Below are positions 1-64,000 of a stretch of 64,000 nt of DNA, piece after piece. The stretch's first letter is position 1; each line of letters opens with the position of its first letter. The notes under the pieces were generated by a model that saw only the letters and a list, made by a program, of their open reading frames with translations, was not told where the DNA came from and ran no database searches. Source of the stretch: Gordonia namibiensis NBRC 108229 (lineage in GTDB: Bacteria > Actinomycetota > Actinomycetes > Mycobacteriales > Mycobacteriaceae); the NCBI RefSeq assembly GCF_000298235.1, contig NZ_BAHE01000053.1, positions 1 through 64,000 of the forward strand, given 5' to 3'. Made by a program: the position numbers and the translations under genes.

Positions 1-711
1 GGCGCTCCCCCACGTCCGGCCGGCGCCTACACGACCGGCCCGCGGCCGCGACCGGTTCCCGGCACTCCGCCGGGCAACCCCGGACCGTTGAATCCCGCCG
101 GGCGTCCCCCGGCCGGGCATCGCCCGCCCCCGAACGCCAATCCCGGTGCGCCACAGGGAAGTCCGCTGCAGAACAATCCGACACAGAGGACCGGCACACC
201 GCACCCGGACGCGCTCGGTGCCCGTCCGGGTCCGGCACCCTCCCGTCCGGAACCTCCCCGGTCGCGCCCCGACGCGCTCGACGGCGAGACCCGGCGCTCC
301 GACGCGGCCGACGCCACCGTGTTCGTCAAGCCGCCGGCCGGCCCGGCAGCCCCCGCCCAGCAGAACGACGACACGCCCGGCAACGACGACCGTACGGCGG
401 TGGCACCCGTGTCCCAGGCCTACTCTGCAAACACCAACCCAGCATTCGAGGACGATCCGGAGGACAACGTGGCTCCCCAGTCCGGCCCCCGCCTCAATCG
501 CTTGGCCGTGTGGGCCCTGATCCTGTCCGGGCTCGGCATCACGTTCCCGATCGGTCTCGTGCTCGGCTACCGCGCGCGGGCACAGATTCGACGCACCCGC
601 GGGGAGTCCGGACTGCCGTTCGCCAACGTCGCGATCTGGCTGGGCTGGGCCTACCTCGGCGTCCTGGTGTTCGGCCTGCTGGTCTACAGCTGGATCCTCT
701 TCGCCGCCTGA
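1..711 (+). CDS. DUF4190-type proline-rich membrane protein, 5' end outside window
   Basis: The reading frame is open from the first base, so the true start lies upstream and at least 236 residues are visible. The first two thirds are low complexity, rich in Pro, Gly, Ala and Arg, and look disordered and cytoplasmic. The last 70 residues form two hydrophobic segments (LAVWALILSGLGITF and WLGWAYLGVLVFGLLVYSW) joined by a short basic loop with ARAQIRRT. That two-helix arrangement with a basic loop is typical of DUF4190. Such proteins are common in actinobacteria and have no assigned biochemical function. The call rests on the C-terminal pattern only. The next gene is 308 bases away on the same strand and is probably transcribed separately. 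Confidence 0.7.
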   Translation, partial: GAPPRPAGAYTTGPRPRPVPGTPPGNPGPLNPAGRPPAGHRPPPNANPGAPQGSPLQNNPTQRTGTPHPDALGARPGPAPSRPEPPRSRPDALDGETRRSDAADATVFVKPPAGPAAPAQQNDDTPGNDDRTAVAPVSQAYSANTNPAFEDDPEDNVAPQSGPRLNRLAVWALILSGLGITFPIGLVLGYRARAQIRRTRGESGLPFANVAIWLGWAYLGVLVFGLLVYSWILFAA

Positions 712-1019
712 CCGCGCTTCGTACCCGGTGCGATGTCCTGCGTATGACCCAGGTCTCAGCCCGTTCGGCACGAATTCGCCGCGCGGAGATCGCAGATCGG
801 TACCGAATCGCGATTTGTTTCGGTAGGAAGATCTGATAGCCGAAAAGGGTCTCCATCCAGCGCGTTCCCGGTCCAGGTGAGCCGCCGGTCACGACGACCC
901 GATGCCGACGCGCGTGAACGTACTCGCGCGTAACGGCTTCGGTCCGCAACTATCGATCTGTTGAACCACCTCGCGTGTGCCGAAAACATCCTCGGCACGA
1001 CGAACCGAAGGAGTCGGTG
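712..1019. other. Intergenic region upstream of the carboxylase gene
   Basis: These 308 bases lie between two plus-strand genes. I see no convincing ORF, RNA gene or strong terminator. The only clear signal is the ribosome-binding site GAAGGAG just before the ATG at 1020. A promoter for the carboxylase presumably lies here, but I could not pick out convincing -35 and -10 elements. Confidence 0.5.
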
Positions 1020-4000
1020 ATGTTCTCCCGAATCGCCATCGTCAACCGTGGCGAGGCCGCAATGCGCCTCATCCATGCCGTCCGTGGCCTGTCCGCCGAA
1101 ACGGGGCAGGCGATCGAGGTCATCGCGCTGCACACCGATGTCGATGCCGCCGCCACGTTCGTGCGTGAGGCCGACATCGCCTACGACCTCGGTCCCGCGG
1201 CGTCGCGCCCGTACCTGAACATGAAGGTGCTCGAGCGCGCCCTCCTCGAGACCGGCGCCGACGCGGCGTGGGTCGGCTGGGGATTCGTCGCCGAGGACCC
1301 GGTCTTCGCCGAGCTCTGTGAGCGGATCGGCGTCACCTTCGTCGGCCCCTCGCCGGACGCGATGCGCAAGCTCGGCGACAAGATCGGCGCCAAGCTGATC
1401 GCCGAGGAGGTCGGCGTGCCGGTCGCGCCGTGGAGCCGCGGCGCCGTGGACACCATCGACGTCGCGCTCACCGCAGCCGCCGACATCAGCTACCCGCTGA
1501 TGCTGAAGGCCACCGCCGGCGGCGGCGGACGCGGTATCCGCGTGGTCAACAACGACGACGAACTGCGCGAGGCCTACGAACGCACCCGCGACGAGGCCGC
1601 CCGCGCGTTCGGCAGCGGCGTCGTCTTCCTGGAGCGCCTGGTCACCGGTGCGCGCCACGTCGAGGTACAGGTCATCGCCGACGGTCAGGGCACCGCATGG
1701 GCGCTCGGCGTCCGCGACTGCTCCGTACAGCGTCGTAATCAGAAGGTCGTCGAGGAGTCGGCGTCGCCGGTCCTCGCCGAGGAGCAGGTCGCCGAGCTGA
1801 AGGCCTCCGCCGAGCGCCTCGCCGTCGCTGTCGGTTACCGCGGTGCGGCCACGGTCGAGTTCCTGTACCACCCGGGCGAGAAGCTGTTCGCGTTCCTCGA
1901 GGTCAACACCCGCCTTCAGGTCGAGCACCCGATCACCGAGATCACCAACGGTTTCGACCTCGTGCGTGCCCAGCTGCACGTCGCGTCGGGCGGCAAGCTC
2001 GAGGGTGAGCCGCCGACCGAACGCGGCCACGCCATCGAGGCCCGCCTCAACGCCGAGGATCCCGACCGAGACTTCGCTCCCGCGCCGGGGCGCATCAACC
2101 TCCTCGAACTGCCGGCCGGCCCGGGTATCCGCGTCGACACCGGCGTCAGCGAGGGCGACACCATCCCCGCCGATTTCGACTCGATGATCGCCAAGATCAT
2201 CGCCTACGGTCGCGACCGCGACGAGGCGCTCGGCCGCCTGCGCCGCGCGGTACGCGAGACGCGCGTGATCATCGCCGGCGGCTCGACCAACAAGTCCTTC
2301 GTGCTCGAGCTGCTCGACCAGCCCGAGGTCATCGACGGCAGCGCCGACACCGGCTGGATCGACCGGGTCCGCGCCGAGGGCGGCCTCGTCGCCAATCAGC
2401 ATTCGGCGATCGCGCTCACCGCGGCGGCGATCGACGCCTACGAGGAAGAGGAGAAGGTCGAGCAGCAGCGCCTGATGTCGACCGCCTCGGGCGGCCGTCC
2501 GCAGGTCCAGCACGAGAGCGGCCGTCCCCTCGACCTCAAGCTGCGCGGTGCCGGCTACCGCGTCCGCGTGGCTCGCATCGGCGCGCATCGATTCCGCGTG
2601 AGCATCGAGGCCGGCAACGAGACCCACACCGCCGACGTCGAACTCGAACGCTTCGATGACCACGCCGCCCAGCTCGTGGTCAACCGTGAGCGGTTCCGCC
2701 TCGTCACCGACACCCACGGACCCGTCCACCTCGTCGACGTCGACGGCATCACCCACCGCGTCAGCCGAGACGAGGGCGGCGTCGTCCGCTCCCCGGCACC
2801 CGCACTCGTCGTCGCCACGCCGCTGCAGGTGGGCGACGAGGTGGAGGCGGGCGCACCCGTGCTGGTCCTCGAGTCGATGAAGATGGAGACCGTGCTGCGT
2901 GCGCCGGTCCGCTCGCGGCTCAAGGAGAGCCTGGTGTCGGTCGGCACCCAGGTCGAGACCGGTGCGACCCTGCTGCGTCTCGAGCCGCTGGCCGAAGACG
3001 ACGGCGACGAGGCCCCGGAGGAGGTCGCGGGCGTCGACCTCGACCTGCCCGCCGAACCCGAGGTCGAGGCGCACGAACGCACCACCCGTACGCAGGAGGA
3101 CCTGCGCGCCCAGCTCCTCGGCTTCGACGTCGACGCGAACGAGGCCACCCGTCTGCTCGACGACTACCTCGCGGTGCGCCGCGCGGTGATGGCCAGCGGT
3201 CGTCGGCCCCTCGCCGACGAGCTCGAACTCATCACCGTGTTCGCCGACCTCGCCGAGCTGAGCCAGAACCGCCCGTCGAGCGACGAGGTCGGCGTCGAGC
3301 ACGTGCACAGTGCCCGCGAGAACTTCCACACCTACCTGCAGAGCCTCGACGTGGAGCGCGACGGTCTGCCCGCCGCCTTCCACGACCAGCTCAGCCGGGC
3401 GTTGCGGCACTACGGCGTCACCGAACTCGACCGGACGCCGGAACTCGAGGCCGCGGTCTTCCGCATCTTCCTGGCCCTGCAGAACCCGGCCGGCTCGGTC
3501 ACCGTGATCACCACCCTGCTGCGTGAGTGGCTGCAGGAGCCCACGCCGCGTGACGAACTGCGCGACGACGTGGGCCCCGCCCTCGACCGACTGATCGCCG
3601 CGACCCAGATGCGCTACCCGGCCATCGCCGACCTCGCCCGCGGCGTCGTCTACGCCTGGTACGGCCAGCCGCTGCTGCTCCGCGACCGCGCCCGCGTCTA
3701 CAGCAACGTACGCAAGCAGCTGCGGTACCTCGACGAGAACCCGAACGCCGCGGACCGCGACGAGCGCGTTGACAACATGGTGCGCAGCACCGAGCCGCTC
3801 GTCCGACTCCTCGGGCAGCGCATCGAGCGCGGCACCACCGACAACCGGGTGATGCTCGAGGTCCTGACCCGCCGGTACTACGGCAACAAGGGTCTCTCGG
3901 ACATCCGCAACCACGAGGCCGGCGGCACCACCTTCGTCGTCGCCGACCGTGACAGCGGCAGCCTGATGTCGGCGGCGGTCGGTTTCGCGGGCCTCCCGGC

Positions 4001-6506
4001 AGCTCTGAACGGTCTCGGCGAACTCGCCCGCGGTGCGGCCGCGGTGGACGCCGACATCTACCTCAGCTGGGAGCAGCAGCCCAGCGGCTTCGACGTGCTC
4101 GCCGAGACGCTGCACGAGATCGTCTCCAACGCCGCACTGCCCCCGCAGGTCCATCGCGTCACGATCACCGTGGCCGGCAGCGGCGATGCGCGGATGCATC
4201 ATCACGTCACCTTCCGCCCGTCCGCGACCGGCATGGCGGAGGAACGGCTCATCCGCGGTCTCCACCCGCACATCGCACAGCGGATGCAGATGGAGCGTCT
4301 GCGGAAGTTCGATCTCACCCGTCTGCCCTCAGCGGACGACGAAGAGGTGTACCTCTTCCGTTGTGTCGCACGGGAGAACCCGTCCGACCAACGACTCATC
4401 GCCTTCGCCCAGGTCCGCGACCTCACCGCGGTCCGCGAGCCGGGTGGTCGTCTGTTGACCCTGCCCACCGCGGAGGCGACGCTCGCCTCGTGCGCCGACT
4501 CGATCCGTCGTGCCCAGCGTGGTGCGGCCCGGCCGTCGAGCACCAACCGGATCATCCTGTACGTGTGGCCGCCGATCGACGACGATCCCGAGATCCTCGA
4601 CATGATCTCCGGCCACATCCGCGGTGTCACACGGGGTATCGGCCTCGAAGAGGTCCAGGTCATCGCGCGTCGTCGCAACCCCGAGACCGGTGAACTCGTC
4701 AAGGTCTCGGTTCGCTTCTCGCTCAACGCGACCGGTGATTTCGACGTCAAGGTCGGCGATCCGTCCGACGCGCCGATCGAGCCCGTCGACGAATACCGCC
4801 AGAAGGTCAAGCGTGCTGCGGCCCGCAACACCGTCTACCCGTACGAGCTGGCCGAGATCCTCGGCGACTTCACCGAATACGATCTCGACGCCGAGCATCG
4901 CCTGGTCCCGGTCGACCGCCCCAAGGGTCGTAACACCGCGGCGATGGTCGCCGGTGTCGTGACCACCCCGACGGAGAAGTTCCCCGAGGGCGTCACCCGC
5001 GTGGTCCTGCTCGGCGATCCGACCAAATCGCTTGGCGCACTGTCCGAACCGGAGTGCAGCCGCGTCATCGCCGCGCTCGATCTCGCCGAGCAGATGCAGG
5101 TGCCGCTCGAGTGGTACGCCCTGTCCTCGGGTGCCCGGATCTCGATGGACTCCGGTACCGAGAACATGGACTGGGTCGCGCGTGCACTGAAGCGCGTCGT
5201 CGAGTACACCCAGGACGGCGGCGAGATCAACATCGTCGTGGCGGGTATCAACGTCGGTGCGCAGCCGTACTGGAACGCCGAGGCGACAATGCTCATGCAC
5301 ACCAAGGGCATCCTGGTCATGACCCCGGATTCGGCGATGGTCCTCACCGGCAAGCAGTCGCTGGACTTCTCCGGCGGCGTCTCGGCCGAGGACAACTTCG
5401 GCATCGGCGGTTTCGACCGTGTGATGGGCCCGAACGGCCAGGCCCAGTACTGGGCACCGAATCTCGGTGCGGCTCGCGACGTCCTGATGTCCCACTACGA
5501 GCACACCTACGTGCTCCCGGGCGAGGGCACCCCGCGCCGCGCGGAGACGGTGGATCCGACAGACCGCGACGTCTCGGACTACCCGCACGTCCTCGCGGGC
5601 AGCGACTTCACCACGGTGGGTCAGATCTTCTCTCGCGAGCACAACCCGGATCGCAAGAAGCCCTTCGACATCCGCACCGTCATGCGCGCCGTCGCCGACC
5701 AGGACCACGTGGTCCTCGAACGCTGGGCCGGCATGGCCGACGCGGAGACGGCCGTCGTGTGCGACGTCCATCTGGGCGGAATCCCGGTGTGCATGTTGGG
5801 CATCGAGTCGCGTGAGGTCGCGCGTCGTGGCTACAAGCCCACCGACGGTCCCGACACCTACACCGCGGGAACGCTGTTCCCGCAGTCGTCGAAGAAGGCC
5901 GCCCGGGCGATCAACGTGGCCAGCGGCAACCGTCCGCTCGTCGTGCTCGCGAACCTGTCGGGCTTCGACGGTTCGCCGGAGTCGATGCGCAAGCTGCAGC
6001 TCGAGTACGGCGCCGAGATCGGTCGCGCGATCGTCAACTTCCGCGGCCCGATCGTGTTCTGCGTGATCTCGCGCTACCACGGCGGTGCGTTCGTGGTGTT
6101 CTCGAAGGCGCTGAACCCGAACATGACCGTGCTGGCCATCGACGGTTCGTTCGCCTCCGTGCTCGGTGGCGCACCCGCCGCCGCGGTGGTGTTCGCCGGC
6201 GAGGTCGCCAAGCGTGTCGCGGCCGATCCTCGTGTCCGCGAGCTGGAGACGAACATCGCCGAGTCCTCCGGTACCGATCGCTCGAGCCTCAACGCCGAGC
6301 TCGCCGACATCCGGCAATCCGTCCGCGCGGAGAAGATCAGCGAGATCGCTGCCGAGTTCGACAAGGTGCACAGCATCCAGCGCGCCGTCGAGGTCGGTTC
6401 GGTCGACGCGGTCATCCGCGCCGAGGAGCTGCGCCCGCGGATCATCGGCGCGATCGAGAACTCCCCGGCTTGGGGCAAGAAGGACTCGCACGCCGTGAGT
6501 TCCTGA
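1020..6506 (+). CDS. Single-chain acetyl/acyl-CoA carboxylase (BC-BCCP-central-CT)
   Basis: This 1,828-residue polypeptide carries all parts of a biotin-dependent acyl-CoA carboxylase. The N-terminal ~450 residues are biotin carboxylase, with the ATP-grasp glycine loop GGGGRGIRVV near 160. The carrier motif VLESMKMET follows, with the biotinyl lysine at about residue 621. About 500 residues resembling the central region of eukaryotic ACC come next. The carboxyltransferase halves include TGKQSLDFSGGVSAEDNFG near 1443 and LANLSGFDGSPESM near 1645. Such enzymes make malonyl-CoA or carboxylate other acyl-CoAs. Most actinobacterial ACCases are multi-subunit (AccA3/AccD), so this layout is unusual but known in Mycobacteriales. 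The ATG at 1020 was chosen because GAAGGAG precedes it at good spacing. A strong hairpin follows the stop. The substrate is not deducible from sequence. Confidence 0.88.
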   Translation: MFSRIAIVNRGEAAMRLIHAVRGLSAETGQAIEVIALHTDVDAAATFVREADIAYDLGPAASRPYLNMKVLERALLETGADAAWVGWGFVAEDPVFAELCERIGVTFVGPSPDAMRKLGDKIGAKLIAEEVGVPVAPWSRGAVDTIDVALTAAADISYPLMLKATAGGGGRGIRVVNNDDELREAYERTRDEAARAFGSGVVFLERLVTGARHVEVQVIADGQGTAWALGVRDCSVQRRNQKVVEESASPVLAEEQVAELKASAERLAVAVGYRGAATVEFLYHPGEKLFAFLEVNTRLQVEHPITEITNGFDLVRAQLHVASGGKLEGEPPTERGHAIEARLNAEDPDRDFAPAPGRINLLELPAGPGIRVDTGVSEGDTIPADFDSMIAKIIAYGRDRDEALGRLRRAVRETRVIIAGGSTNKSFVLELLDQPEVIDGSADTGWIDRVRAEGGLVANQHSAIALTAAAIDAYEEEEKVEQQRLMSTASGGRPQVQHESGRPLDLKLRGAGYRVRVARIGAHRFRVSIEAGNETHTADVELERFDDHAAQLVVNRERFRLVTDTHGPVHLVDVDGITHRVSRDEGGVVRSPAPALVVATPLQVGDEVEAGAPVLVLESMKMETVLRAPVRSRLKESLVSVGTQVETGATLLRLEPLAEDDGDEAPEEVAGVDLDLPAEPEVEAHERTTRTQEDLRAQLLGFDVDANEATRLLDDYLAVRRAVMASGRRPLADELELITVFADLAELSQNRPSSDEVGVEHVHSARENFHTYLQSLDVERDGLPAAFHDQLSRALRHYGVTELDRTPELEAAVFRIFLALQNPAGSVTVITTLLREWLQEPTPRDELRDDVGPALDRLIAATQMRYPAIADLARGVVYAWYGQPLLLRDRARVYSNVRKQLRYLDENPNAADRDERVDNMVRSTEPLVRLLGQRIERGTTDNRVMLEVLTRRYYGNKGLSDIRNHEAGGTTFVVADRDSGSLMSAAVGFAGLPAALNGLGELARGAAAVDADIYLSWEQQPSGFDVLAETLHEIVSNAALPPQVHRVTITVAGSGDARMHHHVTFRPSATGMAEERLIRGLHPHIAQRMQMERLRKFDLTRLPSADDEEVYLFRCVARENPSDQRLIAFAQVRDLTAVREPGGRLLTLPTAEATLASCADSIRRAQRGAARPSSTNRIILYVWPPIDDDPEILDMISGHIRGVTRGIGLEEVQVIARRRNPETGELVKVSVRFSLNATGDFDVKVGDPSDAPIEPVDEYRQKVKRAAARNTVYPYELAEILGDFTEYDLDAEHRLVPVDRPKGRNTAAMVAGVVTTPTEKFPEGVTRVVLLGDPTKSLGALSEPECSRVIAALDLAEQMQVPLEWYALSSGARISMDSGTENMDWVARALKRVVEYTQDGGEINIVVAGINVGAQPYWNAEATMLMHTKGILVMTPDSAMVLTGKQSLDFSGGVSAEDNFGIGGFDRVMGPNGQAQYWAPNLGAARDVLMSHYEHTYVLPGEGTPRRAETVDPTDRDVSDYPHVLAGSDFTTVGQIFSREHNPDRKKPFDIRTVMRAVADQDHVVLERWAGMADAETAVVCDVHLGGIPVCMLGIESREVARRGYKPTDGPDTYTAGTLFPQSSKKAARAINVASGNRPLVVLANLSGFDGSPESMRKLQLEYGAEIGRAIVNFRGPIVFCVISRYHGGAFVVFSKALNPNMTVLAIDGSFASVLGGAPAAAVVFAGEVAKRVAADPRVRELETNIAESSGTDRSSLNAELADIRQSVRAEKISEIAAEFDKVHSIQRAVEVGSVDAVIRAEELRPRIIGAIENSPAWGKKDSHAVSS

Positions 6507-6520
6507 CGATCAACACAAGT

Positions 6521-6556
6521 CGCCGCCCCCGGTTCGATTTCGAACCGGGGGCGGCG
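6521..6556. terminator. Bidirectional hairpin terminator
   Basis: A perfect 16-bp stem (6521-6536 with 6541-6556) with a 4-base loop, ATTT, lies between the convergent carboxylase and rpsR genes. There is no clear T tract, so it may act as an intrinsic terminator of the GC-rich actinobacterial type for both strands. Confidence 0.8.
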
Positions 6557-6572
6557 GTGTGTTGCGGGCACA

Positions 6573-6827
6573 TCAGCGAGAGTTGTAGGGCAGTAAGGCC
6601 ATCTCCCGGGCGTTGCGGATCGCGGTGGCGACCTGACGCTGTTGCTGTGGTGTCAGGCCGGTGAGCCGTCGACTCCGAATCCGTCCCTTGTCACTGAGGA
6701 ACTGACGGAGGAGTTGCACGTCTTTGTAGTCGACCGGGTTCTGACCGTCGGCCCGGACGCCGAGCGCGGACAGTTGGTTCTTCTTACGGGCCGGACGGTC
6801 GTCGTCACGGCGTGGTCTGCGTTTCAT
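6573..6827 (-). CDS. rpsR: Ribosomal protein bS18, zinc-independent paralogue
   Basis: This 84-residue protein has the bS18 core ([19 protein letters not shown], then RSRRLTGL and [19 protein letters not shown]). It contains no cysteine, as expected for the C-minus paralogue that replaces the zinc-binding form when zinc is scarce. It is the last gene of a four-gene cluster rpmB-rpmG-rpsN-rpsR, 22 bases after rpsN. The set is the familiar actinobacterial Zur-controlled alternative ribosomal protein operon. A second, housekeeping rpsR is expected elsewhere in the genome but cannot be seen here. A hairpin downstream ends the unit. Confidence 0.93.
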
Positions 6828-6849
6828 GAGTGCCTCCTGTGCCGGCCGT

Positions 6850-7155
6850 TCACCAGCTCGACTTGTGTATTCCGGGCAGTTCGCCTCGATGGGCCAGTTC
6901 GCGGAATCGGACCCGTGACAACCCGGCCTTGCCGATGTAGCCGCGGGGCCGGCCGTCGACGGCGTCCCGGTTGCGCAGGCGCGTCGGACTGGCGTCTCGT
7001 GGCAGGGCGTGCAGGCGACGCTGGGCCTCTGCCCGCTCGGCGCCGGTGGAACCGGGGGCGACGATGGTCCGCTTGAGTTCCGCGCGGAGGTCGGCGTATC
7101 TGGCCACCACCTCGCGACGCTGTTCGTTGCGGACGATCTTGGACTTCTTCGCCAT
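6850..7155 (-). CDS. rpsN: Ribosomal protein uS14, zinc-independent long form
   Basis: This 101-residue protein matches the long form of uS14, with an N-terminal basic helix ([17 protein letters not shown]), the conserved [14 protein letters not shown] segment and the ending [20 protein letters not shown]. It lacks the two CxxC pairs of the zinc-binding short form. Its start codon overlaps the rpmG stop by one base, so the two are probably translationally coupled. uS14 sits in the head of the small subunit. Expression is presumably raised under zinc starvation together with its neighbours. Confidence 0.94.
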
Positions 7156-7319
7156 CAGCGGTCCTCCTTGAAGTCGACGTGGGCGCGGGCGATGGGATCG
7201 TATTTTCGGAGCACCATGCGGTCAGGATCGTTGCGGCGGTTCTTCCGGGTGACATAGGTGTAGCCGGTGCCGGCTGTGGATCGGAGCTTGACGATGGGGC
7301 GGATCTCGTTGCGCGCCAT
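7155..7319 (-). CDS. rpmG: Ribosomal protein bL33, zinc-independent form
   Basis: This 54-residue protein begins [19 protein letters not shown] and ends [17 protein letters not shown], the bL33 signature. It has no cysteines, unlike the zinc-ribbon form. The start at 7319 gives the standard family length, and extending upstream would run into rpmB. It overlaps both neighbours by a single base in TGATG-type junctions, which indicates one tightly coupled operon. Confidence 0.93.
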
Positions 7320-7555
7320 CAGATCTTCTCCCCTCGCGCCCGCATCGTGCGTAGCACCGATTCGATCCCGTGGCGGTCGATGGTCGAGATTCCCTTGGCG
7401 CTGACTCGCAGGGTGATGTACCGCCCCTCGCTGGGTACGAAGTATCGCTTCCGTTGGATGTTCGGGTCCCAGCGACGAGATGTGCGCCGATGGGAATGCG
7501 AAACCTGCTTGCCGAAGCCCGGTTCGCGCCCGGTGACCTGGCACCGACGTGACAT
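7319..7555 (-). CDS. rpmB: Ribosomal protein bL28, zinc-independent paralogue; first gene of operon
   Basis: This 78-residue protein has the bL28 layout: [15 protein letters not shown], then [17 protein letters not shown] and a C-terminal [15 protein letters not shown]. Only one cysteine remains (C5), so it lacks the CxxC pairs that hold zinc in the housekeeping form. A Shine-Dalgarno-like GGAGG lies just upstream of the ATG on the minus strand. It heads the rpmB-rpmG-rpsN-rpsR cluster, and a Zur-like box lies directly upstream at 7567-7588. Confidence 0.94.
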
Positions 7556-7566
7556 GGCGTCCTCCT

Positions 7567-7588
7567 TATTGACAATGATTGGCATTAG
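7567..7588 (-). promoter_or_regulatory. Putative Zur box controlling the ribosomal protein operon
   Basis: The sequence TTGACAATGATTGGCATTAG is AT-rich in an otherwise GC-rich region and contains the inverted core AATG-N5-CATT. Zur boxes of actinobacteria are AT-rich imperfect palindromes built around AATGATT. It lies 12-33 bases upstream of the rpmB start codon. Zinc-bound Zur would repress here. Assignment is by position and resemblance. Confidence 0.75.
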
Positions 7589-7618
7589 AGTCGCCGCCAC
7601 GGTACCGTCGATTCGGCC

Positions 7619-7641
7619 TAAATGGAAATGATTCTCAATAG
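7619..7641 (+). promoter_or_regulatory. Putative second Zur box, facing the CobW/Mrf-like gene
   Basis: TGGAAATGATTCTCAATAG shares the AAATGATT core with the first box and sits immediately upstream of the divergent CobW-like gene. The two boxes are about 52 bp apart centre to centre, so each divergent unit appears to have its own operator. Confidence 0.72.
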
Positions 7642-7649
7642 TCTGGAGT

Positions 7650-9029
7650 GTGGACGTGGACGACCTGAGCCCCGCAGAAGGGCAGATGCGATTCCTCCCT
7701 GCCGACAACCGAACGCCGGTCATCCTGGTGACCGGCCTGGACCGACCCACATCTCGCCGGATCGGCGACGCGCTGACGTCCGACCCGGGAACGGTGCAGG
7801 TCCACCACGATCTGAGCGGGGTGGGCGACGGGCGCGTGGTCCGGACCCTGACCTGGCGGGAATCCGACGGCCGACGCCGCGAAGGGGTCACGGTGATCGA
7901 GCTCGCCCACGGTTGTGTCTCGTGCACGCTGAGGGAGGATCTGCTGCCCCTGCTCCGACGCCTTCACCGGCGGTCGTCGGTGCGACGCGTCGTGCTCACC
8001 CTCGATCCGATCCTGGAACCGGAACGCATCGCGTGGTCGATCGAGCATGTCGTCGTGGACGAACTACCGGGCATCCCCGCGGCACCGGCCGCCCTGGATG
8101 TACGGGTGGAGTCGACGATTACCGCTGTCGCAGAGCATGTCTGGCTGCATCACGCGACGAGCGATCTCGGGTTGTGCGAGGTCCTTCCCGTACCGCCCGA
8201 CGACGAGCGAACCCTCGCGCAGGTCGCGGTCGGTCAGGTCGCCTTCGCCGATGCGCTCGTCGTCGTCGGCAACAACTCTCGCGCCCGGGACAGTTGGGAG
8301 TCCGCTCGCCTCGTGGCCGTCCTCGAACGGTTGGCACCGAGGGCGCCCATGATGTTCGAACTGCCGAAGCGGTCGCTCACTCCCCTGCTCGTCCAGCAGT
8401 TGGTCGCCGCGATCCCGCCTTCGTCGCGGCGGGGGCGCATCGACGGGCCGCACGACCCGCTGTTCCTCGACCAGCCCTCCCTCGACCCCGACTGCGGTGT
8501 CACCTGGATGGAGTTCTCCACAGATCGACCCCTGCACCCGGGTCGCCTCCATGACGCGATCGACTCGCTCCTGGACGGCGTGGTCTGTGCTCGTGGACGC
8601 TTGTGGCTCGCGACCCAACCCGACGAGGCCCTGTGGCTGGAGTCCGCCGGCGGCGGTCTGCGCGTCGCGCCGGGTGGCCGGTGGCTGGCCGCGATGGACG
8701 ACGACGAGATCGCCCGGGTGACACCCGAACGGCGAGCACTCGGGGCATTGCGGTGGGACGACACGTTCGGGGATCGCCACTCCTCGCTGGTCGTCCTCGT
8801 CCACCGCGGCGACCCCGACGAGATCGACGAGGCACTGCGAGCCGCCTGCGTGAACGATGTGGAACTCGCTGCCGGACAAGAGTTCTGGAGCACATACGAT
8901 GATCCGTTCGGCCGGTTCCACGCGGACCCGTGTGACGACGTCGACGTCGAGGCCCCCATGGTCGACACCCCATCCGCCGACCGCCCATCCGGCGGGGGGC
9001 CGGCCGACGATCACCACGACGACCGGTGA
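7650..9029 (+). CDS. CobW/P47K-family protein with degenerate P-loop, Mrf-like
   Basis: This protein of about 459 residues resembles CobW/COG0523 metallochaperone GTPases. The P-loop region after the first strand reads [19 protein letters not shown] and lacks the GKT/GKS of Walker A. The CobW metal motif (usually GCxCC) appears as [10 protein letters not shown]. It faces the zinc-independent ribosomal proteins across two Zur-like boxes. In M. smegmatis the CobW-type protein next to this gene set is Mrf, which recruits the hibernation factor Mpy to ribosomes; orthology is inferred from position. The start is uncertain: GTG at 7650, or ATG at 7686 after AGAAGGG. The C-terminal 40 residues are acidic and low complexity. 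Confidence 0.8.
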
Positions 9030-9060
9030 CGTTTTGCCGATCCTCAGGCATGGTGGAGGG

Positions 9061-9309
9061 ATGGCCGACAACGAGCAGCGCGACTGGACGACCACCGAAG
9101 ACGAGCTGAAGTCCGACCCCGACATGCCCGAGCAGCCCGCCGAGCGCGGTGGCCCGGACTCGGTGCTTCCCACCTCCGGCGACACCCCCATCGGTGAGAC
9201 CGAACGCATCGAGGAGGAGAAGGCCGCCTACGACGCAGCCCCGCCGGACACCGACGCCCCGAAGGATCACGCCGTCGGCGGATCGGAAGGCACGGCCGAT
9301 GGCCAGTGA
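9061..9309 (+). CDS. Small acidic hypothetical protein
   Basis: This 82-residue protein starts MADNEQRDWTTTEDELKSD and is rich in Asp, Glu, Pro and Gly, with no hydrophobic segment. It is probably intrinsically disordered and cytosolic. GGTGGAGGG immediately before the ATG supports translation. I do not recognise the family. Its end overlaps the start of the following SDR gene by 11 bases, which suggests co-transcription and coupling. It is 31 bases after the CobW-like gene, so read-through from the Zur-controlled promoter is possible. Confidence 0.6.
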   Translation: MADNEQRDWTTTEDELKSDPDMPEQPAERGGPDSVLPTSGDTPIGETERIEEEKAAYDAAPPDTDAPKDHAVGGSEGTADGQ

Positions 9310-10132
9310 GAAACGGACCATCGTCCTCACCGGTGCCAGTGACGGCATCGGAGCCATCGCGGCCCGCGCGCTGGCCGGGCCGTCGACGAACCTGATCCTC
9401 GTCGGCCGGAACCCGCAGAAGCTGGCGCCCATCGCGGCCGAGACCGGCGCGACCTCGTTCACGGCCGACTTCGCCGACCTCGCCCAGGTTCGTGATCTGG
9501 CCGCGCAGATCTCCGGCGGCGTCGAGTCCATCGACGTCCTGATGAACAACGCCGGCGGCACCTTCGACCACCGGGACCGCACCGCCGACGGCCACGAGCC
9601 CAACTTCCAGATCAATCACCTCGCCCCGTTCCTGCTGACCCACCTGCTGCGCGACCGGCTGGCCGCGGCGGGTTCGTCGCTGGTCCTGAACACGGCGAGC
9701 GTCGGCAATCTGGCCGGCAACGTCGACTTCGACGATCTCGACTTCGAGAAGCGTCGAGCGCTGGCACTGCGCCCCTACGGCACGGCGAAGCTGATGAACA
9801 TCCTGTTCACGCGCGGCATCTCACAGCGGTGGACCGATGACAAGATCTATTCGGCCGCAGTGCATCCCGGTCCGGCCGCGACGAGCTTCGGACGAGACTC
9901 GCGGTTCGTCGGACTCGCCTATCGCTCTCCGGTCACCCGCCTGGTGACCATCACACCCGAGCAGGGAGCCGCACCGCTGATCGCCCTCGCCGAACGGGGA
10001 GCGGATCCGTCGGTCAACGGCGTGTACTTCAGCCGGCACAAGCCGAACGGGCTCGAGAACCGACAGGCACACGACCAGAAGATCATCGACGGCCTGTGGG
10101 AGAAGTCGGCGGAACTCACCGGGCTCAACTGA
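9299..10132 (+). CDS. Short-chain dehydrogenase/reductase
   Basis: This 277-residue protein is a classical SDR. The cofactor motif TGASDGIG is at residues 11-18, NNAG at 83-86, the catalytic Ser at about 134 (NTASVG) and YGTAK at 160-164. The insert between Ser and Tyr and the protein length resemble the retinol dehydrogenase/WW-oxidoreductase-like subgroup. It should act as an NAD(P)-dependent oxidoreductase in the cytosol, but the substrate is unknown. The ATG at 9299 lies inside the previous gene in another frame, and it places the first strand right before the glycine motif. The DJ-1-like gene follows after 37 bases. Confidence 0.85.
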   Translation: MASEKRTIVLTGASDGIGAIAARALAGPSTNLILVGRNPQKLAPIAAETGATSFTADFADLAQVRDLAAQISGGVESIDVLMNNAGGTFDHRDRTADGHEPNFQINHLAPFLLTHLLRDRLAAAGSSLVLNTASVGNLAGNVDFDDLDFEKRRALALRPYGTAKLMNILFTRGISQRWTDDKIYSAAVHPGPAATSFGRDSRFVGLAYRSPVTRLVTITPEQGAAPLIALAERGADPSVNGVYFSRHKPNGLENRQAHDQKIIDGLWEKSAELTGLN

Positions 10133-10169
10133 CCCGCCACAGGTCACCCCACAATTGAAGGAGCGCAAG

Positions 10170-10889
10170 ATGACGCACAACATCCTCTTCGTCATGACCG
10201 GCGCCGACGCGTGGACGCTGAACGACGGATCGAGTCACAAGACCGGCTTCTGGGCCGAGGAGGCGGTCGCGCCACTCGAGGTGTTCCGGGAAGCCGGATT
10301 CGCGGTGACCGTCGCGACGCCGGGCGGAGTGCGTCCCCCGGTCGACGAGGGCAGCCTCAGCCCGGACGCCGCCGGATCCGTCGAGCGCGCCGACGAACTC
10401 CGGAACGTGATCGACACCGCCCCCGAACTCCAGAATCCGATCCCCCTGTCCGACGTGAACGTCACCGACTACGACGCGGTGTTCGTACCCGGCGGCCACG
10501 GACCGATGGAGGACCTCGCGGTGGACACCGACGCCGGATCGCTTCTCATCGCCGCCGACCGGGCCAAGAAGACCATCGGTATCGTGTGTCACGGACCCGC
10601 GATCCTGTTGGCCGCCAAGGGCGAGGACGGGGTCAATGCCTTCTCCGGTCGTACGGTGACCTGCTTCGGCAATGCCGAGGAGCAGCAGGCCGGACTCGCC
10701 GACAAGGCGCCCTGGCTCCTCGAGAACCGGCTCACGCAAGAGGGTTTCAAGGTCACGCTCGGCCTGCCGTGGACGGTCCACACCCAGGCCGACGGCAACC
10801 TGCTGACCGGACAGAACCCGGCGTCGTCGGAGAAGCTGGCCCGCGAGGTCCTGCATCGCGTGAAGAAGGCCGCAGAAGAATCCGCGTAG
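10170..10889 (+). CDS. DJ-1/PfpI-family protein, Hsp31-like
   Basis: This 239-residue protein has the class I amidotransferase-like fold of DJ-1/PfpI. The nucleophile elbow GIVCHGPA places Cys at 140 with His at 141. Other conserved parts are FVPGGHGPMEDL near 105-116 and a family-typical acidic residue at E30 (FWAEEAV). The length and the GFWAEE and PGGVRPPVDEGS segments fit the Hsp31/glyoxalase III-like branch (glutathione-independent methylglyoxal detoxification or chaperone). That activity is inferred from family. The ATG at 10170 follows GAAGGAG with 6-base spacing. It may share an operon with the SDR gene. Confidence 0.85.
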   Translation: MTHNILFVMTGADAWTLNDGSSHKTGFWAEEAVAPLEVFREAGFAVTVATPGGVRPPVDEGSLSPDAAGSVERADELRNVIDTAPELQNPIPLSDVNVTDYDAVFVPGGHGPMEDLAVDTDAGSLLIAADRAKKTIGIVCHGPAILLAAKGEDGVNAFSGRTVTCFGNAEEQQAGLADKAPWLLENRLTQEGFKVTLGLPWTVHTQADGNLLTGQNPASSEKLAREVLHRVKKAAEESA

Positions 10890-10895
10890 CGGACA

Positions 10896-11465
10896 CTAGG
10901 CCGGAAGCAACCCGTCGACCAGCGCGTCGACGATGTCGTCGAGCGACTCATCGGGCATCAGTGGCCCGGTGAGCCGGTCGAGGACCAGCCCGTCGACGGC
11001 GTAGTGGAAGAGCGCGATCTCGCGCGCGGACCCGGGCAGGCCCGCCTGCTCGTTGAACGCGACGTCGCCGGCGAAGCCTGTCCGACGCCACTCCCCGATG
11101 ATCTCGGCCACGTCGGGTCGGCGGATGCCCTCGAGTCGTAACTCGATGAGGGCGATCGTCACCTCCCGGTTGGCGAGGAGCCGTTCGACGATGTTGCGCA
11201 GATACTGTGCGAACAGCGCCCGACTGGGTGGCTGGCCGGCCCGTGCGGCGATGAACTCGTCGCTGGGCGCCAGTCGCTCCCCGATGCGCTCGACGAGCCC
11301 CTGGAGCAACGCTGCGCGGTTGCGGAAGTAGTTCGTCGTCGTCCCCTGGGGAACGCCCGCCTCTCGATCCACTGCGCGGTGGGTGAGTCCGCGTGCACCT
11401 GCTGTCGCGAGCACCGTCAGTCCCGCATCGGCGAGGGCTCGGCGTCGTTCGTCGTTTCGGGCCAT
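10896..11465 (-). CDS. TetR-family transcriptional regulator
   Basis: This 189-residue protein starts MARNDERRRALADAGLTVL. It has a helix-turn-helix at about 25-50 (GLTHRAVDREAGVPQGTTTNYFRNRAALL), the normal position for TetR proteins. The ligand-binding part has no assigned effector. It is divergent from the DHFR-like reductase gene and shares a 75-base promoter region that contains imperfect palindromes, so it probably represses that gene and itself. Its 3' end faces the DJ-1-like gene only six bases away. Confidence 0.88.
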   Translation of the reverse strand: MARNDERRRALADAGLTVLATAGARGLTHRAVDREAGVPQGTTTNYFRNRAALLQGLVERIGERLAPSDEFIAARAGQPPSRALFAQYLRNIVERLLANREVTIALIELRLEGIRRPDVAEIIGEWRRTGFAGDVAFNEQAGLPGSAREIALFHYAVDGLVLDRLTGPLMPDESLDDIVDALVDGLLPA

Positions 11466-11484
11466 GGACAAACCATAGCGGGAA

Positions 11485-11528
11485 CCACTACATCTGTTGT
11501 ACATTCCTAACCACTACACCTGAAGTGG
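11485..11528. promoter_or_regulatory. Putative paired TetR operators between divergent genes
   Basis: Two related 18-bp elements occur. The better one, at 11511-11528, reads CCACTAC-ACCT-GAAGTGG, a palindrome with one internal mismatch. The second, at 11485-11502, reads CCACTAC-ATCT-GTTGTAC and keeps only the left half well. They are 26 bp apart, between the TetR and reductase starts, and the right one touches the reductase ribosome-binding site. Confidence 0.6.
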
Positions 11529-11540
11529 ATAGGAGTGAGC

Positions 11541-12107
11541 ATGCGAGAACTCGTGTACTACGTGGCCGTGAGCCTCGACGGGTACATCGCGGGACCGCAC
11601 GGTGAGTTCGACGCTTTCCTCGTCGAGGGCGATCACATGGCCGGCATCACCGAGCGGTTCGCCGACACGATCCCGACGGACTACGCGGTGGCCCTCGGGA
11701 TCGACCAGAGCGGCGGCGACTTCGACACCGTCCTCATGGGCGCCAACACCTACGCCGTCGGGCTGCCGGAGGCACCGAGTCCCTACCGGCATCTCGACCA
11801 GTACGTGTTCACCCACCGACCGCCGGAACCGGTCGACGGCGTGACGTTCACCGACCGCGATCCCGCCGAACTCGTGCAGGAGCTGAAGTCCGTGGACGGC
11901 AAGGACATCTGGCTCTGCGGCGGCGGGTCCCTGGCGACACAATTGATCGGCGAGATCGATCGCCTGGTCCTCAAGAGGCAGCCGCTGCTCTTCGGCGACG
12001 GCATCCCGCTGTTCTCGCCCGCAATGTACAAACCGGAACGGTTCGAACTCGTCGACAGCCGGAACTACGAGACCGGGGTGTCGTTCATGGAGTATGTCCG
12101 CGCCTGA
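11541..12107 (+). CDS. DHFR/RibD C-terminal-like reductase
   Basis: This 188-residue protein belongs to the dihydrofolate reductase-like fold of the RibD C-terminal type. The first strand and loop read YYVAVSLDGYIAGPHGEFD, and the nucleotide-binding segment CGGGSLATQLIGEIDRL is near 130. Such stand-alone proteins (YwjB/YyaP type) are NADPH-dependent reductases of mostly unknown substrate. The ATG at 11541 follows GATAGGAG at 6-base spacing; the in-frame GTG six bases earlier lies inside the ribosome-binding site. The divergent TetR protein is the likely regulator. Confidence 0.8.
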   Translation: MRELVYYVAVSLDGYIAGPHGEFDAFLVEGDHMAGITERFADTIPTDYAVALGIDQSGGDFDTVLMGANTYAVGLPEAPSPYRHLDQYVFTHRPPEPVDGVTFTDRDPAELVQELKSVDGKDIWLCGGGSLATQLIGEIDRLVLKRQPLLFGDGIPLFSPAMYKPERFELVDSRNYETGVSFMEYVRA

Positions 12108-12121
12108 TCGCTCACCTTGTG

Positions 12122-12156
12122 CGTTCGCGCTCACCCGATCTTGGTGAGCGCGAACG
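12122..12156. terminator. Hairpin terminator after the DHFR-like gene
   Basis: A 14-bp stem (12122-12135 with 12143-12156) with a 7-base loop follows the reductase stop by 14 bases. The plus strand after it reads GAAAG rather than T-rich. Confidence 0.7.
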
Positions 12157-12178
12157 GAAAGAGTGCGCGAAAAAGCGA

Positions 12179-12207
12179 AACGCACCACCGGGGTCCGGTG
12201 GTGCGTT
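12179..12207 (-). terminator. Terminator of the tRNA-Ile/tRNA-Ala unit
   Basis: A 13-bp perfect stem (12179-12191 with 12195-12207) with a 3-base loop lies 13 bases beyond the encoded CCA of tRNA-Ala. On the minus strand it is followed by TTTCGCTTTTTC, a T-rich tail typical of intrinsic termination. Confidence 0.82.
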
Positions 12208-12220
12208 GCGGTTCGTGCAG

Positions 12221-12296
12221 TGGTGGAGCCTAGGAGATTCGAACTCCTGACATCTGCCTTGCAAAGGCAGCGCTCTACCAACTGAGCTAAGGCCCC
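12221..12296 (-). tRNA. tRNA-Ala (anticodon TGC), CCA encoded
   Basis: Read on the minus strand, the acceptor stem GGGGCCT pairs with AGGCTCC with one G-T wobble. The D-loop is AGCTCAGTTGGTAGAGC, the anticodon loop CTTTGCAAG carries TGC, and the T-loop contains GTTCGAATC. A discriminator A and genomic CCA follow. The tRNA lies downstream of tRNA-Ile, in the order usual after gyrA in Mycobacteriales. Confidence 0.95.
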
Positions 12297-12356
12297 GTGC
12301 CGACCGGAATCGGTCGACGGGATGCGATTTCGGGAGTTCGAAAACTTCCGTCGCAG

Positions 12357-12430
12357 TGGGCCTAGGAGGACTTGAACCTCCGACCTCTTCGTTATCAGCG
12401 AAGCGCTCTAACCGCCTGAGCTATAGGCCC
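12357..12430 (-). tRNA. tRNA-Ile (anticodon GAT)
   Basis: On the minus strand, GGGCCTA pairs with TAGGCCC. The D-arm is AGCTCAGGCGGTTAGAGC, the anticodon loop CTGATAAC carries GAT, and the T-loop contains GTTCAAGTC. The length is 74 bases, and CCA is not encoded. It is separated from tRNA-Ala by 60 bases and probably co-transcribed with it. Confidence 0.95.
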
Positions 12431-12497
12431 TTGAACCGAGAAGTGAGGTTACCCGACGGATCCCCCACCAACCAAAACGGCTGGTCAGCGGCTCGAT

Positions 12498-13394
12498 TCA
12501 GTCGAGATCCGCAAGCGTCACCTCGGCACCGCCGACAAGGTCGGCACAGATGTTGTAGATGTAGCTGCCGACCGTCGCGAGCGCAGTCAGCAGGATGGCG
12601 TTGACGGCACCCAGAAGCGCCGCCACGCCGAAAACGGTACCGGCCCCGATGACGTCCCCGGCCGAGCTCGATTCGTCGGCCACGAGCGTGCCGAAGCTGT
12701 TGTTCACCTGATCCCAGATGCCCATGCCGTCGAAGATCAGGTACAGCACGGCGACCGCGATCATCCAGATGAAGAACCCGACGAACGACAGCACCGCGGC
12801 GATCTTGAACGTCGCCCACGGATCGATCCGACGCAGTTGCACCGCGGCACGCAGAGCCGAACCTGCCCCGACCTGACGCGGCGCCGACCGCGGCGGAACC
12901 TTCGACGGTGCCGCGGCAGGCGGCGCCTCGGAAGGACGCTTCTTGAGGTCGGCCGTGTGGTGGATCTGATCCAGATCGGGCAGATCCTGACCGGGCAGGT
13001 TGTCGCGGTCGATGGTGCTCGTCGGCGACTCGACGAAACCGGGCTCCTCGGTCGCGACGGCCGACCCCGACCGACGCGGACTGTCGAGCTTGGTGACGGG
13101 AGCCTGCTGACCGCTCATGCTGGCCGCAGCCGTACCGCTGTTGGTCACGACGCCGCGCGGCGGCGGGCCGCCCCTCGACTCGGGCGGCGGACCGCCGGGG
13201 TTGCCCTGTGCGTTCGGGCGGGAGTCGTCCTCACGCCCGAACGCCTCGGTCGGCGGGGAACCGGACGATTCCTCGACCGGTCCGCGCTGCCACGGCGGCA
13301 CCAGCCCACCGGTCGGTGTGCCCGTACCGGGACCGGACGGGTTCCCGGACGGGCGCCCGTTCTGCTCCTGGTTCGGCTCGTTCGGTGTGCTCAC
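12498..13394 (-). CDS. DUF3566 transmembrane protein downstream of gyrA
   Basis: This 298-residue protein has a long disordered N-terminal half rich in Pro, Gly, Ser and charged residues. A C-terminal DUF3566 domain of about 120 residues begins LRRIDPWATFKIAAVLSFVG and contains two hydrophobic segments (near 195-220 and 260-285). M. tuberculosis Rv0007 occupies the same place next to gyrA. The function is not established; location suggests a membrane protein related to division or wall growth. The GTG at 13394 is preferred because GAGGGA precedes it at 6-base spacing; a TTG lies two codons upstream. The gene starts 103 bases after gyrA and precedes the tRNA pair. Confidence 0.85.
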   Translation of the reverse strand: MSTPNEPNQEQNGRPSGNPSGPGTGTPTGGLVPPWQRGPVEESSGSPPTEAFGREDDSRPNAQGNPGGPPPESRGGPPPRGVVTNSGTAAASMSGQQAPVTKLDSPRRSGSAVATEEPGFVESPTSTIDRDNLPGQDLPDLDQIHHTADLKKRPSEAPPAAAPSKVPPRSAPRQVGAGSALRAAVQLRRIDPWATFKIAAVLSFVGFFIWMIAVAVLYLIFDGMGIWDQVNNSFGTLVADESSSAGDVIGAGTVFGVAALLGAVNAILLTALATVGSYIYNICADLVGGAEVTLADLD

Positions 13395-13497
13395 AGGCAA
13401 TCCCTCACTCTGGCGTCACTGCCGATGGACATCGACGCGTCGGGTCACTTTCTACCGCCACCGACTCCTCGGCTGCACGTGATCTCAACCCTAACGC

Positions 13498-15987
13498 CTA
13501 CTCGGAGGCGTCGGTCTCCTCCGGCTCGTCGGCGTTGCGGGCGATCGCGATGACGGTGGTGCCCTCGTCGAGGTTCATCAGACGCACACCCTTGGTCTGG
13601 CGCCCTGCCTTGCGGACCTGCTTGGCCGCGGTGCGGATGACACCGCCGCCCGAGGTGATTGCGTACAGCTCCGAGTCGTCGTCGACGATGAGCGCGCCGA
13701 TGAGTTCACCGCGCCGGCGATCGTGGGCGATGGTGAGCACGCCCTTGCCGCCGCGACCCTGGACCGGGTAGTCGTCCATGCCGGTGCGCTTGGCGTAGCC
13801 ACCCGATGTCGCGACGAGCAGGTAGGTGTCATCGCGGACCACGTTGAGCGACAACAGGGTGTCGTCGGCGTTGAATCGCATGCCCTGCACACCCGAGGTC
13901 TGCCGGCCCATCGGCCGCAGGGTCTCGTCGTCGGCGTGGAACCGGATGGACTGGCCCTTCTGCGAGACGAGCAGCAGATCGTCGTCGGAGGAGCACAGCT
14001 GCGCGCCGACCAGTTCGTCCTCGCCGCGCAGGTTGATCGCGGCGATACCGCCGGAGCGGTTGGAGTCGAAGTCGACGAGCTTGGACTTCTTCACCAGGCC
14101 GTTGCGGGTGGCGAGCACCAGGTACGGCGCGTCCTCGTAGGTCTTGAGCTGGATGACCTGCGCGATGCGCTCCTCCGGCTGGAAGGCCAGGAGGTTGGCG
14201 ACGTGCTGGCCGCGCGCGGTGCGGTTGGCCTCGGGCAGTTCGTAGGCCTTCGCCCGGTAGACCCGACCCTTGGTGGTGAAGAACAGGATCCAGTCGTGGG
14301 TCGAGCAGACGAAGAAGTGCTTGACGATGTCGTCCTGCTTGAGACCCGCACCCTGAACACCCTTGCCGCCGCGACGCTGGCTGCGGTAGAGGTCGGTCTT
14401 GGTCCGCTTGGCGTAGCCGGTCTCGGTGATCGTGACGACGACGTCCTCGCGGGCGATCAGATCCTCGTCGCTGACGTCGCCGTCGGCCGCGATGATCTTG
14501 GTACGACGCTCGTCGCCGTACTTCTCGACGACCTCCTTGAGCTCGTCGCGCACGATGGCGCGCTGACGCTCCGGCTTGTCCAGGATGTCCTTGTAATCGG
14601 CGATCTCGAGCTCGATCTCGGCGAGTTCGTCGACGATCTTCTGGCGTTCCAACGCCGACAGGCGGCGCAGCTGCATCGCCAGGATGGCGTCGGCCTGGAT
14701 CTCGTCGATGTCGAGCAGCTCGATGAGGCCCGTGCGCGCGGTGTCGGTGTTGGCCGACCGGCGGATCAATGCGATCACTTCGTCAAGTGCGTCAAGGGCT
14801 TTCACCAGACCGCGCAGGATGTGCGCGCGTTCCTCGGCCTTGCGCAACCGGTACCGGGTGCGGCGCACGATGACGTCGATCTGATGCGCCACGTAGTAGC
14901 GGATCATCTGGTCGAGACGCAGGGTGCGGGGTACGCCATCGACGATGGACAGCATGTTGGCGCCGAAACTGGTCTGCAGCTGGCTGTGCTTGTACAGGTT
15001 GTTCAGCACGACCTTCGCGACCGCGTCGCGACGCAGCGTGACGACGATGCGCATGCCGACGCGGTCCGAGGACTGGTCCTCGATCCGGCTGATGCCCTTG
15101 AGCTTTCCTTCGTTGACCTGCTCGGCGATCGACTGGATCAGGTTGTCCGGGTTGACCTGGTAGGGCAACTCGGTGACCACCAGCGTGGTGGTTCCCTTGT
15201 TCTCCTCGATGTCGACGACGCTGCGCATACGGATGCTGCCGCGGCCGGTGGTGTAGGCGTCCTTGATCCCCTGGCTGCCGACGATCAGTCCGGCCGTGGG
15301 GAAGTCGGGTCCCTTGATGCATTCCATGCAGGCGGCGAGAGTAGTCTCGTCGTCGGCATCGTGGTGTTCGAGAGCCCAGAACACCGCGTCGGCAACCTCG
15401 TTGAGGTTGTGCGGCGGCATGTTGGTGGCCATACCGACGGCGATACCGCCGGATCCGTTGATCAGCAGGTTCGGGATGCGCGACGGCAGAACCGTCGGCT
15501 CCTGGGTCTTCCCGTCGTAGTTCGGCGTGAAATCGACTGTCTCCTCACCGATGTCACGCAGCATCTCCATGGCCAGCGGTGTCAGTCGGGCCTCGGTGTA
15601 ACGCATGGCGGCCGCGCCGTCGTTGCCGCGGGAACCGAAGTTGCCCTGGCCGTCGATGAGCGGGTACCGCATCGACCACGGCTGCGCGAGACGCACCAGG
15701 GCGTCGTAGATCGCGGTGTCACCGTGCGGATGGTAGTTACCCATCGTCTCCGCAACGGGTTTCGCCGACTTGACGTAGCTGCGGTCGGGGCGGAAACCGG
15801 CGTCGAAGGATGCATACAGAAGGCGGCGATGCACCGGCTTCAGGCCGTCGCGCACCTCGGGGAGCGCACGGCCCACGATCACGCTCATCGCGTAATCGAT
15901 GTAGCTCTTCTGCATCTCCTGGCCGAGATCGACAGGTTCGATGCGGTCGCCTTCACCGCCGGCGGGCGGCAGGGTGGTGTCAGTCAT
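13498..15987 (-). CDS. gyrA: DNA gyrase subunit A
   Basis: This 829-residue protein is the breakage-reunion subunit of gyrase, which introduces negative supercoils with GyrB. The catalytic tyrosine is Tyr130 in AMRYTEARL. The quinolone pocket reads [19 protein letters not shown], with Thr91, Ala92 and Asp95; Thr91 aligns with E. coli Ser83 and M. tuberculosis Ala90. The GyrA box QRRGGKG is present, with the six-bladed C-terminal wrapping domain after about residue 515. No intein interrupts the active-site region, unlike gyrA of some mycobacteria. The acidic tail is short. It lies 44 bases downstream of gyrB and is surely co-transcribed with it. Confidence 0.98.
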
Positions 15988-16031
15988 TGTGGATTCTTTC
16001 TCCGATCACTGCGAATTCCGTCGATCCGTGA

Positions 16032-18439
<2,408 letters not shown>

Positions 18440-19027
18440 CTAGCCGTACGTGTCCCGCGGGCCCCTCCCCCGCACATGACGTTCGCCCTTACGCCACGAC
18501 GGCCCCTTGGGTCCGCTGATGCGCAGGGACTTCACCACGCCGTCGCCGACGGCCGCCGCGATCTTCGCCAGGATCTGCGACTGCACGTACCGCAACTGCG
18601 TCGCCCACGCCGTGGACTCGGCCTGGACGTGAAGTACGTTGTCCCGCAACTCGATCGGCTTGGCATGCGCGGCGATGTCGGCACCGACGATGTTGTCCCA
18701 CATCCCGAACAGGGTGCCTTCGCCGATCTTCTCCTGCCAGCCGCGGTCCTTCGCCAGACCGCCGACGAGGCGCCCGAAGGGCTGCGGATCCCGGGCATCG
18801 GGACCCGACCCCGACCATCGCTTCCGTGTCTGCGCACCCCGCGGTGTGCGTCGTACCGGCGACGCGCGACCGCGTCCCACCGACTTCCCGGCCGCGCGCG
18901 CCGCGGCGCGCGCCTCCTCGAGAGCCTTGCGGGCACGTTCATATCCGCCGAGTTCGCCCGGTTCGAGCGGTCGGTTCGACGGTTCTCCCACCGCGTCGCG
19001 CTGCGACGGGTGTGCTTCGTCACTCAT
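18440..19027 (-). CDS. dciA: DciA-type helicase loader (DUF721)
   Basis: This 195-residue protein ends in a DUF721/DciA domain of about 100 residues: LFGMWDNIVGADIAAHAKPIELRDN, then LHVQAESTAWATQLRYVQSQIL. DciA loads or recruits the replicative helicase DnaB in bacteria lacking DnaC/DnaI. The first 80 residues are basic and disordered (RARKALEEARAAARAAGKS, then SPVRRTPRGAQTRKRW). It sits between recF and gyrB, as Rv0004 does in M. tuberculosis, and its start overlaps the recF stop by 8 bases, indicating coupling. Confidence 0.92.
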   Translation of the reverse strand: MSDEAHPSQRDAVGEPSNRPLEPGELGGYERARKALEEARAAARAAGKSVGRGRASPVRRTPRGAQTRKRWSGSGPDARDPQPFGRLVGGLAKDRGWQEKIGEGTLFGMWDNIVGADIAAHAKPIELRDNVLHVQAESTAWATQLRYVQSQILAKIAAAVGDGVVKSLRISGPKGPSWRKGERHVRGRGPRDTYG

Positions 19028-20234
19028 CGGAGACCCCGCTCACCGGTTCCTCGACATTTCCGGGTCGCGGATCCGATTCGTCTCCGACGACCATGGACCG
19101 ACGACCGTCCGAGTCCTCGACGACGTCGACGAAGATCCGCCGGCCACCGATCTCGCCCGGGATGTCGTCGGCGACGGCCGCGGTGATCAGCAACTGCTCG
19201 GCGCCGGCGGTGAACTCCACCAGTTTCTCCCGACGTTTGGCGTCGAGTTCGGCAAAGACATCGTCGAGCATGATGACCGGTTCGATCCCCTCGGCGCGCG
19301 TCAGCTCGACGGATCCGAGTCGCAACGCCAGTGCCAGCGACCACGATTCGCCATGTGACGCAAAGCCTTTCGCGACGTCCGTGCCGAGGACGATGTCGAT
19401 GTCGTCGCGGTGCGGACCGACCAGGCACATACCGCGCTCGATCTCCTTGTCGCGCAGCTCGCGCAGGCGGGCGCCCAGGATCTCGCTGATCGCCTCAGCC
19501 GTCGCCGTCTCGAAGTCGACGCCGCCGGCGGGCCGGTACCGCAGGGTCGCGGGGCGGGAGTGGGGTGCGATCGAGGCGTAGGACCGGGTGAAATGTGGTT
19601 CCAGTTCGCCGAGGACCTGCAGTCGCGCGGCGATGACCTGACCGCCCAGATCGGCGAGCTGACCATCCCACACATCGAGGGTGCTGATGACCGACTCGGC
19701 CTGGTCGCCGCCACGTCGCAACGCGGCAGCCGCCGTCTTGAGCAACGCCGACCGCTGGCGCAGCACCCGGTCGTAGTCGGCGCGGGCCGCCACCCATCGG
19801 GGACCACGCTGGGCGACGAGTTCGTCGATGAAACGTCGGCGATCGCTGGGATCCCCGCGGACGAGCGAGAGATCCTCCGGAGCAAAGAGTACGGTCCGCA
19901 GGATCCCGAGAAGGTCACGGGATCGCCGGGCTGGACTGCGGTTGATCGACGCCTTGTTGGCACCTTCGGCATTGATCCGCAGTTCCGCGGTCAGCTCCCG
20001 GCCCTCGTTCTCGACCGTGGCGGTGACCAGCGCCGACGCGGATCCGGAATGAACCAGCGGCGCATCGGAACTCACCCGGTGCGACCGCAGGGTCGCCAGG
20101 TAGAACAGCGCCTCGAGCAGGTTGGTCTTGCCGAAGCCGTTCCGGCCGGTGAAGACGGTCGGGCCGGGCCGCAGATCGAGGTCGACGGCCTGCCACGAGC
20201 GGAAATCCCTCAGGTGCAGCTCACGAACGAACAC
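19020..20234 (-). CDS. recF: DNA replication and repair protein RecF
   Basis: This 404-residue SMC-like ATPase binds gapped DNA and helps RecOR load RecA. Walker A is GRNGFGKTN at residues 30-38, the ABC-type signature region lies near 300 (SHGESWSLALALRLG), and Walker B is MLDDVFAELD near 325. The length is at the long end for the family because of a C-terminal acidic tail with repeated D/E and R. It starts 37 bases after dnaN, in the conserved dnaA-dnaN-recF order. Confidence 0.97.
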   Translation of the reverse strand: MFVRELHLRDFRSWQAVDLDLRPGPTVFTGRNGFGKTNLLEALFYLATLRSHRVSSDAPLVHSGSASALVTATVENEGRELTAELRINAEGANKASINRSPARRSRDLLGILRTVLFAPEDLSLVRGDPSDRRRFIDELVAQRGPRWVAARADYDRVLRQRSALLKTAAAALRRGGDQAESVISTLDVWDGQLADLGGQVIAARLQVLGELEPHFTRSYASIAPHSRPATLRYRPAGGVDFETATAEAISEILGARLRELRDKEIERGMCLVGPHRDDIDIVLGTDVAKGFASHGESWSLALALRLGSVELTRAEGIEPVIMLDDVFAELDAKRREKLVEFTAGAEQLLITAAVADDIPGEIGGRRIFVDVVEDSDGRRSMVVGDESDPRPGNVEEPVSGVSDE

Positions 20235-20271
20235 AGTCGGTTGCGGTGATCGGCTGGGTGCGCGGCGCGGG

Positions 20272-21441
20272 TCAGCCCGGCAGGCGGACCGGCATCAGCA
20301 GGTAGCTGAACGCACTCTCGGGGGCGACGAAGGCGCCGGACTCGTCGGCGACCGGATCCTCGCCGCTGGCCGGACGCAGGACCGCCGGACGGCTCGGGGT
20401 GGTGAAACCGAAGTCGACGCTGTCGGCGTTGATCGCCGAGAGGCCGTCTTGCAAGTAGCCAGGGTTGAAGGCGATGGTCAGCGGCTCGCCGTGGAACGAC
20501 ACGGGCAGCTCTTCCTCGGCCTTGCCCGCCTCGTCACCACCGGCGGTGAGGAGCACGGATCCCTCGGTGAACTCCATCCGGACCTGCGCACCGCGCTCGG
20601 CGACCAGCGCGACACGACGGATCGCCTCGATCAGCGGGGCGCTGTCGATGGTGGCGACCGCGGTGTGGCTGGCCGGCAGCAACTGGCGGAACTTCGGGAA
20701 CTCCGCGTCGAGCAGCCGGGTGGTGGTCTTCTTGGTCTCGCCGAGGATGCCCAGGATGCCGTCGGATCCGATGGCCGCACCGCTACCGAAGGCCAGCGAG
20801 ACGACGCCGGTGCCTTCCGAGCCCGCGGTCTTGGCGCTCTCCGAGAGTGTCTTGGCCGGGACCAGGACCGCACCCTTGGTGTCGGGGTCCGAAGGCTCCC
20901 ACTGCAACTCGCGCACGGCGAGGCGGAAACGGTCGGTGGCGGCGAGAACCACGGAGTTGCCCTCGATCTCCACGCGCACGCCGGTCAGCATCGGCAGGGT
21001 GTCGTCCTTGCCGGCCGCGATGGCGACCTGCGAGATCGCCTCGGCGAACAGCTGCGACGGGATCGTGCCGGTGATGGCCGGGACGTCGGGCAGCTGCGGG
21101 TAGTCCTCGACCGGCATCGTCGGCAGGGAGAACTTGGCGCTACCGCAGGTGATCGCGACGCGCGCGCCGTCGAGGGTCACGTCGACGGGCTTGTTGGGCA
21201 GGGCCTTGGTGATGTCGGCCAGGAGTCGACCGGAGACCAGCACCTGGCCGGGCTCGGCGACCTCGGCACCCAGGTTCTCCTGGGCCGAGACCTCGTAGTC
21301 GAATCCCGACACGGTCAGACCGGTCTCGCCGACGTTGAGCACCACACAGCCCAGAACCGGTACCGGCGGACGAGAGGGCAGGCTTCGAGCGACCCAGGCG
21401 ACGGAATCAGCGAACTCGTCACGTGCGACACGGAACTTCAT
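20272..21441 (-). CDS. dnaN: DNA polymerase III sliding clamp (beta subunit)
   Basis: This 389-residue protein is the ring-shaped beta clamp, with three repeated domains. Recognisable parts are [51 protein letters not shown] near 170 and the C-terminal [10 protein letters not shown], which forms part of the hydrophobic cleft. The ATG at 21441 gives the canonical N terminus; an in-frame start 63 bases upstream adds a sequence with no family support. oriC lies directly upstream. Confidence 0.98.
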
Positions 21442-21696
21442 GCTGGGAGATTGCCCTTCTCTCTCGTGCGGATCGTCGGCATGCCGGAGCCGAAACGACG
21501 GCATGGTCGATCACGTCCCACATCCGGGAATCCCACTGTAGAACGCCACCGCCCATGCCGGGATGGTTGGGGCCAAGTCAGTCCATCCGGGAGGCCGGGC
21601 CCGCAGGGCCCGCGGATGGGTGTTTGTGCACAGTCCTTCTTACAAAAGATTTCTCTTTAGAGAGGGATCCATCTCAGTAATAGGAACTGTGGAATC

Positions 21697-21705
21697 TGTG
21701 GACAA
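21697..21705 (-). promoter_or_regulatory. DnaA box, perfect
   Basis: TGTGGACAA on the plus strand is the exact complement of TTGTCCACA, the consensus DnaA box of high-GC actinobacteria. It lies at the edge of the AT-richer stretch. Confidence 0.85.
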
Positions 21706-21784
21706 CTGTCACATCGGGCCAGTCGGACGGGGTGCGCGGGTGTGCATGACCGGTGGAGCGTCGTTGAGCGGAATCCCAAGAGTT

Positions 21785-21793
21785 TGTGGACAA
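21785..21793 (-). promoter_or_regulatory. DnaA box, perfect
   Basis: This is a second exact copy of the TTGTCCACA box in the same orientation, 88 bases from the first. Confidence 0.85.
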
Positions 21794-22103
21794 AACTTGT
21801 TGTTCGCGCGGCGTCCACCGTCGGTGCACAGGTCTTGCCCTGTTATCCCACGCCGGTCCACAGCCTCCGGAGACAAAAATTGTCATTCGGAGATGGCCGA
21901 TCCGAGTGTGCGAGAACACAGAAGATCGACGCGTCAGTCTCGACCCGGGGAACAGAGTTGTGGTTCGGGCGGGTCGGATCCGACGGGATACGACGCCACC
22001 CTCACTCTTCGTTCGGGGCGCTGCGCCGCCCCTCGTTCTCCGTTGCGGGCGCCGCGACACCTTTCACAGCTGCCTGTTTCGGTCGGCGCGACGCCTTTTA
22101 CAC

Positions 22104-22146
22104 GCTGCCTGAGGTGCGAGGAGCGCAGCGACGAGCCACGAAGGCC
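22104..22146. repeat. Intergenic repeat, type 1 copy beside oriC
   Basis: This 43-base element begins GCTGCCTGAGGTGCGAGGAG and ends CGAGCCACGAAGGCC. It recurs with one inserted base at 58389-58432 and shares the core GCGAGGAGCGCAGCGACGAG with the type 2 pair at 54474-54573. Confidence 0.8.
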
Positions 22147-22211
22147 TGGTGAGACGACGCCGCCGACGCTAGCCCCTCCAGGAGCACCCAGATCGACCCC
22201 TGACACACGAA

Positions 22212-22244
22212 ACGCGCCTCCCGTGCGGGGCACGAGAGGCGCGT
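22212..22244 (-). terminator. dnaA terminator hairpin
   Basis: A 9-bp outer stem (22212-22220 with 22236-22244) and an inner GTGC/GCAC stem lie 21 bases beyond the dnaA stop. Confidence 0.7.
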
Positions 22245-22265
22245 GGAGGTAGAGGAGAAGGACTG

Positions 22266-23798
22266 TCAGCCCACCGCACGCTGCTTGATGCGGGCGGTCA
22301 GCTCCTGGACGTGGTCGTACACCTTGCGGCGCTCGGCCATCTCCTTGCGGATCTTGCGTTCGGCGTACATGACCGTGGTGTGGTCGCGGTCGAATGTCTC
22401 GCCGATCTTCGGCAGCGACAGGTCGGTCAGCTCGCGGCACAGGTACATCGAGATCTGACGTGCCTGGGCGATGGACCGGGTTTTACCGGGTCCGCGCAGC
22501 TCCTCGACCGAGATGTCGAAATACTCGGCGGTGATCGCGAGGATGCTGGCGGCGCTGACCTCGAGGGTGCCCGAGTTGGGCAGCAGTGCCTGCAGGACGA
22601 CGTCGGCGAGCGACTTGTCGAGCGCTGCGTCGTTGAGTGAGGCGAACGCCGTAACGCGGATCAGCGCACCCTCGAGCTCGCGGATGTTGCGTTCGATCTT
22701 CGACGCGATCAGCTCGAGGACGTCGTCGGGCACCGCGATGTTGTCCATCTGCGCCTTTTTGCGCAGGATGGCGATGCGGGTTTCCAGGTCGGGCGGCTGG
22801 ACGTCGGTGATCAGACCCCACTCGAACCGCGTGCGGAGTCGATCTTCAAGTGTGGCAAGCTGTTTCGGCGGACGATCGGACGAGATGACGATCTGCTTGC
22901 TCGCATTGTGGAGGGTGTTGAAGGTGTGGAAGAACTCTTCCTGGATACCTTCTTTACCCACCAGGAACTGGATGTCGTCGACCAGCAGCACGTCGACATC
23001 GCGGTAGCGGCGCTTGAACGCCACCCGCCGGTCGTCACGCAGCGAGTTGATGAAGTCGTTGGTGAATTCCTCGGTCGAGACGTACTTGACGCGCATCCCG
23101 GGGAACAGCCGTTGGGCGTAGTGTCCGGCCGCATGGAGCAGGTGGGTCTTGCCCAGTCCCGACTCTCCCCAGATGAACAGCGGGTTGTACGCCCGTGCCG
23201 GAGCCTCGGACACCGCGACGGCCGACGCGTGCGCGAAGCGATTCGACGCACCGATGACGAAAGTGTCAAAGGTGTACTTGGGGTTCAGGTTTGCGCCCGA
23301 CGGCGACGGCGTGCTCGTCGGCCGCTCGGCGAAATAGGAGGCCCAGTCGCCCGACGGTCGTCCGGTGTCGCCACCGGGCACCGCTCCGGCACCCGGGGCC
23401 GCCGGGAATCCGGCACCGATCGCCGCACCCGGGACCGCGGAGTAGTCGACCGGTGCCGAGCCGTTGACCAGGCGTGGTTCGGGCGCGGCCGGCTCCGGCA
23501 CTGGTTCGTCGTTGCGGGGTGTCTGGATGCGGACGCCGAGGTCCACGGGCTCGTTGAGGTGACGGCTCAGAACGGATCGGATCGTCTCGCGCAGATTGCG
23601 CTCGATCTGTTCCTGGACCAGAGCGGTCGGCACGGTGAGGAGGGCGAATCCCTCGGTGAGGGTGAGGGGTCGAACCAGTGACAGCCACGCCTTCTGCTGG
23701 CGGGTCAGTGGTTCGTGGTCACGTGCGGCTTCGTCGTCGTTGAGTTCGGCGACGACCTGTTGCCACACCTCACCGAATGTGTCGCGGTCTGAAGTCAC
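22266..23798 (-). CDS. dnaA: Chromosomal replication initiator DnaA
   Basis: This 510-residue protein has four DnaA domains: an N-terminal interaction domain, a variable Pro/Gly/Ala linker (about 90-170), an AAA+ core and a DNA-binding domain. Walker A is GESGLGKT near 211-218 and Walker B is [10 protein letters not shown] near 275. The box-recognition signature [11 protein letters not shown] is near the C terminus. It binds DnaA boxes in the adjacent region and opens oriC. The GTG at 23798 is chosen because AGGAGG precedes it at 8-base spacing and the product begins [12 protein letters not shown], in line with the family; an upstream start would add 24 unsupported residues. Confidence 0.97.
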
Positions 23799-24313
23799 GG
23801 GGCTGGCCTCCTGACCCGGAAAACTACCAGCGTTGACGCGGGCCGGGGCACCCCACGTCATCGACCGCATCTCTCCACAGAGTTATCCACACCTGTGTAC
23901 AACGGTGATGACGAACTTGGGACTTTGGTCGGTAACCTCGGATCCCGGCGACACTTCGTTCGTGTCCGGCAGGGGTTCGCGGCCGACGCTCTGACAGAAC
24001 CTAACAGAGGTGTCGGCGGGCGACAAAGCGATCGGGACAATTGACTCGTTCGAACTGATTGTCGTCATCCGCGTGCTCCAGAACACACCTGGTGAGAGAC
24101 TGTTCTGCTGCCCCGACGACCGCGTTTGATTTGAGCGCGCGCTGTCAGTAGTCTCGACTGGTCATCCAGGTTGCGGATTTGCGCGGCGTTTTGTCATGTT
24201 CGCCGAGTTCATCACCGACAAGAGTTCGGCACCGTCCTGGATCAACGACCAACGACAACATGTGGGTCACGTGCGGGTAACCGGCGTGCTCACAGGGAGC
24301 ACAAGGAGTCACC
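23799..24313. other. Divergent dnaA/rpmH promoter region
   Basis: These 515 bases separate dnaA (minus) from rpmH (plus). A perfect TTATCCACA DnaA box at 23883-23891 lies 85 bases upstream of the dnaA start, consistent with autoregulation or with an extension of the origin. A weaker CTCTCCACA lies at 23871-23879. The middle part is AT-richer than its surroundings. rpmH promoters must lie in the right half. No gene is evident. Confidence 0.7.
23883..23891 (+). promoter_or_regulatory. DnaA box upstream of dnaA
   Basis: TTATCCACA is the canonical box, close to the dnaA start, so DnaA could repress its own transcription from here. Confidence 0.75.
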
Positions 24314-24457
24314 GTGGCCAAGGGCAAGCGTACTTTCCAGCCGAACAACCGTCGTCGTTCGCGCGTGCACGGCTTCCGTCTGCGTATGCGGACCCGCGCC
24401 GGCCGTGCGATCGTCAGCAGCCGTCGTAACAAGGGCCGCGCGAAGCTCACCGCCTGA
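24314..24457 (+). CDS. rpmH: Ribosomal protein bL34
   Basis: The 47-residue product reads [20 protein letters not shown] at its start and ends [11 protein letters not shown], the bL34 sequence. It starts at GTG with AAGGAG 7 bases upstream. It is the first gene of the conserved rpmH-rnpA-yidD-yidC-jag string, which reads away from oriC on the plus strand. bL34 is a small basic protein of the large subunit. Confidence 0.97.
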
Positions 24458-24500
24458 TCGTCGGCTACCCACCGGATCCCCGGGTCCGGTCAGCTGATCG

Positions 24501-24932
24501 ATGACTGCGTCTTCTCATCGGATCTCTCGTGGATCCGACTTCTCACGCACCCTGAAGTCCGGTGCGCGGGTGAATGCTCGTGACTTCGTCGTACACCTGG
24601 CACCGGTCGGCCCACAGTGGCCGGATCCGGCCGGGTTGCGGCGCGACGTCGCCATGACAGGTGGACCCTGGCTCGGTCTCGTCGTGAGCAAGTCGGTGGG
24701 CAACGCCGTGGTCCGCCATGCCGTCGCACGACGGCTGCGGGCCGCGTTCGCGGCGACCAGGCATCTCTGTCCGGCCGTCGAGACATACGTGGTGATCCGC
24801 GCTCGGCGCGGCGCCGCGGACAGGACCAGTGAAGAACTGGCGGATCAACTCCGGGCAGCCTTCACCAGCCGGCGGGTCGTCGAAATGGCGTCCACCGCAG
24901 GCACACCGATCGGGGCGGGTGTCGGACGATGA
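24501..24932 (+). CDS. rnpA: Ribonuclease P protein component
   Basis: This 143-residue protein carries the RNR signature as SKSVGNAVVRHAVARRLR at about 63-80, which contacts the RNase P RNA. It begins MTASSHRISRGSDFSRTLKSG, typical of the family. With the RNA subunit it removes tRNA 5' leaders. The ATG lies 43 bases after rpmH and its end overlaps yidD by 4 bases (ATGA). Confidence 0.96.
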   Translation: MTASSHRISRGSDFSRTLKSGARVNARDFVVHLAPVGPQWPDPAGLRRDVAMTGGPWLGLVVSKSVGNAVVRHAVARRLRAAFAATRHLCPAVETYVVIRARRGAADRTSEELADQLRAAFTSRRVVEMASTAGTPIGAGVGR

Positions 24933-25405
24933 TCGACTCCGAGCTGGATGACCGTGGATCGGCCCCCTCCCCCACCCCGTCATCGTCGACTCCGGACATT
25001 CGGACCGACTCGCCCGCGGATGCGGACGATCAGCTCACCGTCATCACTCGGATGCGCCGCGGAGCCCACCTGCTCCCCCGCCGCACGGTCATCTTTCTCA
25101 TCGAGCTCTACCGCACCTGGGTCTCGCCGCTGCGGCTGCCCACGTGCCGGTTCGAACCGACCTGCTCGGGTTATGCAGTGGAAGCCCTCTCTCGTCACGG
25201 CTTCTTGTACGGCTCCCTGCTGGCGACGGTCCGGCTCCTCAAATGCGGTCCGTGGCACAAGCCCGGATACGACCCGGTCCCGGATAGAGGTCCCCGCGAA
25301 CTGTGGAGCGATCTCTGCTGCCGGGTCCGTGAACTCTCCGGCGGGCCGCGGGCCCACGATGACCGGACCCATCAGCCACCATCCCGGCGGAACGATTCCA
25401 CCTAG
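24929..25405 (+). CDS. yidD: Membrane protein insertion efficiency factor YidD
   Basis: The 158-residue product contains the YidD core: IELYRTWVSPLRLPTCRFEP, then TCSGYAVEALSRHG and LLKCGPWHKPGYDPVP. Conserved cysteines are present. An N-terminal extension of about 45 residues, rich in Ser, Pro and Asp, precedes the core, and a tail of about 35 residues follows it. Typical YidD proteins have 70-115 residues. The ATG is coupled to rnpA by a 4-base overlap, which supports this start over a shorter one at MRRGAHLL (codon 42). It assists YidC-dependent insertion at the inner membrane. Confidence 0.9.
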   Translation: MIDSELDDRGSAPSPTPSSSTPDIRTDSPADADDQLTVITRMRRGAHLLPRRTVIFLIELYRTWVSPLRLPTCRFEPTCSGYAVEALSRHGFLYGSLLATVRLLKCGPWHKPGYDPVPDRGPRELWSDLCCRVRELSGGPRAHDDRTHQPPSRRNDST

Positions 25406-25433
25406 AGAACAACAAGTAAGGGGTACCTGACCC

Positions 25434-26624
25434 GTGCTCGACTTCATCTACTACCCGGTCTCCGGGATCATGTGGGTGTGGCATTGGCTCTTCAGCTACG
25501 TCACGCCCAGCAGTCCCGGTGGCGACGGCATCGCCTGGGCACTGTCCGTGGTGTTCCTCGTCTTCACCCTGCGCGCGATTCTCTACAAGCCCTTCGTGAA
25601 GCAGATCCGCACCACGAAGAAGATGCAGGAGATCAACCCGCAGCTTCAGGCGATCCGGAAGAAGTACGCCAAGGACCGGGTCAAGATGACCGAGGAGATG
25701 CAGAAGCTGCAGAAGGAGCACGGGTTCAACCCGATGCTCGGCTGCCTGCCGATGCTGCTGCAGATCCCGGTGTTCATCGGTCTGTTCCACGTGCTGCGTT
25801 CGTTCAACCGCATGGGTACCGGCATGGGACAGCTCGGCATGAGTGCCGCCGAGACCCGGTCGCAGGGCAACTACGTCTTCAGCGCCGACCAGGTGCAGAA
25901 CTTCCTCGACGCCCGTCTGTTCGGTGTGCCCCTGTCGTCCTACCTCGTCGAGCCGGTCACCGAGTTCCAGGCCTTCGTCGAGCCCGGCGCCCCCATCGAT
26001 TTCACCCGTGTCCAGATCGGTTATGTCATCGTCCCGATGATGATCATCGCCTCGATCGCGACGCACATGAACTCGCGCGCATCGGTGCAGCGTCAGCCCG
26101 AGGCCGCCCTCGAGAACCCGCAGACCCGGATGATGAACAACCTCGCGCTGTACATCTTCCCGATCGGCATCCTGATCACCGGTCCGTTCTTCCCCGTCGC
26201 GATCCTCCTCTACTGGATGAGCAACAACATCTGGACCTACGGCCAGCAGCATCTGGTGTTCGGCAAGATCGCCAAGGAAGAGGAAGAGGCCAAGCGCCTC
26301 AAGCAGGAGAAGCTGAAGGCGAACGCCCCCAAGCCCGGTGCGCGTCCGGACCGCCAGAAGAAGCGCAACGCATCTGCTGATGCCTCCGGGGACGCGGACA
26401 CGACGGCTGTGTCGATGACCAAGGCGGGTGCAGCCGACGAAGCGGGTACGACGTCTGACTCCTCCTCCGGCGAAACCACCGACTCCGCGCCGAGTGCGAA
26501 GCCGAAGCCGGGACAGAAGCCGACGCGCTCAGGCGCCGGCGCCGGTCCGGGTTCCAAGAAGCAACCCCCCAACCGGGGCGGGAAGTCCACCGCCAAGAGC
26601 GGTAAGAAACGCGGCAAGCGATGA
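25434..26624 (+). CDS. yidC: Membrane protein insertase YidC (Oxa1 family)
   Basis: This 396-residue protein has five predicted membrane segments, beginning with [17 protein letters not shown]. The family-typical cytoplasmic loop contains [19 protein letters not shown], followed by [20 protein letters not shown]. The periplasmic domain of proteobacterial YidC is absent, as usual in actinobacteria. The last 110 residues are a charged, low-complexity tail rich in Lys, Ser, Ala and Pro that could bind ribosomes. It starts at GTG 28 bases after yidD. It inserts and folds membrane proteins with or without SecYEG. Confidence 0.96.
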
Positions 26625-26665
26625 CCGCACAAGACTTGTTCGAAGCACACAGTTAGGTGAATGAG

Positions 26666-27322
26666 ATGACAGCAGAGACTGCAACTCAAACCGGAACCGG
26701 GACCGAGGCACAGGACGACGCCAAGGCCACGACCGATGCCCAGACCGACACCGCCGAGTCCACGGGAGCGGACGCCGCTGCCGACACCGACGTCACCGAG
26801 GAGTCCGCCGAGGAGTCCGCCGAGGATTTTGACGACGATCAGGACGATGACGAGGACGATGAGGATCGCCTCGTCGAAGAGGGTGAGATCGCGGGCGACT
26901 ACCTCGAGCAGCTGCTCGACGTTCTCGACTTCGACGGCGACATCGATCTGGATGTCGACGGTGACCGTGCCGTCGTCAGCATCGACGGGGGCGACGACCT
27001 GACGAAGCTCGTCGGCCGCAAGGGTGAGGTTCTCGACGCCCTGCAGGAGCTGACCCGCCTCGCGGTCCAGCAGGCGACCGGCGAGCGCAGCCGGCTGATG
27101 CTCGACATCGCCCGGTGGCGTGCCGACCGTCGTGACCGCCTGGCCCGTCTCGGTCGCGAGGTCGCCGAGCGTGTGCTCAAGTCGGGCGAGCGTGAAGCGC
27201 TCGATCCGATGACCCCGTTCGAGCGTAAGATCGTTCACGATGCGGTCGCCGCCGTCGACGGTGTCGTCAGCGAGAGCGAGGGCGCCGAGCCCAAGCGCCG
27301 GGTGGTGGTCCTCCCCGAGTAG
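26666..27322 (+). CDS. khpB: KhpB/Jag RNA-binding protein (KH-R3H)
   Basis: The 218-residue product has a long acidic N terminus (runs of Asp and Glu to about residue 70). A KH-like domain with the GxxG loop as GRKG follows (VGRKGEVLDALQELTRLAVQ), and then an R3H domain (ALDPMTPFERKIVHDAVAAV). KhpB/Jag proteins bind RNA and affect growth and division in Gram-positive bacteria. The ATG at 26666 is preferred, with AGGTG a few bases upstream; an in-frame GTG lies three codons earlier. It follows yidC by 41 bases, the standard order. A terminator follows. Confidence 0.92.
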   Translation: MTAETATQTGTGTEAQDDAKATTDAQTDTAESTGADAAADTDVTEESAEESAEDFDDDQDDDEDDEDRLVEEGEIAGDYLEQLLDVLDFDGDIDLDVDGDRAVVSIDGGDDLTKLVGRKGEVLDALQELTRLAVQQATGERSRLMLDIARWRADRRDRLARLGREVAERVLKSGEREALDPMTPFERKIVHDAVAAVDGVVSESEGAEPKRRVVVLPE

Positions 27323-27345
27323 GACTCGCCCGAACCTGAAGCCCA

Positions 27346-27376
27346 CTCAGGCCCCGACCGACGGTCGGGGCCTGAG
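27346..27376 (+). terminator. Terminator of the rpmH-khpB operon
   Basis: A 14-bp perfect stem (27346-27359 with 27363-27376) with a 3-base loop is followed by TCGTTTTC, an intrinsic terminator 23 bases past the khpB stop. Confidence 0.9.
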
Positions 27377-27458
27377 TCGTTTTCAGGGCTCCCCTCCCCT
27401 GCCGTTCTGGTGCCGACGTCTCGGTGTCCCGGCTCCGCGCGGGAATCACAACGGTGTT

Positions 27459-27472
27459 GTTTCACGTGAAAC
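27459..27472. promoter_or_regulatory. parS: parS site 1 (perfect)
   Basis: GTTTCACGTGAAAC is a perfect 14-bp palindrome identical to the core of the bacterial parS consensus TGTTTCACGTGAAACA; the preceding T also matches. Confidence 0.93.
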
Positions 27473-28200
27473 CGGACGGGGTCGGAGTGTGTACGCACTC
27501 GACTCTGAACGCCTAACTCGTGGTGGCTCGAGTAATGATCCGCGACGGGGACGGTTGGCAAGTGCGAAGCCCGCCGGCGGACGGGGTGCCGAGACGTCGA
27601 ACTGACCGTTCCGGGGCTTTAAAGACAGCGAATTTTCAGGACCTGAGTCATCGGTGCTGATTCGTCACGTGTCGATTCATTCCGATCCGGTCCCCGGTTG
27701 CCGGGTAGCGCTGCTTATCCCCGCCCCGGGTTTCGCGTGCTGGGCATAACACTCGGGTCCCCTGCTGTCGGAGGGCCATGCCCTGGGCGGCGTGCTCGGG
27801 GGAATACCGCGCGTGGTTGTGTGTCCGGCTGCTGACGCCAGGACAGAATGATCCCCCCGGCCTGAAGCCACCGCAGTCGTCTCACCCAACTCTTGTCCGA
27901 CGCTGATATCGCAGACGTGGCAATTGTCGGCAATTGCCGGCGTCCTACCGTGGCGGTTCGAAGCGTCACGGCCGTCGGCGAGCTGTCGATACGAGCCTCG
28001 TCGGACGCGCATCATCTCGAGCGAGACCGGAACTGCGGGTTCACCCGACTTGAAGTCAGTAGCCGACCCTCGCGTCCACGGAACCGGATCGTCGATCACC
28101 TCCGATGGTGAACCCCCGCGGTTAGAGCTACAGCCGCCAGACGTCGCGCATGGTGTCGGACACCGACACGCTTCGCGACACCTGCGTGCGCACTGGCGCG

Positions 28201-28214
28201 GTTCCACGTGAAAC
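28201..28214. promoter_or_regulatory. parS: parS site 2 (one mismatch)
   Basis: GTTCCACGTGAAAC differs from the palindromic core at one position (T to C in the left arm). Confidence 0.82.
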
Positions 28215-28666
28215 CGCGCCGACTCTGTATCAAGTGGCCCGCGGCCAACTCAGGCGGCCTTGGTTTGACTCTGGATCGCTGGGGCGCCCGGCGACAGGAG
28301 CACCTGCGGGTCGAAGAAGTCCGCTTGCAGATGCGCCGACCCTCAAGACCGGTGTCTGCCGTCGCAGCGAAGGTGAAGCTGTCGGTCGGTCCGGACGCGG
28401 AGAGGTACGTACGCGACGCTTCCTGAAACCTGGCCCCGCTCCCCTCCCCCACCGGAATGGGTTCACGTCGCCGATAAGAGAAACACCCGGCGTGCTCGGG
28501 TGTTCGCACAGTCATGGCGCACGGACCGGGTCGAGTCTGACGTCGTCGCGGTTGTCGGAGGCGCGGCGCGGCGGGTAACGGTACGGTCTGTGGCTCGGCC
28601 GATCGGAGGCGCCTACGCTCACGCAAAAAGAGCCGCGATGACCCCGGACCGGAATGACATGGTGTC

Positions 28667-28680
28667 GTTTCACGTGAAAC
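28667..28680. promoter_or_regulatory. parS: parS site 3 (perfect)
   Basis: This is an exact GTTTCACGTGAAAC core. Confidence 0.92.
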
Positions 28681-29382
28681 CGTGCGCCCTCCTATCGCTG
28701 AACCTGACCCGGCAGCATCGCCCGGTCCCATATGAAGCCGTCGCAACCGGTGCTTCGGCGAACCAGGCGTTTGTTACGCGGTCGTCGAATCGAACTGCCC
28801 TACGTCGGACCCGCGCTCACTGGCAGGGACCCCTTCGCTTTCGCCGACGTGTAGACCGGCTCGCTCGCTCCGGGATGATCCTCAGTCTGCGCGAAGGACG
28901 CCGCTACCCTCCCGTCGAGCCGGGTGCACGCCGCTCAGTGACCCGTCTGTGCGTTCAGCCGTCAGCCATATCAGGCGAACCCACGATCGTCGTCGGGGCT
29001 GGGGCACCTGGCGGTAGTCGAAGGGGGCCGTTGCTGCGCCACCACGATATGCCGGGTACTACTAAGCAGTGCGTGGTCTGAGCCGGCCAGTAGGGATAGC
29101 AGCGTACTGACTGGGCGACCTCGTGGGCGAGAACCTGGCGTCACAGCACCCGCGCGGGAGCGGTCCTCGATTTCGCTTTGGTTCACCGCGGTCCGACTAG
29201 TGGCCGTATGGGGATCGGCAGTTCCCGCCCATCGATCGGGTCCTCGTGTCGGGGGTCAGATCAGCCACCGCAGACGTCACACGAACCGACCGGCACCCTG
29301 CCATTCTCCGAGGGGAAACCTTCTGGGATCGGTTGGCTTCGGGCGGCGTTCGGGGGAACCGATGGCAAATAACAACGATGTG

Positions 29383-29396
29383 GTTTCACGTGAAAC
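29383..29396. promoter_or_regulatory. parS: parS site 4 (perfect)
   Basis: This is an exact GTTTCACGTGAAAC core followed by A, so 15 of the 16 consensus bases match. Confidence 0.93.
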
Positions 29397-29439
29397 ATGG
29401 GCCGTGGCGGTGATGTGTACCGACCGTCAGTCCCGCCCG

Positions 29440-29453
29440 GTTCCACGTGAAAC
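29440..29453. promoter_or_regulatory. parS: parS site 5 (one mismatch)
   Basis: GTTCCACGTGAAAC, the same variant as site 2, lies 34 bases before the rsmG start and 57 bp from site 4, so ParB spreading could cover the rsmG promoter. Confidence 0.83.
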
Positions 29454-29486
29454 ACTGTCATAGGACCAACTAGAAACGGAGGCCAA

Positions 29487-30188
29487 GTGTCGTCAGACGC
29501 TCAACCCGATGACCATCCCGACCTTGACGCATTGCAGACCCCGCCGGCTTCGGCAGACGCGGTCTTCGGCGAACGTAAGGAACTGGCGAAGGGTTACTGG
29601 CGAATACTGGCCACCGATGGGATCGACCACGGCCTGATGGGACCCCGCGAGGTGCCACGGTTGTGGGATCGCCACATCCTCAACTGCGCGGTGATCGGGG
29701 AACTGATCAAGGAGGACGAGACGGTGTTCGACGTCGGGAGCGGCGCGGGTCTCCCCGGGCTACCGCTCGCGATCGCGCGCCCAGATGTGTCCATCACCCT
29801 GATCGAACCGCTGCTCCGGCGCAGCACCTTCCTCGAGCGAGCGGTGGAGACACTCGGTCTCGAGAACGTGCGGGTTGTTCGCGGCCGTGCGGAGGAGAAG
29901 GCGGTCCGCGCCGATGTCGGCCTCGCGGACGTGGTCACCTCACGGGCCGTTGCGCCGCTCGAGCGACTTTCCAAGTGGTCCGCTCCCCTGGTTCGCGGGG
30001 GCGGTCGGATGATCGCGATCAAGGGATCCTCGGCAGCCGAAGAGATCGAGCGGGATCGCGCGGTGGTCGGGCGGACCGGAATCAGCGACCTCCGCGTCGT
30101 CACGTGTGGGGCGGTTCTCGAGACTCCGACGACGGTCGTCGTAGGGACGAAGGCGGAGCGCGCGGCCAAGAAACAGCGACGGCGATGA
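29487..30188 (+). CDS. rsmG: 16S rRNA (guanine-N7) methyltransferase RsmG (GidB)
   Basis: This 233-residue protein methylates N7 of G527 (E. coli numbering) in 16S rRNA; loss gives low-level streptomycin resistance in related species. The SAM-binding motif VFDVGSGAGLPGLPLAIARP is near 85-104, preceded by LWDRHILNCAVI. The family-typical TSRAVAPLERLSKW follows, and a basic C terminus ends the protein. The GTG start is preceded by GGAGG. It heads the rsmG-parA-parB group, and parS sites 4 and 5 lie in its upstream region. Confidence 0.96.
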   Translation: MSSDAQPDDHPDLDALQTPPASADAVFGERKELAKGYWRILATDGIDHGLMGPREVPRLWDRHILNCAVIGELIKEDETVFDVGSGAGLPGLPLAIARPDVSITLIEPLLRRSTFLERAVETLGLENVRVVRGRAEEKAVRADVGLADVVTSRAVAPLERLSKWSAPLVRGGGRMIAIKGSSAAEEIERDRAVVGRTGISDLRVVTCGAVLETPTTVVVGTKAERAAKKQRRR

Positions 30189-30413
30189 GTACCGACTCGG
30201 TCGTTCGAGCCGGTGCGGCGGATCCCGCCGATGGTGTCACACAGAGGGAGTTCTGAATTGGTATGGAGTCCGCGTAAGGCGCAGAATAGAAAGCGATCTG
30301 GCAGCGCGTCTCGGCGCGCTGCCGTCGACGATTCTGCATCTGTCGGAGCCGGGGCGACGCCCGCCGGACCCGACAACTCGAACGCCTACCAGGTAGGTCA
30401 AAGGAGTGCCCGC

Positions 30414-31370
30414 GTGGTCGATCAAGACCCGAACGTTTCACGTGAAACGCCAGCCGCTGGAGCCCCGCCCGTCGCGGGCGAACCATACGCCGACACCCCG
30501 ATCGCCATGGCTGCGGAGCGCGCCAGCCAAGTCCTGACCCCGGGGGGTGCCGGCCAACTCCCCCGTCCCCAGCACACCAGGATCATGACCGTTGCGAACC
30601 AGAAGGGTGGCGTCGGTAAGACCACCACCGCGGTGAACCTGGCAGCCGGTCTCGCTGTCCGTGGACTGCGCGTACTTGTCGTGGATCTCGACCCCCAGGG
30701 CAACGCGAGCACCGCCCTGGGCATCGACCATCGGGCCGAGGACATCGCTTCCGTCTACGAACTGCTCCTCGGCGAGGTGACTCTCAAGGAGGCCATCCAG
30801 GAGTCGCCGAGCCAGCAGGGACTCTTCTGTGTGCCGGCGACACTCGATCTGGCCGGTGCCGAGATCGAGCTCGTGTCCCTGGTGGCTCGTGAGAACAGGC
30901 TTCGCAACGCGCTCTCCGACGAGGTGCTGGCCGAATATCAGATCGACTACGTCTTCATCGACTGCCCACCGTCGCTCGGCCTGCTGACCGTCAACGCGAT
31001 GGTCGCCGCCCGCGAGGTCCTCATCCCGATCCAGTGCGAGTACTACGCACTCGAGGGTGTGGGGCAGCTCCTGAGAAACATCGAGCTCGTCCAAGCGCAC
31101 CTCAACCGTGGGCTGCACGTGTCGACGATCGTCCTCACGATGTACGACGGTCGGACCAAGCTGGCCGATCAGGTGGCTGAGGAAGTCCGCCGCCACTTCG
31201 GCGACAAGGTACTCGGCACGATCATCCCCCGCAGCGTGAAGGTGTCCGAGGCACCCGGTTACGGGATGACGATCATCGAATACGACCCGGGTTCACGTGG
31301 GGCGATGAGTTACCTCGACGCGGCGCGCGAGCTCGCTCTCCGCGGTGCAGCAGAAGACGCTCAGGCATGA
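30414..31370 (+). CDS. parA: Chromosome partitioning ATPase ParA
   Basis: This 318-residue protein is a deviant Walker A ATPase ([18 protein letters not shown] near 65-80), with [13 protein letters not shown] and [17 protein letters not shown] further on. It forms gradients on the nucleoid and moves ParB-parS complexes. The GTG at 30414 is chosen because AAGGAG precedes it at 7-base spacing. The N-terminal 60 residues form a disordered extension in which parS site 6 encodes NVSRET. An in-frame start 201 bases upstream is open but overlaps the intergenic region and has no comparable ribosome-binding site. parB follows after 34 bases. Confidence 0.95.
30435..30448. promoter_or_regulatory. parS: parS site 6, inside the parA coding sequence
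   Basis: A perfect GTTTCACGTGAAAC core lies at about codons 8-12 of parA, where it encodes VSRET. The site is therefore constrained both as DNA and as protein. Confidence 0.92.
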
Positions 31371-31404
31371 CGACACAGATCCGTTTCCGAGTGGAGGTAG
31401 AGGC

Positions 31405-32445
31405 ATGAGTCAACGGGACACCGCGCAGCGCCGAGGCGGACTGGGTCGTGGACTGGCCGCACTCATCCCGACCGGTCCCACCGAGGATCAGTCGAACGCT
31501 CCTCGACTGGGCAACGCAGCGGCCGACGTTGTCATCGGCAAAGGCCCTTCGCCCGTGGTCGACGGCCGGCCCTCCTACCCCGTCGATGCCTCGACGGTTG
31601 ACGTGTTGAGCCGCGAAGAGGCCGGTGCCGTCTACCGGGAGATCCCGCCCAAGCAGATCCAACCGAACCCCAACCAGCCGCGAACGGTCTTCGACGACGA
31701 GCAGATGTCCGAGCTCGTCCACTCGATCCGCGAGTTCGGATTGATGCAACCGATCGTCGTACGGCGCCTGAAGGAGCCGACGGCTGACGGTGTCGCCTAC
31801 CAGATCGTCATGGGTGAGCGCCGCTGGCGAGCGAGCCAGGAGGTCGGCCTCGAGGCCATTCCGGCCATTGTTCGTGAGACCGCCGACGGCGACATGCTGC
31901 GTGACGCACTGCTCGAGAACATCCACCGCGCACAACTGAATCCGTTGGAGGAGGCGGCCGCCTACCAACAGCTTCTCGAAGAGTTCGGTGTCACCCACGA
32001 GCAGCTGGCCGCTAGGCTCGGCCGCTCACGTCCGCTCATCAGCAACATGATCCGGTTGCTCAAGCTACCGATCCCGGTGCAGCGTCGGGTGGCGGCGGGT
32101 GTCCTGTCCGCCGGTCATGCACGCGCCCTCCTCTCCCTGGAGACCGGGAGCGATGCGCAGGAGGCTCTCGCCGCACGGATCGTCGCCGAGGGACTGTCTG
32201 TTCGCGCGACCGAGGAAGCTGTGACGCTCGCCAACCGCGGCGATGGGCCTGAGGCGAAGCCGGCGGCGCCGAAGCGTAAACCGATGCAGATGCCTGGACT
32301 CCAGGACCTCGCCGAGAGACTGTCCGACAGCCTGGACACCAGGGTTACAGTCAGTCTAGGGAAGCGGAAAGGGAAGATCGTGGTGGAATTCGGATCGGTT
32401 GACGACCTGGAACGTATCGTTCAGTTCATCGACCCGAACAAGTGA
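31405..32445 (+). CDS. parB: Chromosome partitioning protein ParB (CTPase)
   Basis: This 346-residue protein has the ParB N-terminal CTP-binding domain: [20 protein letters not shown] near 97, the [13 protein letters not shown] motif near 140 and the box [21 protein letters not shown] near 173. The helix-turn-helix ([26 protein letters not shown]) recognises parS, and a C-terminal dimerisation domain follows. The N terminus contains [12 protein letters not shown], the ParA-stimulating segment. The ATG at 31405 follows GGAGG. It binds the six nearby parS sites and clamps onto DNA. Confidence 0.97.
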
Positions 32446-32591
32446 ATTTCACCGCGGATTTCTCGGTACCAGCGGATGCGGAAGTAATGTCACAGTGACG
32501 ATTGACGGATCAGGCACGGACCTGGACTCCGAGATGGGTTGTAACCCAACACTTTTCGTCGATTCACGTCTTCGGCTCGGAGATCGGTGAC

Positions 32592-33452
32592 ATGAGCGTG
32601 TCGATCGTGCGGTTGGAACTCGGATCTTTCGAGTCACTCCCCCATCACACCCGCCGATGTGTCTTCTGGGAGGTCGAACCAACCACCAACGGCCAGGCCT
32701 ACGAGAGCGAGTTCGACAAGGAGGCCTGGATCTCGGGGCTGCTACTCGAGTGGGGTGCGTGCGGACAGGTCGCCATCGACTCGACAACCAATTCCGTCAT
32801 CGGTACGGCGTTCTACGCACCACCGAACAGGGTGCCCCGTTCGCAGCACTTCCCCACTTCCCCGGTCAGTCACGACGCCGTCCTACTCACCAGTATCCGC
32901 ACCGAGCCGGGACATGAGGAAGTGGCGACGATCTTGCTCGACGCGGTGCTCGGTGATCTGATCCGCCGCGGCGTCCGCGCAGTGGAGGCTTTCGGTCTCG
33001 TTCGAAACGGTGCCGGCGGTGCCGAGTTCGGCGGATCGATCGGTGCTACACCGTCCATGTCCGAGCAGCCGGGTGAAGCCGTCACGGGTGTAGGTCTCCC
33101 CGACCTCGACTTCTGGACGGACGAGGCGATCATCGAAGTCGCGCGAGAGATCCTGGAGGACTCGCAGGCGGATCTGTGCACCTCGTGCATGATCGACGCG
33201 TCGTTCCTCAAGAACTCCGGCTTCGACGTCGTCTCTTCGCATCAGCGGTTCCCGCGGTTCCGTCTGGAGCTCGACGAAGGGCTCGGCTGGAAGTTCGAGG
33301 TCGAGAGCGCACTGGAAAAGCTCGTGGTGATGGCCGAGATCGATCTCACCGGACGGCAGCGAACAGCTGTCCCGGTGGGATCGGGTGCGGGTCGCGTCAG
33401 TGCGAAGCGTTCTCCGCGGCCAGAAGGTCCGCGAAAGTGTAAGTGCCCGTAG
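32592..33452 (+). CDS. GNAT-like conserved protein (Rv3916c position)
   Basis: This 286-residue protein occupies the place of M. tuberculosis Rv3916c, between parB and cwlM. The middle part (VLLTSIRTEPGHEEVATILLDAVLGDLIRRGVRAVEAFGL) resembles the acetyl-CoA-binding region of GNAT acetyltransferases, and a DLCTSCMIDASFLKNSGFDVV segment follows. No catalytic role is known. ATG at 32592 is preferred, with CGGAG a few bases upstream; a start 90 bases earlier is possible. Its 3' end overlaps convergent cwlM by 56 bases. Confidence 0.7.
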   Translation: MSVSIVRLELGSFESLPHHTRRCVFWEVEPTTNGQAYESEFDKEAWISGLLLEWGACGQVAIDSTTNSVIGTAFYAPPNRVPRSQHFPTSPVSHDAVLLTSIRTEPGHEEVATILLDAVLGDLIRRGVRAVEAFGLVRNGAGGAEFGGSIGATPSMSEQPGEAVTGVGLPDLDFWTDEAIIEVAREILEDSQADLCTSCMIDASFLKNSGFDVVSSHQRFPRFRLELDEGLGWKFEVESALEKLVVMAEIDLTGRQRTAVPVGSGAGRVSAKRSPRPEGPRKCKCP

Positions 33453-34530
33453 GACGATCGTCCTGGTCGAGCAGGTACAGCCGCTTCACCGCGACCAGGA
33501 TGGCGTCGGCGATGACATTACGCCAATCCGAACTACCCAGCACCGCAGCATCATCCGGATTGGTGATGTAACCGACGTCGATGAGGGCAACCGGCATCCT
33601 CGTGAGCCGCAGGACATCCCAGGTGCGCTCATGGGTTCGACAATCGGCAAGCGGTGTGCGAGCGGCGATCTCGCGCTGGATGAACCCGGCGAGATTGCGG
33701 CCGATCGTCGAGAAAGAGTTCTGGTTGTTGCCGAAGTAGAACGAGGCGACGCCGTTGGCCTGTGCATTGTGGTAATGACCGCAACGCAGCGAGATCATCA
33801 GGTCGGCATCCATGAGGTTTGCGACCCGGGCACGTTCGTTGTCTCCCGGCCGGCCGCGACCGTCGTGGGACAGGAAGGTCTGCATCCCGGCAGCGGCCAT
33901 GCGTCCCTCGAGACGCGCACCCAGATCCCAGAGCAGATCGGATTCGCGTTCGGCGAGCTCCCCGGTCGACAACGGGTGCAGCCCGCCGGAACCCGGATCG
34001 ATGAGGATCCGCTTGCCCGACAGCTGCGGGCCGGAGCGTCGGACCTGCTCCTCCTGCCGGATCGCGTAGGGCGAACCACCGGTTACACGGGTACCGAGAC
34101 GTTCGAGAGAGCGGAGAGTTGCCGGGCCGCAGATTCCGTCGGAGGCCAGACCGTATTCACTCTGGTACAGACAGACCGCGTTGTGGGTGTTGAGCCCGAA
34201 GATGCCGTCGACAAGAGAGGTGTAGTAGCCGAGGTTCTGGAGGCGGTGCTGCAGAGTTGCGACGTCGTCGCCGACCATGGGCGCCGACAGCTGGTACGAG
34301 AGCACACGTGCGCCGAGACGGTAGGAGGCCTCTCGGAGGACCCGGTAGGTCGCGGGGCCGACGATCCCGTCGACGATCAGACCGCGCTGCTGCTGGAACG
34401 CCCGAATTGCCCGGTCACAGGCTTCGTCGAAGACGGGGTCACCACCGTCGGGCAACAGACCGAGCCCGACCAGGATGGCGCGGATCTCGGCCACCGCCGA
34501 GCCGTGATCCCCAAGTCGGAACAATGGCAT
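33397..34530 (-). CDS. cwlM: CwlM-type pseudo-amidase regulator of peptidoglycan synthesis
   Basis: This 377-residue protein has two peptidoglycan-binding repeats (about 5-65 and 85-145) and an amidase_3 domain (about 172-350). There is no signal peptide. The zinc motif, normally DPGHGG, reads DPGSGG with Ser181, and the catalytic Glu of the ExGF motif is Asp318 (LIDVGYITNP), so it is probably not an active amidase. In mycobacteria CwlM is a cytoplasmic, PknB-phosphorylated activator of MurA. The C-terminal TGTYTFADLLAAE segment carries threonines at 361, 363 and 365 where such phosphorylation would be expected. The ATG at 34530 follows GAGGGG. It is downstream of trxB-trxA, as in M. tuberculosis. 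Confidence 0.92.
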   Translation of the reverse strand: MPLFRLGDHGSAVAEIRAILVGLGLLPDGGDPVFDEACDRAIRAFQQQRGLIVDGIVGPATYRVLREASYRLGARVLSYQLSAPMVGDDVATLQHRLQNLGYYTSLVDGIFGLNTHNAVCLYQSEYGLASDGICGPATLRSLERLGTRVTGGSPYAIRQEEQVRRSGPQLSGKRILIDPGSGGLHPLSTGELAERESDLLWDLGARLEGRMAAAGMQTFLSHDGRGRPGDNERARVANLMDADLMISLRCGHYHNAQANGVASFYFGNNQNSFSTIGRNLAGFIQREIAARTPLADCRTHERTWDVLRLTRMPVALIDVGYITNPDDAAVLGSSDWRNVIADAILVAVKRLYLLDQDDRPTGTYTFADLLAAENASH

Positions 34531-34726
34531 GTCGTCACCCCTCGTACGAATCGCGGCAGGGTGACGCCCTGCCGGCGATATCTGGCGGACCGCGTGACTG
34601 CGGTACCGGTCAGCATCAGCCTGCATTCTCTCAGCTGAAGTTCACTACACCAAACTGGAACAGCTCCAGTGGCGTCGTTGCCGGTTCGTGTCCCTCATGG
34701 TCGGGGACCCGGGCCGACACTACCAA

Positions 34727-34780
34727 CGACGAGAGCCCGCGGGCCGACGACAACGTCGTTCACCCGTCGGACTCTCGTCG
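34727..34780 (-). terminator. Branched hairpin between trxA and cwlM
   Basis: A 9-bp outer stem (CGACGAGAG at 34727 with CTCTCGTCG at 34772) encloses shorter inner stems, 22 bases beyond the trxA stop. It may end the trxBA transcript. There is no T tract. Confidence 0.5.
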
Positions 34781-34801
34781 CGGATCAGAAGAAACTGCAG
34801 G

Positions 34802-35140
34802 TCAGGCCGACTGGCCGATCACCGAATCGAGTTCGCGGAGCAGAGCCGCCTTGCCCTTGGCCCCGACGATCGTCTTCACCGGCTGACCCTTGTCGAACAG
34901 GATCATGGTCGGGATCGACATGATCTGGAAGTCACGCGCGGTGGCCGGGCTCTCATCGACATCCAGCTTGGCGATGGTGAGCTTGTCGCCGTTGTCGCGG
35001 GCGATCTCCTCGAGCACCGGGGCGACCATGCGGCACGGGCCGCACCAGGTGGCCCAGAAGTCGACCAGGACCGGCTTGTCGGCACCGAGAACGGTGTCCT
35101 TGAAGGTGGTGTCGTTGACGACGACCGTGTTTGCACCCAT
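34802..35140 (-). CDS. trxA: Thioredoxin
   Basis: This 112-residue cytosolic thioredoxin has the active site WCGPC at 32-36 within VLVDFWATWCGPCRMVAPVL and the cis-proline segment IMSIPTMILFDKG. It is reduced by the adjacent TrxB and reduces protein disulfides. AGGAGG lies 8 bases before the ATG at 35140, which excludes the upstream in-frame start. It lies 54 bases after trxB and is probably co-transcribed with it; the order matches M. tuberculosis trxB2-trxC. Confidence 0.97.
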   Translation of the reverse strand: MGANTVVVNDTTFKDTVLGADKPVLVDFWATWCGPCRMVAPVLEEIARDNGDKLTIAKLDVDESPATARDFQIMSIPTMILFDKGQPVKTIVGAKGKAALLRELDSVIGQSA

Positions 35141-35194
35141 GGTGATGTCCTCCTCAGATGGACTCAAAGAATGAGATTGGGATGGAAAGCTCGG

Positions 35195-36202
35195 TCAGGC
35201 GGGTGCCTGAACAGCTTCGATCTCGGCGACCGACTCGGCGTCGACGGTGTGCGCGGGCGCCTCACCCTGTTCGGCGAGCCAGCGCTCCGCGTCGATGGCC
35301 GCCGAGCAGCCGCTGCCGGCTGCGGTGATGGCCTGGCGGTAGGTGTGATCGACCAGGTCGCCACAGGCGAAGACGCCGGGCAGCGAGGTGTAGGTGGTCC
35401 GATCCTTCACGAGGACATAGCCCTCGTCGTCGAGGTCGACCTGTCCGCGGACCAGTTCGCTGCGCGGATCGTGACCGATCGCGACGAACATGCCGGTGAC
35501 ATCGAGGTTGCTGACCTCACCGTTGCGGGTGTCCTCGATCTCGAGGCCACTCACCGACCCGTCGCCGATGACCGAACGGACGGCGGCGTTGGTCACGAAG
35601 CGGATCTTGTCGTTGTTGCGGGCGCGCTCGAGCATGATCTTCGAGGCGCGGAACTCGTCGCGGCGGTGAACCAGCGTGACGGTGCGGGCGAACTTCGTGA
35701 GGAAGGTCGCCTCCTCCATCGCCGAGTCGCCGCCGCCGATGACGGCGATGTCCTGGTCCTTGAAGAAGAAGCCGTCGCAGGTCGCGCATGCGGAGACACC
35801 GCGACCGAGGAGCTCCTGCTCTCCCTGGACACCGAGGTATCGCGCTGCGGCGCCCATCGCGAGGATGACAGCGCGTGCGCGGAACACCTCACCGCCGACC
35901 TCGACCTCCTTGACGTCACCCTCGAGGCGGACCGTGTCGACGTCCTCCATGCGCAGGTCGGCGCCGAATCGGATCGCCTGCTCGCGCATCTCGTCCATCA
36001 GGGCCGGGCCCTGGATGCCGGTCTGGAAGCCGGGGAAGTTCTCGACCTCGGTGGTCGTCATCAGCGCGCCACCGAATTGGGTGCCCTCGAAGACGATCGG
36101 CGCTAGCTCGGCGCGCGCGGCGTAGATCGCCGCGGTGTACCCGGCAGGACCAGATCCGATGATGATCACGTCGTGGATCTGCTGGGTCTCTGGCTGGCTC
36201 AT
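35195..36202 (-). CDS. trxB: Thioredoxin reductase (NADPH)
   Basis: This 335-residue flavoprotein has an FAD-binding motif [16 protein letters not shown] near 16-31. The redox-active CATC is at 139-142 ([11 protein letters not shown]), an NADPH motif [10 protein letters not shown] near 155, and a C-terminal FAD motif FACGDLVD. It transfers electrons from NADPH to thioredoxin. The ATG follows GGAGG. It lies 144 bases downstream of the anti-sigma gene, so it may have its own promoter or be read from the SigM promoter, as suggested by conserved linkage. Confidence 0.97.
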
Positions 36203-36346
36203 CCGTCCTCCGTGCTGTGGGGTATGCGGAATCCCGGAGTTCTCGTCGGGATCACGGCTGCTTCAACACAAGGGTAAGCGCAGATGTTCCCGGTCAAGTC
36301 CGCGCGTCCGGCGTGGTGACGCAGGTCTCGGCCCTGGCAGAGGCGA

Positions 36347-37138
36347 TCAGGCGCCGATCGTCCCCCTGGCCAGGAACGCGGGATTGCCGGTGTCGCATTC
36401 GAGACCGACGATCAGGGCGTCGAACCGACCGGCGATGCCGGTCGACAGCAGGATGGCGGCGGCGGGGTCACCGTGGAAGGTGATCCGCCCGGAGCCGACG
36501 ATCACCACCGTCGCGGGGATGAGGTGAGCCGCGGTGCAGCGTCGGAGCGCGGCGACCGATTCGAACGGTGCCCCGTCGGTACGACCGAGGACCGAGAGGG
36601 CCGACGCGGAACCAGCCGGGTCCAGGGTCTGGGTCGATCCGGTCTGGGCCCGTATCGGAGATGGGGTGTCGTCGGACGAGGACATCAGTCGAAGCACGCC
36701 GATCGAGCCGAGGGCGACCACCGCGATCGCCGCCGCGGCCAGCACCACCGGAAGGATCTTCGACCGACCGGGTCGGTCGGGCCGTGCGGCGAGATCCGCC
36801 GGGGAGTCCGCGACGAGACCGGGTCGTGCGGGGCCGGGAGGCGCTGCCGCGCCGGTCGCGGACGATCCCGCCAGTGCGGCCAGTGTGGCCTGGACATCGG
36901 CGCGGACATGATCGGGAACCGCATGGGGGGCGGGGGCCGAGGTGCGAAGCTGACTCGTCGTCCGGTCCAGAGCTGCCAGGATCTCCTGCGCGGCAGTGTC
37001 ATCGGCGATCTGGGCACGAATGTGGGCGGCAGCGCGCTCGGACAGCACTCCGGCGTGAAGATCGGCCAGCGTGTCCGCCGAGTACGGCGGATCGGGCAGA
37101 TCGCCGGACTCGGTGTCGTCAGGTCCCCGCGGGGTCAT
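36347..37138 (-). CDS. Putative anti-sigma factor partner of SigM
   Basis: This 263-residue protein has one transmembrane helix near 135-155 (ILPVVLAAAAIAVVALGSIGVL). The N-terminal cytoplasmic part (LADLHAGVLSERAAAHIRAQIADD) resembles anti-sigma domains, and the extracytoplasmic C-terminal domain has a pair of cysteines. It lies directly downstream of sigM and upstream of trxB, where Rv3912 (the SigM anti-sigma factor region) lies in M. tuberculosis. The anti-sigma role is inferred from this context and topology. No classical zinc-binding HxxxCxxC is evident. Confidence 0.78.
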   Translation of the reverse strand: MTPRGPDDTESGDLPDPPYSADTLADLHAGVLSERAAAHIRAQIADDTAAQEILAALDRTTSQLRTSAPAPHAVPDHVRADVQATLAALAGSSATGAAAPPGPARPGLVADSPADLAARPDRPGRSKILPVVLAAAAIAVVALGSIGVLRLMSSSDDTPSPIRAQTGSTQTLDPAGSASALSVLGRTDGAPFESVAALRRCTAAHLIPATVVIVGSGRITFHGDPAAAILLSTGIAGRFDALIVGLECDTGNPAFLARGTIGA

Positions 37139-37294
37139 GGTGTCAGTCTTCCATTCCGAAGGTCGGGCGTCGGTGTCTCGGTGGTGGCATCTCGCTGGTC
37201 GTGGTCCGTTGTCGTCGAATACTTGGACGCACGACGCGCGGTTCCGGTTCCGCTCCGGCCGGATTCATCGCCGAAGACGTTGGCAGGCATCGAC

Positions 37295-37870
37295 TTACGC
37301 GTCATCGGCAGTCCGGAGGTGGCCCAGGACCTGGGCGAGTTTGAGACGTCCGCGTGCGCAACGACTCTTGATGGTCCCTTCGGCGACGCCGAGCAGGGAG
37401 GCGGCCTCGGCGATCGAGTAACCCTCGAGATCGACGGCGACGATGGCCTGCCGCTGGCCTTCGGGAAGAGCGTGCAGGGCCCGGCCGATGGAGACGGACA
37501 GATCTACCGCGGCGATGTCGTCGGCGGTGTCGGCGATCGACATCACGTCCCATTCGGGCAACGGAACGGTCTTGCGGGAGTTGTTGCGTCGGATCCGGTC
37601 GAGGCAGGCGTTGACGACGATCCGGTGCAGCCAGCTCGTCACCTTCGCGTCGGACCGGAAATCCCCGGCGGTCCGGTGGGCGGCGAGTAGCGCGTCCTGT
37701 AGCCCGTCGGCCGCGTCCTCGGGGCTTTGGCTGGTCCGGATGGCGACCGACCACAGGTAGTCGAGGTGACGATTGACCAGATCGGTGAACGCGCCCGGGT
37801 CGCCGGCGACGTGAGCGCGTAACAACTGCTCATCGGTGCGCAGGTCAACTGCGTCGTTCCCCCCGGCCAT
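37295..37870 (-). CDS. sigM: ECF sigma factor SigM
   Basis: This 191-residue protein has ECF region 2 (AFTDLVNRHLDYLWSVAIRT, then EDAADGLQDALLAAHR) and region 4 (LPEGQRQAIVAVDLEGYSIAEAASLLGVAEGTIKSRCARGR). It should direct RNA polymerase to GGAAC/CGTC-type promoters. Such a promoter lies upstream at 37912-37938, suggesting autoregulation. The ATG start is at 37870. It lies 156 bases before the anti-sigma gene, in the same order as in M. tuberculosis. Confidence 0.92.
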   Translation of the reverse strand: MAGGNDAVDLRTDEQLLRAHVAGDPGAFTDLVNRHLDYLWSVAIRTSQSPEDAADGLQDALLAAHRTAGDFRSDAKVTSWLHRIVVNACLDRIRRNNSRKTVPLPEWDVMSIADTADDIAAVDLSVSIGRALHALPEGQRQAIVAVDLEGYSIAEAASLLGVAEGTIKSRCARGRLKLAQVLGHLRTADDA

Positions 37871-37911
37871 GCGCTGAGAGTAATGGAGAAGTCACCACCC
37901 GACCCGGTGAC

Positions 37912-37938
37912 GACGCGGTTGTCTACAGGAGTGTTCCC
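37912..37938 (-). promoter_or_regulatory. ECF-type promoter upstream of sigM
   Basis: On the minus strand GGGAAC (complement of 37933-37938) is separated by 17 bases from CGTC (complement of 37912-37915). This fits the GGAAC-N16/17-CGTC pattern of ECF sigma promoters. It lies about 40-70 bases upstream of the sigM ATG. Confidence 0.72.
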
Positions 37939-37967
37939 GCTGTGGACAGTCGGTTTGGCGGGTGTGT

Positions 37968-38330
37968 TCACGCCTCCAGCCGGGCTCGGACGGCGGCCAT
38001 CCGCTGCGCGAGTTCGCGTTCGTCGATCACCCCGCGATCGAGCAGAGTGTGGGCCAGGGCGACGAGCTGATTCTCCGGATAGGGGAGGTCGGCGTAGGTG
38101 GTCGCCGCCAACCGGTCCTCTTCGTCCCGGCGCTCCACGACCCCGGGTGCCGCGCAACCGCTGTCGGCGGCCCGGTCGAGCGCATCGCAGAGACCGTCGA
38201 GGCTGGTCTTCCACGGCGGGACGAGGTTGGCGACCCCGTACTTGGCGGCCATCCGCGGCCACACCTGGTCACGCTCGACGACCTCGGCGAGCGGCGGGTA
38301 GACATCTCCGGTCTCGGGTTGCGTCGACAT
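37968..38330 (-). CDS. Nitrile hydratase/thiocyanate hydrolase accessory protein (P15K-like)
   Basis: This 120-residue protein resembles the N-terminal half of nitrile hydratase beta subunits (NQLVALAHTLLDRGVIDERELAQRM), which is also how the small metallochaperones of these enzymes look (P14K, P15K, NhlE). It contains YGVANLVPPWKTSLDGLCDAL. It is the last gene of a three-gene unit and starts 2 bases after the metal-binding subunit gene, with CAGGAG before the ATG. The likely role is delivery of cobalt or cysteine oxidation in the catalytic subunit. An actual enzyme subunit role cannot be excluded. Confidence 0.72.
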   Translation of the reverse strand: MSTQPETGDVYPPLAEVVERDQVWPRMAAKYGVANLVPPWKTSLDGLCDALDRAADSGCAAPGVVERRDEEDRLAATTYADLPYPENQLVALAHTLLDRGVIDERELAQRMAAVRARLEA

Positions 38331-38332
38331 CG

Positions 38333-39064
38333 TCAGTCTCCTGCCGGGTGGACGGCGGGTCGGACGGTAGTAGTGACCGCGTTGGTGGTCACCCCGGGCC
38401 TGGGGAGAGCGACCCCGATCAGGCAGTCGCGGGTCAGGATCTCGGCCAGCTGCTCCTGGGTCCAGTCCTCCGTCCCGGCCGGGCGTTGCGGCATCACCAT
38501 GAACCGGTGTTTCTGATTGGAGTCCTGGACACGGACCGACACACCGTCCGGTAGCTGGAGACCGAACTCCGACAACACCTGTCGCGGCCAGCGCACCATG
38601 CGGCGCCGATAGTTCGGCGTGCGATACCACTCGGGCGAATTACCGAGAATCGGCCGCGGATAACACGAACACAACGCGCACACGATCACGTGATGAACCG
38701 ACGGGGTGTCCTCGAGGATCGAGAAAGCGGTGAAATCACTGGGCGTTCCGAAGCCGGTGGGCTCGAGCCAGTCGACCCCGACCTCCTTGCTCGCGGTCAT
38801 CGGTTCGGCGAGGGCGAGTTCCTTGAAGTCCGGTTCGAGCCAGGCGCGGGCGACCAGGGTTGCGGCCGGCGTCGGTCCGATCTGTTCGGCGAACTCGGTG
38901 AATCTACGATGTTCCTCCGCGGTGAAAAGACCCTTCTCTATGCACAATTCACGCAGGGCGATCTCGAGCACCTCGAAATCGGTGACCTCCTCGACCATCG
39001 GCGCGACCGTCCGCGCATGGTCGTGATCGTGATCGTGGCCGTGCGTACCGGTGGCGTCGCTCAT
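38333..39064 (-). CDS. scnC: Thiocyanate hydrolase gamma-like metal subunit (nitrile hydratase alpha family)
   Basis: This 243-residue protein has a His/Asp-rich start (THGHDHDHDHARTVAPMVEEV). The claw-setting motif reads VCALCSCYPRPILG, with cysteines at 129, 132 and 134 and Ser133. The length and the pattern FGTPSDFTAFSILEDTPSVHH, then PEWYRTPNYRRRMVRWPRQVL, resemble the gamma subunit of thiocyanate hydrolase from Thiobacillus more than nitrile hydratase alpha; this comparison is from memory. The usual Thr (Co) or Ser (Fe) after the first Cys is Ala here. The enzyme should hydrolyse a nitrile or thiocyanate. It lies 3 bases after the fused beta-like gene. Confidence 0.78.
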   Translation of the reverse strand: MSDATGTHGHDHDHDHARTVAPMVEEVTDFEVLEIALRELCIEKGLFTAEEHRRFTEFAEQIGPTPAATLVARAWLEPDFKELALAEPMTASKEVGVDWLEPTGFGTPSDFTAFSILEDTPSVHHVIVCALCSCYPRPILGNSPEWYRTPNYRRRMVRWPRQVLSEFGLQLPDGVSVRVQDSNQKHRFMVMPQRPAGTEDWTQEQLAEILTRDCLIGVALPRPGVTTNAVTTTVRPAVHPAGD

Positions 39065-39067
39065 GGT

Positions 39068-39919
39068 CTAGTTCTCCTCTCGACCGGCCGGCGCCAGCCA
39101 CCTCTCCGGAATCTCGGTTCGCAGGGTGTCGTCGGCGGTGCCGGTGTATCCGTGCCACAGGTCGCTCATCTGGAATTCGACGACGTAGAACCACTCGGCC
39201 TGGGCGTCGGACAGACCCCATGTCTCGTCCTCGGGCGCGGGACTCTCGTAGGCGACGGCCGAGATCCGACCGGTTGCGCCGCGCACGTATTCCGGTGTGC
39301 GCGTGTAGAAGACGACCGGAAGCTCCCGCACGACGACGAGATCGTGGACGGCGAACCGGGCCTCACCGGCCTTTCCTGCGTAGATCTGCGGGTCCCCGAC
39401 CCCTACCGCGTGCCGGTGGTGGGTGTTGCGGGGTACCTCGGAACCGTCACCGACACTGCGGGGTTGCGCTTCGAGTTTCTTGCCCGCCAGTCCCCCGGCG
39501 TACCGTTCCTGCACCTCCAGCATGCGCTCGGAGAGCTCGCCGAGCGCGATGTGGTGTTTCTCGACCAGAACTCTCGCGACCGCCAGCAACCACCGGCCGT
39601 AGTACGGGAGACCGAGGTACTCCGCGCGGCCGACGTCGACATTGCCGATCCGCCGGCGTTCCTCGGAGAGCCAGATCCCGCGCCAGGCCAGGACTTCGCA
39701 CATGACGTAGGTCATGTGCTCCCACAGCTCGTAGGCCTTTCCCTCGTAGAAGATCGGTGCGTCGGGTTCACCGCCGACGTCGTGCACCGGTTTCAGATAG
39801 GCGGTGATCCGCGCGTGATCGAGGAGATCGGGAGTGGGCGCGTCCGGAAGCTCCGGATACGAAGATTTCAGGCGCGCAACAAGATCCAGCTGTCTGGCAC
39901 GTTCTTCTGCTGTACTCAT
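39068..39919 (-). CDS. Fused beta-type subunit of a thiocyanate hydrolase/nitrile hydratase-like enzyme
   Basis: This 283-residue protein joins two parts. Residues about 35-140 carry KPVHDVGGEP, RRRIGNVDVGRAEYLGLPYYG and VLVEKHHIALGELSERML, as in thiocyanate hydrolase alpha or the N-terminal half of nitrile hydratase beta. Residues about 180-275 carry the SH3-like barrel with VVFYTRTPEYVRGATGRIS and PERWLAPAG, as in thiocyanate hydrolase beta or the beta C-terminal half. The parts are separate genes in Thiobacillus thiocyanate hydrolase. The linker 145-178 is rich in Gly and His. It is the first gene of the unit, with GGGAGG before the ATG, 112 bases after the tetR gene on the same strand. 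Confidence 0.75.
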   Translation of the reverse strand: MSTAEERARQLDLVARLKSSYPELPDAPTPDLLDHARITAYLKPVHDVGGEPDAPIFYEGKAYELWEHMTYVMCEVLAWRGIWLSEERRRIGNVDVGRAEYLGLPYYGRWLLAVARVLVEKHHIALGELSERMLEVQERYAGGLAGKKLEAQPRSVGDGSEVPRNTHHRHAVGVGDPQIYAGKAGEARFAVHDLVVVRELPVVFYTRTPEYVRGATGRISAVAYESPAPEDETWGLSDAQAEWFYVVEFQMSDLWHGYTGTADDTLRTEIPERWLAPAGREEN

Positions 39920-40031
39920 CCGTCGCCTCCCGGGAGTAGCGGCCCCGCGGCTTTGAAGCAGAATGTTCCGAAATCTACTCGCGTAGCACGACTTATGGAG
40001 GTGTTTTGACGGAGTCGACGGTCGTGTGACG

Positions 40032-40754
40032 TCAGTTCAGCAGTCGACCGTGCGCGGCGACGAACAGTTCGACGCATACGTCGAGGACGTCTTCGAGGGG
40101 TTCGCGCGGAATGTCGGAGTCCGCTTCCCCGGCGACATACCAGTCGACCATCAACTGGATGACGGCTCCGACGAGCCCGACCGAGGCGAGCCGCTGACGG
40201 GTCGTGGGCGGACGACTTCCCCGTGCCAGCATCAGGATGAGGTCGGCCCATCCGTGTATCGCGCGCATTCGTACGCGCTCGATCTCCGGTGAGACGCCGA
40301 CGACCTCGACCAGCATGACCCGCGCCCGACGCGCATCGTCGGCCAGTGCCGACATGAAGGCCTGCAGGATTGCGCGCGCCGCATCGGAGATGGCTTCTGC
40401 GGGAATGCCTTCCGAAGCATCGATGATCCCGGTCTCGTCGATCGCGGCGTCGAGGAAGCTCCTTGCGGCGGCGATCGTCGAGGTGCGGGCGAAGTCGACG
40501 CAGTCGTCGTAGACCGCGACGAGCAGGTCGGCGCGATCGCTGAAGGATTCGTAGAAGTAGCGCTGGGTGAGCCCGGCCTGGTCGCAGACACTCTTGACCG
40601 AGGCCTTCGCGTATCCGTCGGTACCGAAAACGTCGAGGCCGGCGCTGATCAGAGCGCTGCGGCGCCGAGCCTGGCGTTCGGTCGGGTCCGCTCCCCCATA
40701 GCGCCGGCCGGCGGTTCGGGTGGCGGGGTCTCCCGCGGTGGCGGACGTGGGCAC
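40032..40754 (-). CDS. TetR-family regulator
   Basis: This 240-residue protein has an N-terminal disordered, Arg-rich extension and a TetR helix-turn-helix near 46-76 (GYAKASVKSVCDQAGLTQRYFYESFSDRADLL). The start is GTG at 40754. It is divergent from a membrane hydroxylase gene, and the space between holds two nearly identical CTGACA-N8-TGTCAG palindromes, so it very probably represses both itself and that gene. The thiocyanate-hydrolase-like operon lies downstream on the same strand, and read-through is possible. Confidence 0.88.
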   Translation of the reverse strand: MPTSATAGDPATRTAGRRYGGADPTERQARRRSALISAGLDVFGTDGYAKASVKSVCDQAGLTQRYFYESFSDRADLLVAVYDDCVDFARTSTIAAARSFLDAAIDETGIIDASEGIPAEAISDAARAILQAFMSALADDARRARVMLVEVVGVSPEIERVRMRAIHGWADLILMLARGSRPPTTRQRLASVGLVGAVIQLMVDWYVAGEADSDIPREPLEDVLDVCVELFVAAHGRLLN

Positions 40755-40814
40755 GGGACCTCGCTCCTGTCGTCACGACCCGATTTCGACCGATCGGGTC
40801 TTTACAGCGCTGCT

Positions 40815-40836
40815 TCTGACACGATACCTTGTCAGA
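40815..40836. promoter_or_regulatory. TetR operator 1
   Basis: TCTGACA-N8-TGTCAGA is a 22-bp palindrome with perfect arms. It lies between the divergent tetR and hydroxylase genes. Confidence 0.85.
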
Positions 40837-40842
40837 ATTGAA

Positions 40843-40862
40843 CTGACATGCTGACGTGTCAG
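40843..40862. promoter_or_regulatory. TetR operator 2
   Basis: CTGACA-N8-TGTCAG has arms and spacing identical to operator 1, with centres 27 bp apart, and lies just upstream of the hydroxylase ribosome-binding site. Confidence 0.85.
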
Positions 40863-40884
40863 ATGGTGTCCTAGGGAGTACACG

Positions 40885-41823
40885 GTGTTGGAGTTCTTGC
40901 CGGAACCTATGCGCGAGCCGACGGTTCTCGCGATCCCGTTCTTCTTGTCGATGCTGGCCATCGAGTGGTTCGCCGCGGCCAAGCTCGAACACGATCACGA
41001 CGACGAGGGCGGTCCGGCCCCCGGCGCCTACGAGACCCGGGATGCGCGCGCGAGCGTGATGATGGGGGTCGTCTCCATCGGGACCAGCGCCTTCTGGAAA
41101 CTTCTCGGCCTGCTCGCCTACACCGCCCTGTTCACCTACGTCGCACCGTGGCAGCTGCCGATGAACCAGTGGTACTCGTGGGTCATCGCTTTCGTGGCGG
41201 TGGACTTCATCTACTACTGGGTGCATCGGGTGTCGCACCGCGTGCGCATCGTCTGGGCGACCCATCAGGCCCATCACTCCAGCGAGTACTTCAACTTCGC
41301 TACCGCGCTGCGCCAGAAGTGGAACATCAGCGCCGCGATCGTGATGTGGCTCCCGCTGCCCCTGCTCGGTGTCCCGCCGGCCCTGGTGTTCTTCGCGTAC
41401 TCGCTGAACCTCATCTACCAGTTCTGGATTCACACCGAGCACATCAACAAGATGTGGGCGCCGTTCGAGTACGTGTTCAACACCCCGTCGCATCACCGTG
41501 TGCATCACGGACGCGATCCCGAGTACCTCGACCGCAACTACGGCGGCGTCTTCATCATCTGGGACCGGATGTTCGGATCCTTCACGCCGGAGATCCGCCG
41601 CCCGCGCTACGGGCTGACCAAACCGGTGGACACCTACAACATCTGGCGACTCGAGACGCACGAGTACGTGGCGATCGCCCGCGATGTGAGGTCGACGTCG
41701 AGCTGGCGAGCACGCCTGGGCTACATCTTCGGCCCGCCCGGGTGGACTCCGAAGACGACCGATCCGGCGCCCGAACCGGTGACAGCGGGCACCGAGAGCG
41801 AGTCGGTCAGCCCGCCATCGTGA
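40885..41823 (+). CDS. Membrane fatty acid hydroxylase/sterol desaturase-family protein
   Basis: This 312-residue integral membrane protein has the di-iron histidine boxes: HRVSH near 112, HQAHH near 128, HTEH near 190 and HHRVHH near 210. Four to five hydrophobic segments surround them. Family members hydroxylate or desaturate lipids, sterols or carotenoids using O2. The substrate is unknown; loss of a TetR lipid-type regulator would suggest a fatty acyl or sterol role, which is inference. The GTG start follows GGGAG. The 3' end overlaps the convergent murJ gene by 17 bases. Confidence 0.88.
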   Translation: MLEFLPEPMREPTVLAIPFFLSMLAIEWFAAAKLEHDHDDEGGPAPGAYETRDARASVMMGVVSIGTSAFWKLLGLLAYTALFTYVAPWQLPMNQWYSWVIAFVAVDFIYYWVHRVSHRVRIVWATHQAHHSSEYFNFATALRQKWNISAAIVMWLPLPLLGVPPALVFFAYSLNLIYQFWIHTEHINKMWAPFEYVFNTPSHHRVHHGRDPEYLDRNYGGVFIIWDRMFGSFTPEIRRPRYGLTKPVDTYNIWRLETHEYVAIARDVRSTSSWRARLGYIFGPPGWTPKTTDPAPEPVTAGTESESVSPPS

Positions 41824-44800
41824 CGCGGCCGACCTCGGCCTGGAAGCCGCCCGCCGACGGTGGCAGCGTCTTGATCCACACCATCACGAAGCGGCTCGGT
41901 TGCGGAGACGCGATCGGGATCGTCGTGGTGTTCTGATCGACCCGACCCGCGGCCACCGGGGTGGTCCGGGCGAAGGCGGGCCGCGCGTTCGGCGAGGTGC
42001 GGATCTCCACGTCGAAACCGGGGGTCGGGGTCTCGATGGTCACCGACTTCACCGCGCGCTCGTCACCGAGGTCGAACATCAGGCCGAGCCCCTGCTTGAG
42101 ACCGCCGAAGTCGGGGCGACCGCGGTAGTTGTCGGTCTGCCACGGCGGCGCCGCACCGGTGATCACGTTCCCGACGTTGGCCGAGTTGTCCGGCGGCTGC
42201 GACGAGAAGTCGGCCACGGTCACCCCCCGGAGGGCGATGTCCTGTGCCGGCGGGGCCTCGGCAGGTGCCTTGGCCTCGGGTGTCGGTTGGCCCGGCGGGG
42301 CCGGCTCGGTGGTGGTCAGGATCGAATCGATGTCACTCGAGCCGTCACCGCTGCCGAAGACGTTGGTGGCTCCGACGATCAGCGCGATGACCACGAAGAG
42401 CGCGAGCAGACCGGCGCCGATCAGCAGCGCGAGGTTCTTGCGTCCCGGCTTGTGCTCGGCGCTGCCGACCCGCGGTGCCACCGTGACCGGCGGCGGCGCG
42501 TCGGCGTCGGTGATGGCGGGGAGCATGTCGGTGTTGAGGTCGACCACCGTGGCCTGGTCGAGAACATGCTGGACCGTCGCCGCGGTCCGGATGCCCCGGG
42601 TTCCGTCGAGGGCACGCGCCGCGACCGCCGAGATCTCGAACGGGATGTCGGGCTTCGCCGCCCGCGGTTCCAGGGGCTGACCGTTCTCCCCCGGTGCCGC
42701 CACCGGGATGCCACCGATCGGATCGGTGACGTCGTCGGTGGTGACGAGCCGCGACCCGTTCTCGGGATCGAGGGTCCACCGGTTCAGCAGCAGTGCGTAG
42801 AGCACCGCACCGAGGCCGCGCACGTCGGAGGCCTTGTCGTCCCCGGCGAGGGTGCCCGGGAAGGCCAGGACCGCGTTACCGTCGTGGCTGATGCGGATGC
42901 GGTCGGGATGGTCGATCGACAGCGCGCCACCGGACCGGTGGGCGATCTCTGCGGCCGCGGCCAGCGAGCGCACGGCTCGGGCTGCGCCGATCGGGGACGG
43001 CTCGGACCGGGCGACGTCGGCGAGCGACGAGCCGGGCACCCACTCGGCGACGACGATGCCGCCGGAGGAACCGCGGACGACGTCGAGCACCCGGGCCACT
43101 CCGTCGGAGGTGATCTGTCCCAGACGGAGGGTCCGGGAGAGGACCGCCTGGGGTCCCTGGTCGGTCGCCTTGATGGCCTGTCCGCGCTCGAGCGGCGGCG
43201 CGAGCTGGTCGGCGTCGACGAAGGTCAATGCGACCTCACGGTCGAGGTTGATGTCCTGGGCGCGCCAGAACTGCAGACCGCGGGTGCCGCCATGCTGTTC
43301 GAGGAGCCGGTATCGGCCACCGGCGACCGCGGCGCCCGGGATCAGACGTGGGCCGCGTCGACGGGCGGCCTCCGGTGTCGGCGCGGCGGCCGGCGCGTCG
43401 GGAGTCTGGCCGTGAGTGGATGTGGAGGGAGCCTGCGGTTCGGCGGAATGGGATTCGCCGGGGCCGGATTCGACGGGCGACCCGGTGGGTGCACTCGTGT
43501 CGATCTCGCTGTCACTCACGCGACGGACTCCTTTCCTCCGGTATCTGATGTCGCGCGGAACCGGTGCGCGCTCTGGGATGGGACGTGCTCCCCGGCCGGC
43601 GCCGATCGCGCCGCCGGTGTGCACGGAGTAGGACTGCCACGTCGCGGTGCCCCTGTCGAAGCGGCGCAGCACTTGTACCTGACCAGAGTACGGGAGCGAT
43701 TCGTCCGCAGAGACGCGCGGAAACTGAACTGTGATCGCCGGGGACTGTTCGCGTTCGGGCTCCGCGGGCGGCGCGAGAGCCGGGATGAACCGGCCGAGGA
43801 GGCGACGTACGGAGTTGCCGATCGCGACCACGTCCGGCACCCGTGCGGCGGCCAGACCCGCATAGGTCACCGCCAGCACGACGACCGCCGTCAGGATCAG
43901 GTACAGCAGCGACCCGACCTTGCCGAGCCAACCGATCATGTGGTCGAGGCCGGACATCTTGGCGACGGCCCAGACGACCGCCGAGACGCTCAGAGAGACC
44001 GCGAACGTGACCAGCGTGGTGCGGGCGACGTTCGTCAATCGCGCGCCCCGCAGTCGGCTGCGGAGCAGGTAGTGGCCGACGATGGCGCCGACCAGGTAGC
44101 CGAGCCCGTTGGACAGCGCGAGCCACCGCACGACGTTCGACGGGTCGTCGAACAGGACGGGACCCATGTACGACGACGTCACCTTGACCACGGTGATGCC
44201 GAGCGCGATGAAGGTCGGGGTCCAGGCGTCCTCCCGGGCGTAGAAGACACGTAGCTGGACGAGCGTCATCGAGTACGGGATGAGCGTGAACGCACCCCAG
44301 GCGAGCACCGAACCCAGCTGGGAGGCGTCGGCGGCGTCGAACCGGCCGAAGTTGAACACCGCGATGGCGATGGCCGGCCCGAAGAAGGTCATGAACGACA
44401 CGACCGGGACCAGTGCGACCATCGTCAGGCGTGTGGCCAGCGACAGGTCGTCGACCACGGCCTTCGTGTCGTCGGCGGCCGCATTGCGCGAGAGTCGCGG
44501 CATGATCGCGGTCAGGATGGTCACGCCGAGCACGCCGTAGGGCAGCTGCAGCAACTGCCAGTGGGTGAAGTAGATGCTGACGCCGGACTCCTCGGCGGAG
44601 GCGGCGATCCGGTAGGTCGCGATGAGACCGACCTGCAGCAGCGCCACGTAGGCGACGATCGCCAGCGCCATGTTGCCGAACTGGCGCAACCGGGCGTCGA
44701 TGCCCCATTCGAGCTTGAGATGAACTCCCGCCTTGCGCAGGAACGGCACCAGGACCATGGCTTGCAGCACCACGCCGAGGGTGCACCCGATACCGAGGAC

Positions 44801-45748
44801 GAGCAGCTGCGGATCGCTCATGCGGACCGGGTTGAGCGTGATCTCGCCGGGCACGAGTGCGTACAGCACGAGCGTCGTGATCTGGACGACGTTGTTCAGG
44901 ACCGGTGCCCAGGCGCCCGGCTTGAACAGACCGCGCAGGTTGAGCACCGCGATGAACAGTGCAGAGAGCCCGTAGAACAGGATCTCGGGCAGCAGCAGAT
45001 AGGCGAGGTGGGTGGACAGGTCCCGGTTGACCTGCCCGTCACCGAGATTCAGGTAGGTCAGCAGTGGCGCGGCGATGACGGCCAGAACCGTCGCCGAGCC
45101 GAGCACCACCACGGTGATCGTGAATATTCGGTTGAGAAAGCCCTGACCACCGTCTTCGTCCTCGGCTTCGGCCCGGGCGAGCAGCGGGATGACGATGGCC
45201 GTCAGCACGGCGCCCAACACGACCTCGGCGATCATGTTCGGCAGCACGTCGGCGGCCTGGAACGCCGACGCGATGCCCGAACCGAGCATCGCCAGGATCA
45301 GAACGGTGCGGAGGAAGCCGGTGATCCGACTGAAGAGGGTCGCGATGGCGATCGAGCCACTGGTTCGCAGGATGCTCGAGTCGGAGTCGCGTGCCAGACC
45401 GGTCGACGACGAGTCGTCGGCGGTCACCTTATTCGACGACCCGGTGTTGACGGCGTCCGTCTCGCCGCTGTGTCGTTCGTGGTAACCGGCCGCGTCGAGG
45501 CGTCCGGGTCGGGCCGGCGGGGCATCGACGCGGACACCACCGGGCACGGGGCCCTGAGCATGACGGGCGCCCTGAGGATCGCGGGTGCGGTGGACGGGCG
45601 GCGGGACCGGCCGGCCGGGACGGGGTGGCGGCGGCACCGGGCCGGAACCGGGCGGGATCCGGCGGGGTGCGGCGCGATCCGGACGCTGTGGAGGCACCGC
45701 ACCGGGTGCTCCCGGCCGCGGTTCGCGCGGCACATCGTTCCAGTTCAC
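41807..45748 (-). CDS. murJ: MurJ lipid II flippase fused to pseudokinase and extracellular domain
   Basis: This 1,313-residue protein begins with a 115-residue Pro/Arg-rich tail, followed by a MATE-type MurJ domain (about 130-690) that flips lipid II. After a linker comes a kinase-like domain (about 800-1010) lacking key residues: the ATP Lys in VALTFVD, the HRD motif (SIDHPDRIRIS) and DFG. One helix (ALLIGAGLLALFVVIALIV) leads to a sugar-binding-like outer domain. The same architecture is seen in M. tuberculosis Rv3910, where the pseudokinase binds FhaA. The start is GTG at 45748. A strong internal ribosome-binding site precedes codon 744. Confidence 0.9.
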   Translation of the reverse strand: MNWNDVPREPRPGAPGAVPPQRPDRAAPRRIPPGSGPVPPPPRPGRPVPPPVHRTRDPQGARHAQGPVPGGVRVDAPPARPGRLDAAGYHERHSGETDAVNTGSSNKVTADDSSSTGLARDSDSSILRTSGSIAIATLFSRITGFLRTVLILAMLGSGIASAFQAADVLPNMIAEVVLGAVLTAIVIPLLARAEAEDEDGGQGFLNRIFTITVVVLGSATVLAVIAAPLLTYLNLGDGQVNRDLSTHLAYLLLPEILFYGLSALFIAVLNLRGLFKPGAWAPVLNNVVQITTLVLYALVPGEITLNPVRMSDPQLLVLGIGCTLGVVLQAMVLVPFLRKAGVHLKLEWGIDARLRQFGNMALAIVAYVALLQVGLIATYRIAASAEESGVSIYFTHWQLLQLPYGVLGVTILTAIMPRLSRNAAADDTKAVVDDLSLATRLTMVALVPVVSFMTFFGPAIAIAVFNFGRFDAADASQLGSVLAWGAFTLIPYSMTLVQLRVFYAREDAWTPTFIALGITVVKVTSSYMGPVLFDDPSNVVRWLALSNGLGYLVGAIVGHYLLRSRLRGARLTNVARTTLVTFAVSLSVSAVVWAVAKMSGLDHMIGWLGKVGSLLYLILTAVVVLAVTYAGLAAARVPDVVAIGNSVRRLLGRFIPALAPPAEPEREQSPAITVQFPRVSADESLPYSGQVQVLRRFDRGTATWQSYSVHTGGAIGAGRGARPIPERAPVPRDIRYRRKGVRRVSDSEIDTSAPTGSPVESGPGESHSAEPQAPSTSTHGQTPDAPAAAPTPEAARRRGPRLIPGAAVAGGRYRLLEQHGGTRGLQFWRAQDINLDREVALTFVDADQLAPPLERGQAIKATDQGPQAVLSRTLRLGQITSDGVARVLDVVRGSSGGIVVAEWVPGSSLADVARSEPSPIGAARAVRSLAAAAEIAHRSGGALSIDHPDRIRISHDGNAVLAFPGTLAGDDKASDVRGLGAVLYALLLNRWTLDPENGSRLVTTDDVTDPIGGIPVAAPGENGQPLEPRAAKPDIPFEISAVAARALDGTRGIRTAATVQHVLDQATVVDLNTDMLPAITDADAPPPVTVAPRVGSAEHKPGRKNLALLIGAGLLALFVVIALIVGATNVFGSGDGSSDIDSILTTTEPAPPGQPTPEAKAPAEAPPAQDIALRGVTVADFSSQPPDNSANVGNVITGAAPPWQTDNYRGRPDFGGLKQGLGLMFDLGDERAVKSVTIETPTPGFDVEIRTSPNARPAFARTTPVAAGRVDQNTTTIPIASPQPSRFVMVWIKTLPPSAGGFQAEVGRVTMAG
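43517..43534 (-). promoter_or_regulatory. Internal ribosome-binding site and GTG inside murJ
   Basis: On the minus strand AAAGGAG (complement of 43528-43534) is followed 8 bases later by GTG at 43519, in frame with murJ (codon 744). Translation would give a 570-residue protein starting MSDSEIDTSAPTGS that contains only the pseudokinase and outer domain. Confidence 0.6.
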
Positions 45749-45780
45749 GTGTTGTTTCGCCGTCCTCGTTCAGTGCTCGA

Positions 45781-48516
45781 TCAGGGGTCGTGCGGGTGGT
45801 CTTCCGGCTCCTCGCCGGGTGGCCGACCCTCGCCTTGCAGGGTACGGCGTCGCTCCTGATAGCCGCTTCCCGCCAGCATCCGCTCGAGTTCGTCGGGTTC
45901 GGGCCGGTCGGCGTCGGCGGGGTCGGGCTGACCGCGGAACCGGTGCCACAGCCTGCGCGCGGTCAGCAGCACGAGCGCCACGCCGGCGACGATGGTGATG
46001 TAGAACAGCGGCTTGCCGTAGGCGTTGGTGTGCACCTGCAGGGTGATCGGCTGGCCGAGGGGCACACCGGTGACCGTGGCCAGCCGGATGTCGATGGTGA
46101 CGGCCTCGGAGGTCTCGCCGCGTGTGGGGAGTTGGATCTGCCGGGTTCCGCGGGCGGGGATCTCGATCACCCCGAGATCGCCGATCTCGACGCCCTCGGG
46201 CGCGGACGTGGTCAGGCGGGCCCGGACCGGCAGGGCGAGGTCGTTGCGCACCGCGAGCAGTACCGGGCTGCGTTCGGAGGCCAGGGTGTACCGGCCGCCG
46301 GGGTCGAGGATCGTGACGGACTGACCGAGGCGGTGCAGGGTCGACGCCACGGCGTCGATGCGCTCCTCCTGCAGCCGACGCAGATGCGTGTAGACGGCGG
46401 ATCCCGCGACGTCGGGGGACCTGATGGCGCGCAGCTGGTCCTCGCGCAGCGGCGACATGTACCGCTCCGGGGTGGCCGCGACATCGGCCGACCGGACCAG
46501 CGCGCCCTCGAACTGCCAACTGTCCTCGACGTTGCGACGGATGGCGGCGGTCGCCTGCGAGGTGAGCACGGATCCGATGCGGCCGACGGGTCCCACCCCC
46601 GGTGGGTCGGTCAGCCGGCCGGTGGCACCTGCGGTGTTCAGTTCCTGCACCAGGGACGGCAGGGGTGTCGGGGTCGCGGCACCGGACTCGAGCAGCAGGC
46701 GCGCGGTCGCGAAGAGCGCGTCGGAATCCGCGACCGTCGGGGACCAGTAGGTCGGGGGCACGAGGAACGCAGACCGCCCGACCACCGGATTTCGGGGGCC
46801 GGAGTCGTCTGCCGAGTCCGGTTGCGGCGCGGCGATCGCCGGGTAGGCCAGCGCGGCGATCGCACTCTGGCGACGGCTGCCGGTCGATTCGTCGGTGAGG
46901 TCGACCTGCTGTGACTTCGGGGTGAGGGCCGGGGTGCTCGGGGCGGTGCCGATCGCGGCGAGCGACGCCGTGATGGGTGCGTCGAAGGTCTGGGCGGTGA
47001 GGCGGCCGACACGGTAGCGACCGGTGTCGTCGCGGCGGCCGGTGGGGGCGACCGAGTTCGACGCGAGTGCAACGGAGGTGACGGCGGCTTCGGCCAGGGC
47101 GTCGGCACCGGCGTCGTCGATGGCGCCGAGCGCGGGCACCGACAGGCCGCGCACGCTGCGCACGCCCAGGATGGCGTCGATGATGTCGGCGGGCTTGCGG
47201 AGGGCGGACTCGGTGAGGCCGGTGTTGCCGATCCTGGCGAGCGACGTCAGGTCGGCCTGCGCGAACGGCAACGCCACCACGCACATCCGGCTCGCGGTCC
47301 ACCGCAGGTCGTCGAGCCAGCGGCCGGCGATCTCGGATCCGTTGCCTGGCCGGGCGGCCGAGGTCGGGTCGGCCGGGTTCGTCGACACCTCGTAGCCGAG
47401 GGACATCGCACGGACGGTCACGAGGAGGTCGGGGTCGACGGCCAGGCACATGCTCTCGGCGAGCTTCTCGGAGCCGGGCATCGCGGCCGGCGCCGGTTCG
47501 GCGGGACTCTCCGCCGGGGGTTCGGAGGACGGCGGTCCGGACTCCTCGCGCGGTGGCGTGCCGACGACCTTCTGCAACGACTTGAGCAGTTCGTTCAGCC
47601 GGCCGCCGGTGTCGAGCGACCGTGCCATGTCCTCGTTGATCAGCCGGACGGGTTCGGTGTTGCCGCCGAGCACACCGGGCGCGAGCTGCGGCGGCGCGGC
47701 CATCGGCCACAGCATCGTCATCCGGGCCGGGCTGGCCAGATCCGCCGAGACCGAACCGTCCGGGCCGAGCCCGGGCACCGACGGCGAACCCGTCTCGTCG
47801 GTCGGATCGACGTAGTTGCGCGCACGGTTCTCGTCCGGCGGCAGCGACAGCACCGGGAGGAGCATGCGCGAGCCGGCGACCTGGGCCGGGTTGCCGTAGT
47901 CGGGGGTGCCGTTGACGTTGACCTGCATCGGATAGACGCCGGTCTCGGAGATCCCGAGGCCCTGACCGTCGGGCCCGGAGCCGGCGGACAGTGCCATCGA
48001 CATCCGGAAGCCGACACTCTCCCCCGGCGCGAGGGACTCACTGAGCGTCTCGAACGGGCCGGCGACGGCGATCGCGGGATCGTCGTCGGCGAGCTGGGTG
48101 CGCAACCCTGAGGCCGACGAGACGGGATCACCACGTTCGAGACGGATGGACAGGTTGCTGATCGAGCGGTCGCCGATGTTGTCGACGCGACCGCTCACCG
48201 TCACCAGCGGCCTGCTGGTGGTGGTCACGATCGACGGGGTCATCGAGTCGATGACGATGCGTGCGAACCGCGGCGACGACTGCTGGGCGGGATCCGCCCC
48301 GGTGGCACTCGTCTCGGGCACGGCGGAGGCCGGTGCGGCGACACCCGGCAGCAACAGCAGCGCGACGACGCCGAGCACCGCCGCCAATGCGGTCACGACC
48401 TGCACCCGCCGCGGATCGATGATCCCGCCGCGACGATCATGACGTCGCTCGGATCGGCGGAGAGAAGGACGAGGGATCGGACCGGACCGGTCGGGCAACA
48501 GGCGCGCCTCAGCCAT
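45781..48516 (-). CDS. DUF6049-family secreted/membrane protein (Rv3909-like)
   Basis: This 911-residue protein has an N-terminal signal-type helix near 40-65 ([28 protein letters not shown]). A large extracytoplasmic part contains an Ig-like section ([21 protein letters not shown]), and the C-terminal helix is [20 protein letters not shown]. It matches the large protein next to mviN in M. tuberculosis (Rv3909). Function is unknown; conserved linkage with murJ suggests a role in cell envelope assembly. The ATG at 48516 overlaps the Nudix stop by 8 bases. The gene ends 32 bases before murJ. Confidence 0.82.
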
Positions 48517-49702
48517 CGCCGGCCGCGGGCCGTCGGGGACGGCGTCGTCGCCGGCGCGGACGAGCCGGGGGCAGGGGCTCGTTGCGGCGCTGATTGCGCG
48601 CTGCGGCGGCTTTCTCATAGGCGTTGGGTTCGGTGCGAATGCTGTCGGCCTCGGACTGGGCGAGTCGGGTCGGGTCGGCGGCGAGATCGGCGATCACACC
48701 ACGGGCCATCCGGGCGAGTCGTCGCTCGTCAGAGTACGTGAGGCGACGCGGCAACTCGTGCAACGGCACCCAGGCCACCTCGCTGACTTCGTAGTCGGCA
48801 TCGGACAATTCACCGCCGACACAACGCAGAAGGTAGTGGTGCACGGTCTTGTGGATGCGGCGACCCTCGCTCACGAACCAGTAGTCGATCTTGCCCAGCG
48901 GTGCGACGACCGTGCCCAGGATCCCGGTCTCCTCCTCGACCTCGCGGATCGCGGTCTGCTCGGCGGTCTCACCGGTCTCGATGTGACCCTTGGGCAGCGA
49001 CCACATCATCCGGCCGCGGCGATCCACCCGGCCGATCAGTGCGGCGGACAGTTCGTCGATGGGCAGACCGAGGTCGGAGATGACGAGTCCACCGGCCGAG
49101 GTCTCCCGCACGGTCCGGAGCTTGTCGGTGGCGGTGCGGTCGTTGGACCGGTCGGCGGTGCGGTCCGGCCGTGCGGAGCGGCGTCGGCCCTTGCCGGCCT
49201 TGCCCGTCGCCTGGGACAGGCCCTTGGTGGTGATGGTCGCCGTGACCGTGGCCATGTCGGAGGGCTTCGGCGGCGTCACCTTCGGACGGGCACGGTCGGG
49301 GTCGACGGGGAGCTTCTCCACCGGCTCGGCCTCGACGGGGTCGGGGCAGGCGGGATCGGCGGTACGGGCGCGGACGAGATCGTTCGGCGTGGGCCGCCCG
49401 GTCGACGGCGCCGGTGACGTGGCGGGGTTGTGCTGCTTGTGGGTGCCCGGTTTGTGGCCGTTCTGTTTGGGCCCGTTCTGCTTGGAACCGGACTGCTTGT
49501 GCCCGGCCGCGGCGTGACCGCCGCTGTTGTGCGAGGTGGTTCCGCGACCCTCGCCCTTGCGACGACCTCGACGCCGGCGGCCGCGTCGTGTGCGACGCCC
49601 CTGACCGGCTGGGTTCTGACCTGCTTGTCCGCCGCCGTCCCCATGCGAACCCGACGAGACGTCGCTGACGTCTGAAGGGTTGGTCGAGGAATCGGTGGAC
49701 AC
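48509..49702 (-). CDS. Nudix hydrolase with long basic extensions (MutT4-like)
   Basis: This 397-residue protein has a Nudix domain at about 200-330 with the full box [23 protein letters not shown]. The N-terminal 190 residues are basic and low complexity ([17 protein letters not shown], then [11 protein letters not shown]), and the last 40 are Arg-rich. The domain and place correspond to Rv3908 (mutT4) of M. tuberculosis. Nudix enzymes cleave nucleoside diphosphate-linked substrates; the tails suggest nucleic acid binding, which is inference. The start is GTG at 49702, divergent from pcnA across 191 bases. It heads the Nudix-DUF6049-murJ operon. Confidence 0.85.
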
Positions 49703-49893
49703 TCCACGATGCTAGCGGCTGGTCACCTGCAGTTTGCCCGGACGCCTCGTAGTGCGCGGAGGATGTCGACACCGGCAACGGAATGCGCGGACAGGGTGTA
49801 CGACGGATATCGACAGGTGGCCACGACTGGGCCCGTGGTCCGGGCTCCTCCACGGCGTCGAAGCCGCGGGCGACGACGGTAGGGTGGCAAGCC

Positions 49894-51372
49894 GTGAATG
49901 ACTCTTCTCCGTCGGATGTACGGCCGACGGTGTCGGATCCGGACCGCAAGACGCGCCTGCTGGCTGCCGCGGCGATAGCGCTCCGGGAGCTCGACGACGT
50001 CCTGGCTCCCCTCGGGGAGCTGTTCGCGTCGGCCGGTCATGAGTTGTATCTGGTCGGCGGCTCGGTGCGCGATGCGGTTCTGGGCCGGCTGGGCAACGAC
50101 CTGGATTTCACCACCGATGCCCGTCCCGAAGAAGTGTCCCGCCTGCTCAAGGGATGGGCCGACGCCTTCTGGGATGTCGGCATCGAGTTCGGCACGGTCG
50201 GCATCCGCAAGGGTGCGCACCAGATCGAGATCACCACCTTCCGAGCCGACAGCTACGACCAGGTCAGCCGGAATCCCGAGGTCACCTTCGGCGAGACCCT
50301 CGACGACGACCTGATCCGCCGCGACTTCACCGTCAACGCGATGGCCGTACGCATCGGCGCGAAGGGTGCCGAGGACTTCTGCGATCCGCTCGACGGGATG
50401 TCCGCGTTGCTGGCGGGGGTCATCGACACCCCGGCGACCCCGGAGCAGTCCTTCGGCGACGATCCGCTGCGCATGCTGCGGGCCGTCCGCTTCATCTCCC
50501 AGCTCGGATTCCGGCTCGCGCCGCGCGTGTGGCACGCGATCACCGAGATGAACGGCGAGATCGACCGCATCACCGCCGAACGTGTCCGCGCGGAGCTGGA
50601 CAAGCTCATCTGCGGGGAGTTCCCCATCGACGCGATCGACGCGATGGTCGAGACCGGTCTGGCCGAGCGGGTGATGCCCGAGATCCCCGGGATGAAGCTC
50701 ACCATCGACGAGCACCACCAGCACAAGGACGTCTACCAGCATTCGCTGACCGTGCTGAAGCAGGCGATCGACCTCGAGGAGGGCGACCCCGACCTCGTGC
50801 TGCGCTGGGCGGCACTGCTGCACGACATCGGCAAGCCCGCGACCCGACGCCACGAACCCGGCGGCGGGGTCAGCTTCCACCACCACGAGGTGGTCGGCGC
50901 CAAGATGGTGCGCAAGCGGATGCGGGCGCTGAAGTATCCGAAGGCCGTTGTGTCCGACGTCGCGGACCTGGTGTTCCTGCATCTGCGGTTCCACGGGTAC
51001 GGCGACGGCGCCTGGACCGATTCGGCCGTGCGGCGCTATGTCAACGACGCCGGTCCGCTGCTCGATCGGTTGAACAAGCTGGTGCGGGCCGACTGCACGA
51101 CGCGCAACAAGCGACGAGCCCGCCGGTTGCAGCAGAACTACGACAACCTCGAGCAGCGGATCGCGGCGCTCAAGGAAGCCGAGGACCTGGAGAAGGTCCG
51201 ACCCGACCTCGACGGCAACGCGATCATGGAGATGCTCGGTGTGCCGCCCGGGCCGATCGTCGGCCAGGCCTGGCGTCATCTGAAGGAACTGCGGCTGGAC
51301 CGCGGTCCGCTCAGCCACGAGGAGGCCGAACAGGCACTCCGGGAGTGGTGGGCAGCGCGCGGGGAGAAGTAG
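49894..51372 (+). CDS. pcnA: CCA-adding tRNA nucleotidyltransferase/poly(A) polymerase family
   Basis: This 492-residue protein has the nucleotidyltransferase motif GGSVRDAVLGRLGNDLDF, with catalytic aspartates at 69 and 71. LDDDLIRRDFTVNAMAV, the arm region and an HD domain (HDIGK at about 310-314, AALLHDIGKPATR) follow. It repairs or builds the 3' CCA of tRNA. The tRNA-Ile gene in this window lacks an encoded CCA and would need it. GTG at 49894 is preferred over an earlier start whose N terminus has no family support. It matches Rv3907c and lies convergent to the DAG kinase-like gene with a 13-base gap. Confidence 0.93.
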   Translation: MNDSSPSDVRPTVSDPDRKTRLLAAAAIALRELDDVLAPLGELFASAGHELYLVGGSVRDAVLGRLGNDLDFTTDARPEEVSRLLKGWADAFWDVGIEFGTVGIRKGAHQIEITTFRADSYDQVSRNPEVTFGETLDDDLIRRDFTVNAMAVRIGAKGAEDFCDPLDGMSALLAGVIDTPATPEQSFGDDPLRMLRAVRFISQLGFRLAPRVWHAITEMNGEIDRITAERVRAELDKLICGEFPIDAIDAMVETGLAERVMPEIPGMKLTIDEHHQHKDVYQHSLTVLKQAIDLEEGDPDLVLRWAALLHDIGKPATRRHEPGGGVSFHHHEVVGAKMVRKRMRALKYPKAVVSDVADLVFLHLRFHGYGDGAWTDSAVRRYVNDAGPLLDRLNKLVRADCTTRNKRRARRLQQNYDNLEQRIAALKEAEDLEKVRPDLDGNAIMEMLGVPPGPIVGQAWRHLKELRLDRGPLSHEEAEQALREWWAARGEK

Positions 51373-51385
51373 GCGCGAGGACCGG

Positions 51386-52300
51386 TCAGCTCGGCGTCGG
51401 AGGGGTGAACACCTCGATGGCATGCGGGACGGCTTCGAACACCGCGGGCAGTTCACCGACGAGATCGCCGTCGACGGACACCAGCGCCGGCGGATCGCAG
51501 TAGAGCTCGACCTCGGCGCCGCGCATCGTCTGCACCAGCGGATGGTCGATGTGCGTTCCGGTGAACACCTTCGGGAAGACGCGGGCGAGCGTCGGCCGGG
51601 CGAACCGCGGCGGATTCTTCGCGAGGGTGACGTCGAGCTGTCCGTCGGACACCGATGCCTTCGGGGTGATCTTCATGCCGCCGCCGTACGACGTGGTGTT
51701 CCCGATCGCAGCGAAGATGAGGTCGGCCTCGGCGGTCTCGTCGTCGACGCGCACCTGGTAGTGCCGCGAACGCAAGGCGATGAGCTCGAACAGTGCGGCG
51801 ATCGTGTAGCGCGCCTGTCCCCTGGGCCAGCGCATGTCGATGGCGCGGGCGGTCACCGCGGCGTCGAAGCCGGTGGCGGCGACCGTCCCGAACAGAGCGG
51901 TGCGGCCGTCGGGGAAGCTGACGCGGCCCAGGTCGACGGGCCGTCGGTGGCCGTCGAGGATCACCTGGACGGCGTCGGCGGTCTCGAGCGGGATGTGCAG
52001 GTTGCGGGCGAAGTCGTTGCCGCTGCCGGCGGGGATGACGGCGAGGGGCTTGCCCGAACCGATGCTGGCCTCGACCGCGAGCCGGATGGTGCCGTCGCCG
52101 CCTGCGATGGCCAGCACGTCGGTGTCGCCGCGGGCGGCCTTTCCGGCCAGGTCCGCGGCATCGGCCATGTCCTCGCCGACGATGATCTCGACCCCGACGT
52201 TCTGTGCCTTCAGGAGGTCGGCGGCGTTCTGTGCCACGTGTAGACCGGCTCCGTGACGTGCGTACGGACTGGCAACGATGGTGACGTGTCGGATGGTCAT
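51386..52300 (-). CDS. Diacylglycerol kinase-like lipid kinase
   Basis: This 304-residue protein has the DAG kinase catalytic signature AGGDGTIRLAVEASIGSGKPLAVIPAGSGNDFARNL near 65-100. Such cytosolic enzymes phosphorylate diacylglycerol or related lipids using ATP; the yegS/DgkB type is closest. The starting ATG gives the standard N terminus TIRHVTIVASPYARHGAG. It is divergent from a TetR gene, with a 48-base gap that must hold both promoters. The substrate is not deducible. Confidence 0.88.
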   Translation of the reverse strand: MTIRHVTIVASPYARHGAGLHVAQNAADLLKAQNVGVEIIVGEDMADAADLAGKAARGDTDVLAIAGGDGTIRLAVEASIGSGKPLAVIPAGSGNDFARNLHIPLETADAVQVILDGHRRPVDLGRVSFPDGRTALFGTVAATGFDAAVTARAIDMRWPRGQARYTIAALFELIALRSRHYQVRVDDETAEADLIFAAIGNTTSYGGGMKITPKASVSDGQLDVTLAKNPPRFARPTLARVFPKVFTGTHIDHPLVQTMRGAEVELYCDPPALVSVDGDLVGELPAVFEAVPHAIEVFTPPTPS

Positions 52301-52348
52301 CTGGTCGGCCCCCCGCCGATTGTGTGATCCGTTACAGTGTTACACATC

Positions 52349-52930
52349 ATGTCAATCCGTAACGAGGAGATCGGGGATCTCGTTCTGGACGCGGCGAGGG
52401 TCTGCCTGCTGCGTAGCGGCGGCCGCAAGGTGACCGTCTCCGAGGTCGCCCGCCAGGCCGGGGTGAGTCGACCCACCGTCTATCGACGCTGGCCCGACAT
52501 CGCCGAGATCATCCGGGACCTGCTCACCCGCGAGGTTCTCACCATCGTCGACCACGTGCTCGGTGAGCGCGGCGAGCCGCAGGACCTCGACGCACTGGCC
52601 GACCAGGTGGTGACGGTGGTCGGGGCTTTGCGCGACAGCGACCTGATCTCCTCGCTGTGGCGCGAGCAGCGGGACTTCATGGCGCCCTACGTCTTCGAAC
52701 GCCTCGGCACCAGTCAGCAGGGTGTGCTCGCGCTGCTGGCGGACATGCTGGCCCAGGGACAGGGGCGCAGGCAGGTGCGGACCGGTGACGCCAAGCGGAT
52801 GGCGTCGATGGTCCTGCTGATCGCGCAGAGTTTCCTGCAGTCGGGGGCGTTGGTGTCGGACATCCTCGCCGAGGGTTGGAGAACCGAACTCCACGACGTC
52901 ATCGTCGGCTACCTGCGACCGACGCCATGA
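52349..52930 (+). CDS. TetR-family regulator upstream of glpD
   Basis: This 193-residue protein has a TetR helix-turn-helix near 28-50 (KVTVSEVARQAGVSRPTVYRRWPDI). It lies divergent from the lipid kinase gene and 13 bases before glpD, so it may control glycerol/lipid metabolism genes around it. No Shine-Dalgarno precedes the ATG at 52349, and a TACAGT element ends 11 bases upstream, so the mRNA may be leaderless. An in-frame GTG at 52337 is the alternative. The repeated GTTACA in the promoter could be its operator. Confidence 0.85.
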   Translation: MSIRNEEIGDLVLDAARVCLLRSGGRKVTVSEVARQAGVSRPTVYRRWPDIAEIIRDLLTREVLTIVDHVLGERGEPQDLDALADQVVTVVGALRDSDLISSLWREQRDFMAPYVFERLGTSQQGVLALLADMLAQGQGRRQVRTGDAKRMASMVLLIAQSFLQSGALVSDILAEGWRTELHDVIVGYLRPTP

Positions 52931-52943
52931 GGGGGTCCATCTG

Positions 52944-54482
52944 ATGGCCACATTGTCCGTTCGGACCCGCAGTCGCGCGCTCGAGTCGATGGCGTCGAGT
53001 GCCGCGCCTCTCGATCTGCTGGTGGTCGGCGGTGGGATCACCGGCGTCGGAGTCGCTCTCGATGCCGCCACCCGTGGCCTGCGCGTCGCTCTCGTCGAGC
53101 AGGGCGATCTGGCCACCGGTACCTCCCGGTGGAGCAGCAAGCTCGTTCACGGTGGCCTCCGGTACCTCGCCAAGGGCGACCTGCGGATCGCCCGGGAGAG
53201 CGCCGTCGAACGCCATCACCTGATGACATCCATTGCACCGCACCTGATATCACCGCTCCGGCAGATCCTCCCCGACCGCGGCGAACGGCAGAGCTCGGTG
53301 CTGCGCGTCGGGATGCGTGCGGCGGATCTGTTGCGCCGCAACGCCGGAACGCCGAGCGCGTTGCTGCCTCCGCCTTCGCGGTTGTCGGTCATGGAGACCC
53401 TGGGCCGCTGCCCGACGCTGTCACCGGTCGGACTCCGCGGCGGCATCTCGACGACCGACGGACAGCTGATCGACGACGCGCGGCTCGTCGTCGCCGTGGC
53501 GCGCACCGCAGCCGCCTACGGCGCATTGATCTGTACGTACACCCGCGCCGACCGGGTCGACGGTCGCGGCGCCACGCTCACCGATGTGTTCACGGGCGAG
53601 AGCTTCGACGTCGGCGCGCGGATGGTCGTGAACGCCACCGGTGTCTGGTCCGGCTCGGTCGACGACTCGATCGCCGTCCAGCCCAGCCGCGGAACACACC
53701 TCGTCGTCGATGCGGCGACCCTGGGCAACCCGACCGCCGCGTTGACCGTTCCGGTCGGAAAGTCGTTGTCCCGGTTCGTCTTCGCGTTGCCCGCACAGTT
53801 GGGTCGTGTCTACATCGGGATCACCGACGTCGCGGCGCCCGGAGCGATCCCCGATGTCCCCACCCCCGACGACTCCGAGATCGACTTCCTGCTCGACGCG
53901 ATCAACCCCGCGCTGACCCGGTCCCTCGACCGTTCCGACATCATCGGCGTCTACGCCGGTCTGCGGCCGCTCGTCGATGAGCGCGGCACCGCCGGTGCCG
54001 AGTCCGACGGCCTCGCCGATGTCTCGCGCCGGCACCACATCCGGGTTCGCGGTGATGGACTGGTGACCGTGCTCGGCGGCAAGCTCACGACCTATCGGCG
54101 AATGGCCGAGGACGCAGTCGACGCCGCGCTGGCCACCACCGATCTGACCGCGGGTGAATGCGTCACCACCACGACCGCGCTGGTCGGAGCCTTGCGCGAC
54201 CAACGTGAACAGGGTCTCCCGGCGTCACTGGTGGCGCGTTTCGGCGGGGAGGCCCCGACGGTTGTCGAGACGGCCACGGTGGACCGGCCACTGGATCCGA
54301 TCGCCCCCGGCATCGACGTCACCCGCGCCGAGATCGAGTTCGCGGTCACCCACGAAGGCGCGGTCGGCGTCGACGACGTCCTACATCGGCGGACACGCAT
54401 CGGCCTGGTCCAGCGGGACGCCGACCTGACCCGACCGGAGATCGAGAAAATCGTGACGCAGGTGCTTCCCACCGCCGGTTGA
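52944..54482 (+). CDS. glpD: Glycerol-3-phosphate dehydrogenase (FAD-dependent)
   Basis: This 512-residue flavoprotein has the FAD motif LLVVGGGITGVGVALDAATRG near 25-45, the GlpD signature ATGTSRWSSKLVHGGLRYL near 56-74 and a C-terminal regulatory-like domain. It oxidises sn-glycerol 3-phosphate to dihydroxyacetone phosphate at the membrane and passes electrons to quinone. GAGGGGG precedes the ATG by 8 bases. The stop codon lies inside the first of two tandem intergenic repeats, which also encodes the last residues. Confidence 0.93.
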   Translation: MATLSVRTRSRALESMASSAAPLDLLVVGGGITGVGVALDAATRGLRVALVEQGDLATGTSRWSSKLVHGGLRYLAKGDLRIARESAVERHHLMTSIAPHLISPLRQILPDRGERQSSVLRVGMRAADLLRRNAGTPSALLPPPSRLSVMETLGRCPTLSPVGLRGGISTTDGQLIDDARLVVAVARTAAAYGALICTYTRADRVDGRGATLTDVFTGESFDVGARMVVNATGVWSGSVDDSIAVQPSRGTHLVVDAATLGNPTAALTVPVGKSLSRFVFALPAQLGRVYIGITDVAAPGAIPDVPTPDDSEIDFLLDAINPALTRSLDRSDIIGVYAGLRPLVDERGTAGAESDGLADVSRRHHIRVRGDGLVTVLGGKLTTYRRMAEDAVDAALATTDLTAGECVTTTTALVGALRDQREQGLPASLVARFGGEAPTVVETATVDRPLDPIAPGIDVTRAEIEFAVTHEGAVGVDDVLHRRTRIGLVQRDADLTRPEIEKIVTQVLPTAG

Positions 54483-54520
54483 GTAGGCGAGGAGCGCAGC
54501 GACGAGCCGTATCGAAACCC
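54474..54520. repeat. Intergenic repeat, type 2, copy 1, overlapping the glpD stop
   Basis: This 47-base element begins GCCGGTTGAGTAGGCGAGGA and ends CCGTATCGAAACCC. It is repeated exactly at 54527-54573. The glpD TGA (54480-54482) lies within it. Confidence 0.85.
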
Positions 54521-54526
54521 CCCACT

Positions 54527-54573
54527 GCCGGTTGAGTAGGCGAGGAGCGCAGCGACGAGCCGTATCGAAACCC
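54527..54573. repeat. Intergenic repeat, type 2, copy 2
   Basis: This is an identical 47-base copy, 53 bases after copy 1 and ending one base before the stop codon of the convergent EgtE-like gene. Confidence 0.85.
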
Positions 54574-55665
54574 TCAGTAACCCATGGTGCGCAATGCATC
54601 TGCGAGACGGTCGAGGTCTTCGCGCTGCACGTCGAGATGCGGGCTGAGGCGTAGGACAGGGGTCTCGGTGGCCAGGGGTGCGCGCCAGGTGTCGGCCGCG
54701 GTGACCAGGAGGCCGAGGGAGAGCAGCTTCTCCCGCGCGGCGGCGACGTCCTCGAACTGCCACCCGGGCGGCGGCGCGAGGGTGACGATCGCCGACGGCT
54801 CGTCGAGCGGTTCGACGACCTCCCAGCTCGCGATGCCGTGCAGCCGCTCGCGGGTGACCCTGCCGATCGTCGCCAGTTCGCGGAACACCCGCTGCTGCCC
54901 GATGTCGAGCAGCTCGCGAACTGCGATCCCGAGGCCGAGGCGGCCGGCGATGAACGCGTCGGATCCGTCGATCTCGACCGGTCGCAGGGAGTCTCGGCGT
55001 ACCGCGACGAACCCCACTCCGCGCGGGCCGGTCAGCCATTTGCGGCTGGTGCCGTAGACGACGTCGGCGCCGGTCACGGTGGGTACATGTCCGACCGACT
55101 GGGCCATGTCGACGACCACCGGCACGCCGACGCGGTGGGCGAGTTCGACGATCCGCGCGACCGGCTGTACCGCACCCGACATCGACCCGATGTGGCAGAT
55201 GTGGATGAAGTCGGGCTGCTCGAACTGCAGCATGTTCTCGAGTGCATCGGTGTCGACGTGGCCGTAGACGTCGGCGTCGGGCATCGTGCGGACGGCGTAA
55301 CCGCGACGTTCGAACTCCTCGAGGTTGGGGCCGAACTCGTTCTTCGCCACCCACACCGTCGAGGTGACGGGGAGACTCCAGTTGGTGAGCAGGGCACGCA
55401 GGGCCGCGCGGGCGCTCTCGCGGAAGATGATCTCGTTCGGGGTGTGCCCGATCAGGGCGGCCAGATTGCGTGTGTCGCGGGCGATTTCCTCGGCACGGTC
55501 GTCGGCGGCCACATAGGACCCGCGTTCGGTCTCACGCCACAGATGGGCGGTCATCGCACCGATCACGCCGTACGACGACCGTCCGGCGGATGCGGAGTCG
55601 AGATGCGCGAGGGCGGGTTTCAGCCGCGCTGCATGCCATTGCTCGCCGAGGTCGCTGACGTACAT
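54574..55665 (-). CDS. Class V aminotransferase, EgtE-like PLP lyase
   Basis: This 363-residue protein is a fold-type I PLP enzyme. HLDSASAGRSSYGVIGAM marks the N terminus, VVVDMAQSVGHVPTV carries the PLP-binding Asp and the Gln/His region, and the Schiff-base Lys is in YGTSRKWLTGPRGVGFV near 228. The pattern resembles EgtE, the beta-lyase that completes ergothioneine, but none of egtA-D are adjacent, so the substrate is uncertain. It is convergent to glpD and ends one base after the second intergenic repeat. Confidence 0.75.
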   Translation of the reverse strand: MYVSDLGEQWHAARLKPALAHLDSASAGRSSYGVIGAMTAHLWRETERGSYVAADDRAEEIARDTRNLAALIGHTPNEIIFRESARAALRALLTNWSLPVTSTVWVAKNEFGPNLEEFERRGYAVRTMPDADVYGHVDTDALENMLQFEQPDFIHICHIGSMSGAVQPVARIVELAHRVGVPVVVDMAQSVGHVPTVTGADVVYGTSRKWLTGPRGVGFVAVRRDSLRPVEIDGSDAFIAGRLGLGIAVRELLDIGQQRVFRELATIGRVTRERLHGIASWEVVEPLDEPSAIVTLAPPPGWQFEDVAAAREKLLSLGLLVTAADTWRAPLATETPVLRLSPHLDVQREDLDRLADALRTMGY

Positions 55666-55751
55666 AGGGCCTCAACCTACCGGGTACGGACGTGCCCGGT
55701 CACACGCCGGGGGCGATGTGGCATGGGATCGATGGAACCGCCCGGGGTGGT

Positions 55752-55773
55752 CCATGCGTCCAAGAACGCATGG
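55752..55773. promoter_or_regulatory. Inverted repeat covering the start of the Asp-rich gene
   Basis: CCATGCGT at 55752 and ACGCATGG at 55766 form an 8-bp stem with a 6-base loop; the right arm contains the ATG at 55770. It may be an operator or a hairpin hiding the start codon. Confidence 0.45.
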
Positions 55774-56309
55774 ACCCGGTGATCGAGTATTTCTTCGGGC
55801 CCGGCGACGGTTCGACGACCCGCTGGTCCTCCCCTGCCGACGCCGTTCTCGGCGATTCCGGGCCCGACGCGGTCAGCCTCGACTTCGACGGTGACGGCCG
55901 TCGGGACGACGCGATGTGGGACACCGACGCCGATGGCATCGCCGACGTGGCGGCGCTCGACACCGACGACGACGGCGAGCCGGATGCCTTCTACCGCGAC
56001 TCCGGTGCCGGGTTGTGGGACCGGGCCGCCGATCCCGCCGCCACGGGTGGTGAACCGGGCGCCCGTTCCCCCGCGCCCGGCGACGGGTCGGGCGAGAGAG
56101 CCCTGAACCTCGATCTCGATGCGGACGGGGCCACCGACATCGAGCTGGTGGGTGCGGAGAAGGGAGGTCGGCTCACGGCCGAGCGCCTGTATGTCGACGC
56201 CGACGGGGACGGAGTGGCGGACACGGTGCTCGTGGACCTGAACGGGGACGGGGTGGCCGACGCGGCCTACGAGAAGCGCGATCCGCGGTTCATGCGGCGG
56301 GGTCGGTGA
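55770..56309 (+). CDS. Aspartate-rich repeat protein with Ca2+-binding-like motifs
   Basis: This 179-residue protein contains repeated DxDxDG-like segments: DFDGDGRRDDAMWDTDADGIAD, DTDDDGEPD, LDLDADGATDIE, DADGDGVADTVLVDLNGDGVAD. These resemble the calcium loops of thrombospondin type 3/dockerin-like repeats. There is no signal peptide or transmembrane helix. The function is unknown; calcium binding is inferred. ATG at 55770 is preferred; an earlier GTG at 55692 would add 26 residues. The end overlaps the convergent MFS gene by 20 bases. Confidence 0.7.
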   Translation: MDPVIEYFFGPGDGSTTRWSSPADAVLGDSGPDAVSLDFDGDGRRDDAMWDTDADGIADVAALDTDDDGEPDAFYRDSGAGLWDRAADPAATGGEPGARSPAPGDGSGERALNLDLDADGATDIELVGAEKGGRLTAERLYVDADGDGVADTVLVDLNGDGVADAAYEKRDPRFMRRGR

Positions 56310-57639
56310 CCGCCTGCTGTCCGGCGGCGGGTTCGCCGGTCACCTCGGCGCGGTTGTACAAGGCGCGGACCGTCACCATGCCGACCAGGTAGATGACCAC
56401 ACCGAGGACGACGAGCACGGTGGCATGACCGTCGACGGGGATAGCCAGCGCCGCCACGGTGACCGCGCCGACGTAGGCCATGTTGAAGACCGCGTCCTGC
56501 ACGGAGAACACCTGACCGCGCACCGCGTCGCCGACGTCGACCTGCATTGCGACGTCGCCGCACAGCTTCGCGACCTGACCGATCAGGCCGAGCACAAAGG
56601 CCGACCCGCAGATCACCGCGAAGTGGAATCCCAGGACGGTCACCTCGGCGACGGCTCCGACGCCCAGCGCGCACATCAGGGTGAGGTACCGGCCGACGCG
56701 TGCCACCGCGAGCGGGGTGACCACTGCGGCGAGGAGGGCGCCGGCTCCGGTGAAGCCGATGACGAGGCTGACGCGATCGAGCCCGTCGCCCGGTCCCATC
56801 TGCCGGGTCAGCACGAGGATCATGAGGGTGTTCATGCCGAACACCAGGCGGTGGGCGCCGATGGCCGACAGTGCGGCCGCCACCGTCTTATGAGAAGCCA
56901 CGGCCCGGGCGCCGTGCCACAGGCCGACCGAGACGGCATGGAACGCCGACTTCCCCGGATCGTCGGGTTCGTCGGGACCCAATTGCAGCGGCCGGAATCC
57001 GTGCGCCAGACCTCCGGACACGACGGCCAGCACGATGCCGGCCAGCATGGTGAGCGCACTGCCCGAGTTGTCGTCGCCGAAGATGGCTCGCAGGCCCAGC
57101 GTGATACCGAGGCCGACGCTGAGCATCGCGCCGCCGAGCGTCGTGAACAACGCGTTGATGGCCACGATCACCTCACGTTTGGCCACGTGCGGGAGCCCGG
57201 CGGACAGACCTGCGGCCACGAACCGACTCGCACCTGTGGCGGCGAGCGCCGAGATCAGCACCACGAGGTCGGGTGCACCGGATGCGACCGCGATCGCGAC
57301 GAGTCCGATGATGGCGCCGCGCAACAGGTTCGCGTAGAGCAGCACATTGCGTCGGTCCCAGTGATCGAGCAACGCCCCGGCGAACGGGCCGATGAGCGAA
57401 TAGGGCAGCAGCAGCACCGCGAGACCGCCCGCGACGGCCAGTGGATCCGCGTGGCGTTCGGGGTTGAAGAGGATGCTCCCGACGAGTGCCGCCTGGAAGA
57501 TCCCGTCCGTGACCTGACTCGAGAGACGGACGAACAGCAACCGTCCCAGACCCGGTGAGTGACGGAGCGAATCGAGGAACACCGACCACCCGCGGCGGTG
57601 GCTCACCTCGGTGCTGTTCACCCGTTCAAGCGTACTCAC
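56290..57639 (-). CDS. MFS transporter (Rv0037c-like)
   Basis: This 449-residue protein has about 12 hydrophobic segments, including GGLAVLLLPYSLIGPFAGALLDHWDRRN, the conserved MFS loop 2-3 region. It resembles Rv0037c of M. tuberculosis, which lies next to the UPF0301 gene as here. The substrate is unknown. GTG at 57639 is preferred; the frame stays open upstream for 85 more codons of Pro/Ser-rich sequence without support. It is divergent from the UPF0301 gene across 64 bases. Confidence 0.82.
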   Translation of the reverse strand: MSTLERVNSTEVSHRRGWSVFLDSLRHSPGLGRLLFVRLSSQVTDGIFQAALVGSILFNPERHADPLAVAGGLAVLLLPYSLIGPFAGALLDHWDRRNVLLYANLLRGAIIGLVAIAVASGAPDLVVLISALAATGASRFVAAGLSAGLPHVAKREVIVAINALFTTLGGAMLSVGLGITLGLRAIFGDDNSGSALTMLAGIVLAVVSGGLAHGFRPLQLGPDEPDDPGKSAFHAVSVGLWHGARAVASHKTVAAALSAIGAHRLVFGMNTLMILVLTRQMGPGDGLDRVSLVIGFTGAGALLAAVVTPLAVARVGRYLTLMCALGVGAVAEVTVLGFHFAVICGSAFVLGLIGQVAKLCGDVAMQVDVGDAVRGQVFSVQDAVFNMAYVGAVTVAALAIPVDGHATVLVVLGVVIYLVGMVTVRALYNRAEVTGEPAAGQQAVTDPAA

Positions 57640-57703
57640 CGACGGGGTGAGCTCCCTCGGCTGTGCCGACCCCGGGACTCGACGGACGTGCGATGATGGC
57701 TGA

Positions 57704-58381
57704 GTGGCCGGCGGTGACGACGCAGACGATCCCACACCGGAATTCCGCCCCGGGGATCCCTCGGCGGGCAGCGGTGACAGTGGCCGCATGCCCGGTGTCC
57801 CGTGGGATGCCGATCCCACCCACCGTGTCCGTCCCGGCACCGCCCTGATCGCGTCGACCGATCTCATCGAACCGACCTTCGCGCGCACGGTCATCTACGT
57901 CATCGAACACAACGAGGCCGGCAGTCTCGGCGTCATCCTCAACCGCATGAGCCAGACCGCGGTGCACAACCTGCTGCCGCAGTGGACCGACATCGCGGCC
58001 TCGCCTCGCGCCCTCTACGTCGGCGGCCCGGTCAAGCAGGACGCCGCCCTGTGCCTCGGCGTGATGAAGCACGGCTTCGACGTCGACGACCATCCCGCCC
58101 TCCGACCCGTCGACGGTCGGGTTGTCCTCGTCGATCTCGACGCCGACCCCGAGTCGCTGTCGGAGGTGCTCGAAGGAGTGCGCATCTTCGCCGGTTACAG
58201 CGGATGGGGAATCGGTCAGCTCGACGACGAACTCGACCAGGACAGCTGGATGCTCGCCTCGGCGCTCCCCCGGGACCTGCTCGCCCCGCCCGGCGTCGAC
58301 GTCTGGTTCGACATCCTCCGCCGGCAGCCGTGGCCGATGCCGCTTCTCGCGACGCACCCGATCGATCTCAGCCTCAACTGA
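57704..58381 (+). CDS. UPF0301 family protein (YqgE/AlgH)
   Basis: This 225-residue protein has the UPF0301 core: GTALIASTDLIEPTFARTVI, then VIEHNEAGSLGVILNR, YVGGPVKQDAALCLGVM, IFAGYSGWGIGQLDDEL and LLATHPIDLSLN. It corresponds to Rv0038. The function is not established. An N-terminal extension of about 40 residues is low complexity; a shorter start at ATG 57788 is possible. Neither candidate start has a clear ribosome-binding site. Confidence 0.88.
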   Translation: MAGGDDADDPTPEFRPGDPSAGSGDSGRMPGVPWDADPTHRVRPGTALIASTDLIEPTFARTVIYVIEHNEAGSLGVILNRMSQTAVHNLLPQWTDIAASPRALYVGGPVKQDAALCLGVMKHGFDVDDHPALRPVDGRVVLVDLDADPESLSEVLEGVRIFAGYSGWGIGQLDDELDQDSWMLASALPRDLLAPPGVDVWFDILRRQPWPMPLLATHPIDLSLN

Positions 58382-58388
58382 GCCGCCT

Positions 58389-58432
58389 GCTGCCTGAGGT
58401 GCGAGGAGCGCCAGCGACGAGCCACGAAGGCC
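58389..58432. repeat. Intergenic repeat, type 1 copy
   Basis: This 44-base copy of the element at 22104-22146 carries one inserted C in the core (GAGGAGCGCCAGCGACGAGC). It begins 8 bases after the UPF0301 stop. Confidence 0.8.
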
Positions 58433-58584
58433 CCGTGACCCGAGCTCCTCGACCCCGCCCGAAGCAATTGAGAACCACCACGGGTGACCTACCTCACCCT
58501 CGATGCTAAGTTGTGATCGCTTGATCAGGTATCGCCGCGACGACGCTCAGCCGTCGGCGCGGCGAATCACACGCGGGGGTGTGT

Positions 58585-60630
58585 ATGGGCGGGTCGTCGA
58601 AGAGTGTTCGTCTGCTGGCGGGGGTGATCGCACTCGTCGCGGTGCTGGTCGCGCCGACCGTCGTCGCGGGCGCCGCACCGAGCGGACCGACGGGAGGGTC
58701 GGCGGCAGCGCGGTGGGCCGCGAGCCACGACGGCCCGCAACCCTATGCCGGTGTGAACGTCAGCTGGGACGTGCCGATCCGGATGAGCGACGGCACCGTC
58801 CTGCGGGCGAACGTCTACCGGCCCGCCGACGCCCGCGAACGCCCGACGTCGACGAAGACGCCGGTCATCGTCAACATGACCCCGTACACCAAGCTGGTCA
58901 GCTCGATCGGTTCCGCGGTCACCCAGCATCCGGTGCTCGAACCGTTCCTTCTGCAACTCGCCCGGTCGATCAATCTGTCGGGCACCCCGATCGACGGCAT
59001 CAACGACCTCGCCCACACCATCCGTGACGGCGGCGCAAAGACCTTCCTCGTCGACTTCGACCTCGTCCGGAGCGGTTACACGCAGGTCGTCGTCGATGTG
59101 CGCGGCACCGGTTTCTCACAGGGCAAGTGGGATGTCTTCCAGGACCGCGAGCAGCGTGACACCGTCGAGGTCATCGACTGGGCGTCGAAGCAGCGGTGGT
59201 CCAACGGCAAGGTCGGCATGTCGGGTGTGTCCTACTCGGCGATCAACCCGATCCAGGCCGCCAACAAGAACCCGAAGGCGCTCAAGGCGATCTTCCCGGT
59301 CGAACCGGGCGGTGATCTCATCCGCGACATCGTCGCGCCCGGTGGCGCACTCGGCGTCGGCTTCCTCCCCTTGTGGCTGACCCTGGTCAACACCACCAAG
59401 ATGGTTCCGAACGTGGCGTCGATGCTGAACGGCACGTTCGACTGGAAGTGGCTGGCCGACCGGATCGCCGATCCGCTCACCTTCTACCCGCAGCTCCTCG
59501 CCGGCCTCTTCACCCCCGACATCGCGTCGGTGCCGCCGGAGCTCAAGGAGTTGCTGGAGACCGATTCTGGGCCGCGCACGGCCTGGCTCGACCGCGCCGA
59601 GAAGATCACCACGCCGACGTTCATCTACGGCGGTTGGTTCGACCTGTTCACCAACTCCGAAGTCCGCATGTACAACAAGATCCCGCTGCCCCCGGGCAAG
59701 AAGCAGCTCATCATGGGCGACGGCTACCACCTGACCATCGGTGGCGGCCAGCAGGGACGGGCCGGCACACCGCCGCGGCTCGACGTCCTGCAGAAGGCGT
59801 GGTTCGACAAGTGGCTCAAGGGAATCGACAACGGCATCGACTCCTACGGTCCGGTGAATCTCAAGCAGGTCGGCGACTCCTGGATCACCGCACAACAATT
59901 CCCGCGCGCCGGGATGGAACGCCAGCGTCTGTACCTGAGCGACCGTCGTAGCGGCACTGCCCCGTACGCGGTGCGCGACGGCAGCCTGACTCCCAAGGCG
60001 CCGCAGTCGCGCGCCCGCATGACCATCGCCCCCGGCCTCGCACCGGTGTGTTCCCGCGACGCCGCGCAGCAGATGGCCGGCGCGCTGGCCATCTTCCCGG
60101 GCTGCTCCGACGACGCCCGGATCTCCGAACGCGCCGCACTGTCGTTCACCACTCCCCCGCTGACGACGACCCGCAGCGTGTCCGGTTACTCGAATGTCCG
60201 GCTGAACACCGTGCTCGACGCCACGGACGGGTACTGGACGGCCACCCTCAACGACGTCGCCCCGGACGGCACGTCGAAGGTCATCACCTCCGGGCAGGTG
60301 GTGTCGTCGCTGCGCGGGTACGACCGTGCGGCATCACAGTTCGCACCGAACGGCGACGTGATCGACCCGTTCTACAACCTCACCCTGTCGACACGGCAGC
60401 GGGTGGTGCCGGGACGGCCGGTCAGCATCGACATCGGGCTGCTGCCCACCGAGGCGATCGTGAAGCCGGGCCACCGCCTGCGCGTCGACGTGTTCGCGAT
60501 GAACTTCCCGCGTGGTCTCCCATTGCGGCCGTTGCTGAACGAGTCCGGTCTGAAGGCACAGCACATCCAGCTCGACCCGAACCGGCCGAGCTTCGTGAAC
60601 CTGCCGCTGTCGACACCAATCGGTGACTGA
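58585..60630 (+). CDS. Secreted CocE/NonD-family alpha/beta hydrolase
   Basis: This 681-residue protein begins with a signal peptide (VRLLAGVIALVAVLVAPTVV, then AGAAP). The X-Pro dipeptidyl-peptidase-like (CocE) catalytic domain follows, with the nucleophile Ser216 in GMSGVSYSAINP. A jelly-roll C-terminal domain starts near 460. The substrate is unknown; the family includes esterases and acyl hydrolases. ATG at 58585 is preferred to the GTG two codons earlier. The gene ends inside a triple 19-bp tandem repeat and is followed by a strong hairpin. Confidence 0.88.
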   Translation: MGGSSKSVRLLAGVIALVAVLVAPTVVAGAAPSGPTGGSAAARWAASHDGPQPYAGVNVSWDVPIRMSDGTVLRANVYRPADARERPTSTKTPVIVNMTPYTKLVSSIGSAVTQHPVLEPFLLQLARSINLSGTPIDGINDLAHTIRDGGAKTFLVDFDLVRSGYTQVVVDVRGTGFSQGKWDVFQDREQRDTVEVIDWASKQRWSNGKVGMSGVSYSAINPIQAANKNPKALKAIFPVEPGGDLIRDIVAPGGALGVGFLPLWLTLVNTTKMVPNVASMLNGTFDWKWLADRIADPLTFYPQLLAGLFTPDIASVPPELKELLETDSGPRTAWLDRAEKITTPTFIYGGWFDLFTNSEVRMYNKIPLPPGKKQLIMGDGYHLTIGGGQQGRAGTPPRLDVLQKAWFDKWLKGIDNGIDSYGPVNLKQVGDSWITAQQFPRAGMERQRLYLSDRRSGTAPYAVRDGSLTPKAPQSRARMTIAPGLAPVCSRDAAQQMAGALAIFPGCSDDARISERAALSFTTPPLTTTRSVSGYSNVRLNTVLDATDGYWTATLNDVAPDGTSKVITSGQVVSSLRGYDRAASQFAPNGDVIDPFYNLTLSTRQRVVPGRPVSIDIGLLPTEAIVKPGHRLRVDVFAMNFPRGLPLRPLLNESGLKAQHIQLDPNRPSFVNLPLSTPIGD

Positions 60631-60673
60631 CACGCCAATCGGTGACTGACACGCCAATCGGTGACTGACACGG
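60617..60673. repeat. Three tandem copies of a 19-bp unit at the end of the CocE-type gene
   Basis: The unit CAATCGGTGACTGACACGC repeats at 60617, 60636 and 60655 (last base differs in copy 3). The hydrolase stop (60628-60630) lies in copy 1. Confidence 0.9.
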
Positions 60674-60727
60674 CGAGAGGCGCTCGGCGACAGTCGATCT
60701 GACACGGACAGACACACTGACGACACA

Positions 60728-60763
60728 GCTGGAGCCGTCGACTTCTTGGTCGACGGCTCCAGC
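60728..60763. terminator. Bidirectional hairpin terminator
   Basis: A 14-bp perfect stem (60728-60741 with 60750-60763) with an 8-base loop lies between the convergent hydrolase and small membrane protein genes. Confidence 0.85.
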
Positions 60764-60837
60764 GTGTGCGATCTGTGCGGGGGCGCGGTTTCACCGACTA
60801 CATGCCGGTGCGTCCGCGGTTCGCCGCGTCGTTCGGG

Positions 60838-61167
60838 TCAGTGCCGACCAGCGTCGTCCTGCGGTTCTGGACTGCCCGACTTCGCCAGGCCTCTCGCGAT
60901 CATGTAACCGATGGTCAGCCACGTGATGTACTTGAGCGCCTCGGCAGCACCGAACGGATCGACGTCGCCATCGCCACCGCCCACCACCAGCGCGGTGATC
61001 ACGACGGCGAGTACGGCGAGCCCATACGCGATCAGTTCACTCGTCTTCGTCGAAGCCTTTGTCTCTACATCTCGACGGAACCCGACGGGGTTTGGCGCGG
61101 CGATCGGGGGTGCAGAGTGGCCGGGCGCACCGGGATTGGGCGGCCGGTACGGTTCGGGGTTGGTCAT
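60838..61167 (-). CDS. Small conserved membrane protein
   Basis: This 109-residue protein begins MTNPEPYRPPNPGAPGHSAP, a Pro-rich cytoplasmic start. Two hydrophobic segments follow (LIAYGLAVLAVVITALVVGG and ALKYITWLTIGYMIARGLAK) with a charged tail. I do not recognise the family. AAAGG precedes the ATG at 61167 by 8 bases on the minus strand. A short hairpin (61195-61219) lies upstream. It is isolated between two terminator-like structures and so is probably monocistronic. Confidence 0.7.
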   Translation of the reverse strand: MTNPEPYRPPNPGAPGHSAPPIAAPNPVGFRRDVETKASTKTSELIAYGLAVLAVVITALVVGGGDGDVDPFGAAEALKYITWLTIGYMIARGLAKSGSPEPQDDAGRH

Positions 61168-61194
61168 GAGAAGGCCTTTCCTCGAATTGCTCAC

Positions 61195-61219
61195 CCTTCT
61201 CCGGTGACCCCGGAGAAGG
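61195..61219. promoter_or_regulatory. Hairpin upstream of the small membrane protein gene
   Basis: A 10-bp stem (CCTTCTCCGG at 61195, CCGGAGAAGG at 61210) with a 5-base loop sits 28 bases upstream of the start codon. It could be an mRNA leader hairpin or a regulator site. No known riboswitch pattern was recognised. Confidence 0.45.
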
Positions 61220-61373
61220 TGCACCTCTGTGCATCTCAGGGGTCCCCCGCTCAGGGAGCCGCCAAACACCGGGCAAAACAGTCAATCGTGCCGTGTCTCG
61301 CCCGTATCCGTACCCGACCGCATCGAACAGGCCGCGGGCCCGCGATTTTGTTCGACGTGAAGCCAGGTAATCG

Positions 61374-62369
61374 TCAGGAGGTCTCCGCAGCCTCCGCCTC
61401 ACGTCCATACCGCGTGGCCAGCCATGAGCAGATGATGAGCTGGATCTGATGGAAGATCATCAGCGGTAGGACGATGAGGCCGACGGTCGAACCGGCGAAG
61501 AGGACGGTGGCCATCGGGAGTCCGGTGGCGAGGCTTTTCTTGGTGCCGCAGAACTGGATGGCGATGGTGTCCGCGCGGTCGAAGCCGAGTTTCTTCGGCG
61601 CCCAGCCGGTCACCACGAGCATGACCAGCACGAGCAGCAGCGAGATCACCGCGACGGCGATCACCTGGGCGGCGTCGACCGACGACCAGATGCCGTTGAC
61701 GACGCCCTCGCTGAAGGCGACATAGACGACGAGGACGATGGTGCTGCGGTCGGCGAGCTTGGTGATCTTGGCGTGCCGGGCGAAGAACGGGCCGACCCAG
61801 GGTCGAGCGAGCTGACCGATCACGAACGGCACCAGGATCTGCGCCACGATCTTCAGGATCGACGTCGCGTCGATGCTCGCATCGCCGGTGTTGTGCATCA
61901 GCGCGACCACCAGCAGCGGGGTGAGGAACACGCCCAGGATGTTCGACGCGGAGGCGCTGACGATCGCGCCCGCGATGTTGCCCTTCGCCATCGAGGTGAA
62001 CGCGATCGACGACTGCACCGTCGACGGCACGAGGCACAGGAACAGGAGTCCGGCGTAGAGATCGGAACCGATCAGCGGCTCGACGACCGGCTTCAGGGCC
62101 AGACCGATGATCGGGAACGCCACGAACGTGAACGCCAGGATCGTCACGTGGAGGCGCCAGTGCTTCAAGCCTTCGAGTGCTTCACGCGGGTGGAGTCGCG
62201 TGCCGTAGAGGAAGAAGAGGGCGCCGATCGCGATGATGACGACCCACTCGAACACATCCCCGGCGGCACCACGGACGGGCAGGAAAGCGGCGACGACGAC
62301 CGCGGCCACGATCGCGAGGATGAATCCGTCGATCGGTGAGCGGTCGAGAAGGTTCTTGAGCGTGCGCAT
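61374..62369 (-). CDS. Bile acid:sodium symporter (BASS)-family transporter
   Basis: This 331-residue protein has about ten hydrophobic segments. It contains VPSTVQSSIAFTSMAKGNIAGAI near 114-136 and FCGTKKSLATGLPMATVLF near 275, the conserved crossover regions of BASS proteins. It probably transports an organic anion with Na+; the substrate is not known. ATG at 62369 is used. It lies 28 bases downstream of the SdpI-like gene on the same strand, so the two may be an operon. Confidence 0.87.
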   Translation of the reverse strand: MRTLKNLLDRSPIDGFILAIVAAVVVAAFLPVRGAAGDVFEWVVIIAIGALFFLYGTRLHPREALEGLKHWRLHVTILAFTFVAFPIIGLALKPVVEPLIGSDLYAGLLFLCLVPSTVQSSIAFTSMAKGNIAGAIVSASASNILGVFLTPLLVVALMHNTGDASIDATSILKIVAQILVPFVIGQLARPWVGPFFARHAKITKLADRSTIVLVVYVAFSEGVVNGIWSSVDAAQVIAVAVISLLLVLVMLVVTGWAPKKLGFDRADTIAIQFCGTKKSLATGLPMATVLFAGSTVGLIVLPLMIFHQIQLIICSWLATRYGREAEAAETS

Positions 62370-62397
62370 ACGTCAGAGCTGCCGGCCGCAGGCCAGG

Positions 62398-62919
62398 TCA
62401 GGCCTGGGCGGTGTCGCTCGAGCAGACGCCGCGCAGCGAGCACGCACCGCAGCTGCTGGTGCCGCAGTCGGCGGCGGGCTCGGAGGTGCCCTGCTCCCCG
62501 GCGGGCTCGACGTGGCTGTGACCCTCGTCGTGACCCGAGCAGCAGGAGCAACCCGCATCCTCGGCCGGCACGGTGGCAGCGGCGCGGACGCCGATGGCGC
62601 TCACCAGGCCGATGATGACCAGTGCGGCCACCAGGGCGACGACGCCGAAGAGGATCGACCAAGCGCCGTCGACGGCGAGGGTCGGGACGGCGCCCAGGAC
62701 GAGGATCACGCTCGCCCCGATCGTGCCCGGTGCGGCGACACGGTTGGCGACGCGGAAGGCCTCGTCGGAGCGCATGGTCTCGTCGGTGCGAACACCGAAA
62801 CGGCGATTGCGAGGGAGTGAGCCGCGGAGCCCGCGGACCCCGACCGTGGCCCAGAGCCCGGCCAGCGCGAAGAGCAGCACGGCAACGGCGACGGACAGGG
62901 CATTCACGACCCACAGCAT
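62398..62919 (-). CDS. SdpI-family membrane protein with Cys/His-rich tail
   Basis: This 173-residue protein has three hydrophobic segments and the SdpI-type segment SLPRNRRFGVRTDETMRSDEAFRVANR near 33-60. SdpI proteins act in immunity to the SdpC toxin in Bacillus, but many relatives have no known role. After residue 120 comes a soluble tail rich in Cys and His (CSCCSGHDEGHSHVEP, then CGTSSCGACSLRGVC) with a possible metal-binding capacity. The start is ATG at 62919; a GTG four codons later is possible. Confidence 0.75.
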   Translation of the reverse strand: MLWVVNALSVAVAVLLFALAGLWATVGVRGLRGSLPRNRRFGVRTDETMRSDEAFRVANRVAAPGTIGASVILVLGAVPTLAVDGAWSILFGVVALVAALVIIGLVSAIGVRAAATVPAEDAGCSCCSGHDEGHSHVEPAGEQGTSEPAADCGTSSCGACSLRGVCSSDTAQA

Positions 62920-63049
62920 ACGACCGCGTCCACCGTGCAACCGAATCGAGCATCGGCGGTGAGCTGCACCTCATAGACGTGTTCTCCGGTCGCGGGTGAC
63001 GGACTGACCGGATTTCAGGCTGGTCGGGCCCAGGATTTACCCTGGTCGG

Positions 63050-64000
63050 GTGACTTCAGTCGACACCACCAGCACCAACGGCTCCGCCGGCGCCACCGCT
63101 CATCGCTACACCGCGGAGGTTGCGGGCGAGCTCGAGCAGCGCTGGCAGCAGACCTGGTCCGACGAGCGTGCCTACGAGGCGCCCAACCCCGTCGGACCGC
63201 TGGCCGGTGACCTGAGCGCGTTCGGCGGCGGCAGCGCCGACGCACCCGACAAGCTGTTCGTCCAGGACATGTTCCCCTACCCCTCGGGCGCGGGTCTGCA
63301 CGTCGGCCACCCGCTGGGCTTCATCGCCAGCGACGTCTTCGCGCGCTACCAGCGGATGACCGGAAAGAACGTCCTGCACACGATGGGTTTCGACTCCTTC
63401 GGTCTGCCGGCCGAGCAGTACGCGGTTCAGACCGGTACCCACCCGCGCACCACCACCGAGCAGAACATCGAGCGCTACCTCGGTCAGATCCGACGCCTCG
63501 GACTCGGCCACGACGAGCGTCGTCGCGTCGCCACCACCGACGTCGACTTCTACCGCTGGACCCAGTGGATCTTCCTGCAGATCTACAACGCCTGGTTCGA
63601 CGCCGATCAGGGCAAGGCCCGACGCATCTCCGAGCTGGCCGACGAGTTCGCCGCCGGCACCCGCGAACTGACCGGTGAGCACGCCGGGAAGTCCTGGTCG
63701 GATCTGACTGCGGCCGAGCGCACCTCGGTGATCGACGATCACCGCCTCGTCTACCTGAGTGACTCGCTGGTCAACTGGTGCCCCGGTCTGGGCACCGTGC
63801 TGGCCAACGAAGAGGTCACCGCCGACGGTCGCAGCGACCGCGGCAACTTCCCGGTCTTCCGAAAGCATCTGCGGCAGTGGATGATGCGGATCACCGCATA
63901 CTCCGACCGCCTGCTCGACGACCTGGAACTGCTGGACTGGCCGGAGAAGGTCAAGACCATGCAGCGCAACTGGATCGGCCGCTCGCGCGGTGCGCAGGTC
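63050..64000 (+). CDS. leuS: Leucyl-tRNA synthetase, 3' end outside window
   Basis: 317 residues are visible. The class I HIGH-type signature appears as [16 protein letters not shown] near 76-91, and the protein continues with [28 protein letters not shown] and [16 protein letters not shown]. It attaches leucine to tRNA-Leu in the cytosol. The GTG at 63050 has no clear ribosome-binding site, so a leaderless mRNA is possible. The N-terminal 20 residues are low complexity. It matches Rv0041 in position relative to the UPF0301 gene. Confidence 0.96.

Follow-up and report, generated by a model that had tools for sequence, protein, structure and literature searches.

The DNA between the parS sites that lie beside dnaA in this Gordonia lineage has such rapid sequence turnover that even sister species carry unrelated sequences there. 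The window (the whole 64-kb stretch of DNA that was analysed) carries six such sites, most of them in a gap of 2,164 bp that runs from the khpB stop (27322) to the rsmG start (29487), and turnover of this spacer exceeds synonymous divergence. The apparent cause of this speed is that stray DNA inserts between the sites and decays, the sites themselves being retained. The silent spacer of the parS cluster is, with reasonable probability, an insertion sink in which parS and promoter modules are retained. Observed directly are the turnover itself, the conserved ends, the absence of a recognisable gene from the gap of the window, pieces with matches outside the locus in five of the eight spacers that were traced (three had none) and the exchange of blocks in Rhodococcus. 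The initial annotation was made from a single sequence, so that turnover between the sites, the most unusual property of the locus, was not visible to it. Coordinates are collected in Table 1.

Table 1. Features of the parS cluster and its neighbours in the window.
Feature	Position	Strand	Remarks
dnaA	22266..23870	-	Pfam Bac_DnaA; oriC side, ~3.5 kb from gap start
khpB, left neighbour	26657..27322	+	R3H and KH domains; KH score below its cut-off
Terminator-like inverted repeat after khpB	27335..27387	+	Kept in 6/6 subclade species
Distal module	27443..27472	+	Half-palindrome GAATNACA-N4-TGT joined to perfect parS 27459-27472
Transition zone	27473..27684	no strand	~70% identity with G034 (nearest relative); mostly gone in others
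Hypervariable gene-free spacer	27685..29367	no strand	Unalignable with 5/5 relatives compared in full
26-bp palindrome, one mismatch	28195..28220	no strand	Holds weak parS GTTCCACGTGAAAC 28201-28214
Interior module	28651..28680	+	Half-palindrome-like stretch joined to perfect parS 28667-28680
Decayed otsA 3'-end-like piece	29098..29191	-	77% over 96 columns vs G034 otsA
Proximal module	29367..29396	+	Half-palindrome joined to perfect parS 29383-29396
Weak parS	29440..29453	+	Inherited; the six subclade species share this variant at -47/-49
rsmG (GidB), right neighbour	29487..30188	+	Pfam
parA	30213..31370	+	Longest frame, family match; start probably near 30414
Perfect parS within parA frame 5' end	30435..30448	+	Translated VSRET
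parB	31405..32445	+	ParB_N, HTH_ParB, ParB_C; GERRWRA motif in translation

Scanning of the window located four perfect copies of GTTTCACGTGAAAC (27459, 28667, 29383 and 30435) and two copies with one mismatch, GTTCCACGTGAAAC (28201 and 29440), in agreement with the initial annotation. Only 0.11 sites were expected and none of 100 shuffles gave six. No further site with up to two mismatches was detected in the window, and across the 67 contigs (4.94 Mb) of the assembly these six were the only ones with at most one mismatch, so that all lie within 3 kb, near dnaA. Five fall inside the khpB-rsmG gap and the sixth inside the parA frame, near its 5' end. As the number exceeds chance, dnaA is near and parA and parB are adjacent, these six represent the parS (the centromere) of an ordinary chromosomal ParABS locus adjoining dnaA.

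All turnover comparisons were made between species. The window is collinear with its nearest relative, G034, at 92-95% identity, and positions 27685-29367 are unaligned except for a 38-bp parS module. Fourfold-site identity between the two, taken from ORFs filtered by length and composition (31, 31, 21, 31 and 27 ORFs in the comparisons), is 0.82. The unaligned blocks are 27685-28642 (958 vs 815 bp in G034) and 28681-29367 (687 vs 559 bp), and collinearity is broken at the same place in all five relatives. A second variable stretch of the window was noted at 60.6-61.4 kb. The comparison across Gordonia that had been proposed, on whether spacing and site number are conserved, showed the end sites to be kept in the clade; spacing, site number and interior are not conserved. 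The distal parS, the parS at -47 to -63 relative to rsmG and the parS in parA are each kept in 12/12 clade species, a distal-type module follows 112-177 bp past khpB in all 12, and for 8 of the 11 relatives in the clade the right-hand blastn match begins at 29368. A site with at most one mismatch at +807 to +987 of rsmG is present in 57 of 59 genomes. The interior parS have conserved neither position nor flanks among relatives, and a counterpart resembling the interior module is located at -691 in G034.

The T-to-C change shared by the two weak sites had been read as a sign of duplication, which the comparison does not support. GTTCCACGTGAAAC or its reverse complement accounts for 49 of the 75 one-mismatch sites in 59 Gordonia regions and is the commonest tolerated parS variant. 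The weak site at 29440 is an inherited ortholog, whose position and base change are common to 6/6 subclade species; the corresponding site is perfect in 6/6 species of the sister subclade. The flanks of the two weak sites have nothing in common, and on these three grounds the weak copies are rejected as duplicates. The sole break in the 26-bp palindrome at 28195..28220 is the weak base of its parS.

Gap lengths were compared in 59 Gordonia genomes, where they range from 115 to 6,597 bp with 1-6 parS inside. The statement that khpB and rsmG are normally closely spaced in relatives applies to the genus, as 36 of the 59 gaps are below 500 bp (115-322 bp) and 23 are long, but it fails for each of the 11 remaining species in the window's clade. 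All 12 clade species have long gaps with little in common except the ends. Among the best 40 of the closest pairs, 7-37% of the first-named gap aligned in clade pairs vs 92-100% in four short-gap pairs (90-93% core identity), which are an imperfect control in that gaps of 115-224 bp consist mostly of conserved end modules. The tree, whose rows lack ParB for a few genomes, requires six switches between short and long gaps, or five if well-supported branches alone are used. Gap length and parS number are correlated (Spearman 0.79 over the 59 genomes, raw values regardless of phylogeny), and the suggestion of a gene-free parS centromere, expanded relative to many Gordonia, is borne out. The interval survey comprised 123 rows, including two duplicates (L120 = G004, L131 = G047) and four rows without a reachable parA end, of which G004 was recovered as L120; another locus survey covered 80 loci, three of them without an identified khpB.

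The alternative that deserves most weight is that ParB clamps or SMC loading require a transcription-free stretch of 0.6-2.5 kb between parS, with selection acting on length and not on sequence. This is a possibility of some substance though not the expected outcome. It would account for the retention of 602-2,470 bp by all 12 clade species despite near-complete turnover, for the higher mean parS number in the 23 long gaps (3.87 vs 2.00 in the 36 short ones) and for the one-sidedness of the expansion, since in none of the measured genomes are the intervals on both sides of rsmG expanded. Against it, 115-322 bp suffices in 36/59 Gordonia, and sister species differ several-fold in gap length. 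Such selection is compatible with an insertion sink as the source of the DNA. Ordinary neutral expansion of intergenic DNA beside the origin, unconnected with ParB, seems unlikely. Unconstrained DNA can drift, the stretch at 60.6-61.4 kb is also variable, and the presence of parS in an expanded interval speaks weakly for a link as nearly all khpB-rsmG and rsmG-parA intervals hold at least one site. What speaks against neutrality is that interior parS occur in otherwise unrelated gap DNA in all six subclade species, where chance expects 0.11 per 64 kb at up to two mismatches.

The origin of the spacer DNA was traced in 8 of the 23 long Gordonia spacers (khpB-rsmG gaps), by whole-genome DNA searches in which five to seven first-look candidates were scored per genome and misses are possible. 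Five of the eight hold pieces known elsewhere in Gordonia genomes, namely a same-chromosome gene fragment, dispersed repeats and transposon-like pieces. The spacer of G021 includes 453 bp with 82% identity to a gene located on the same chromosome (at most 77% in other species), labelled a DEAD-box helicase by eye without a family match, and 71 bp with 89% identity to a second own locus (next best 77%). A dispersed repeat is contained in G015 and an own dispersed repeat in G017, while G029 holds multicopy transposon-like pieces together with two own pieces; "transposon-like" is a by-eye label for the multicopy pieces of G029 and G017. In the window, the traced portion is the otsA-like piece of about 94 bases, named by eye from its translation without a family match (76% over 82 columns vs the otsA of its own genome), and most of the spacer is without a traced source. 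Two weak own-genome matches at about 28132-28221 (E 4.4e-6 and 6.5e-4) were left uncounted. Source searches with the spacers of G034, G028 and G005 yielded nothing, and a spacer built wholly from own-genome fragments is not upheld.

Three close Rhodococcus genomes gained or swapped blocks of about 0.8-1.2 kb in the same gap, between shared blocks. The swapped blocks carry ORFs and are thus gene cassettes, not silent DNA. MerR and DUF6301 were the Pfam matches among the ORFs of the comparison loci. An acetyltransferase-like ORF of L132 was labelled by eye (Pfam gave none), as were hydrolase- or transposase-like ORFs of L136, L145 and G048. The ORFs in the gaps of G002, G007 and G014 have doubtful coding scores (21-25 bits), and those of G048 score clearly as coding.

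The Rhodococcus trio also bears on local hypermutation, under which the mutation rate of the interior would be several-fold above that of the rest of the chromosome, with selection preserving nothing there but the parS and promoter modules. Three shared blocks (154-589 bp) are 80-82% identical, under the fourfold identity of 0.87 (from 10-12 filtered ORFs), which speaks for this explanation. G000 and G034 have the same module order and similar spacings, and the 210 bp beside the distal module are clearly similar (z 9.7). The next, left block retains a faint similarity (z 3.2, against about 0 for mismatched pairs) that fits fast erosion and replacement equally. However, the remaining trio blocks are 90-97% identical, which is the ordinary rate, the main differences are blockwise and inserted pieces lie within traced spacers. 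Hypermutation in its pure form is disfavoured, and we consider it quite improbable.

No conserved protein-coding gene was found in the gap by codon scores, Pfam or same-locus search, and the judgement that the 2,164 bp lack a convincing gene is upheld. Codon-usage scores over about 27330-29400 were negative in all windows examined (every third window), and the best ORF (72 aa) scored 9.3 bits, vs 42-83 bits for the best ORFs of five gene-bearing Rhodococcus gaps. Eight gap ORFs matched no Pfam family at the curated cut-off (one sub-threshold match, E 0.019), and an Rfam scan at gathering score gave nothing inside the gap. A hidden gene or the regulatory RNA suggested earlier is very improbable, as the several open frames of 140-216 aa are usual for G+C-rich DNA, codon signal and Pfam or Rfam matches are absent, and the interior, which shows no conserved sequence, had no same-locus match in 58 other genus genomes apart from the parS module (five candidates scored per genome). 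DnaA boxes with at most one mismatch number zero in the gap, three between dnaN and dnaA and two between dnaA and rpmH, and oriC within the gap is rejected. Plasmid and phage records showed no similarity at E 1e-5, and derivation of the segment from either is rejected.

Under the preferred explanation, an insertion sink, ParB would load at parS, slide on adjacent DNA and serve ParA and SMC, as is inferred from its family. The gap, which is gene-free, is flanked by the khpB terminator on one side and the rsmG promoter on the other, and fragments of same-chromosome genes, dispersed repeats and transposon pieces would insert there between parS modules; neither expressed nor selected, they would decay and be replaced, with selection maintaining the end modules of parS and promoter. 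New parS would arise in the new DNA, partly as copies of the half-palindrome and parS module. Coverage by ParB may render insertions tolerable, and extra length or extra sites may be useful or neutral. A bolder version, which we regard as doubtful, holds that the ParB coat silences or shields incoming DNA, so that transposons and gene fragments pile up and decay, insertions spread parS and seed new ones, and clusters grow or move on either side of rsmG as pericentromere-like DNA.

Judged by motif likeness, MtrA is a candidate binder of the palindrome GAATNACA-N4-TGTNATTC. MtrA repeats are generally direct, not inverted. Its half-sites, as quoted in PMC6265350, bear a resemblance to ATNACA. A literature search combining the target names found no paper, and at title and abstract level no description of the present locus was found.

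The ParABS system of C. glutamicum, according to PMC7083940, has a similar consensus type and an origin-near cluster, as here; nine of its ten parS are intergenic and ParB ChIP signal was obtained at all ten. Those ten sites occupy 35 kb of the chromosome at a distance of 73 kb from oriC (PMC7083940). In the Gordonia window, six sites lie in 3 kb, 3.5-7 kb from dnaA, and five share a single gap that lacks genes and changes fast. Chromosomal insertion hotspots have conserved flanks with variable content between them. The locus resembles these in that some Rhodococcus and Gordonia relatives have ORFs or transposase-like frames here (partly by eye), but the content in the window clade is gene-free, the flanks are parS modules and no integrase or tRNA target was seen. 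Eukaryotic pericentromeric DNA is fast-changing and rich in transposons and fragments around a conserved segregation function. Here, in contrast, ParB recognises a defined sequence and sizes are 0.6-6.6 kb; the likeness is analogy, not homology.

A ParABS review (PMC7333895) raises the questions of what makes the number of parS differ and which forces lead to their clustering in the course of evolution. The locus offers a natural series for these questions, with 59 Gordonia genomes, gaps of 115-6,597 bp, 1-6 sites and repeated changes in length, in which the end modules are conserved and the DNA between them is exchangeable. If ParB renders insertions harmless, parS clusters would be a bacterial counterpart of fast-evolving pericentromeric DNA.

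All six parS sites listed by the initial annotation were recovered, with no others in the window at up to two mismatches (0.11 expected) and none elsewhere in the 4.94-Mb assembly at up to one mismatch. The surrounding genes are khpB, rsmG, parA and parB, dnaA lies 3.5 kb to the left and the sixth parS falls inside the parA frame, at its 5' end; judged by sequence, membership of the locus in the ParABS system is firmly predicted. The 2,164-bp khpB-rsmG gap had been described as gene-free, and this description held. A coding signal was absent, Pfam searches of eight gap ORFs returned no family at cut-off, and the best gap ORF scored at most 9.8 bits (coding score) in each of the 12 species of the window's clade. 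No Rfam family and no DnaA boxes were found within the gap, and it matched no plasmid or phage records. The odd part of the gap is probably best accounted for as an insertion sink, in which stray DNA lands between the parS modules and decays and the modules themselves are kept.

Features of the gap and of two other variable stretches (window coordinates)
Feature	Coordinates	Remarks
dnaN-dnaA interval	21995-22189	unaligned with G034 (195 vs 80 bp); flanks >93% identical
Distal module	27443-27472	half-palindrome 27443-27462 joined to left edge of perfect parS
Transition zone	27473-27684	
CACGTG element TTCGTCACGTGTCGATTCA	27660-27680	in transition zone; distinct from parS; TCACGTG core in 6/6 subclade species
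Spacer	27685-29367	hypervariable
Left unaligned stretch	27685-28642	unaligned on both sides, window vs G034
One-mismatch parS	28201	
Aligned island	28643-28680	between unaligned stretches
Interior module	28651-28680	half-palindrome 28651-28666 joined to left edge of perfect parS
Right unaligned stretch	28681-29367	unaligned on both sides, window vs G034
Proximal module	29367-29396	half-palindrome 29367-29386 joined to left edge of perfect parS
One-mismatch parS	29440	
Second length-variable stretch	60631-61391	761 bp in window, 40 bp in G034, 1,924 bp in G003 (G. alkanivorans), 648 bp in G056

rsmG was located in all 59 Gordonia genomes and the region was fetched from all 58 other than the window's own. 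Gap lengths between khpB and rsmG run from 115 to 6,597 bp, with at least 500 bp in 23 genomes and less in 36, and the short/long trait requires six changes on a YidC, RsmG and ParB tree (five on well-supported branches alone). The window falls within a 12-species clade (SH-aLRT 100) in which every species has a long gap, a distal parS 112-177 bp past the khpB stop, and parS at -47 to -63 and at +898 to +951 relative to rsmG. Mean parS count over the 59 genomes is 3.87 in long gaps versus 2.00 in short gaps. The short form seems strongly constrained, because the 115-119-bp gaps of G024 (L058) and G044 (L078) are 98% identical, whereas the rsmG-parAB core reaches only 87%. A pure length function of the gap can be entertained tentatively, and ordinary neutral expansion is rather unlikely.

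The window and its nearest relative, G034, align along the full 64 kb at 92-95% identity, with 31 genes at 0.937 nucleotide identity and 0.821 at fourfold sites; within the gap, the island aligned between the two unaligned stretches is a half-palindrome and parS module. The gaps of four further relatives were unaligned with the window as well. Among the 40 closest pairs listed, 7-37% of the gap aligns in clade pairs and 92-100% in four short-gap pairs (core identity 90-93%), an imperfect control since conserved end modules make up most of the short gaps. In 8 of the 11 clade relatives, homology on the right restarts at the edge of the proximal module (29368). Global alignment of the corresponding blocks in the two nearest genomes gave scores barely above those of 60 shuffles (z 3.2 and 1.6), compared with z 7.2 for a simulated copy in which half the bases had been altered and 9.7 for the 210 bp adjoining the distal module. 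Locally fast mutation is a rather improbable explanation of the turnover.

Of the 23 long Gordonia spacers, eight were compared with all 59 genomes to trace the origin of their DNA. The G021 spacer contains 453 bp that match a DEAD-box helicase gene on its own chromosome at 82% identity (77% or less to other species) and a further 71 bp with 89% identity to another own locus. Pieces of multicopy transposon-like elements from other Gordonia, together with two pieces of one own region, were found in G029, and G017 carries a repeat with four other places in its genome. The G015 (L049) spacer carries a dispersed repeat and matches places in 27 of the 59 genomes; this repeat family self-matches on both strands and has copies in contigs C46, C61, C31, C58 and C26 of the window's genome. 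The window spacer holds a 94-base piece resembling the 3' end of otsA, as well as two weak own-genome matches. The otsA piece is not a recent copy: its identity is 76% to the otsA of the same genome and 75-79% to those of relatives, with 86% over 44 bases in G025. For the G034, G028 and G005 spacers, the only matches were short ones at chance level, in the transition zone or in a parS module.

Within the R. erythropolis group, three genomes have khpB-rsmG gaps of 1.9-3.0 kb, with cores 94.8-95.9% identical and fourfold identity of 0.87-0.88. Of nine pairwise shared gap blocks, six have 90-97% identity and three (154-589 bp) have 80-82%; an additional 1.2 kb lies on the khpB side in one genome, and in another a 1.2-kb block replaces about 0.8 kb. 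As the exchanged blocks bear ORFs, including a MerR-type regulator and a DUF6301 protein, the exchange in this trio is one of small gene cassettes. A coding signal was absent from the Rhodococcus gaps at L162, L163, L166 and L138, and the alignable part of the first three is mainly their first 185-206 bp. Nocardia and G. amarae have a short khpB-rsmG gap and instead a long rsmG-parA interval with several parS. No row of the gap/parS table has both intervals expanded (33 rows with khpB-rsmG >500 bp, 32 with rsmG to the ParA P-loop >700 bp). Little coding signal was detected over 2-4.6 kb in the rsmG-parA intervals of L178, L168 and L148, and other long ones contain tandem repeats or candidate genes. 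In G. amarae (L120), the rsmG stop and the ParA P-loop are about 6.3 kb apart, and this interval contains 13 parS at up to one mismatch.

The T-to-C change shared by the two one-mismatch parS had been taken to suggest duplication or deliberate weak sites. Neither is needed. Of the 75 one-mismatch sites in the 59 regions fetched, 49 carry this variant, making it the commonest one tolerated; the 29440 copy is inherited and the 28201 copy looks decayed. The former occurs at the same position with the same change in all six species of the window's subclade, and in perfect form in all six sister species; the latter lies inside a 26-bp palindrome whose sole break is the variant base, and therefore resembles a perfect site that has decayed.

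The half-palindromes of the modules belong to GAATNACA-N4-TGTNATTC. In the window, the full palindrome fits at two of the three sites only with 2 and 3 mismatches, for which chance could suffice (0.59 expected). At up to one mismatch it occurs in all 59 genomes with 1-16 copies each, and a control pattern gave 0 in 57 of 59. Further copies were located close to whiB2-like, ripA-like and crgA-region genes (named by eye), and the palindrome looks like the mark of a small cell-division regulon.

P1 ParB is reported to silence genes near plasmid parS (PMC7333895). For the insertion sink proposed here, ParB coverage may be what renders the interval permissive to insertions.
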